Source of the DNA: Rhodospirillales bacterium
Lineage (GTDB): Bacteria > Pseudomonadota > Alphaproteobacteria > ATCC43930 > CGMCC-115725
Direction: 5' to 3'
Length of the DNA stretch: 36,794 bases
NCBI GenBank assembly: GCA_027315365.1
Contig: DAHUYF010000094.1
Location: forward strand, 1-36,794
In this document: in pieces, positions 1-36,794 of the stretch
How positions within the stretch are numbered: the stretch's first letter is position 1
Layout: every line of letters begins with the position of its first letter
Notes under the pieces: model-generated
Told to the model about the DNA's origin: nothing
What the model saw: only the letters and a program-made list of their open reading frames with translations
The model's database searches: none
Program-made: the position numbers and the translations under genes

Positions 1-306
1 CTCGGCGTCGACTACAGCAAGTTCCTCCTCGGCGGCCATCAGGGCTTCCCCGTCGTCCACGCCGAATGCGACTTCCGCGCACCGAGCCGGATGGGCGAGC
101 GGCTCAAGCTGACGCTGCTCGTCGAGCGCATCGGACGCTCGTCGCTGAGCTTCCTCATCGTCGGGCATCTCCACGCCCGCGAGCGGCTCAGGGCGCGGAT
201 CGTGACCGCGATGATCGCGCTCGACACCGGCACGTCGATGCCGCTGCCCGACCCGCTGCGCGACGCGGTCGAGACCTACCGGCGCCGCTGCGAGGCGACG
301 GCGTAA
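1..306 (+). CDS. Acyl-CoA thioesterase, hotdog fold (3' end only)
   Basis: The frame is open from base 1 and ends at TAA 304-306, so only the last 101 residues are present and the start lies outside the window. The visible part has the pattern of the 4-hydroxybenzoyl-CoA thioesterase (4HBT) family: a FPVVHAECDFRAPSRMGE segment (about residues 16-33 of the fragment) followed by a strand-rich LLVERIGRSSLSFLIV segment. Family members hydrolyse acyl-CoA thioesters in the cytoplasm; the substrate cannot be told from this fragment. The catalytic Asp/Glu region would lie upstream. It runs tail to tail with gltB with a 13 bp gap and no obvious terminator between them. Confidence 0.75.
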   Translation, partial: LGVDYSKFLLGGHQGFPVVHAECDFRAPSRMGERLKLTLLVERIGRSSLSFLIVGHLHARERLRARIVTAMIALDTGTSMPLPDPLRDAVETYRRRCEATA

Positions 307-319
307 AGCCGCCGCCTAA

Positions 320-4846
<4,527 letters not shown>

Positions 4847-4855
4847 GGCGGCGCC

Positions 4856-5461
4856 TCAGCTTTGGGTGATCGGGATGTGGCCGGGCTCGGACGCGACGCG
4901 GTCGAGCCAGCGTCGGATCGCGGCGTAGGGAGTGAGATCGAAGCCCCCTTCCTCGGCAACATGCGTGTAGGCGTAGAGCGCGATGTCGGCGATCGAGTAG
5001 CGCTCGCCGACGAAATAGCGGCGGGAGCCGAGATGGCCTTCCATCACGGCGAGCGCGGCCTCGCCCCAGCGGCGCTTGCCCTCGACTTGCTCCCGGCGCC
5101 CGTCGTCCATCAGCCGATGCGTGATCCAGTAGCGCAGGGTGGCGATGTTGGGCTCGTGGCTGTACTGCTCGAAGAACAGCCATTGCAGCACCAGCGCGCG
5201 CTCGAAGCGATCCGACGGCAGGAAGCGCGTGCCCTCCGCGAGATAGCAGAGGATCGCATTCGACTCCGCCAGGCATCGCCCGTCCTCGACGTCGAGCACG
5301 GGGACGCGACCGTTGGGATTGAGCCGGAGGAAATCCGGGGTTCGCGTGGCGCCGCGATCGACGTCGTACTCGACGCGGGCGAAGGGCAGCCCAAGCAGGG
5401 TCAGCAGCAGGCGCACCTTGTAGCCGTTGCCCGAGGTGATGTGATCGTGGAGGCGCAGCAT
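4856..5461 (-). CDS. Glutathione S-transferase family protein
   Basis: The 201-residue protein has a thioredoxin-like N-terminal domain. SGNGYKVRLLL near residue 10 is the position of the catalytic Ser/Asn, GRVPVLD carries the cis-proline, and AESNAIL is the glutathione gamma-glutamyl binding motif (about residues 66-72). An all-helical C-terminal domain follows, with the conserved ERYSIADIALYAYTH N-capping segment. GST-family proteins conjugate or reduce substrates using glutathione in the cytosol; the substrate is not evident here. It lies between gltD (5 bp gap) and gltB (9 bp gap) on the same strand and is almost certainly cotranscribed. A GGAG element precedes the ATG. The placement within the glutamate synthase operon is unusual; a metabolic link through glutamate/glutathione is only inference. 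Confidence 0.9.
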   Translation of the reverse strand: MLRLHDHITSGNGYKVRLLLTLLGLPFARVEYDVDRGATRTPDFLRLNPNGRVPVLDVEDGRCLAESNAILCYLAEGTRFLPSDRFERALVLQWLFFEQYSHEPNIATLRYWITHRLMDDGRREQVEGKRRWGEAALAVMEGHLGSRRYFVGERYSIADIALYAYTHVAEEGGFDLTPYAAIRRWLDRVASEPGHIPITQS

Positions 5462-5466
5462 GGCGC

Positions 5467-6906
5467 TCACTCCGCCGCCGCCACGCTCGCCGCGGCGGCT
5501 TTCGCCTGCAGATAGCGGTGCATCTGCTCGGCCGCGTCGCGGCCGTCGCGAATGCCCCAGACCACGAGCGAGGCGCCGCGCACGATGTCGCCGGCGGCAA
5601 AGACGCCGTCGAGCGCCGTCATCATGCTGCGCTGGTCGATCTCGAGCGTGCCCCAGCGGCCGAGCTTGAGTTCGGGGGCACCGAAGAGGCGCGGCAGATC
5701 CTCGGGGTCGAAGCCCAAGGCGGCAATGACGAGATCGGCGGGCAGCTCGAAATGGCTGCCGGGAAGCGGCTGCGGCACCTGCCGGCCGCCGGCGTCGGCG
5801 ATCCCGAGATGCATGCGATGGGCGCGCACCTGGCGCACCACCCCCTCGCCCAGCAGCGCCTCCGGCGCGGCAAGCCAGACGAACTCGACGCCCTCCTCCT
5901 CGGCGTGCTGCACCTCGCGCTGCGAGCCCGGCATGTTCTTGCGGTCCCGGCGATAGAGGCAGCGCACCGCGCGGGCGCCCTGGCGGATGGCGGTGCGCAC
6001 GCAATCCATCGCCGTGTCGCCGCCGCCGACCACCACCACATCCTTGCCGCGCGCATCGAGCGCGCCGCTGTCGAAATCCGGCACCGCGTCGCCGAGCTCC
6101 TTGCGGTTGGCGGCGGTGAGATAGGCCAGCGCCGGCACGACGTTGCCGAGGCCGACGCCCGGACAGGTCATCTCGCGCGCCTGGTAGACGCCGGTGGCGA
6201 TGAGCAGCGCGTCGTGGCGGCGGCGCAGCTCGGCGAGGCTGACGTCCGCGCCGACGGCGGTATTGAGGTGGAAGCGGATGCCGCCCTGCTCCAGCAGAGC
6301 ATGGCGGCGCGCCACCACCTGCTTCTCCAGCTTGAAGTTGGGGATGCCGTAGACGAGCAGCCCGCCGACCCGGTCGTAGCGGTCGTAGACATGGACCTGG
6401 TAGCCGCGCCGGCGCAGCTGCTCGGCGGCGGCGAGGCCGGCTGGGCCGGCGCCGATGATGCCGACCGATTGCGGCCGCTCGCGCGAGGGCTGCGGCGGCG
6501 CCACCCAGCCTTGGGCGAAGGCGGTCTCGGTGATGTATTTCTCGATGGCGCCGATGCTGACCGAGGCGAAGCCCTTCTCGATCACGCAATTGCCTTCGCA
6601 GAGCCGGTCCTGCGGACAGATGCGGCCGCAGATCTCGGGCATGCTGTTGGTGGCGGCGGCAGCCTCGTAGGCCTCTTGCAGCCGGCCCTCGGCGGTCAGC
6701 ATCAGCCAGTCCGGGATATTGTTGCCGAGCGGGCAATGCACCTGGCAGTAGGGGATGCCGCATTGCGAGCAGCGGCTCGCCTGCTGCTGCGCCTGCGCCG
6801 GGTCGAACTCGCCATAGATCTCGCCGAAGTCGCGACGGCGCTCGGTCGGCGGCCGCTTTTCCGGCATGGCCTTGGCCAGCGATGTGAACTGCAGCAGCCG
6901 CGTCAC
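5467..6906 (-). CDS. gltD: Glutamate synthase (NADPH) small subunit
   Basis: The 479-residue protein passes electrons from NADPH through FAD and Fe-S clusters to GltB. Cysteines 46, 49, 54 and 58 in CSQCGIPYCQVHCP form the N-terminal Fe-S site, GIIGAGPAGLAAAEQLRRRG is the FAD Rossmann motif, VVVVGGGDTAMDC is the NADPH motif, and GVFAAGDIVRGASLVVW is the C-terminal FAD segment. I chose the GTG at 6904-6906 because AAAGGAG stands six bases upstream and the product has the usual family length. A further upstream ATG (6996) would overlap the likely promoter. First gene of the gltD-GST-gltB operon. Confidence 0.95.
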   Translation of the reverse strand: MTRLLQFTSLAKAMPEKRPPTERRRDFGEIYGEFDPAQAQQQASRCSQCGIPYCQVHCPLGNNIPDWLMLTAEGRLQEAYEAAAATNSMPEICGRICPQDRLCEGNCVIEKGFASVSIGAIEKYITETAFAQGWVAPPQPSRERPQSVGIIGAGPAGLAAAEQLRRRGYQVHVYDRYDRVGGLLVYGIPNFKLEKQVVARRHALLEQGGIRFHLNTAVGADVSLAELRRRHDALLIATGVYQAREMTCPGVGLGNVVPALAYLTAANRKELGDAVPDFDSGALDARGKDVVVVGGGDTAMDCVRTAIRQGARAVRCLYRRDRKNMPGSQREVQHAEEEGVEFVWLAAPEALLGEGVVRQVRAHRMHLGIADAGGRQVPQPLPGSHFELPADLVIAALGFDPEDLPRLFGAPELKLGRWGTLEIDQRSMMTALDGVFAAGDIVRGASLVVWGIRDGRDAAEQMHRYLQAKAAAASVAAAE

Positions 6907-7228
6907 CTGCGCTCCTTTCGACCGTCGATGGCGCCGATTCCGAGGCGGCGCGCCGTTCTTGCTTTGGGGTGACTGATATTGGCGACTCTCCGCCATTAGG
7001 TCAATTTATTTTACTATTTCTCCGGAAAATCTCGCTCAACGCCCCGCGGGGCGAGATAACGGCGCTGATAACAGAAATTTGATACTGAATTAAGACTAAA
7101 ATCTCTTTTCCGCACCAAAGCCTTACCCGACTCCGACGTTGCCTCTGCGCAAAAAAACAGCGATTCTGCTCGGCGGGAGGCGAGGACCGCCGCCATCCCC
7201 GGCGCCGCCATTGTGCTAGCATCGGGAC
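6907..7228. other. Divergent gltD / DUF924 intergenic region
   Basis: These 322 bases are locally AT-rich around 6996-7110, in contrast to the genes on both sides. They hold the gltD promoter candidate and a perfect 14-base palindrome CGCCCCGCGGGGCG (7040-7053) about 40 bases upstream of the glt -35 box. CTCGC (7031-7035) and GCGAG (7051-7055) also pair around the first half of it. Near the DUF924 start is TTGTGCTAG (7211-7219), which includes a TGC-TAGCAT extended -10 shape. I see no gene here. Confidence 0.5.
6976..7004 (-). promoter_or_regulatory. Candidate sigma-70 promoter of the glt operon
   Basis: On the minus strand TTGACC (6999-7004) is separated by 17 bases from CAATAT (6976-6981). 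This resembles the alphaproteobacterial TTGAC / CTATAT pattern and predicts a start near 6969, giving a leader of about 63 bases before the gltD GTG. Confidence 0.5.
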
Positions 7229-7822
7229 ATGCTCCGGCCCCGTGGTACCGAGCGCGCCGCCGCGCTGCTCGATTTCTGGTTCGGGCCCGACGGCTCGCCG
7301 GGCTGCGATCGGCCGCGCGCCGTCTGGTTCCAGCCGCGGCGGGGCTTCGACGCGGCGCTGCGCCGGCGCTTTGCGCGCGATCACGCCCGGGCGGCGGCCG
7401 GCGGCTATGGCCATTGGCGGACCGCGCCCGAGACCTGCCTCGCCCTGGTGCTGCTGCTCGACCAGCTGCCGCGCAACCTCCATCGCGGCACGCGGCGCGC
7501 CTATGCGAGCGACGCCCGGGCGCGCGCGCTGGCACGCCACGCGCTGGCGCGCGGCTTCGACCGCCGCGTGGCGCCGGTGCGGCGCTGGTTCTTCTACCTA
7601 CCGTTCATGCACAGCGAGGCTCTCGCCGACCAGGAGACGGGCCTCGCGCTCTACGCGGCGCTGCCGGCCGGCCCAGGCACCGCACAGGCGCTCGCGGCGG
7701 CGCGGCAGCATCGCGACATCATCGCCCGCTTCGGCCGCTTCCCCCATCGCAACCGCTTCCTCGGCCGCACCGGCACCGCGGAAGAGGAAGCGTTCCTGAA
7801 AGAGCCGGGATCATCGTTCTGA
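7229..7822 (+). CDS. DUF924 family protein
   Basis: The 197-residue soluble protein shows the DUF924 signature. LLDFWFG is near the N-terminus, LLLDQLPRN lies around residue 75, WFFYLPFMHSE around 120, and HRDIIARFGRFPHRN around 160. The family is thought to form an all-helical, TPR-like fold; its role is unknown and I do not infer one. The start is the first ATG, and TAGCAT at 7217-7222 sits so close that the transcript could be nearly leaderless. The neighbours (divergent glt operon, convergent NTF2-like gene) give no functional hint. Confidence 0.9.
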   Translation: MLRPRGTERAAALLDFWFGPDGSPGCDRPRAVWFQPRRGFDAALRRRFARDHARAAAGGYGHWRTAPETCLALVLLLDQLPRNLHRGTRRAYASDARARALARHALARGFDRRVAPVRRWFFYLPFMHSEALADQETGLALYAALPAGPGTAQALAAARQHRDIIARFGRFPHRNRFLGRTGTAEEEAFLKEPGSSF

Positions 7823-7901
7823 GCGCCGCGCCCAAAGTTCGCGGCAAGGGTTCGCTGCGGCACGGCAGGCACCGCATTCTGCCGGCTCTCGCCGTGCGTG
7901 A

Positions 7902-8297
7902 TCAGGCGCGGCCAGGCACCTCGCTGCGCTCCACATGATAGGCCTTGGCGGTGATCAGCCATTCGCCGTCGATGCGGTGATAGACGAGGTAGTCGACGAA
8001 GACGGCGGTATTGATCCTGACGCGCACCTTGACCAGAGCTTGCGTCGCGGAGGCGACGTCCAGCAGGAGAATCTCCTGCTCGCGCGGCGCGCCGAGGGAT
8101 TGCGGCGAAGGGCGGCCGGCGAGCATCGCCTTGAAGGTCGCCGCCGGCCAAACGGTCATGACGCCGTCGCGGAACCCGTGCAGTTGCGCCGTGGCGCGGA
8201 AGACGCGGTCGAAACCGGCGATATCAGAATCATACATCAGGTCAAAATAGCGGGCGACGGCCCGGGTCAGGCTCTCGACGGCGGAAGCGTCAGTCAT
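7902..8297 (-). CDS. NTF2-like (SnoaL / lumazine-binding type) protein
   Basis: The 131-residue protein looks like a cystatin-type alpha+beta cone of the nuclear transport factor 2 superfamily. An N-terminal helix (SLTRAVARYFDLMYDSDIAGFDRVF) precedes HGFRDG, and the strands include VKVRVRINTAVFVDYLVYHRIDGEWLI and the end segment AKAYHVE. Members include small isomerases, hydrolases and binding proteins; no catalytic pair can be assigned with confidence. GGAG lies eight bases before the ATG. It diverges from the Lrp-type regulator (134 bp apart) and could be one of its targets, which is inference only. Confidence 0.75.
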   Translation of the reverse strand: MTDASAVESLTRAVARYFDLMYDSDIAGFDRVFRATAQLHGFRDGVMTVWPAATFKAMLAGRPSPQSLGAPREQEILLLDVASATQALVKVRVRINTAVFVDYLVYHRIDGEWLITAKAYHVERSEVPGRA

Positions 8298-8377
8298 CGG
8301 CGGTCTCCAACAGTAAGGGGCACGCAGGCGGAGTATCGCGCCGGAGGCCGGGGCAGGTCCTTGCCAATTGCTCTAGA

Positions 8378-8405
8378 ATGACATCCTGATTTACGGTTCT
8401 ATGCT
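8378..8405 (+). promoter_or_regulatory. Candidate promoter of the Lrp/AsnC gene
   Basis: ATGACA (8378-8383) and TATGCT (8400-8405) are 16 bases apart, 26 bases before the ATG. TAGAA (8374-8378) and TTCTA (8397-8401) form a short inverted repeat that brackets this promoter and might be an autoregulatory operator, since Lrp-type proteins often control their own gene. Confidence 0.35.
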
Positions 8406-8431
8406 AAATTATCGCGGCTGAAAGATGAATC

Positions 8432-8920
8432 ATGCCAGAATCTGAGCTCGACACGATCGACCGGGCGATCGTCGCCGCGCTGCAGGCGGATGGCCGGCTG
8501 AGCAATGTCGATCTCGCCGCACGCATCGGGCTCTCGCCATCGCCCTGCTTGCGCCGGGTGAAGCGGCTGGAGCGCGAAGGCTACATCGAGGCTTATCGCG
8601 CGATGTTGCAGCGCCGGCGCATCGGGCTCGGCCTCACGGTCTTTGTGGGGATCAAGATCGAGGGCCATGCCGATGCGCGCGCCGATGCGCTGCAGGAGGC
8701 GATCGTCGCCATGCCGGAGATCGTCGCCTGTCACATGGTCTCGGGCGAGGCGGATTATCTCATCGAGGTCGTCGTCCCCGACCTCGAGCATTACCAGCGC
8801 TTTCTCCTCGGCAAGCTGCTGAGCCTGCCGATCATCAAGGAGGTGCGCAGCAACATCGCGATCCAGACGCTGAAGACGGCCGCACCGCTGCCGCTCGACC
8901 ATCTCGCACCGCAGCGCTGA
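8432..8920 (+). CDS. Lrp/AsnC family transcriptional regulator
   Basis: The 162-residue protein is of normal length for the family. LDTIDRAIVAALQADGRLSNVDLAARIGLSPSPCLRRVKRLEREGYI (about 6-52) is the N-terminal winged helix-turn-helix. The C-terminal RAM effector domain follows (about 68-145), with GEADYLIEVVVPDLEHYQRFL, the region that binds amino acids in Lrp. It would act as an oligomeric DNA-binding regulator responding to an amino acid or related ligand, not identifiable here. It diverges from the NTF2-like gene and converges with the NUDIX gene (22 bp gap). The SD is weak (GAAAGA). Confidence 0.92.
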   Translation: MPESELDTIDRAIVAALQADGRLSNVDLAARIGLSPSPCLRRVKRLEREGYIEAYRAMLQRRRIGLGLTVFVGIKIEGHADARADALQEAIVAMPEIVACHMVSGEADYLIEVVVPDLEHYQRFLLGKLLSLPIIKEVRSNIAIQTLKTAAPLPLDHLAPQR

Positions 8921-8942
8921 GCACGCGGGCCGCTGGTGCGCG

Positions 8943-9527
8943 CTACGCCGTCCGTTTCCGCCGCCGCGCCACATCGGCGAGACCGAGGGAGGCGGCGACG
9001 GCGCTGCCGATGATCGCGATGTCGCCCGCCGCCAGGGCGGCGCGCAGCGCCCGGCGCGACAGCAGCTCGAGCCGCATTTCCTCGAGATCGCCCGGCTGCG
9101 CCGGCTGCACCGGGCGGGCGCCATAGGCGGCGAAGACATGGCACAGGCCGCAGCCCTGATTGCCGGCATTGCTGAAACTGCCGAGCTTGCGCCATTCCGG
9201 CGCGGCATAGCCGGTCTCTTCGAGCAGCTCGCGCTCGGCCGCCTGCTGCGCGTCCTCCTGCGGCTCGACATGACCGGCGGGCAGCGTGAGGCTCACCCGC
9301 CGCGGCCCGTGCTTGTATTGCCTGAGGCACAGCACGCGGCGCTCCGCCGTTTCGGCGTAGATCATGGCGTAGCTCGGCATCTCGATCTGGACGTAGTCCT
9401 CGACCACGCGCCCGTCCGGCAGCGCCACCGCCTCGAGCGCCACGCTGAGACGCGGCGGCAGGGCAAAGAGCGGCTTGCGGCCGAGCACCCGCCAGGGACG
9501 CAGCGCCGCGGGATCTTGCGCGCTCAT
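8943..9527 (-). CDS. NUDIX hydrolase
   Basis: The 194-residue protein has a complete NUDIX box at about residues 84-106: GHVEPQEDAQQAAE followed by RELLEETGY, matching Gx5Ex7REUxEExGU. The glutamates of this box bind Mg2+ for hydrolysis of a nucleoside-diphosphate-linked substrate. An N-terminal beta region (DYVQIEMPSYAMIYAET) precedes the box, as in ADP-ribose/ADP-sugar pyrophosphatase-type members, but the substrate cannot be assigned. GGAG stands six bases before the ATG. The downstream neighbour is the convergent Lrp gene; 29 bases upstream is the stop of the NAD(P)-binding gene on the same strand. Confidence 0.9.
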   Translation of the reverse strand: MSAQDPAALRPWRVLGRKPLFALPPRLSVALEAVALPDGRVVEDYVQIEMPSYAMIYAETAERRVLCLRQYKHGPRRVSLTLPAGHVEPQEDAQQAAERELLEETGYAAPEWRKLGSFSNAGNQGCGLCHVFAAYGARPVQPAQPGDLEEMRLELLSRRALRAALAAGDIAIIGSAVAASLGLADVARRRKRTA

Positions 9528-9556
9528 GCTCGCTCCGCCGCGGGACCCGCCGCCGG

Positions 9557-10531
9557 TCAGCGGCCGGACGGCCCGTAACTGGCGCTGCGCTCAGGCGCCC
9601 GCCAGGCGCCACCGCGGCGGAAGCGGGCGAGATAGGTCGGCAGCACCAGCTCGAGCGCGGTCGGCAGCAGGCCGAGATCGCCGAGGCCGAAGGCGCCTTG
9701 GGCCACGACGTTGTCCCGCCGCAACAGCGTCACCTGGTCGCGGGTCAAGGGCGGGGTCGGCAGCAGCTCGAGGAACGCCGCCTCGACGGAGGCGACGGCG
9801 AAAGGCACGCTGACCAGCGCGCGGCGGCGATCGATCTCGCGCAGCATGAGCTCCATCAGCTGGCGGAAGCTCAGCACTTCCGGCCCGCCCAACTCGTAGG
9901 TCCGGCCGGCCGCATCGGCGCGGTCGAGCGCCGCCAGCGCCGCGTCGGCGACGTCCCCGACATAGACCGGCTGGAACCGCGTCCGGCCGCCGCCGATCAG
10001 CGGCAGCGCCGGCAGGTAGCGCGCCAGCGCGGCGAAGCGGTTGAAGAACGCATCCTCGGGCCCGAACACCACCGAGGGACGCAGCACGGTAGCGCCGGGG
10101 AAGGCAGCGCGTACCGCCGCCTCGCCCTCGGCCTTGGAGCGGGCATAGGCGGAGGGCGAGGCCGGATCGGCGCCGATCGCCGAGACATGGACGAAGCGCC
10201 GGCAGCCCGCGGCATGCGCGAGGCGCGCCAGCAGCGCCGGGCCGCGATGATGGACGAGGTCGAAACGCTGCGCGCCGCGCTGGTAGAGGATGCCGGCGGC
10301 GGAGACCACGGCATCGGCGCCGGCGATCGCCGCAGCGAGCCGCTTCTCGTCGCCCAGCCCGGCATTGACCAGCGCGATCTGCCCGACATCGCCCATCGGC
10401 CGCAAATAGCCGGCGCTGGCGGCGTGGCGGCCGATCACGGTGACGACGGCGCCATGCCGCGCCAGCCGCTTGACGATGTAGCGGCCGATGAAGCCGGAGC
10501 CGCCGATGACGGTGACACGCCGGTACTGCAT
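9557..10531 (-). CDS. Complex I NDUFA9-like NAD(P)-binding protein
   Basis: The 324-residue protein is an atypical short-chain dehydrogenase/NAD-dependent epimerase. VTVIGGSGFIGRYIVKRL (about 7-24) is the Rossmann dinucleotide loop, VHVSAIGAD and SAYARSKAEGEAAV hold the Ser and the YxxxK-like pair, and FQPVYVGDVADAALAAL is characteristic of the complex I NDUFA9 subunit family found in alphaproteobacteria. The family is linked to respiratory complex I structure and to NADPH binding; whether this copy is a subunit is not shown. I chose the ATG at 10531, preceded by GGGAGGGAG, instead of an in-frame ATG 33 bases further out. It is probably cotranscribed with the NUDIX gene downstream. Confidence 0.85.
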   Translation of the reverse strand: MQYRRVTVIGGSGFIGRYIVKRLARHGAVVTVIGRHAASAGYLRPMGDVGQIALVNAGLGDEKRLAAAIAGADAVVSAAGILYQRGAQRFDLVHHRGPALLARLAHAAGCRRFVHVSAIGADPASPSAYARSKAEGEAAVRAAFPGATVLRPSVVFGPEDAFFNRFAALARYLPALPLIGGGRTRFQPVYVGDVADAALAALDRADAAGRTYELGGPEVLSFRQLMELMLREIDRRRALVSVPFAVASVEAAFLELLPTPPLTRDQVTLLRRDNVVAQGAFGLGDLGLLPTALELVLPTYLARFRRGGAWRAPERSASYGPSGR

Positions 10532-10624
10532 GGGGACTCCCTCCCGCCGAGAGAGGGGTTTCATACAACAGGGCGGCCGCGAAGACGAGTGGGGCGGTTT
10601 TCAGTCGTCGGCGGTTGGTTTTCG

Positions 10625-10681
10625 GTTATCAGCGATCAGCCGGACCGATGCCCGCCCTGCCGATCACGGATCACCGATAAC
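10625..10681. repeat. Imperfect inverted repeat in the spacer before tRNA-Leu
   Basis: GTTATCAGCGATC (10625-10637) and GATCACCGATAAC (10669-10681) are complementary at 11 of 13 positions around a 31-base centre. Just upstream the heptamer GGTTTTC occurs twice (10596-10602 and 10617-10623) in a short G/T-rich run unlike the surrounding coding DNA. This looks like an intergenic repeat element; function unknown. Confidence 0.5.
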
Positions 10682-10698
10682 TCGGGCAACCGCCGGCA

Positions 10699-10727
10699 TT
10701 GACATCGGCGTGCCGCTTTCGTAATCA
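10699..10727 (+). promoter_or_regulatory. Candidate promoter of tRNA-Leu
   Basis: A perfect TTGACA (10699-10704) is followed after 17 bases by TAATCA (10722-10727), a poor -10 match. The tRNA begins 12 bases further on, which fits a short leader. Confidence 0.5.
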
Positions 10728-10739
10728 CTTGCCCGGCTT

Positions 10740-10826
10740 GCCCAGGTGGCGGAATTGGTAGACGCGCTAGATTCAGGTTCTAGTGGCCGAAAGGTCGTGG
10801 AAGTTCGAGTCTTCTCCTGGGCACCA
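10740..10826 (+). tRNA. tRNA-Leu (CAG)
   Basis: The 87-base gene folds as a class II tRNA. The acceptor GCCCAGG pairs with CCTGGGC and is followed by an encoded ACCA. The D arm holds GGAATTGGTAGAC. The anticodon stem CTAGA/TCTAG has loop TTCAGGT, with CAG at 10774-10776. A long variable arm (TGGCCGAAAGGTCGTG) and the GTTCGAGTC T arm complete it. The CAG anticodon reads CUG leucine codons, heavily used in such GC-rich genes. Confidence 0.97.
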
Positions 10827-10861
10827 TCGCCGCTGTCGACCGTGCGCAGGTGAGCGCCCCG

Positions 10862-11473
10862 ATGAGCATCCACCTTCATCACGGCGACCTGCCGGAAGGG
10901 ATCGTCTTCGGCGGCAGCGTCGCCATCGACACCGAGACGATGGGCCTCGACCCCGGGCGCGACCGGCTGTGCCTGGCGCAGCTCTCGGCCGGTGACGGCG
11001 TCTGCCATCTCGTGCAGTTCACCAAGGGCGGCTACGCCGCGCCCCGCCTCAAGGCGCTGCTCGCCGATCCCGCGGTGCTCAAGATATTCCATTTCGGCCG
11101 CTTCGACATCGCCGTGCTGCAGCGCTATCTCGGCGTCGCGACGCGGCCGGTCTATTGCACCAAGATCGCGTCGCGCTTGGTGCGCACCTTCACTGACCGG
11201 CACGGGCTCAAGGATCTCGTGCGCGACCTGCTCGGCGTCGAGATCTCCAAGCAGCAGCAATCCTCCGACTGGGGATCGCCCGAACTCAGCGACGAGCAGC
11301 TCCGCTATGCCGCCTCCGACGTGCTTCACCTCCACGCGTTGAAGGCGAAGCTCGACGAGATGCTGGCGCGCGAAGGGCGCACGGCGCTGGCGCAATCCTG
11401 CTTCGACTTCCTGCCGACGCGCGCGCTGCTCGATCTCGGCGGCTGGGCGGCCGAGGACATCTTCGCGCATTGA
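10862..11473 (+). CDS. rnd: Short RNase D-type 3'-5' exonuclease
   Basis: The 203-residue protein has the DEDDy exonuclease core: Asp23 and Glu25 in AIDTETMGL, Asp82 in FHFGRFDIAVL, and Tyr149/Asp153 in YAASDVLHL. It lacks the C-terminal HRDC domains of E. coli RNase D (about 375 residues), which is usual for the short alphaproteobacterial form. It would trim 3' ends of tRNA or other RNA in the cytoplasm; it begins 35 bases after a tRNA gene. I chose ATG 10862, with AGGTGA nine bases upstream; an in-frame GTG at 10850 adds four residues but has no SD. Confidence 0.9.
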   Translation: MSIHLHHGDLPEGIVFGGSVAIDTETMGLDPGRDRLCLAQLSAGDGVCHLVQFTKGGYAAPRLKALLADPAVLKIFHFGRFDIAVLQRYLGVATRPVYCTKIASRLVRTFTDRHGLKDLVRDLLGVEISKQQQSSDWGSPELSDEQLRYAASDVLHLHALKAKLDEMLAREGRTALAQSCFDFLPTRALLDLGGWAAEDIFAH

Positions 11474-11475
11474 TC

Positions 11476-11502
11476 TGCCGGTACTGCCGGTACCGCCGGT
11501 GC
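11476..11502 (+). repeat. Three tandem 9-base units after rnd
   Basis: TGCCGGTAC occurs twice in tandem (11476-11484, 11485-11493), followed by a third copy with two changes, CGCCGGTGC (11494-11502). It sits directly after the rnd stop codon. It is too short to call a functional element. Confidence 0.5.
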
Positions 11503-11568
11503 TGGCGCGCAGCGCCGCCGCGAAAAATCTGCCGCAGCGCACAAAACGGGAACACAACCCTCGATTCG

Positions 11569-11596
11569 TTGACATTTAGGGATGGGCGCGCATAGT
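11569..11596 (+). promoter_or_regulatory. Candidate promoter of the kdsD-lptCAB operon
   Basis: TTGACA (11569-11574) and CATAGT (11591-11596) are separated by 16 bases and lie in a locally AT-richer stretch. The predicted start near 11603 leaves about 30 bases of leader before the kdsD ATG. The next three genes overlap, so this promoter would serve all four. Confidence 0.55.
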
Positions 11597-11632
11597 CCCC
11601 CCTATCATGCATAGCGGATCGCATGCGTTGTC

Positions 11633-12631
11633 ATGTCGATGCCGCATGGGGGTGTCTTGGCACGGGTGTTGAGAAAGGCCTCCGACATTGACGCGGCGCG
11701 GCGGGTGCTGCGCACGGAGATCGCCGGCCTCGAGGCGCTGGTCGCCGGGCTGGACGGCGCCTTCGCCGCCGCGGTCGAACTGCTCGCCAAGGTCAAGGGC
11801 CGCGTCACCGTCAGCGGCATGGGCAAGAGCGGGCATGTCGCGCGCAAGATCGCCGCCACCTTCGCCTCGCTCGGCACGCCGGCGCAGTTCGTCCATCCCG
11901 GCGAGGCGAGCCACGGCGACCTCGGCATGATCGCCGAGAACGATGCGGTGCTGGCGCTCAGCAACTCCGGCGATACCGCCGAGCTCGCCGCCATCGTCGG
12001 CTACACCAGGCGCTTCCGCATTCCGCTCATCGCCATGACCCGGCGCCACGGCAGCTCGCTGGCCGAGGCGGCGGATGTGAAACTGCTGCTGCCTGCCTCG
12101 GCCGAGGCCTGCCCGATGGGCCTCGCCCCCACCACTTCGACCACCATGATGATGGCGCTGGGCGACGCGCTGGCGGTGGCGCTGCTCGAGCGCCAGGGCT
12201 TCTCGACCAGCGACTTCCAGCGGCTCCATCCCGGCGGCCAGATCGGGCGACAACTGCTGCGCGTCGCCGAAATCATGCATGGCGAGGATGCGGTGCCGCT
12301 GGTCCGGAGCGGCACGGCAATGGCCGAGGCGATCCTGGTGATGACGACCAAGAGCTTCGGCTGCGTCGGCGTGACCGACGATGCCGGTACGCTGATCGGC
12401 ATCGTCACCGATGGCGACCTGCGCCGTCACATGAGCGACGGCTTGCTCGGCGTCGCGGTCGACACGGTGATGAGCGCGCGGCCGAAGACCATCCGGCCGC
12501 AGGCGCTTGCCGCCGAGGCGCTGGGACTGATGAACGCGCTGTCGATCACCAGCCTCTTCGCCGTCGACGAGGAGCAGCGGCCGCTGGGCATCCTGCACAT
12601 CCACGACTGCCTGCGCGCGGGGATCGCGTGA
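11633..12631 (+). CDS. kdsD: D-arabinose 5-phosphate isomerase (KpsF/GutQ family)
   Basis: The 332-residue protein converts ribulose 5-phosphate to arabinose 5-phosphate, the first step to the LPS sugar Kdo. The sugar-isomerase (SIS) domain carries VSGMGKSGHVARKIAATF, FVHPGEASHGDLGM and LSNSGDTAELAAI. LHPGGQIGR (near 200) links it to two CBS domains (about 210-330), with VTDGDLRRHM in the first. Length and order match E. coli KdsD. It overlaps lptC by four bases (GTGA), so the LPS operon is translationally coupled. Of two close ATGs (11633 and 11639) either could be used; no strong SD is visible. Confidence 0.93.
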   Translation: MSMPHGGVLARVLRKASDIDAARRVLRTEIAGLEALVAGLDGAFAAAVELLAKVKGRVTVSGMGKSGHVARKIAATFASLGTPAQFVHPGEASHGDLGMIAENDAVLALSNSGDTAELAAIVGYTRRFRIPLIAMTRRHGSSLAEAADVKLLLPASAEACPMGLAPTTSTTMMMALGDALAVALLERQGFSTSDFQRLHPGGQIGRQLLRVAEIMHGEDAVPLVRSGTAMAEAILVMTTKSFGCVGVTDDAGTLIGIVTDGDLRRHMSDGLLGVAVDTVMSARPKTIRPQALAAEALGLMNALSITSLFAVDEEQRPLGILHIHDCLRAGIA

Positions 12632-13293
12632 GCGTCCCCCAAGACGATATCGGCGCGGTTGGCCGCCCGCTGCCGCTCCGGCCACGCATCATCGTCGGCC
12701 GCGGCTACAGCCGCTTCGTCGGCCTGGCCAAGCGCGTCCTGCCGGGGGTGGCAGTCATCCTGCTGCTGCTGGTGGCGATGTGGCCGCACCTCGAGGCGGA
12801 GATCGAACACGTGCACTTCTCCGCGCCGCGCATCGATCCGCGCGAGGCGCAGGACCTGCGCATGGTCAATGCGCGCTACACCGGCATCGACCGGCAGAAC
12901 CGGCCTTTCGTCGTCACCGCCGAAGTGGCGCGGCAGAATCCCAATCTCGACGATCTCGTGGCGCTGGAGGGGCCCAAGGGCGACCTCACCACCGCGAGCG
13001 GCAACTGGTTCGAGCTCGACGCCTATACCGGCCTCTATCAGCCCGACGCACAGCTGCTCGATCTCTTCGGCAAGGTCGAGCTGTTCCAGGACAAGGGCAA
13101 CGAGTTCCACACCGACAGCGCGCATGTCGACATGGCCAAGGGCGCCGCCGAAGGCAACGACCCGATCGACGGCCAGGGCTCGTTCGGCCACGTCACCGGC
13201 CAGGGCTTCCGCATCCGCGATCATGGCGACATCATCGTCTTCACCGGTCACGCCCATCTCGAGCTGTCGCCGCACGAGAAGGAAGTGCCGTGA
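12628..13293 (+). CDS. lptC: LPS export ABC transporter periplasmic protein LptC
   Basis: The 221-residue protein has a basic N-terminal cytoplasmic stretch and one membrane helix (about 34-54, LAKRVLPGVAVILLLLVAMW). A periplasmic beta-jellyroll follows, with RYTGIDRQNRPFVVTAEVA and SGNWFELDAYTGLYQPD, matching the DUF1239/LptC family. LptC receives LPS from LptBFG at the inner membrane and passes it to LptA. The GTG start overlaps the kdsD stop and is preceded by GGGGA. It overlaps lptA by four bases. The sequence is poorly conserved in this family, so position and neighbours add weight. Confidence 0.9.
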   Translation: MSVPQDDIGAVGRPLPLRPRIIVGRGYSRFVGLAKRVLPGVAVILLLLVAMWPHLEAEIEHVHFSAPRIDPREAQDLRMVNARYTGIDRQNRPFVVTAEVARQNPNLDDLVALEGPKGDLTTASGNWFELDAYTGLYQPDAQLLDLFGKVELFQDKGNEFHTDSAHVDMAKGAAEGNDPIDGQGSFGHVTGQGFRIRDHGDIIVFTGHAHLELSPHEKEVP

Positions 13294-14492
13294 GAGCCGC
13301 GGCGCCGCTGCTGGCGCTGGCGCTGGCGCTGGGATCGCTGCCGCTGCCCGCGCCACCGGCTGCGGCGCAAAACCTCGGCCTCGGCGCCCAGGACAACGGC
13401 AAGCCGGTCGACATCGAGGCCGATGACGGCATCGAGTGGCAGCAGAACAACCGCGTCTATATCGCGCGCGGCAACGCCCGGGCGACGCGCGGCCAGTCGA
13501 CGATCTTCGCCGACACGCTGATGGCGTTCTATCGGCCGGTCTGCAGCCCTGAGGCGATCGCCGCCGCGGCCAAGCGTCAGGCGGCGCAGGCGGCGGCCGA
13601 CGCCCAGAAGGCGGCCGCGGCGCCGGCGGCGGGGAGCAAGCCCGGCGCCAAGGCCGCGGCGACGCCCGCGAGCAAACCCGCCGCCGCACCGCCGACCTGC
13701 CCCGACCCGGCAGCCGCCACGGCCGCAAAACCCGCCGCCGCCGGCTCGGGCGACGCCAAAGCCGCCGCCACGCCTGGCGACACCAAAGCCGCCGCGTCCG
13801 CCGACCCCGTCAACGGCGGCAGCACCGAGATCTATCGCATGGAGGCCGACGGCAATGTGCGCATCGCCACCGAGACGCAGACCGTCTATGGCGATCACGC
13901 CATCTACGACCTCGACCAGTCGCTCCTGGTGGTGACTGGCAAGCACCTCAAGCTCGAGACGCCGCGCGATACGGTGACGGCGCGCGACGATCTCGAATGG
14001 TACGACGACAAGCAGCTGGCGGTGGCGCGCGGCGACGCCGTGGCGGTCCGCGAGGGCAAGCGGCTCGCCGGCGACGTGCTCACGGCGATCGTGGATAAGG
14101 ACCAGAACGGTTCGTCGCATATCAGCCGCATCGACGCGCAGGGCAACGTTCTGGTATCCTCCCTGGAGCAGATCGCACGCGGCGACGCCGGCATCTACAA
14201 TGTCGACACCGGCATCGCCACGCTCACCGGCCGCGTGACCCTGACCAAGGGCGGCAACGAGCTGAGAGGACAGTACGGGGTGGTCGATCTCAACAACAAT
14301 ATCAGCCGTTTGTTGAACGCGCCGCCCTCGGCCAAGCTCACCGACGGCAGCACGCCGCGTGTCGCCGGCATCCTGATGCCACGGCCGAAGCCGCCGCCGC
14401 CGGCGGCGACACCCGATGTGGCGAAGGCGCCGGAAAGCACCGCGCGCGCGCCCGCCGCCGGGGCGCAGCCCGCCGCGCCGTCGGTGCAATGA
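13290..14492 (+). CDS. lptA: LPS transport protein LptA with long Ala/Pro/Lys insert
   Basis: The GTG at 13290 overlaps the lptC stop and has AGGAAG six bases upstream, giving 400 residues. Residues 1-27 look like a Sec signal peptide ending PAAAQ. The OstA/LptA domain begins at about 38 (PVDIEADDGIEW) and breaks off after LMAFYRPV. A low-complexity segment rich in Ala, Pro and Lys covers about 85-178. The domain then resumes with two similar units, IYRMEADGNV...IYDLDQ and ISRIDAQGNV...IYNVDT. A Pro/Ala-rich tail follows 365. LptA forms the periplasmic bridge that carries LPS to the outer membrane. E. coli LptA is about 185 residues, so this is over twice as long. Confidence 0.9.
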   Translation: MRAAAPLLALALALGSLPLPAPPAAAQNLGLGAQDNGKPVDIEADDGIEWQQNNRVYIARGNARATRGQSTIFADTLMAFYRPVCSPEAIAAAAKRQAAQAAADAQKAAAAPAAGSKPGAKAAATPASKPAAAPPTCPDPAAATAAKPAAAGSGDAKAAATPGDTKAAASADPVNGGSTEIYRMEADGNVRIATETQTVYGDHAIYDLDQSLLVVTGKHLKLETPRDTVTARDDLEWYDDKQLAVARGDAVAVREGKRLAGDVLTAIVDKDQNGSSHISRIDAQGNVLVSSLEQIARGDAGIYNVDTGIATLTGRVTLTKGGNELRGQYGVVDLNNNISRLLNAPPSAKLTDGSTPRVAGILMPRPKPPPPAATPDVAKAPESTARAPAAGAQPAAPSVQ

Positions 14493-15274
14493 CGTCCGAC
14501 GCGGGATCACCTGAGACCCCGGACTGGTCGGGCCCGCGGCTGGTCAGCGACAATCGCGGCCTGGCGGCGACAAACCTCGGCAAGAGCTTCAAGAAGCGGC
14601 CGGTGCTGCGCAACGTCAACGTCTCGGTGCAGCGCGGCGAGGCGGTGGGGCTGCTCGGTCCGAACGGCGCCGGCAAGACCACCTGCTTCTACATCATCAC
14701 CGGCCTCATCGCCCCGGATTTCGGCACCATCACGCTCGACGGCCACGACATCACCGACCTGCCGATGTACCGCCGCGCCCGGCTCGGCATCGGCTACCTG
14801 CCGCAGGAGGCTTCGATCTTCCGCGGCCTCACCGTCGAGCAGAACCTCCGCGCCGTGCTCGAGGTCAACGAGCCCGTGCGCGAGGTGCGCGAGACGACCA
14901 TCGACGAGCTGCTGGCGGAATTCTCCATCACCCATCTGCGGCGCGCACCGGCCATGGCGCTCTCCGGCGGCGAGCGCCGACGCGTCGAGATCGCCCGCGC
15001 GCTCGCCACCCAGCCGCATTTCATGCTGCTCGACGAGCCGCTGGCCGGCATCGACCCGATCGCGGTGGGTGAAATCCGCAAGCTGGTATCGCATCTCAGG
15101 GATCGCGGCATCGGCGTGCTCATCACCGACCACAACGTGCGCGAGGCGCTGGAGATCGTCGACCGCGCCTATGTGCTGCATGACGGCCATGTGCTGATGG
15201 AAGGCGTGCCCAACGAGATCGTCGCCGACGCTGACGTGCGCCGCGTCTATCTCGGCGACAAGTTCAGCTTGTAA
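14489..15274 (+). CDS. lptB: LPS export ABC transporter ATPase LptB
   Basis: The 261-residue ATPase drives LPS extraction with LptF and LptG, which are not in this window. Walker A GPNGAGKTT is near residue 57, the Q-loop lies in GYLPQEASIF, the signature is LSGGERRRVEIARAL, Walker B is MLLDEP and the switch His is in ITDHNVRE. The Q-E-A-S-I-F-R-G-L segment is typical of LptB. The first 20 or so residues are an extension with no family counterpart. The ATG overlaps the lptA stop (ATGA). A hairpin follows; in many alphaproteobacteria rpoN comes next, but here it is 12.8 kb away. Confidence 0.96.
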   Translation: MTSDAGSPETPDWSGPRLVSDNRGLAATNLGKSFKKRPVLRNVNVSVQRGEAVGLLGPNGAGKTTCFYIITGLIAPDFGTITLDGHDITDLPMYRRARLGIGYLPQEASIFRGLTVEQNLRAVLEVNEPVREVRETTIDELLAEFSITHLRRAPAMALSGGERRRVEIARALATQPHFMLLDEPLAGIDPIAVGEIRKLVSHLRDRGIGVLITDHNVREALEIVDRAYVLHDGHVLMEGVPNEIVADADVRRVYLGDKFSL

Positions 15275-15297
15275 GGGTTCGTTGCGGGGGTGAAAGG

Positions 15298-15327
15298 GAA
15301 AGCGGCGGCAATCGTGCCGCCGCTTTC
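15298..15327. terminator. Hairpin terminator between converging lptB and carbonic anhydrase genes
   Basis: GAAAGCGGCGGC (15298-15309) and GCCGCCGCTTTC (15316-15327) form a perfect 12-base stem with a 6-base loop, 23 bases after the lptB stop and 14 bases beyond the stop of the opposing gene. A/T runs at the stem base could serve both strands, although no long T tract follows. Confidence 0.7.
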
Positions 15328-15341
15328 CTGCTGCCGGGGCC

Positions 15342-15881
15342 TCAGGCGACGGCGAGGGTGCTGCCGTCGAGCTCCATGAACAGCAGCTCGGTCGCGAGCG
15401 CCGGATATTTGGCCGCCGCCGCCCGGCGCAGGCGGCGCAGCATGCGCGCATGCGCGGCGAATTCCGCCTCGCCGGTCAGATCCTGCTTCAGGATCAGCTT
15501 GTAGGCGCCGCAATCGCGATGGTCGATCACCATCAGGCGGGTGACATGGTGGAGCTCGCGCGCCAGCGCGAGATGCTCCCAGAAGGTGCGGCGCCAATCG
15601 GGCTTGGCCTCGGTCGCGACACCGATCGACGCCCCGGCCAGCACGACATGGTCGTAATTCGCGGCGAGGCCGCGCCCGTCCATGAAGGCGGCGAGCTTGT
15701 CCATGAGGCGATAATCCATGCAGCTGAGCAGCAGGGTGTCCGTGCCATCGGCGGCCCGCGCCAGGCGCGGTGCTACGGCGTCGAGCAGCAGCGCGCCGGC
15801 GCCGCCGGCCAGAAGCGCGAGGATATCGCGGCGGCCCACCGGCCCGCCGCAGGCAACCAGACCGGATGGCATGTCGGACAT
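15342..15881 (-). CDS. Beta-carbonic-anhydrase-like protein with Tat-type signal peptide
   Basis: The 179-residue protein begins with VGRRDILALLAGGAGALLL and a cleavage-like ARAA at about 42-44, consistent with twin-arginine export. The mature part has the beta-carbonic anhydrase metal motif: Cys54, Asp56 and Arg58 in CMDYR, then His121 and Cys124 in HRDCG. All zinc ligands and the Asp/Arg dyad are present, so CO2 hydration is plausible, but the protein is short and diverged; a related Zn function is possible. AAGGG precedes the ATG by seven bases. It is transcribed in the same direction as the pxp operon upstream but 84 bases after it, so cotranscription is uncertain. Confidence 0.75.
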   Translation of the reverse strand: MSDMPSGLVACGGPVGRRDILALLAGGAGALLLDAVAPRLARAADGTDTLLLSCMDYRLMDKLAAFMDGRGLAANYDHVVLAGASIGVATEAKPDWRRTFWEHLALARELHHVTRLMVIDHRDCGAYKLILKQDLTGEAEFAAHARMLRRLRRAAAAKYPALATELLFMELDGSTLAVA

Positions 15882-15965
15882 GCGCCGCCCTTTCGCGAAG
15901 GCCCGGACCTCACCCCTGTTCTATCACGGCTGCCGTCGCCAGGCCACGACGAGGGCCCGCCGAAC

Positions 15966-16940
15966 TCAGGGGGCCAGCGCCGCGCGCAGGCGGCCGAGCC
16001 GGGCCTTGTAGTCGGCGCGCGCCGCGAGCGCCTCCGCCATCTCGACGCGGACGAAGCGCGCGGTGTTGTTGGGCTGCATCTGCGCGATGCGGTCCATATC
16101 GGCGCTGATGACCGTGCCGATCATGGCGTAGCCGCCGCCCGAGACGGCGTCGCGATGGAGGATGATCGGTTCGACCCCGCCCGGAACCTGGATCGAGCCG
16201 TAGGGATAGCCGGCATCGACGATGTTGGAGGGGTCGGATCCCGCGCCGAAGGGCTGCCGGCGCGGCCGGAAGGCGAGCGCGCGGCCCTTGCGGAAGCGGT
16301 AGCCGATGCGGTCGGCCTCGGGCGCTACCGTCCAGACATCCGCGAAGAAGGTCGCCGCCGATTCCTCGGTCAGCCGGTGGAAATAGAGCCCGGTGACGAC
16401 GCGCAGCTCGAGCTCCTTGGGGTAGGACGGCACCAGCTCCGCGGGCGCCGCCCGGCCGGGACGCCCGGCCGGCGCATCGCGCAGCGGCAGCACGTCGCCC
16501 GGCGCGAGCTTGCGCCCGGCGAAGCCGCCGAGCGCGCCCAGCCCATAGGTCGAGCGGCTGCCCAGCACCGCCGGCACGTCGATGCCGCCGGCCACCGCGA
16601 TGTAGAGCCGCGCGCCGAGCTTCATGTAGTCGAAGGCGAGGCGATCGTCGGATTTGACGGCGAAGGCGGCGTTGCGCGGCGCCGGCTGGCCGTTGAGCCG
16701 CGGCAGCGCCTCGCCGCCGGTGACGGCAACCAGCGCCGGCTTGCGGAAGACCAGCTCCGGTCCGAGCAGCGCCGCCTCGAGCGCGGCCGCGCCCTCGTCA
16801 TTGCCGACGAGCAGGTTCGCCAGCCGCAAGGCGTATTGATCGAGCGCGCCGGAGAGCGGAATGCCCAGATGGTAATAGCCCGGTCGGCCGGCATCCTGCA
16901 CCGTGGTGGCGAGACCCGGCTTCAACACCTCAATGGCCAT
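15966..16940 (-). CDS. pxpC: 5-oxoprolinase subunit C-like protein (AHS2 domain)
   Basis: The 324-residue protein matches the biotin-dependent carboxyltransferase/AHS2 family: VLKPGLATTVQDAGRPGYYHLGIPLSGALDQYALRLAN split over the first 42 residues, VLGSRSTYGLGALGGFAGRKL near 126, and IVDAGYPYGSIQVPGGVEPIIL near 245. PxpC works with PxpB to phosphorylate and open 5-oxoproline at the cost of ATP. The same fold occurs in the carboxyltransferase part of urea carboxylase, which matters because a biotin carboxylase is encoded in this operon. GGAGG lies six bases before the ATG; it overlaps pxpB by 11 bases. Last gene of the operon. Confidence 0.92.
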   Translation of the reverse strand: MAIEVLKPGLATTVQDAGRPGYYHLGIPLSGALDQYALRLANLLVGNDEGAAALEAALLGPELVFRKPALVAVTGGEALPRLNGQPAPRNAAFAVKSDDRLAFDYMKLGARLYIAVAGGIDVPAVLGSRSTYGLGALGGFAGRKLAPGDVLPLRDAPAGRPGRAAPAELVPSYPKELELRVVTGLYFHRLTEESAATFFADVWTVAPEADRIGYRFRKGRALAFRPRRQPFGAGSDPSNIVDAGYPYGSIQVPGGVEPIILHRDAVSGGGYAMIGTVISADMDRIAQMQPNNTARFVRVEMAEALAARADYKARLGRLRAALAP

Positions 16941-17808
16941 GGAGTGCCTCCACCAGCTGGCGGCTGTATCCCTTCGGATCGCCGAGAAACGCCTTGAGCG
17001 AGAAGCTCACCGGCCGTATGGCGAGCGTGAAGGTGCCGGCCTCGACCGCGGCAACGTCGCGGTCGTATTCCTCGCGCGTGATCGGCTTCCATTTGACGAT
17101 GTCGCCGGGCCGGAAGAACACCATGAAGTCCCTGAGATAGGGCAGCTTCTGCGCGGGATCGTAGATCGGCGCCGGGGTGATGCCGAACATCTGGTAGCCG
17201 CCGGCGCCGCGCACGGAATAGATGCAGCCGAAGCAGCCGCCATGGCCGACCGTGAGCTTCGGCGTATCGGTACGCGGGCGGAGATATTTCGGCACCTCGA
17301 TCTGCTTGGCGCGGTCGACCATCTGGAAGAGGAAGGGCAGGCCCGCGACGAAGCCGACCATCGAGACGAACCAGGGCGCGCCGGAATGGGCGGCGACGAA
17401 ATCGCCGACCGAGCCGTACCCGTTGATGCGCGCGGCATATTCGATGTCGGTGCTGGACGGGTCCTGGTGGCGCTCGCGAAAGCGCATCAGCGTCTCGCGC
17501 GTCCAGGGATCGTTGTAGAGCACCGGGATCTCGACGATGCGCGTCTTGAGCTCGAGATCGGCCGATCCCACCGCCGCCTCGATCTCCTGCAGGCCCTGCA
17601 GCATCGCCTCGGGGCGGATCACGTCGGGATCGAAGCGGATGAGGTAGGAAGCATTGGCCGGGCAGATCTCGGTGACCCCCGGCACGGCACGGCGCTGCAG
17701 CTCGCCGCAGATCGCCATCCCCTTGAAGAAGGCCTCCAGCGACATCTCCTCGTTGAGCTCGACGAAGACGTGCTCGTCCCCGCCGAAGGAATATCGCACC
17801 GCGCTCAT
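16930..17808 (-). CDS. pxpB: 5-oxoprolinase subunit B-like protein (AHS1 domain)
   Basis: The 292-residue protein has the allophanate-hydrolase-subunit-1 fold: YSFGGDEHVFVELNEEM at the N-terminus, PANASYLIRFDPD, RIVEIPVLYNDP, and the C-terminal cyclophilin-like part with FVAGLPFL and GCIYSVRGAGGYQMFGITP. It pairs with PxpC. It is longer than B. subtilis PxpB (about 240 residues), resembling forms linked to biotin carboxylase. I chose ATG 17808 because GGAGG is eight bases upstream. ATG 17814, which overlaps the biotin carboxylase stop as ATGA, is only two bases from that SD. Middle of the pxp operon. Confidence 0.9.
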   Translation of the reverse strand: MSAVRYSFGGDEHVFVELNEEMSLEAFFKGMAICGELQRRAVPGVTEICPANASYLIRFDPDVIRPEAMLQGLQEIEAAVGSADLELKTRIVEIPVLYNDPWTRETLMRFRERHQDPSSTDIEYAARINGYGSVGDFVAAHSGAPWFVSMVGFVAGLPFLFQMVDRAKQIEVPKYLRPRTDTPKLTVGHGGCFGCIYSVRGAGGYQMFGITPAPIYDPAQKLPYLRDFMVFFRPGDIVKWKPITREEYDRDVAAVEAGTFTLAIRPVSFSLKAFLGDPKGYSRQLVEALHGH

Positions 17809-17810
17809 GA

Positions 17811-19187
17811 TCATCCCCTCCGGATCTCGCCGCCCGGCGGCGGCGCCTGCGCCAAGAGGCGCTCGATGAACCCCGTATCGAAGCGCGCCGCGGCGACCTC
17901 GGCCGATTGCGCCAAGCGGCGATGCAGCGCGGCGGTGGTGACGACGCCCGCGATCTCGAACTCGCCCAGCGCGCGGCGCAGCCGCGCCAGCGCGCGCCCG
18001 CGATCCTCGGCATGGACGATGAGCTTGGCAAGCAGCGAATCGTAATAGGGCGGCACGACATAGCCGGGATAGAGCATCGTGTCGATGCGCACGCCGGGCC
18101 CGGTGGGAAACGCCAGCGAGGCGATGCGGCCGGGCGAGGGCATGAACCCCCGCGCCGGGTCCTCGGCATTGATGCGCACCTCGATGGCGGCGCCGCGCAG
18201 CGCGATGTCGCCCTGCGCCAGGCGCAGCGGACGGCCCTGGGCGATCTCGATCATCTCGCGCACGAGGTCGATGCCGGTGACCAGTTCGGTGACGGGATGC
18301 TCGACCTGGATGCGGGTGTTCATCTCGATGAAGAAGAACTCGCCGCTGTCGTCGTCGTAGAGGTATTCGAGGGTGCCGGCGCCGCGATAGCGCGCGGCCT
18401 CGGCGAGGCGCAGCGCCGAGGCGCAGAGCGCCGCGCGGGTCGCCGCCGAGATCGCCGGCGACGGCGCCTCCTCCCAGATCTTCTGGCGGCGGCGCTGCAG
18501 CGAGCATTCGCGCTCGAAGCAATGGACGACGCGCTCGCCGTCGCCCAGCACCTGCACCTCGATATGCCGCGCCCGGCGCAGGAAGCGCTCGAGATAGAGG
18601 GCGCCGCTGCCGAAAGCGGCCTTGGCCTCGGCCGCGGCGGTGCCGAGCTGCTGCTCCAGCGCGTCCTCGCTCTCGACGACGCGGATGCCGCGGCCGCCGC
18701 CGCCGGCCGCGGCCTTGATCATCACGGGATATCCGATCCGGCGCGCCGCCGCGCGTGCCTGCGCCGGATCAGCGACCTCGCCGGGACTGCCGGGAACGAC
18801 CGGCACGCCGGCCTCGATCGCTGCCTGGCGCGCCGCCGCCTTGTCGCCCATGCGGCGGATGGTCTCGGGCCGCGGGCCGATGAAGACCAGCCCGGCCGCT
18901 TCCACCGCCTCGGCGAAGCGCGCATTCTCCGACAGGAAGCCATAGCCGGGATGGATCGCGCCGGCGCCGCTGCGGCGCGCGGCGGCGATGATCGCGGCGC
19001 CGTCGAGATAGCTCTTGCCGGCGGGCGCCGGGCCGATGGGCACCGCCTCGTCGGCAAGCCGCACGGCGAGGCTGTCGCGGTCGGCCTCGCTGTAGACCGC
19101 CACGGTCGCGAGGCCGAGCTCGCGCGCCGCATGGATGATGCGCACGGCGATCTCGCCGCGATTGGCCACCAGCAGCTTGTCGAACAT
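17811..19187 (-). CDS. Biotin carboxylase (AccC-like) in the pxp operon
   Basis: The 458-residue protein carboxylates biotin on a carrier using ATP and bicarbonate. LLVANRGEIAVRI starts the N-terminal domain, GYGFLSENARFAEA follows, and the ATP-grasp domain holds Lys116, Lys158, the AAGGGGRGIRV loop (160-170), and EMNTRIQVEHPVTE (288-301) with the Glu, Asn, Arg and His of the active site. The C-terminal domain is complete. The enzyme is intact, but it lies next to pxpB and a small biotin carrier and not with acetyl-CoA carboxylase partners. It therefore probably serves a carboxylation tied to PxpBC; the housekeeping accC would be elsewhere. Confidence 0.9.
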   Translation of the reverse strand: MFDKLLVANRGEIAVRIIHAARELGLATVAVYSEADRDSLAVRLADEAVPIGPAPAGKSYLDGAAIIAAARRSGAGAIHPGYGFLSENARFAEAVEAAGLVFIGPRPETIRRMGDKAAARQAAIEAGVPVVPGSPGEVADPAQARAAARRIGYPVMIKAAAGGGGRGIRVVESEDALEQQLGTAAAEAKAAFGSGALYLERFLRRARHIEVQVLGDGERVVHCFERECSLQRRRQKIWEEAPSPAISAATRAALCASALRLAEAARYRGAGTLEYLYDDDSGEFFFIEMNTRIQVEHPVTELVTGIDLVREMIEIAQGRPLRLAQGDIALRGAAIEVRINAEDPARGFMPSPGRIASLAFPTGPGVRIDTMLYPGYVVPPYYDSLLAKLIVHAEDRGRALARLRRALGEFEIAGVVTTAALHRRLAQSAEVAAARFDTGFIERLLAQAPPPGGEIRRG

Positions 19188-19194
19188 GCGCGGG

Positions 19195-19440
19195 TCAGGC
19201 CGTCTCGATCAGCAGCAGCGGTTCCTCGGGCGCCACCGGCGCCTCGTTCTCGACCAGAAACCGCACCACCTTGCCGTCGACATCCGCCTGGATCTCGGTG
19301 AACTGCTTCATCACTTCGACCAGCCCGATGATGTCGCCCGCCTTCACCGGATCGCCGTCCTGCTTGTAGGGCGGCGCGTCGGGCGAGGGACGCCGGTAGA
19401 AGATGCCGGGAAGCGGACTGATCACCTGATGCTGCGCCAT
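19195..19440 (-). CDS. Stand-alone biotin carrier (biotinyl-lipoyl domain) protein
   Basis: The 81-residue protein is just one biotinyl-lipoyl domain, starting VISPLPGIFYRRPSPDAPPY and ending PEEPLLLIE. The expected biotin site is Lys45 in VEVMKQF: the usual Met precedes the Lys, but the position after it is Gln instead of the common Met. The Ala/Pro-rich N-terminal half of ordinary AccB is absent. It would carry carboxybiotin from the biotin carboxylase encoded seven bases downstream to an unknown acceptor, perhaps PxpBC. It begins 25 bases after pxpA. Confidence 0.88.
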   Translation of the reverse strand: MAQHQVISPLPGIFYRRPSPDAPPYKQDGDPVKAGDIIGLVEVMKQFTEIQADVDGKVVRFLVENEAPVAPEEPLLLIETA

Positions 19441-19465
19441 GCTGGGCTCCTTTGCTGCGCCGGCC

Positions 19466-20230
19466 TCAACCGAGCTGCTCGGCGAGCGCGGTCTTGATCG
19501 CGCGCGCCACCGCGACGGCGTTGGGCGTATCGGAATGGACACAGATGCAGTCGGCGCGCACCCGCACCTCCTTGCCGTTGATCGAGTCGACCTTGCCTTC
19601 GGCGACCGCGCGCCGGGCGCGCTCGGCGGCGCGGACCGGGTCGACCGCGTGGTGCTCGCGGGTGATGATGAGCGCGCCGTCATCGGCATAATCGAGATCG
19701 GCGTAGTATTCCGAGATGAATCCCAGGCCGGCGGCGGTGTAGACCCTCTCGTGCTGCGTTCCGGCCATGCCGAGCACCGGCACGTCGAACACCTTGGCCG
19801 CGTCGGCCACCGCCTGCGCCACCTCGGGCGAGCGCGCCGCCATGCCGTAGAGCACGCCATGCGGCTTGATGTGGAACAGCGCCATGCCCTCGCGGTCGAG
19901 AAAGCCCTTGAGCGCACCCACCTGGTAGACGATGAGGTCGGTGAGCTCCTCGGGCTGCAGCTTCATCTCGCGCCGGCCGAAGCCCTGCAGATCGGGCAGC
20001 GAGGGATGGGCGCCGACCTGGACGCCATGCCGCTTGGCGAGCCGCACCGTGCGCGCCATCACCGTCGGGTCCGAGGCGTGGAAGCCGCAGGCGATGTTGG
20101 CGATGGTGATGTAGGGCATCATGCCCTCGTCGTCGCCCATCTTGTAGAGGCCAAAGCTCTCGCCCATGTCGCAGTTGATGGCGAGTCGCCTCGAATTTTC
20201 CCGTGCCGGCATCGCGGCGTCCTTGGTCAT
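19466..20230 (-). CDS. pxpA: 5-oxoprolinase subunit A (LamB/YcsF family)
   Basis: The 254-residue protein carries the family signature INCDMGESFGLYKMGDDEGM (split from about residue 18) with the metal/catalytic Asp, then ITIANIACGFHASDP, VGAHPSLPDLQGFGRREM and HIKPHGVLYGMA. PxpA with PxpBC converts 5-oxoproline to glutamate using ATP. The ATG at 20230 has AAGGA nine bases upstream and starts five bases after the permease stop; an in-frame ATG at 20212 also exists. The gene order transporter-pxpA-carrier-carboxylase-pxpBC implies one pathway for one imported substrate. Confidence 0.94.
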   Translation of the reverse strand: MTKDAAMPARENSRRLAINCDMGESFGLYKMGDDEGMMPYITIANIACGFHASDPTVMARTVRLAKRHGVQVGAHPSLPDLQGFGRREMKLQPEELTDLIVYQVGALKGFLDREGMALFHIKPHGVLYGMAARSPEVAQAVADAAKVFDVPVLGMAGTQHERVYTAAGLGFISEYYADLDYADDGALIITREHHAVDPVRAAERARRAVAEGKVDSINGKEVRVRADCICVHSDTPNAVAVARAIKTALAEQLG

Positions 20231-20235
20231 CGGGT

Positions 20236-21242
20236 TCAGTCCTTCAGCTTGAGCAGCAGACGATAGCGCAGCCGGTCGGCGATCACCGCCAGGATCAGCA
20301 GCACGCCGATCACCACCTCCTGCAGGTAGGACTCGATCCGCGCAAGGTCCATGCCGTTCTGGATGAGGCCGATGAAGACCGCGCCGAGCACGACGCTGCC
20401 GAGCCGGCCGACGCCGCCGCGCAGGCTGACCCCGCCGATGACGCAGGCGGCGATGGAATCGAGCGGCATCGAGGCGCCGATATTCGCCTCGCCGGTCTCT
20501 AGCCGGGCGGTGAGGATGATCCCGGCGACGGCCGCCAGGAAGCCGCACAGCACATAGGCCATGAAAAGATAGAGGCGGGTATTGATGCCCGACAGCATCG
20601 ACGCCTTGAGGTTGCCGCCGATGGCGTAGAAGTAGCGGCCCATCGGCGTCCAGCTCAGGACGACGTAGAGCCCGAGATAGAGCAGCGCCGTGACGTAGAC
20701 CGGTGCCGGGATGCCGAACAGCCGGCCGAAGCCGAAAATGTCGCCGAACGCGTCGGGCATGCCGTAGACGGGCACGCCGCTGGTGAGCGTCAGCGCGACC
20801 CCGAAGCCGATCGAGGCGGTGCCGAGCGTCATCATGAAGGGCGAGATGTCGAACAGCGCGACGCCGATGCCGTTGACGACGCCGACCAGCGTACCGGCGG
20901 CGACGCCGGCCAGCATGCCGAGCGCGATCGGTACCGCCGCGCCGGGGAACAGCCCCTTGCTGGCGGCCATGACCATGGCGCCCACCACCGAGGTGACGGC
21001 GAGCGTCTTGCCGACCGAGAGATCGAAGCCGCCGGTGAGCAGCGCCAGCATCTGCCCCATCGCCACCATGGCGAGGAAGGTCGACTGCCGGGCGACGTTG
21101 AGCAGGTTCTGGCCGGTTAGGAAGTTGGGCGAGAGCAGGCCGAAGACGACGACCGCCAGCAGCAGCAGCAGCGGCAGCACGCCGATCCGGAGCACCGCAT
21201 GCCGCCAGATTCCGGCGGCGGTGCGTGGCATCGCTTCGCTCA

Positions 21243-21243
<1 letters not shown>
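20236..21243 (-). CDS. ABC transporter permease, ribose (RbsC) type
   Basis: The 335-residue protein has many hydrophobic segments; I estimate eight to ten. It matches the branched RbsC/XylH permease family: SPNFLTGQNLLNVARQST, GGFDLSVGKTLAVTSVVGA, TLGTASIGFGVALTLTSG, PMGRYFYAIGGNLKAS and the closing PLDSIAACVIGGVSLRGGVG. It would form the inner-membrane channel with the RbsA-like ATPase. I chose the ATG at 21243 (TGATG overlap with the ATPase stop); a GTG one codon earlier is equally possible. Substrate specificity cannot be read from the permease; the operon suggests a small amide or lactam, not a sugar. Confidence 0.93.
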
Positions 21244-22793
<1,550 letters not shown>

Positions 22794-22810
22794 CGCGCGG
22801 GCTCGCCGCG

Positions 22811-23902
22811 TCAGTTGACGTTGAACACCGGTTTCCAATTCTCCGGCGCCAGCGACGAGGCGTAGTCGAAGCTGTCGATGTTGCTCTTGTCGATGACGTA
22901 GATCTTAGGGCCGACATGCTTCATGTAGGGCTTGCCTTCGAGGATGCGCACCGCCTGGTCGATGGCGACGCGGCCCTGGATCACTGCCGAATCCGTCGGC
23001 GCAGCGAGCACCCGGCCGCGCTTGATGTCCTGATAGACGCCCGGGGTGAAGTAATAGGCGAGTACCTTGACCTTGTCCGAGAGGCCGCGCTCGCGCAGCA
23101 GCTGCACCGCCGCCTCCGTCGTCGGCGAGGTGCCGACGATATAGGCGATGCCGGGATGCGCCTGGAGCGAATCCTCGACCAGTTTCATCTGCACTTCCTT
23201 GCCGGTATCGCCGTATTTGGTGTCGACGACCTCGATGTCGCTGTTCTTGACCGCGTCGAGGAAGCCCTTGTTGCCGGCTTCGACCCAGCCCGCGCCGGGC
23301 GGCCCCGGGAACCACGCCACCTGCACCTTGCCCGACCCCTTGGGATGCTGCTTGGCGATGTAGGCGCCGGCGTTGTAGCCCATCTCCTTGAACGAGACGA
23401 GCGACTTGGCGCTGACCTGCGGCGAGGAGATGCCGTTGATCACGTCGATCACCGGGATGTTCTTGGCGCGCAGCGCCGCCACCGTCTTGTTGAGGCCGTC
23501 GAGCGAGATCGAGCCGATGACCACCGCCTGCGCGCCGCCGGCGACGCAATCCTCGATCTGCGAGATCTGCTTGTTGAGGTTGGTGTAGCCGCCGGCCTCG
23601 ACCAGATGCATGGTGACGCCGAGATCCTTCGCCTCCTCGGAGACGCCGTAATCGACCGCCAGCCAATAGGCGTCCTTCATGTGCGGGAAGGACACGCAGA
23701 TGTTCCACTTCTTGTCCGCCTTCGCCAGCGGCGTGTAGTCCTTGGCGAATTTCGGGCCGTCCATGTCGAAGGGCGGATTGTGCTCCTCGACGACGAAGGG
23801 ATACCATTTCTTGCCCTGTGCCTGCGCGTCGCCGCCATCATTGGCGAGGACGAGCGCGACGCCTGCGGCGAGAGCCCCCGCAGCCATAGCCATACGCAAC
23901 AT
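22811..23902 (-). CDS. TorT-like periplasmic substrate-binding protein
   Basis: The 363-residue protein has a signal peptide (about 1-29, AMAAGALAAGVALVLA) and a type-I periplasmic binding fold. WYPFVVEEHNPPFD, ADKKWNICVSFPHMKDAYWLAVDYG and GYTNLNKQISQIEDCVAGGAQAVV split through the first half resemble E. coli TorT, the TMAO-sensing partner of TorS. No TorS- or TorR-like gene is seen; instead an RbsA/RbsC pair follows, so it most likely acts as the receptor of an importer. GAGAGG precedes the ATG by seven bases. First gene of the eight-gene operon, divergent from a LysR regulator. Ligand unknown; a lactam is the inference from context. Confidence 0.85.
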   Translation of the reverse strand: MLRMAMAAGALAAGVALVLANDGGDAQAQGKKWYPFVVEEHNPPFDMDGPKFAKDYTPLAKADKKWNICVSFPHMKDAYWLAVDYGVSEEAKDLGVTMHLVEAGGYTNLNKQISQIEDCVAGGAQAVVIGSISLDGLNKTVAALRAKNIPVIDVINGISSPQVSAKSLVSFKEMGYNAGAYIAKQHPKGSGKVQVAWFPGPPGAGWVEAGNKGFLDAVKNSDIEVVDTKYGDTGKEVQMKLVEDSLQAHPGIAYIVGTSPTTEAAVQLLRERGLSDKVKVLAYYFTPGVYQDIKRGRVLAAPTDSAVIQGRVAIDQAVRILEGKPYMKHVGPKIYVIDKSNIDSFDYASSLAPENWKPVFNVN

Positions 23903-23995
23903 TGCCAGCCTCTCTTTCTTTCCGTATCGGCCGGAGCCGTGCGGCTCCTCCACCCCTGCGCCGGACGCGGCAGGCCGCCTGCCCGAGCGGGATAA

Positions 23996-24009
23996 TTCTC
24001 TGCCGAGAA
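23996..24009. promoter_or_regulatory. Candidate LysR operator (T-N11-A dyad)
   Basis: TTCTC (23996-24000) and GAGAA (24005-24009) form a 5-base dyad around TGCC and fit the T-N11-A rule of LysR boxes. It lies midway between the divergent torT-like and lysR genes. TAAAAT (24021-24026) in an AT-rich patch could be the lysR -10 box. No convincing -35 was found for either direction. Confidence 0.4.
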
Positions 24010-24060
24010 ACTTTGCGATGTAAAATTAATTATGGCCCATTGTTGAATTCGGAAAAACCG

Positions 24061-24987
24061 ATGTCTCTCACCCTCCGCCAAATCCGCTATTTCATTGCCG
24101 TCTCCGAATCGGGGAAGATGTCGGCCGCAGCCGCGTCACTCGGTGTATCGCAATCGGCGATAACCGAAGCCCTGAAGGCGCTGGAGACCGACACCGGCGC
24201 CAAGCTGCTGCGCCGGCACCGCAGCGGCGTCAGCCTGACCCGGGAGGGCTACCAGTTCCTGCGCGAGGCGCGCCGGGTGATGAGCGCCGTCGCCGACGCG
24301 ACGCAGGCGGTGCGGGCGGCGCCGACGCGCCCGGCCGGGCGCTTCACGCTGGGGGTCAGCTACACCGTGGCGGGCTATTTCCTGCCGCCGCTGCTGGCGC
24401 GCTTCCGCCGTGCCTTCCCCGAGGTGGAGGTGGCGCTGATCGAGCAGGAACGCGCGGCGATCGAGGGCCTGCTCGATGCCGGCCGGCTCGACATGGGCAT
24501 GATCCTGACGGGGAATCTGCGCAGCAAGCAGCTCGATGCCGACGTGCTGATCCGCTCCAAGCGGCGGCTGTGGCTGCCCGCCAACCACCGTTTCCTGCGC
24601 CAGAAGCGGGTGACGCTGAGCGACGTGGCGGAAGAGCCCTACATCATGCTGACCGTCGACGAGGCGGCGAAGACGGCGCGGCGCTATTGGCGGCAGGCGA
24701 AGCTCGCGCCGAAGGTGGTGTTCGAGACCGCCTCGGTCGAGGCGGTCCGCGACATGGTCGCGCACGGCATGGGGGTCGCCATCCTGTCGGACATGGTCTA
24801 TCGCCCCTGGTCGCTCGACGGCGACCGGGTCGAGGCGCGCGCACTCAGCGACGCGGTGCCGAGCATGGACGTGGCGCTGGTGTGGAAGCGGGACGGCGCG
24901 CTGAGCGAGGGCGCGGCCGCCTTTGCCGAGTTCTGCGGCTTCACCTGCAACGCGCCCGCCGCGGCGCGCCTGCCGCTCGGCCGCTGA
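24061..24987 (+). CDS. LysR family transcriptional regulator
   Basis: The 308-residue protein has the LysR winged helix at the N-terminus (about 1-62): LTLRQIRYFIAVSESGKMSAAAASLGVSQSAITEALKALE, split. The effector-binding domain starts near 92 (FTLGVSYTVAGYFLPPLL) with the usual two-lobe pattern. It would bind between itself and the divergent eight-gene transporter/pxp operon, and so is the likely controller of that operon, activated by the substrate or its product. It converges with the PLP-enzyme gene with only five bases between stops. I chose the ATG at 24061, as the helix-turn-helix begins at once after it; the SD is weak. Confidence 0.93.
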   Translation: MSLTLRQIRYFIAVSESGKMSAAAASLGVSQSAITEALKALETDTGAKLLRRHRSGVSLTREGYQFLREARRVMSAVADATQAVRAAPTRPAGRFTLGVSYTVAGYFLPPLLARFRRAFPEVEVALIEQERAAIEGLLDAGRLDMGMILTGNLRSKQLDADVLIRSKRRLWLPANHRFLRQKRVTLSDVAEEPYIMLTVDEAAKTARRYWRQAKLAPKVVFETASVEAVRDMVAHGMGVAILSDMVYRPWSLDGDRVEARALSDAVPSMDVALVWKRDGALSEGAAAFAEFCGFTCNAPAAARLPLGR

Positions 24988-24992
24988 GGCGG

Positions 24993-26600
24993 TCAGGCGG
25001 CCGCTTGGCGCTCCGCGTCGGCGCGGGCAATGGCGTCGAAATGGCGCAGCAGCAGCGCGAGCTTGGCGAGGATGAGGCGCACCTGCTCGAATTCGCGGTC
25101 GAGCGCGGCAAACGATGCGGCCTCGTCCGCCGCCGACCAGCACTCCGAGACGACGCGCGCGCCGGCGCTGATGCGCAGCGCCGCGGCGGCGATGCCGCCG
25201 GGCAGCGTCAGCGCCACCGGCTGCCCGATATGGCAGAGCTGCGCGCCGAGCCGGCGCTGGGCGGAGGACAGGCGCGACGGCAGCAGCGGCGTCACGTCCC
25301 GGTTGAGCGCGCGGTAGAGGATGGCTGTCTCGGCCGGGCCGAGCGCGCGACCGGCGTGCCGCACCAGGAAGGGGAAGATGGTGCGCGATGCCATCTCCTC
25401 GTCCAGGGCGGCGTCGGCCTGCCGCTCGTATTCGGGCAGCAGGTCGAGCGTCTCCTCGCCGGCGATGAGGCCGGGGACGATCTCCGCGAAGCGGGCAAGC
25501 GCTGCACGGCGGAAGCCCTGCGGCACCGCGAAATAGTCGCGCATCTCGCGCAGCGCGGCGGTCCAGCGCAGCAGCTGCCCGATATTGGCGTGCTCGACGA
25601 GGCCGTCGCGCAGCCCGTTCCAGCCGCGCGGCCAGTCGCTGCGGCTGGTGTAGTCGGCGAGGCCGGGCGGCAGGCGCGGCACCGTGCCAAAGCGCCGGGC
25701 GAGCGCGCCGGGCACCAGCAGCGCGCCGCTGAAGGGCGGGCCGGTGAAGAATTTCGAGCCGGTGATCATCACCATGTCGCCCTGCTCGAGATGCGCCGCC
25801 AGCCGGGCGCGGCCGAGGCGCAGCTGGCAGGCGTCGATCACCAGCTGCACGCGCTCGCCGTGGCGGGCGCGGATCTCGGCGAGGCAGGCGGCGCTCGGGC
25901 AGCGCGCGCCGAGCTTGGAATGATCCATCGCATGCAGCAGCACGCCGCGGCCGGCGGCCACCGCCTCGGCGACGGCGGCGAGCACGGCCGCGTCGATCTC
26001 GGCGAGCGCGCGCAGGCGCCCGGCCTCGCGCAGCGGGATGCCGACGCTCGCGACGTCCTCGGCGAGCCCGGCGATGGGATCGCCCTTCTCGACCGGGGCG
26101 CCCTGCGCGGTGAGCGTGCCGAAATGCCGGCCGCAACTGGCGTAGGCGACGCCGCTGCCGGTCTCGTCGGCGGCGGCGATGATGCTCGCCATCGGCGTGC
26201 CGAGGCGGGCGCGGGCGAGGAAGACCGCGTGCAGCCCGGTGTCGGTGCCGGAGGGCGAGAAGACGATGTCGGCGCCGCTGCCAGCCAGCCCGAGGAGCGC
26301 GAGAAGCTCGGCGCGCAGCGCCTCGACCTGCGCCTCGACCGCCGTCTCGAGCCCGTCGCGCGCGGCGGCGCGGGCGAGATCCTCGCGCTCTGCCTCGGCC
26401 GCGGCAAAGCCGCGCTCGGAGATCGAGGTCGCGGTCGAGGAGGCGAAGGTAAAGGCCTCGGGGCGCGGATACGGCCGGCAGCCGTAGAAATTGAGCTGGG
26501 TCGCGGGATCGAGCCGCAGCCGCGTGTCGCCGCCCGAGGCGAGCAGATGCTCCACCGGCGCGAAGAGCTCGGCGAGGCGGGAAAAGGCGATCGCGCTCAT
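24993..26600 (-). CDS. PLP-dependent fold-type-I enzyme, aminotransferase class V-like, unknown reaction
   Basis: The 535-residue protein is not one I can name. SPSGTDTGLHA (115-125) looks like the PLP-phosphate loop, VIDACQLRLG (254-263) holds the Asp that contacts the PLP nitrogen, and ITGSKFFTGPPFSGAL (279-294) carries the likely Schiff-base Lys283. These match the class V aminotransferase/cysteine desulfurase/kynureninase branch. The C-terminal 150 residues (after about 385) do not resemble the usual small domain. It starts seven bases after the stop of an ATP-grasp gene, with GAGG six bases before the ATG, so the two are cotranscribed and may act in sequence. No sulfur-carrier gene is nearby, which speaks against an ordinary desulfurase. 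Confidence 0.75.
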   Translation of the reverse strand: MSAIAFSRLAELFAPVEHLLASGGDTRLRLDPATQLNFYGCRPYPRPEAFTFASSTATSISERGFAAAEAEREDLARAAARDGLETAVEAQVEALRAELLALLGLAGSGADIVFSPSGTDTGLHAVFLARARLGTPMASIIAAADETGSGVAYASCGRHFGTLTAQGAPVEKGDPIAGLAEDVASVGIPLREAGRLRALAEIDAAVLAAVAEAVAAGRGVLLHAMDHSKLGARCPSAACLAEIRARHGERVQLVIDACQLRLGRARLAAHLEQGDMVMITGSKFFTGPPFSGALLVPGALARRFGTVPRLPPGLADYTSRSDWPRGWNGLRDGLVEHANIGQLLRWTAALREMRDYFAVPQGFRRAALARFAEIVPGLIAGEETLDLLPEYERQADAALDEEMASRTIFPFLVRHAGRALGPAETAILYRALNRDVTPLLPSRLSSAQRRLGAQLCHIGQPVALTLPGGIAAAALRISAGARVVSECWSAADEAASFAALDREFEQVRLILAKLALLLRHFDAIARADAERQAAA

Positions 26601-26607
26601 CGCCGCC

Positions 26608-27834
26608 TCACCCCGCCGCCCGGCGGCGCAGCAGCGCGCGAAACGCCTCGAACACCGTGTGCATCTGCGGGCGCTTGTACGGGAAGATCTCGGGGCTATC
26701 CATCGCATGCACGATCATCGCGATGTCGGCCTCGAACAGCAGCAGCCGCCCGTCCGGGGTCTCGGCGCAGTCGATGCCGAAATAATCGAGCCCGACGCGC
26801 TCGGCGATGGCGGCGAGCGCGTCGGCGTGGCGGCGTGCGAAGCCGGTGGCGAATTCCGCCATGAACGCCGCCTCTTCGGCGCGTTTGGCGGCGCTCGCCC
26901 GCATGTTGGCGTTGAGATAGTAGATCATCCACTGCTCGGCGATCGCCATGTGGCAGGCATAGGCCGCGCCGTCGATGAAGACGATGCGGTACTTGCGGAA
27001 GAGGCCGTCCGCCCCGCGGTAGTCGATGAAGCGCGAGACGTAGAACTCCGCCTCGCCGCGCTCGGCGAGATAGGCGGGCAGCGCCGCCGCGGCGTCGAGC
27101 TTGCGCAGCCCGCGCCCGGCATGGGAGCCCACCGGGCGCACGATCAGCGGAAAGGCGCCGTCGGGCAGCAGGTCGCCCACCGCGACCGCACCGGCGGCCA
27201 GACGCTGCAGGCTGGTGCGGTCGAGCCGCGCGGTCATCGGCACGGCCAGCCCGGGCGCGCCGTCGAGCAGCGCGAAGAGCCGCTCGCGCGACAGCTGGCG
27301 CACGCGCTCGGGCCGGTTCAGCACCGGCCGCGGCCAGGCCCGGACCAGCCGCTCGATGGCGGCGAGGACCGGCAGATTGTCGTCGGACTCGCCGACGGCG
27401 ACGAAGGCCACGTCGTGCTCGGGAAGCGCCGTCGGCAGCTCCTCCCCCGGCCCGACGTAGAGCGTCTCGAGGGCGATGTCGGAGCCTTCGAGCAGGAATT
27501 CGAGCGGCGTGTTGGTGCCGAGATCGCCGGGCGCGGCGAAGGCGAGCAGCCGGAGCGCCGGCGCCGCGGCGGCGCAGGGCGAGCGATAGAGGCGCCGGAT
27601 CGACAGCGCCTCCGCCTGGCGCGCGATGCCGTCCTCGAGATTGCCGAAGAGCTGCTCGACGACGGCGAGGTCCATCAGCGCCGCCGCGTCCTCGCGATGG
27701 TAGATGTACTTGCCGATGAGCTCGCGCCAGAGCGGCGTCAAATCCTGGCCTTCGAACATCATCCGCGACAGCTTGGCGACGCCGATCGGCATCGCCCGCT
27801 TGTCCTCGCCGCCCACTGGCGCGCCGCTATCCAT
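26608..27834 (-). CDS. ATP-grasp domain protein, unknown ligase
   Basis: The 408-residue protein has an N-terminal helical region (about 1-95), a pre-ATP-grasp part with VGESDDNLPVLAAIERL and RPVLNRPERV, and a RimK/glutathione-synthetase-like ATP-grasp fold. IVRPVGSHAGRGLRKLD is the nucleotide/glycine loop, EFYVSRFIDY the hinge, and GLDYFGIDCAETPDGRLLLFEADIA the metal-binding end, with Asp where many family members have Asn. Such enzymes join a carboxylate to an amine via an acyl phosphate; the substrates are unknown. It is followed by a PLP enzyme in the same operon. Start uncertain: ATG 27834 or in-frame ATG 27792, both with poor SDs. Confidence 0.75.
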   Translation of the reverse strand: MDSGAPVGGEDKRAMPIGVAKLSRMMFEGQDLTPLWRELIGKYIYHREDAAALMDLAVVEQLFGNLEDGIARQAEALSIRRLYRSPCAAAAPALRLLAFAAPGDLGTNTPLEFLLEGSDIALETLYVGPGEELPTALPEHDVAFVAVGESDDNLPVLAAIERLVRAWPRPVLNRPERVRQLSRERLFALLDGAPGLAVPMTARLDRTSLQRLAAGAVAVGDLLPDGAFPLIVRPVGSHAGRGLRKLDAAAALPAYLAERGEAEFYVSRFIDYRGADGLFRKYRIVFIDGAAYACHMAIAEQWMIYYLNANMRASAAKRAEEAAFMAEFATGFARRHADALAAIAERVGLDYFGIDCAETPDGRLLLFEADIAMIVHAMDSPEIFPYKRPQMHTVFEAFRALLRRRAAG

Positions 27835-28012
27835 GGAAGCCTGCCGTCTCGCTGCCGCGGACGCGCCGACGCGCGCCGCTCTCTCAGGGGTAAGCCCATT
27901 TGGTTAAAAAGCCTTGAATTCCCGAAGATTCGGTCGGCTGCGGCAAATCGCGCAGCGCCGGCGCTCGGGGGCAAGCGCTGCCCGGTCAACCACTTAACCC
28001 TACGTCAAGGAC

Positions 28013-28029
28013 TTGGCCCGATATTTGCA
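28013..28029 (+). promoter_or_regulatory. Candidate sigma-54 (-24/-12) promoter of rpoN
   Basis: TTGGCCCG (28013-28020), four bases, then TTGCA (28025-28029) match YTGGCACG-N4-TTGCW with one mismatch. The invariant GG (28015-28016) and GC (28027-28028) are exactly ten bases apart. The predicted start is near 28040, 24 bases before the rpoN ATG. Confidence 0.55.
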
Positions 28030-28063
28030 GTCATGACTTGCTTCGGGCTATAAGCCTCTCATC

Positions 28064-29506
28064 ATGGCGCTCTCCCAGAGGCTCGATCTCCGTCAGACGC
28101 AGGCGCTCGTCATGACGCCGCAGCTGCAGCAGGCGATCAAGCTGCTGCAGCTCTCCAACATGGAGCTTTCCGCCTTCATCGAGGGCGAACTCGAGCAGAA
28201 CCCGCTGTTGGAGCGCGACGACGCGCCGGCCGAGGGCGCCGTCGAGGCGGCCGAGCCCGCCGCCACGGCCGAGGAGCACGAGGAGGTCGAGCGCTGGCAG
28301 GAGACGGCGGGGAGCGAGGGCGAGGGCAATCTCGACCTCGCCGGCGATCCCGCCGCCTGGCAGAGCCGGCTGACCCGGCCGCAGCCGGGCGAGACGCTGC
28401 CCGGCCTCGACCAGACGCTGAGCCGCCCCATCACCTTGCGCGACCATCTGTCGGCGCAGCTCTCGGTCGATCTCGCCGATCCCGTCGACCGCGTCATCGG
28501 CACGCATCTCATCGACATGATCGACGATGCCGGCTACCTCCAGGGCGCCCTCGCCGATGTCGCCGAGCGGCTCGATTGCGAGGTGGCGCGGGTCGAGGCC
28601 ACGCTCAAGCTGATGCAGCGTTTCGATCCGCCGGGCATCTTCGCGCGCGATCTCGCCGAATGCCTGGCGCTCCAGCTCGAGGACCGCAACCGGCTCGACC
28701 CGGCGATGCGCGCGCTGGTCGACAATCTGCCGCTGCTGGCGAGCCGCGACGGCCAGGCGCTGATGAAGCTGTGCGGCGTCGATGCCGAGGACCTCACCGA
28801 CATGGTCGCCGAGCTCAAGGCGCTCAATCCCAAGCCCGGCCTCGCCTTCGACCAGGCCGCGGCCGAGCCGGTGGTGCCCGACGTGCTGGTGCGGCCGCAA
28901 GGCGCGGGCTTCGCCATCGAGCTCAACAACGACACGCTGCCGCGGGTGCTGGTCAACAACCGCTATTACGCCGAGGTGTCGGGCGCCGCGCGCAACAAAT
29001 CCGACAAGGATTATCTCGCCGAGCGCTATCAGCAGGCCAATTGGCTGGTCAAGGCGCTGCATCAGCGCGCCACCACCATCCTCAAGGTCGCCACCGAGAT
29101 CGTGCGCCAGCAGGAAGGCTTCTTCCGCCACGGCGTGCAGCATCTCCGGCCGCTGGTGCTGCGCGACATCGCCGCGGCGATCGAGATGCATGAGAGCACG
29201 GTGAGCCGCGTCACCTCGAACAAGTACATGGCCACGCCGCGCGGCATCTACGAGCTCAAATACTTCTTCACCTCGGCGATCGCCGCGGCGAGCGGCGGCG
29301 AGGCGCTCTCGGCCGAGGCGGTGCGCTTTCGCATCAAGGCGCTGATCGAGGCCGAGGCGGCGGACGTTCTCTCCGACGACCGCATCGTCGATATCCTGCT
29401 CAAGGAGGGCATCGACATCGCCCGGCGCACCGTGGCCAAGTACCGCGAGGCGATGCGCATCCCCTCCTCGGTGCAGCGCCGGCGCGAACGCTCGCTGACG
29501 CTGTGA
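28064..29506 (+). CDS. rpoN: RNA polymerase sigma-54 factor
   Basis: The 480-residue protein has the sigma-54 layout. The Gln/Leu-rich activator-interacting region I is at the N-terminus (LRQTQALVMTPQLQQAIKLLQLSNMEL, split, about 9-35), followed by an acidic region II (about 50-95). The core-binding domain comes next, then the helix-turn-helix near 365-390 (IAAAIEMHESTVSRVTSNKY). The RpoN box ARRTVAKYRE (453-462) reads the -24 element. It directs transcription of genes that need enhancer-binding activators (nitrogen, motility, envelope functions). It is followed by hpf and ptsN, the standard order. No clear SD is visible before the ATG. Confidence 0.97.
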   Translation: MALSQRLDLRQTQALVMTPQLQQAIKLLQLSNMELSAFIEGELEQNPLLERDDAPAEGAVEAAEPAATAEEHEEVERWQETAGSEGEGNLDLAGDPAAWQSRLTRPQPGETLPGLDQTLSRPITLRDHLSAQLSVDLADPVDRVIGTHLIDMIDDAGYLQGALADVAERLDCEVARVEATLKLMQRFDPPGIFARDLAECLALQLEDRNRLDPAMRALVDNLPLLASRDGQALMKLCGVDAEDLTDMVAELKALNPKPGLAFDQAAAEPVVPDVLVRPQGAGFAIELNNDTLPRVLVNNRYYAEVSGAARNKSDKDYLAERYQQANWLVKALHQRATTILKVATEIVRQQEGFFRHGVQHLRPLVLRDIAAAIEMHESTVSRVTSNKYMATPRGIYELKYFFTSAIAAASGGEALSAEAVRFRIKALIEAEAADVLSDDRIVDILLKEGIDIARRTVAKYREAMRIPSSVQRRRERSLTL

Positions 29507-29518
29507 CCGAGAGGCGGC

Positions 29519-29548
29519 TTGACACCCCGGCGAGGCCGGGTCCATAAG
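29519..29548 (+). promoter_or_regulatory. Candidate internal promoter for hpf-ptsN
   Basis: TTGACA (29519-29524) and CATAAG (29543-29548) are 18 bases apart, starting 13 bases after the rpoN stop. A CCCGG-cgagg-CCGGG hairpin (29526-29540) sits in the spacer. This would let hpf be expressed without rpoN. Confidence 0.4.
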
Positions 29549-29616
29549 GTGGCCCGCCCGGGGAGGGCCGGCGTACCACAGGCGTTCCCGACAGTGTGAG
29601 TGGTCCGGTAGGAGCC

Positions 29617-30231
29617 ATGCAGGTTACCGTCACGGGCAAGCAGATGGATGTGGGGGATTCCCTGCGCAGCCACGCCGAGGCGGCGACGGCGGCGATCGCC
29701 GATAAATATTTCGGACGGGCGATCGAGGCGCATGTGGTGTTCTGCCGCGAGCGGCACCTCTTCCTCTCGGACATCCTGGTCCATGCCGGCCGCGGCCTCA
29801 GCGTGCAGTGCCATGGCGAGGCGGCCGACGCCTACGCCGCCTTCGACGATGCCGCCGCGCGGCTGGAGAAGCAGCTCCGGCGCTACAAGCGGCGGCTGCG
29901 CAACCACCACAAGCATCCCAAGCGCGAGGCCGAAGCCGCGGCCGAGGAAGCCACCGACTACGTGCTTGCCGCCGACGGCGACGATGCCCAGGCCGGCGAC
30001 GCCGCGGAGCAGCCGCTGGTCATCGCCGAGATGCGCACCGCCATCCCGCAGCTTTCGGTCAGCGAAGCGGTGATGCGGCTCGATCTTGCCGACCTGCCGG
30101 TGCTGCTGTTCCGCAACAGCGCCCACGGCACGCTCAACCTGATCTATCGCCGCCGCGACGGCAATGTCGGCTGGATCGACCCCGATCTCGGCGCCGCCGC
30201 CCGCCGCGCAGACAGGGACAAGGCCTCCTGA
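29617..30231 (+). CDS. hpf: Ribosome hibernation promoting factor, long form
   Basis: The 204-residue protein has the ribosome-binding domain at 1-105 (VTVTGKQMDVGDSLRSHAE; a basic YKRRLRNHHKHPKRE end) and the C-terminal dimerisation domain from about 138 (VIAEMRTAIPQLSVSEAVMRLDL ... GWIDPD). The two-domain architecture is the long HPF that joins 70S ribosomes into inactive 100S dimers in stationary phase. The linker is acidic and Ala-rich. The ATG has AGGAG only two bases upstream; an in-frame GTG at 29596 is an alternative. The stop overlaps the ptsN start (TGATG). Confidence 0.95.
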   Translation: MQVTVTGKQMDVGDSLRSHAEAATAAIADKYFGRAIEAHVVFCRERHLFLSDILVHAGRGLSVQCHGEAADAYAAFDDAAARLEKQLRRYKRRLRNHHKHPKREAEAAAEEATDYVLAADGDDAQAGDAAEQPLVIAEMRTAIPQLSVSEAVMRLDLADLPVLLFRNSAHGTLNLIYRRRDGNVGWIDPDLGAAARRADRDKAS

Positions 30232-30695
30232 TGGACATCGCCGACCTGCTTCAGCCCAACGGCGTCATTGCCAATCTGCGCGCCGCCAACAAGCGCCAGG
30301 CGCTGCAGGAGCTGGCCAAGCGCGCCGCCCAGCTCGCCGCCAGGCCCGAGCGCGCCGTGCTCGACGTGCTGCTGGAGCGCGAGCGGCTGGGCACGACCGG
30401 CATCGGCCGCGGCACGGCCATCCCGCATGGCCGCATGCCCGACCTGCCGCAGATTTACGCGCTGTTTGCCCGGCTGGAGAAGCCGATCGATTTCGAGGCG
30501 ATCGACAACCAGCCGGTGGACCTGATTTTCCTGCTGCTGACCCCGGCCAATTCGGGGGCGGATCATCTGAAGGCGCTGGCGCGCCTGTCGCGCCTGCTGC
30601 GCGACAAGGCGATCTGCGAGAAGCTGCGCGGCACCGACCGCGCCGACGCGCTCTACGCGCTGCTCACCGACCGCGCCGCCAGCCACGCCGCCTGA
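30231..30695 (+). CDS. ptsN: PTS IIA-like nitrogen regulatory protein PtsN
   Basis: The 154-residue protein is EIIA-Ntr. His66 in TAIPHGR is the phosphorylated residue, GIGRGTAIPHGRMP is the family signature, and DHLKALARLSRLLRD is the conserved C-terminal helix. It receives phosphate from PtsP/NPr (not in the window) and regulates nitrogen, carbon and potassium responses through protein contacts. It is coupled to hpf by a one-base stop/start overlap. This is the last gene of the rpoN unit; a repeat-rich spacer follows. Confidence 0.96.
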   Translation: MDIADLLQPNGVIANLRAANKRQALQELAKRAAQLAARPERAVLDVLLERERLGTTGIGRGTAIPHGRMPDLPQIYALFARLEKPIDFEAIDNQPVDLIFLLLTPANSGADHLKALARLSRLLRDKAICEKLRGTDRADALYALLTDRAASHAA

Positions 30696-30722
30696 GCGGC
30701 CCCCTATATCTAGTCGCCGGCA

Positions 30723-30744
30723 CCGAGTCGGGCGCGGGACGTTC
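30723..30744 (+). repeat. 22-base direct repeat, copy 1
   Basis: This copy starts CCGAGTCGGGCG and ends GGGACGTTC, and is repeated without change at 30826-30847, 103 bases downstream. It lies 28 bases after the ptsN stop. Function unknown. Confidence 0.75.
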
Positions 30745-30825
30745 CGCGATTCGGCCAAGATGCTGTGGCCGACCACGGTCCGAAGCGCGGAAATCCGTGA
30801 AAAAATCAAGATGTGGTAGGGCTGT

Positions 30826-30847
30826 CCGAGTCGGGCGCGGGACGTTC
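30826..30847 (+). repeat. 22-base direct repeat, copy 2
   Basis: An exact copy of 30723-30744. The 81 bases between copies contain CGGAAATCCG followed by TGAAAAAA, a string nearly repeated at 31869-31885. Confidence 0.75.
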
Positions 30848-30868
30848 GGGGAACCCGGACCAGATACA

Positions 30869-30965
30869 GGGGGGCACGTCGTCGCCCCCCGCCTCATCCT
30901 CCCGCCGCGCAGGAGCCGCTTTCGCGGCTCTCTCCCTCTCCGGCCCCGGGGGGGGGCGGAGAGGG
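30869..30965. repeat. Cluster of three hairpins after ptsN
   Basis: Three inverted repeats are packed here. GGGGGGC/GCCCCCC (30869-30890) has an 8-base loop. GAGCCGC/GCGGCTC (30913-30930) has loop TTTC. CCCTCTCCG/CGGAGAGGG (30934-30942 and 30957-30965) encloses a G-run. The last, with the following GGCCGGGGTGAGGGG, is like a palindromic element common between genes of GC-rich proteobacteria. One or more may end transcription of rpoN-hpf-ptsN and of the DUF1150 gene coming from the other side. With the direct repeats these fill the 289-base gap 30696-30984, in which I see no gene. Confidence 0.55.
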
Positions 30966-30984
30966 CCGGGGTGAGGGGGGCGAG

Positions 30985-31203
30985 CTAATGCACGCTGACC
31001 GGCTCCAGCTCATGCTGGCGGACGGTGGCGAAGGCTACCTCGCGGTCCGGCAGCAACGCCACCGGCGTGCCGTCGGCGGCATGGACGGCAAATCCGACGA
31101 CGCCATCGCTGCCGGCCACTCGCTTGATGTAGGCCAGGTCCTGCATGCCGAGCAGGGCGAATTCCTTGGCGGTGATGGAGCGCAACTTCTCGATCTGGTT
31201 CAT
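30985..31203 (-). CDS. DUF1150 family small protein
   Basis: The 72-residue protein matches the alphaproteobacterial DUF1150 family: EFALLGMQDLAYIKRV, FAVHAADGTPVALLPDR and FATVRQHELEPVSVH at the C-terminus. The role is unknown; the family is commonly encoded beside small heat-shock proteins, as here (75 bases after hsp20 on the same strand), so a heat-shock-linked role is an inference from context. AGGTGA precedes the ATG by five bases. Confidence 0.88.
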   Translation of the reverse strand: MNQIEKLRSITAKEFALLGMQDLAYIKRVAGSDGVVGFAVHAADGTPVALLPDREVAFATVRQHELEPVSVH

Positions 31204-31278
31204 GATCTCACCTTTCGCGGCGCGCCCGGACCGGGCATGGCGCCGTCCTTGTCCTGCTCCTCCCTGGTTTCCGGTCGT

Positions 31279-31740
31279 TCAGGCCGGGTCCTTGCCTGCG
31301 GTCCGCTCGACCGCCTGGCGCATCGGCTTGCCCATATTGCGGATCTCGACCGTGCGCACCGTCGGTTCGATGACGCGGCGGACGAGGTCGATGTTCAGCA
31401 GCCCGTTATCGAGCGAGGCGCCGGCCACCTCGATACCGTCGGCGAGCACGAAGGAGCGCTGAAACTGGCGGGCGGCGATGCCGCGATGGAGATAGACGCG
31501 ATCCTTGTCGTCGACCTGGCGCCCGCGCACGACGAGCTGGTTGTCCTCGACCTGGACGCTGAGCTCGGCCATGGCGAAGCCGGCGACCGCCAGCGTGATG
31601 CGCAGGCTGTTCTCGCCGGTCTGCTCGACGTTATAGGGGGGATAGCCGTCGGCGCCGGCCTTGTTGACGCGGTCGAGCGCCCGCTCGAAATGATCGAAGC
31701 CCAGCAGCAGCGGCGAATTGAACAGCGACAGACGCGACAT
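31279..31740 (-). CDS. Hsp20 family small heat-shock protein (IbpA-like)
   Basis: The 153-residue protein has a short N-terminal arm (MSRLSLFNSPLLLGFDHFERALDR) as in IbpA/HspA class A proteins. An alpha-crystallin domain follows (about 35-130): YNVEQTGENSLRITLAVAGF, VVRGRQ, YLHRGIAARQFQRSFVLADGI and GLLNIDLVRRV, where G-L-L-N-I is the conserved motif. It holds unfolding proteins in an ATP-independent way. GAGGAGG stands four bases before ATG 31740; the upstream leader appears able to hide this SD in a hairpin. An earlier in-frame start at 31788 would read through that leader and is less likely. Confidence 0.95.
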   Translation of the reverse strand: MSRLSLFNSPLLLGFDHFERALDRVNKAGADGYPPYNVEQTGENSLRITLAVAGFAMAELSVQVEDNQLVVRGRQVDDKDRVYLHRGIAARQFQRSFVLADGIEVAGASLDNGLLNIDLVRRVIEPTVRTVEIRNMGKPMRQAVERTAGKDPA

Positions 31741-31819
31741 CTGACCTCCTCGAGCGAGCGAGTCCAGCGGGCCCGAAACGGCGCCCAAGCAATCCCGGCG
31801 ATCCCCACGGCATCGCCGG
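31741..31819 (-). promoter_or_regulatory. ROSE-like RNA thermometer in the hsp20 leader
   Basis: Read on the minus strand, GACUCGCUC (31756-31764) faces GAGGAGGUC (31743-31751) across a GCUC loop. Seven of nine positions pair, with one C-A and one G-G mismatch, so the SD is weakly masked two bases before the AUG. UCGCU, the UYGCU-type motif of ROSE elements, lies opposite the SD. An 8-base hairpin (31795-31819) opens the leader. A G-G mismatch in the SD stem is a known ROSE feature. Confidence 0.55.
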
Positions 31820-31825
31820 AACTAG

Positions 31826-31854
31826 ATGTGGGGTGCGGGGAAGCGGCCATCAAG
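31826..31854 (-). promoter_or_regulatory. RpoH (sigma-32) type promoter of hsp20
   Basis: On the minus strand CTTGATG (31848-31854), 14 bases, then CCCCACAT (31826-31833) match the heat-shock consensus CTTGAAA / CCCCATNT closely. The predicted start near 31819 coincides with the first leader hairpin. Confidence 0.65.
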
Positions 31855-31910
31855 CCCCGCGGAAAGCCCGGAAATCCGCGAAAAAGCCCGGCATCGGGGC
31901 GGATCGCCGG

Positions 31911-31939
31911 TTGACGTCGGTTTGGCGGCGCACCTATTC
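31911..31939 (+). promoter_or_regulatory. Candidate promoter of the PEBP gene
   Basis: TTGACG (31911-31916), 17 bases, then CTATTC (31934-31939) fit the alphaproteobacterial housekeeping pattern. The leader would be about 77 bases. Just upstream, CGGAAATCCG with CGAAAAA (31869-31885) repeats a string also found at 30788-30805. Confidence 0.5.
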
Positions 31940-32022
31940 TTCGCCCACTGGGCGCGGGCCCCGGCACGGCACATTGCCAAGCGGCGACTGTCCCAGCGAC
32001 GCCACTCGGGAGGGAAAAAAGC

Positions 32023-32586
32023 ATGATCTGGAAAATGGCGACCATGGCCGCGGGCCTGGCGCTCGGTCTCTGCGTCAGCGGTGCGGCGAGCGCGCTGACC
32101 CTGAGCAGCCCCGACGTCAAGAACCACGGGACCGTCCCGGACGAACAGGTGTTCAACAGCTTCAGCTGCACCGGCAAGAACGTCTCGCCGGCGCTGAGCT
32201 GGAAGGGCGCGCCGGCCGGCACCAAGAGCTTCGCCGTCACCGTCTATGATCCCGACGCGCCGACCGGCAGCGGCTTCTGGCACTGGGTGGTGTTCAACAT
32301 CCCGGCCAGCGCCACCGGCCTGCCCAAGAATGCCGGCGATGCGAAGGCCAATCTGATGCCGCCCGGCGCGGTGCAGAGCCGCACCGATTACGGCTTCGCC
32401 GGCTGGGGCGGTCCCTGTCCGCCCAAGGGCGACAAGCCGCACCACTACATCTTCACCGTCTTCGCGGTCGACGTCGATCATATCGACGCCGACGCCAACA
32501 CTTCAGCCGCGGTGGTGGGATTCAACCTCCACTTCCACACCCTGGCCAAGGCCAAGATCGTCGCCACCTACGGCCGGCCGAAGTAA
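32023..32586 (+). CDS. Secreted YbhB/YbcL (PEBP) family protein
   Basis: The 187-residue protein has a Sec signal peptide (about 1-24, TMAAGLALGLCVSGAASA) and a phosphatidylethanolamine-binding-protein fold. FSCTGKNVSPALSWKGAP, FAVTVYDPDAPTGSGFWHWVVFNIP with the DPDxP and HW anion-pocket residues, and HHYIFTVFAVD are diagnostic. Bacterial members bind small anionic ligands; their cellular role is largely unknown. GGAGG lies about nine bases before the ATG. It is divergent from hsp20 and has its own promoter candidate and a strong hairpin at its end. Confidence 0.92.
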   Translation: MIWKMATMAAGLALGLCVSGAASALTLSSPDVKNHGTVPDEQVFNSFSCTGKNVSPALSWKGAPAGTKSFAVTVYDPDAPTGSGFWHWVVFNIPASATGLPKNAGDAKANLMPPGAVQSRTDYGFAGWGGPCPPKGDKPHHYIFTVFAVDVDHIDADANTSAAVVGFNLHFHTLAKAKIVATYGRPK

Positions 32587-32603
32587 GACCGGCTCGAGAA
32601 ACG

Positions 32604-32637
32604 CCAAGGGCCTAGCCGTCGCCGGCTAGGCCCTTGG
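32604..32637. terminator. Strong hairpin shared by the PEBP gene and tRNA-Ala
   Basis: CCAAGGGCCTAGCC (32604-32617) and GGCTAGGCCCTTGG (32624-32637) form a perfect 14-base stem with a 6-base loop. It lies 17 bases after the PEBP stop and six bases beyond the 3' end of the opposing tRNA-Ala, so it may stop transcription from both sides. There is no T tract. Confidence 0.7.
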
Positions 32638-32643
32638 TCGAAC

Positions 32644-32719
32644 TGGTGGAGCCAGGCGGGTTCGAACCGCCGACCTCCGCAATGCCATTGCGGCGCTCTC
32701 CCAACTGAGCTATGACCCC
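32644..32719 (-). tRNA. tRNA-Ala (GGC)
   Basis: The 76-base gene folds with acceptor GGGGTCA/TGGCTCC (one G-T pair) and encoded ACCA. The D arm is GCTCAGTTGGGAGAGC, and the anticodon stem CCGCA/TGCGG has loop ATGGCAT, with GGC at 32684-32686. The T arm is GGCGG TTCGAAC CCGCC. It reads GCC/GCU alanine codons. Confidence 0.97.
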
Positions 32720-32771
32720 AGAAGGCCGCGGCGCGCAGTTTAGCGCGATGCCGCGCGGCGCGGGAGCGGGA

Positions 32772-32800
32772 AATTAGCGACCCACCCTGCCCGCCTGCAA
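32772..32800 (-). promoter_or_regulatory. Candidate promoter of tRNA-Ala
   Basis: On the minus strand TTGCAG (32795-32800), 17 bases, then CTAATT (32772-32777). It stands 53 bases before the tRNA 5' end and in the only AT-rich patch of this spacer. Confidence 0.4.
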
Positions 32801-32816
32801 GCGGAAAACGCGCGCC

Positions 32817-33203
32817 TCAGCGCTCCTCGTCGTCCTCGACGTTTTCGATCACCTCGGCCATGTCGTCCTCGTCCTCGCCGAGTTCGGAGGCGTCCTCGAT
32901 CACCTCCTCCTCCTCTTCCTCCTCGGCCTCCGCCGCCTCTGCGCCCTCGATCGGGATCTCCTCGGCCTCTTCCTCGGCCTCGGTCGCCTCGGCGGCGATG
33001 TCGGTGTCGATCTCCTCGTCGGCCATCGGCTCGATCGGCTCCTCGGGTGCGGCGATCGCCTTGGCCCGTCGCGTCTTCGTCAAGGTTTCGGGATCGTAGG
33101 CGGCGCCGCATTTCGGGCACATCACGGGCTCGCGATGCAGATCGTAATAGCGCGCGCCACAGCTCGGGCAGATGCGCTTCATTCCCCATTCCGGCTTAAC
33201 CAT
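32817..33203 (-). CDS. TIGR02300 family zinc-ribbon / acidic protein
   Basis: The 128-residue protein starts with MVKPEWGMKRICPSCGARYY and a second CPKCGAAYD. Cys12, Cys15, Cys29 and Cys32 would bind one zinc. From about residue 52 to the end it is almost wholly Glu/Asp/Ala with runs of Glu, giving a very acidic, probably disordered tail. This two-part structure is the alphaproteobacterial TIGR02300 (FYDLN_acid) family, of unknown function. It sits divergent from aroA with 163 bases between starts, an arrangement often seen in the class. Confidence 0.88.
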   Translation of the reverse strand: MVKPEWGMKRICPSCGARYYDLHREPVMCPKCGAAYDPETLTKTRRAKAIAAPEEPIEPMADEEIDTDIAAEATEAEEEAEEIPIEGAEAAEAEEEEEEEVIEDASELGEDEDDMAEVIENVEDDEER

Positions 33204-33329
33204 CGACCGCCTCCGTTGTCGCGCGGTGGCCGGCCAATTGCCATGATCGCGCCACCGCTGTCAAAAGCAAAATCATCGACTGCTCCGGATGTCACCGCCG
33301 GACGCCCGGCCATTTCTGCCGCCGCCGGC

Positions 33330-33341
33330 TTGTGCTAGAGC
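33330..33341 (+). promoter_or_regulatory. Possible extended -10 element of aroA
   Basis: TTGTGCTAG (33330-33338) with TGC before TAGAGC gives an extended -10 shape 26 bases before the aroA GTG. The same nine bases stand just upstream of the DUF924 start at 7211-7219. No -35 box is recognisable in either case. Confidence 0.35.
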
Positions 33342-33352
33342 TTGCCGCACAG

Positions 33353-33370
33353 ATGACGAGAGCCCCGTGA
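33353..33370 (+). other. Five-codon mini-ORF overlapping the aroA start
   Basis: ATG ACG AGA GCC CCG TGA encodes MTRAP. Its TGA (33368-33370) overlaps the aroA GTG (33367-33369). Ribosomes ending here could restart at the GTG, which has only a weak SD. It could also be chance. Confidence 0.35.
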
Positions 33371-34698
33371 CCCCCCTTATCTCCGGAACCGCCTCGGCGC
33401 TGCGTGGCCGCCTGGTCGCGCCCGGCGACAAATCCGTATCGCACCGGGCCCTCATCCTCGGCGCGCTCGCCGTCGGCCGCACCCGGATCGGCGGGCTGCT
33501 CGAAGGCGAGGACGTGCTGCGCACCGCCGCCGCCATGGGCGCGCTCGGCGCCGGCATCGCGCGCGACGGCAACGGCTCCTGGACCATCGACGGCATCGGG
33601 CTGGGCGCGCTCGCCGAGCCGCAGGACGTGCTCGATCTCGGCAATTCCGGCACCGGCGCGCGCCTCCTGATGGGGCTGGTCGCCAGCCACCCGATCACCA
33701 CCTTCTTCACCGGCGACGCCTCGCTGCGGCGCCGGCCGATGGCGCGCGTCGCGGCGCCGCTCGAGCGCATCGGCGCACGCATCGTCGCGCGGGACGGCGG
33801 CCGGATGCCGCTCGCCGTCATCGGCGCGTCCACGCCACTGCCCATCGCCTATCGCCTCCCCGTCGCCTCGGCACAGGTGAAATCCGCGGTGCTGCTCGCC
33901 GGGCTCAACGCGCCGGGCGAAACCAGCGTGATCGAGCCGCAGCCGACGCGCGACCACAGCGAACGCATGCTCCGCCACTTCGGCGCGGCGGTCAGCACCG
34001 CGGAAGAACCGGACGGCGCCCGCCGCATCACCCTCCAGGGCCAGCCCGAGCTGCGCGCGGCCGATCTCCTGGTGCCGGGCGATCCCTCCTCGGCCGCCTT
34101 CCCGGCGGTCGCCGCGCTGCTGCTGCCGGGCTCGGAAGTGGTGATCGAAGGGGTCGGCGTCAACCCGCTGCGCACCGGCCTTTATGAGACGCTGCGCGAG
34201 ATGGGCGCCGCGGTCGATTTCGGCAACGAGCGCATGGCCGCCGGCGAGCCGGTGGCCGATCTCGCGCTCCGCGCCGGCGCGCTCAGCGGCGTCGAGGTGC
34301 CGGCCGAGCGCGCGCCGCGCATGATCGACGAATATCCCATCCTCGCCGTCGCCGCCGCCTTCGCCAAGGGCCGCACGGTGATGCACGGGCTGGGCGAACT
34401 GCGGGTCAAGGAAAGCGACCGGCTCGGCGCCATCGCCCAGGGCCTCGCCGCCTGCGGCGTGAGCGCGACGATCGCCGGCGACACGCTGACGGTCGAGGGG
34501 CTGGGCGGCCCGCCGCCCGGCGGCGCCGACATCGCCACCCGGCTCGATCACCGCATCGCCATGGCCTTTCTGGTGCTCGGCATGGCGGCCGAGCGGCCGG
34601 TGCGCGTCGATGACGGCGACACCATCGCCACCAGCTTTCCGGGCTTCGTCGCGGCCATGAACCGGCTCGGCGCCGCGATCGCGCCCGCGCGCCCATGA
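33367..34698 (+). CDS. aroA: EPSP synthase (3-phosphoshikimate 1-carboxyvinyltransferase), class II type
   Basis: The 443-residue enzyme joins phosphoenolpyruvate to shikimate 3-phosphate in aromatic amino acid synthesis. [17 protein letters not shown] holds the PEP/S3P lysine, [14 protein letters not shown] (91-104) is the PEP loop, [10 protein letters not shown] and [14 protein letters not shown] follow, and [12 protein letters not shown] and LDHRIAMAF close the active site. The pattern is that of the CP4-like class II form, but Gly95 stands where CP4 has Ala100. I chose GTG 33367 since the family core starts right after it. It is followed after ten bases by cmk. Confidence 0.95.
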
Positions 34699-34712
34699 TC
34701 GTCGCCCCGTGA
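34695..34712 (+). other. Five-codon mini-ORF between aroA and cmk
   Basis: ATG ATC GTC GCC CCG TGA encodes MIVAP. Its ATG overlaps the aroA stop (ATGA) and its TGA (34710-34712) overlaps the cmk GTG (34709-34711). It has the same length, the same last codons and the same GTGA junction as the mini-ORF before aroA. Confidence 0.35.
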
Positions 34713-35368
34713 TCATCGCAATCGACGGCCCGGCCGCCTCGGGCAAGGGCACGCTGGCACGGCGGCTGGCACGGCATTTCGGCCTGGCGCATCTCGATAC
34801 CGGCGGGCTCTACCGCGCCGTGGCGCTGCGCGTGCTGGCCGGCGGCGGCAATCCCGCCGATGCCGCGGTCGCCGCGGCCGCGGCCGGCGCGGTCGCGGCC
34901 GGCGACCTCGCCGACCCCCGGCTGCGCCTGGAGCCGGTGGCGCAGGCCGCCTCGGTGGTGGCCGCGATCCCCGCCGTGCGCCAGGCGCTGCTCGCCTTCC
35001 AGCGCGGCTTCGCCCGGAAGCCGCCGGGCGGCGAGCCCGGGGCGGTGCTGGACGGGCGCGACATCGGCACGGTGATCTGCCCCGCGGCCACCGCCAAGCT
35101 GTTCATCACCGCCACCCCGGAGGCCCGGGCGGAGCGTCGCGCCCGAGAGTTGCGGGAAGCCGGCGAGCCCGCTATATACGAGGCCGTCCTGCAGGACATG
35201 AAGGATCGCGACGCGCGCGACAGCCAGCGTCGGGCGGCGCCTTTGGTGCCGGCCGACGATGCTTTCGTTCTCGACACGACCACGCTCGATGCCGATGCCG
35301 CGTTCGCCGCGGCGCTGGCCTTCATCGAGCGGAAGCTCGCCGCCCAGCCCCCGGCGTCGCCAGGCTAG
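34709..35368 (+). CDS. cmk: Cytidylate kinase
   Basis: The 219-residue enzyme phosphorylates CMP and dCMP with ATP. IIAIDGPAASGKGTLARRLA is the N-terminal P-loop, AHLDTGGLYRAVALRV the CMP-binding start, AVLDGRDIGTVICPAATAKLFITA the central motif, and AERRARELREAG with MKDRDARDSQRRAAPL the lid and ATP contacts. The insert domain is Ala-rich (about 50-75). The GTG start is fixed by the conserved N-terminus; no SD is visible, so translation may depend on coupling from aroA. rpsA follows, the usual order in proteobacteria. Confidence 0.95.
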   Translation: MIIAIDGPAASGKGTLARRLARHFGLAHLDTGGLYRAVALRVLAGGGNPADAAVAAAAAGAVAAGDLADPRLRLEPVAQAASVVAAIPAVRQALLAFQRGFARKPPGGEPGAVLDGRDIGTVICPAATAKLFITATPEARAERRARELREAGEPAIYEAVLQDMKDRDARDSQRRAAPLVPADDAFVLDTTTLDADAAFAAALAFIERKLAAQPPASPG

Positions 35369-35496
35369 GCCCGCGCTTTCCCCGCCCGCAGGATCCGGGG
35401 CCTATGCCGCCGCGCCCCTCCCCTGTCGGCGGCCCGTTGCGTTTCGCCCGCTTCCCGGCGGCGCGGCGGCAGAGCCAGGGAAGCGTGGGAGAGGCA
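35369..35496 (+). other. cmk-rpsA spacer (rpsA leader)
   Basis: A 128-base GC-rich spacer. CCGCCG and CGGCGG pair around the middle (about 35408-35433), and a GGGAGAGG SD lies just before the rpsA ATG. I could not recognise a promoter or a known S1-binding leader motif. Confidence 0.4.

Positions 35497-36794
<1,298 letters not shown>

Follow-up and report, generated by a model that had tools for sequence, protein, structure and literature searches.

We analyzed a stretch of 36,794 nucleotides from a Rhodospirillales bacterium, referred to here as the window. On its minus strand lies a gene for a small heat-shock protein of the alpha-crystallin family, hsp20 (31279..31740), which matched PF00011 with 60.2 bits against a cut-off of 20.8 (E 2.2e-16). 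A DUF1150 gene (30985..31203, minus strand; PF06620, 64.4 bits against a cut-off of 25, E 1e-17) follows downstream after a gap of 75 nt. In 59 of 64 loci a DUF1150 gene likewise follows hsp20 on its strand, the two matched stretches lying 20 to 278 nt apart; in the other 5 no DUF1150 was detected downstream of hsp20. The common strand, the 75-nt gap and the recurring gene order fit a shared transcript; hsp20 and DUF1150 are probably transcribed together, and control of DUF1150 through the hsp20 transcript is plausible. A PEBP-family gene (PF01161, 32023..32586) is divergent from hsp20 and shares its intergenic region, in which a sigma-70-like site, TTGACG-N18-TATTCT at 31911..31940, belongs to this divergent gene.

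Upstream of hsp20, sequence and conservation identified an RpoH-like -35 element, CTTGATG (31848..31854, minus strand), and an RpoH-like -10 element, CCCCACAT (31826..31833, minus strand). The two are separated by 14 nt and the promoter-like site spans 31854..31826, which makes a transcription start near 31819 reasonable. The E. coli sigma-32 consensus is given as CTTGAA-N(13-18)-CNCCATAT (PMC3669281), and the -10 element CCCCACAT deviates from it. A CTTG..-10 pattern, drafted after the sequences had been inspected, was present in 57 of 65 dereplicated leaders compared to 2.4% of dinucleotide shuffles. Two RpoH paralogues of the genome, at C59 81833..82642 and C148 4297..5112, score 366 and 334.3 bits, above the curated cut-off of 323.1; a third RpoH match fell below it.

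With a start near 31819, the leader would be about 79 nt long and contain three hairpins, all on the minus strand. Hairpin I, CCGGCGAU..AUCGCCGG (31795..31819, -17.6 kcal/mol), has a bulged G and 8 outer pairs. Hairpin II, GGGC[G]CCG-UUU-CGGGCCC (31769..31786, -9.8 kcal/mol), also has a bulged G. Hairpin III, CUGGACUC[G]CUC-GCUC-GAGGAGGUCAG (31741..31767, -9.4 kcal/mol), is the presumed thermosensor and holds both the Shine-Dalgarno (SD) sequence GAGGAGG (31745..31751, minus strand) and a UCGCU anti-SD (31761..31757, minus strand). Within it, GAGGAG of the SD pairs with CUC[G]CUC (31762..31756), leaving a single bulged G at 31759, and UCGCU lies opposite AGGA of the SD, which is the ROSE core with one bulged G. 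In the NMR structure of a ROSE element, the corresponding G reportedly pairs with an SD base.

An earlier, sequence-only reading of the window had proposed a heat-shock promoter firing near 31819, a leader of roughly 79 bases opening with an 8-base hairpin, and a last, imperfect hairpin that pairs the GAGGAGG SD and has a UCGCU motif. The RpoH-like elements and their counterparts in 57 of 65 leaders agree with the first of these, the start itself being placed from the spacing, and hairpins I (31819..31795) and III correspond to the other two; hairpin II was absent from its list. That reading also described a G-G mismatch in the SD hairpin. Under canonical pairing it becomes a single bulged G at 31759.

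Fold energy is weak evidence for the modelled leader structure. Hairpin I folded better than its shuffles (z -3.39, with 0 of 200 folding equally well), while 13 of 200 shuffles equalled hairpin II (z -1.73), 24 of 200 equalled the whole leader (z -1.15), and hairpin III alone was no better than shuffled sequence (z -0.53, 50 of 200). That the leader is more than a chance structure is argued by conservation and covariation, not by energy.

We gathered hsp20 loci from a set of 61 genomes, made up of the window's own and 60 relatives, kept the best 30, and added the best 80 of 360 named contigs. The 111 upstream regions were dereplicated to 65 leaders, which include those of Azospirillum, Inquilinus and Thalassobaculum as well as of uncultured relatives. 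Gene starts were chosen by an SD rule, so the presence of an SD in these leaders is not independent evidence. A UYGCU motif within 45 nt of the start was found in 60 of the 65, compared to 8.7% of dinucleotide shuffles. Fifty-six leaders were aligned (alignment A1); the nine omitted by eye (L068, L085, L095, L098, L101, L105, L108, L111 and L112) were left out mostly for longer spacers between hairpins, and the start of L098 is doubtful. Loci of the same alphaproteobacterial type were also present in records titled Mycobacterium sp. KBS0706 (L096), Planctomycetota MAG (L112) and Rhizobium sp. Q54 (L068); record titles or bins may be wrong, as the L096 leader groups with Inquilinus leaders.

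RNAalifold returned just 7 pairs on A1. We therefore counted pairs on A1 against a three-helix structure written by hand with the window's leader and one of Azospirillum as guides, a procedure that favours those two sequences. By this count 78.8% of cells were paired, compared to 73.1% in shuffled and at most 54.5% in slid alignments; the covariation score was 0.231 versus 0.147 and at most 0.121, and 129 cells were changed on both sides versus 66.9 and at most 94, with 0 of 500 shuffles reaching any of the three values. Counted by pair, both-side changes in A1 did not exceed those of shuffles (16 versus 14.2, 73 of 500). Helix 1 (hairpin I) had 67.6% of its cells paired and both-side changes in 7 of 8 pairs, helix 2 (hairpin II) 91.8% and 5 of 7, and helix 3 (hairpin III) 77.9%. 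The core of hairpin III gives no covariation, since its six pairs hardly vary.

The outer stem of the SD helix was examined by a swap test, in which each leader's own flanks were compared with flanks exchanged between leaders; 64 of the 65 leaders could be anchored, by a pattern that requires the G. Own flanks paired better, at -7.8 kcal/mol versus -5.9 when swapped (z -5.8, 64 leaders), as they did in two other sets, one of the window's family (30 leaders, z -4.2) and one with distinct flanks (28 leaders, z -3.8). None of 5000 permutations equalled the result in any of the three sets. For the window's leader alone the test was uninformative, with 19 of 63 foreign partners pairing better.

We built a covariance model, R1, from the 56 leaders, window included. 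In the window's own genome R1 gave the window 68.4 bits and the next of 18 matches 23.2 bits; none of the seven next-best loci of that genome showed this hsp20. At E≤0.01 R1 produced 43 matches in 41 of 289 genomes of the class. Thirty of the 43 matches were fetched (L117 and L125-L153), at least four of which were training loci (L117, L125, L127 and L129), and in all 30 no more than 15 nt separated the hsp20 start from the match's 3' end. Among the 61 genomes of the relatives' set, 38 had an R1 match at E≤0.01, many of them having supplied training sequences. The window's family accounted for matches in 32 of its 37 genomes, and the five without one (G002, G015, G027, G031 and G032) had no strong orthologue of this hsp20. 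For a stricter model, R2, we took 25 leaders that are more distant and excluded the genomes of the window's family among the 61, with the family of the named contigs otherwise taken as is; in its alignment (A3) the SD or anti-SD columns were shifted in several rows. Genome-wide, R2 gave one clear match, the window's leader (50.2 bits, E 5.4e-7), followed by one at 21.4 bits (E 0.57). It also recovered every one of 29 additional leaders (L006-L034), all at E≤0.03, plus one chance match.

The Rfam families gave a different picture. At gathering score, Rfam found no ROSE in the window and two tRNAs only, and at E≤10 no ROSE was listed on 2.2 kb. The covariance-model search with the Rfam ROSE model that the sequence-only reading had proposed as a check gave, by Rfam alone, one half of the two-part outcome that would count against that reading: on a 136-base stretch RF00435 (ROSE) aligned from end to end, but scored 15.5 bits versus a gathering score of 45 (E 2.6). 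For RF02523 (ROSE_3, gathering score 43), no match was listed at the window's leader; among 61 relatives, the family did appear before the orthologous hsp20 in 5, at 18.0 to 30.8 bits, and in none did it reach 43. When a first set of 20 loci, 3 of them other hsp20 genes of the window's own genome, was searched at E≤1, the orthologous leader drew a ROSE family in 2 of the 17 relatives' loci; in another set this was so in 1 of 20. RF00435 exceeded its cut-off in 1 of the 289 genomes of the class. The low Rfam score is not decisive against a ROSE-like leader, because the relatives' leaders also lie below the cut-off and the models built from leaders single out the window.

R1 overlapped 10 of 12 distinct RF00435 loci, with E values of 6e-4 to 0.85 in 40 kb and 6 of 12 at E≤0.01, and had no match at the RF00435 loci L155 and L163. 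The 3' ends of the two models agreed in 7 of 12, and the register was off by tens of bases in L154, L158 and L161. The window-type leaders and RF00435 ROSE thus look related yet separable. Like the rhizobial hspA type that RF00435 describes, the window has a small heat-shock gene leader, a UYGCU anti-SD with a G facing the SD, and a bulged G in the first hairpin, as in the RF00435 consensus. It differs in its shorter SD hairpin, in having UCGCU rather than UUGCU, and in a bulged G in hairpin II too. A second hsp20 of the same genome (L115 1501..1599, contig C137 41484..41582) has a classical ROSE leader, UUGCUC..GGAGGAU, scoring 42.9 bits with RF00435 versus 45, so two ROSE types coexist in this genome. 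A weaker Hsp20-family match (L004 1107..1361, contig C70) has an in-frame TAG within the matched stretch.

The literature uses 'ROSE-like' more broadly than Rfam, for leaders of small heat-shock genes in which U(U/C)GCU blocks the SD in a 3'-proximal hairpin; as these sources describe the class, more than 40 elements are predicted in alpha- and gammaproteobacteria (PMC3669281; PMC4166951), with two to four hairpins, the last one holding the SD (PMC3669281). The window shows UCGCU against the SD, in the 5' UTR of a small heat-shock gene (PF00011), and three predicted hairpins with the SD in the last. By sequence and predicted structure it fits the literature definition, and it fails the Rfam cut-offs; together with the leader-built models, these features bear out the ROSE-like leader that had been proposed before hsp20. 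ROSE-like leaders are described in S. meliloti (PMC2873474), and ROSE elements together with RpoH dependence are reported for the same small heat-shock operons of M. loti and S. meliloti (PMC3989490). The short ROSE-like elements of Pseudomonas ibpA resemble the window in their short SD hairpin with U(U/C)GCU, and their sigma-32 promoter and their upstream hairpin, which stays folded on heating, have counterparts in the window's RpoH-like site and upstream hairpins; they differ in being gammaproteobacterial, with two hairpins and demonstrated function, while the window has three and a predicted function (PMC3669281). A ROSE kind has already been reported near Rhodospirillales, since an RF00435 leader is predicted before the Hsp20 gene of Gluconobacter oxydans, likewise an alphaproteobacterial small heat-shock gene (PMC5756330). 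That element, which we liken to the window by its description and not by sequence, was found by Rfam, unlike the window's (PMC5756330). Searches of open-licence PMC papers for ROSE or RNA thermometers in Azospirillum or Rhodospirillales turned up few candidates; in passages of one, PMC10434288, the terms occurred in the reference list only.

Of the readings considered, an RpoH-type promoter followed by a leader that sequesters the SD in a ROSE-like way has the strongest support from these predictions, and we give a probability of about 85% to RpoH transcription combined with melting of hairpin III before hsp20 as the explanation of the locus. The leader is a candidate ROSE-like thermometer with a putative heat response and belongs to a divergent subfamily of Rhodospirillales-type bacteria, and the analysis supports the sequence-only reading in substance, as a predicted thermometer under an RpoH-type promoter. 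RpoH would transcribe hsp20, and probably DUF1150 as well, from about 31819. At low temperature, the SD would be bound up in hairpin III, imperfectly paired with the UCGCU anti-SD and out of reach of ribosomes. At heat-shock temperature, hairpin III would open while hairpins I and II remain folded, and Hsp20 would be made, so that ROSE-like translational control would be added onto heat-shock transcription. Two features should make hairpin III heat-labile, the bulged G and the weak pairs beneath.

We modelled opening of the leader with ViennaRNA. In the window's leader, the unpaired probability of the SD went from 0.245 at 25°C to 0.190 at 42°C, i.e., no opening, and that of the start codon rose from 0.09 to 0.47. 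Over 64 leaders the mean for the SD moved from 0.165 to 0.185 between the same temperatures. Three RF00435-type leaders also showed only slight SD opening (0.237 to 0.301, 0.199 to 0.295 and 0.193 to 0.228), so the computation has little power.

This flat modelled melting would also suit a reading in which the conserved structured 5' UTR had a main role other than temperature sensing, for example in mRNA stability or as the target of a protein that recognises the bulged-G hairpins and controls translation. Hairpins I and II are as strongly conserved as III and share its bulged-G module, which fits such a role. On the other hand, the UYGCU anti-SD carries its bulged G opposite the SD, as in ROSE elements (PMC3669281), and a small heat-shock gene followed all 30 fetched R1 matches, and we regard this explanation as improbable. 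The off-consensus -10 element CCCCACAT could mean that RpoH does not use the promoter-like site and that hsp20 is transcribed by a housekeeping sigma factor or from a different start, with the leader alone conferring heat control. The CTTG..-10 pattern stands at a similar place in most leaders and in few shuffles, and a sigma-70 scan of 30600..32760 returned a single site, on the strand opposite to hsp20; we regard this alternative, too, as improbable. Finally, that heat control is wholly transcriptional and the hairpins are by-products of GC-rich sequence would suit the unremarkable energy z-scores of the whole leader and hairpin III, but is very improbable given the conservation, covariation and model specificity.

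Under the preferred reading, a promoter of RpoH type with a thermosensing hairpin III, repeated bulged-G hairpins are the one unusual feature of the predicted subfamily. In ROSE elements, the bulged-G module forms the heat-sensitive core of the hairpin that holds the SD. We defined the module post hoc as a bulged G beside C-G pairs, 5'-YGC/GR-3'. All 56 leaders of A1 have a bulged G with both flanking pairs in hairpin II; 50 have it in hairpin III and, as aligned, 25 in hairpin I, which is poorly aligned. The module is present in all three hairpins in 21 of the 56. A free scan of 64 leaders counted a mean of 2.36 bulged-G hairpins per leader, compared to 0.50 in shuffles. It is conceivable, though we think it rather unlikely, that with the same module in all three the upstream hairpins act as further sensors or docking elements and not as inert stabilisers. 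If so, the leader would respond more steeply to temperature, or would also bind a ligand or protein. The repetition raises a testable question.

The distribution of these leaders indicates that ROSE-like control of the hsp20-DUF1150 unit is, by prediction, widespread in Rhodospirillales-type alphaproteobacteria. The Rfam cut-offs miss such leaders, with ROSE_3 reaching its cut-off in 0 of 61 genomes and RF00435 in 1 of 289, versus 38 of 61 (with training overlap) and 41 of 289 for R1. The leader alignment and structure could seed a missing RNA family. Waldminghaus et al. 2005 reportedly listed more than 40 ROSE-type candidates, which may include relatives of these leaders. Elsewhere at the locus, an inverted repeat whose 15-bp arms match perfectly around a 4-base loop, and which lacks a T run, lies at 32604..32637, between the PEBP-family gene and tRNA-Ala(GGC).
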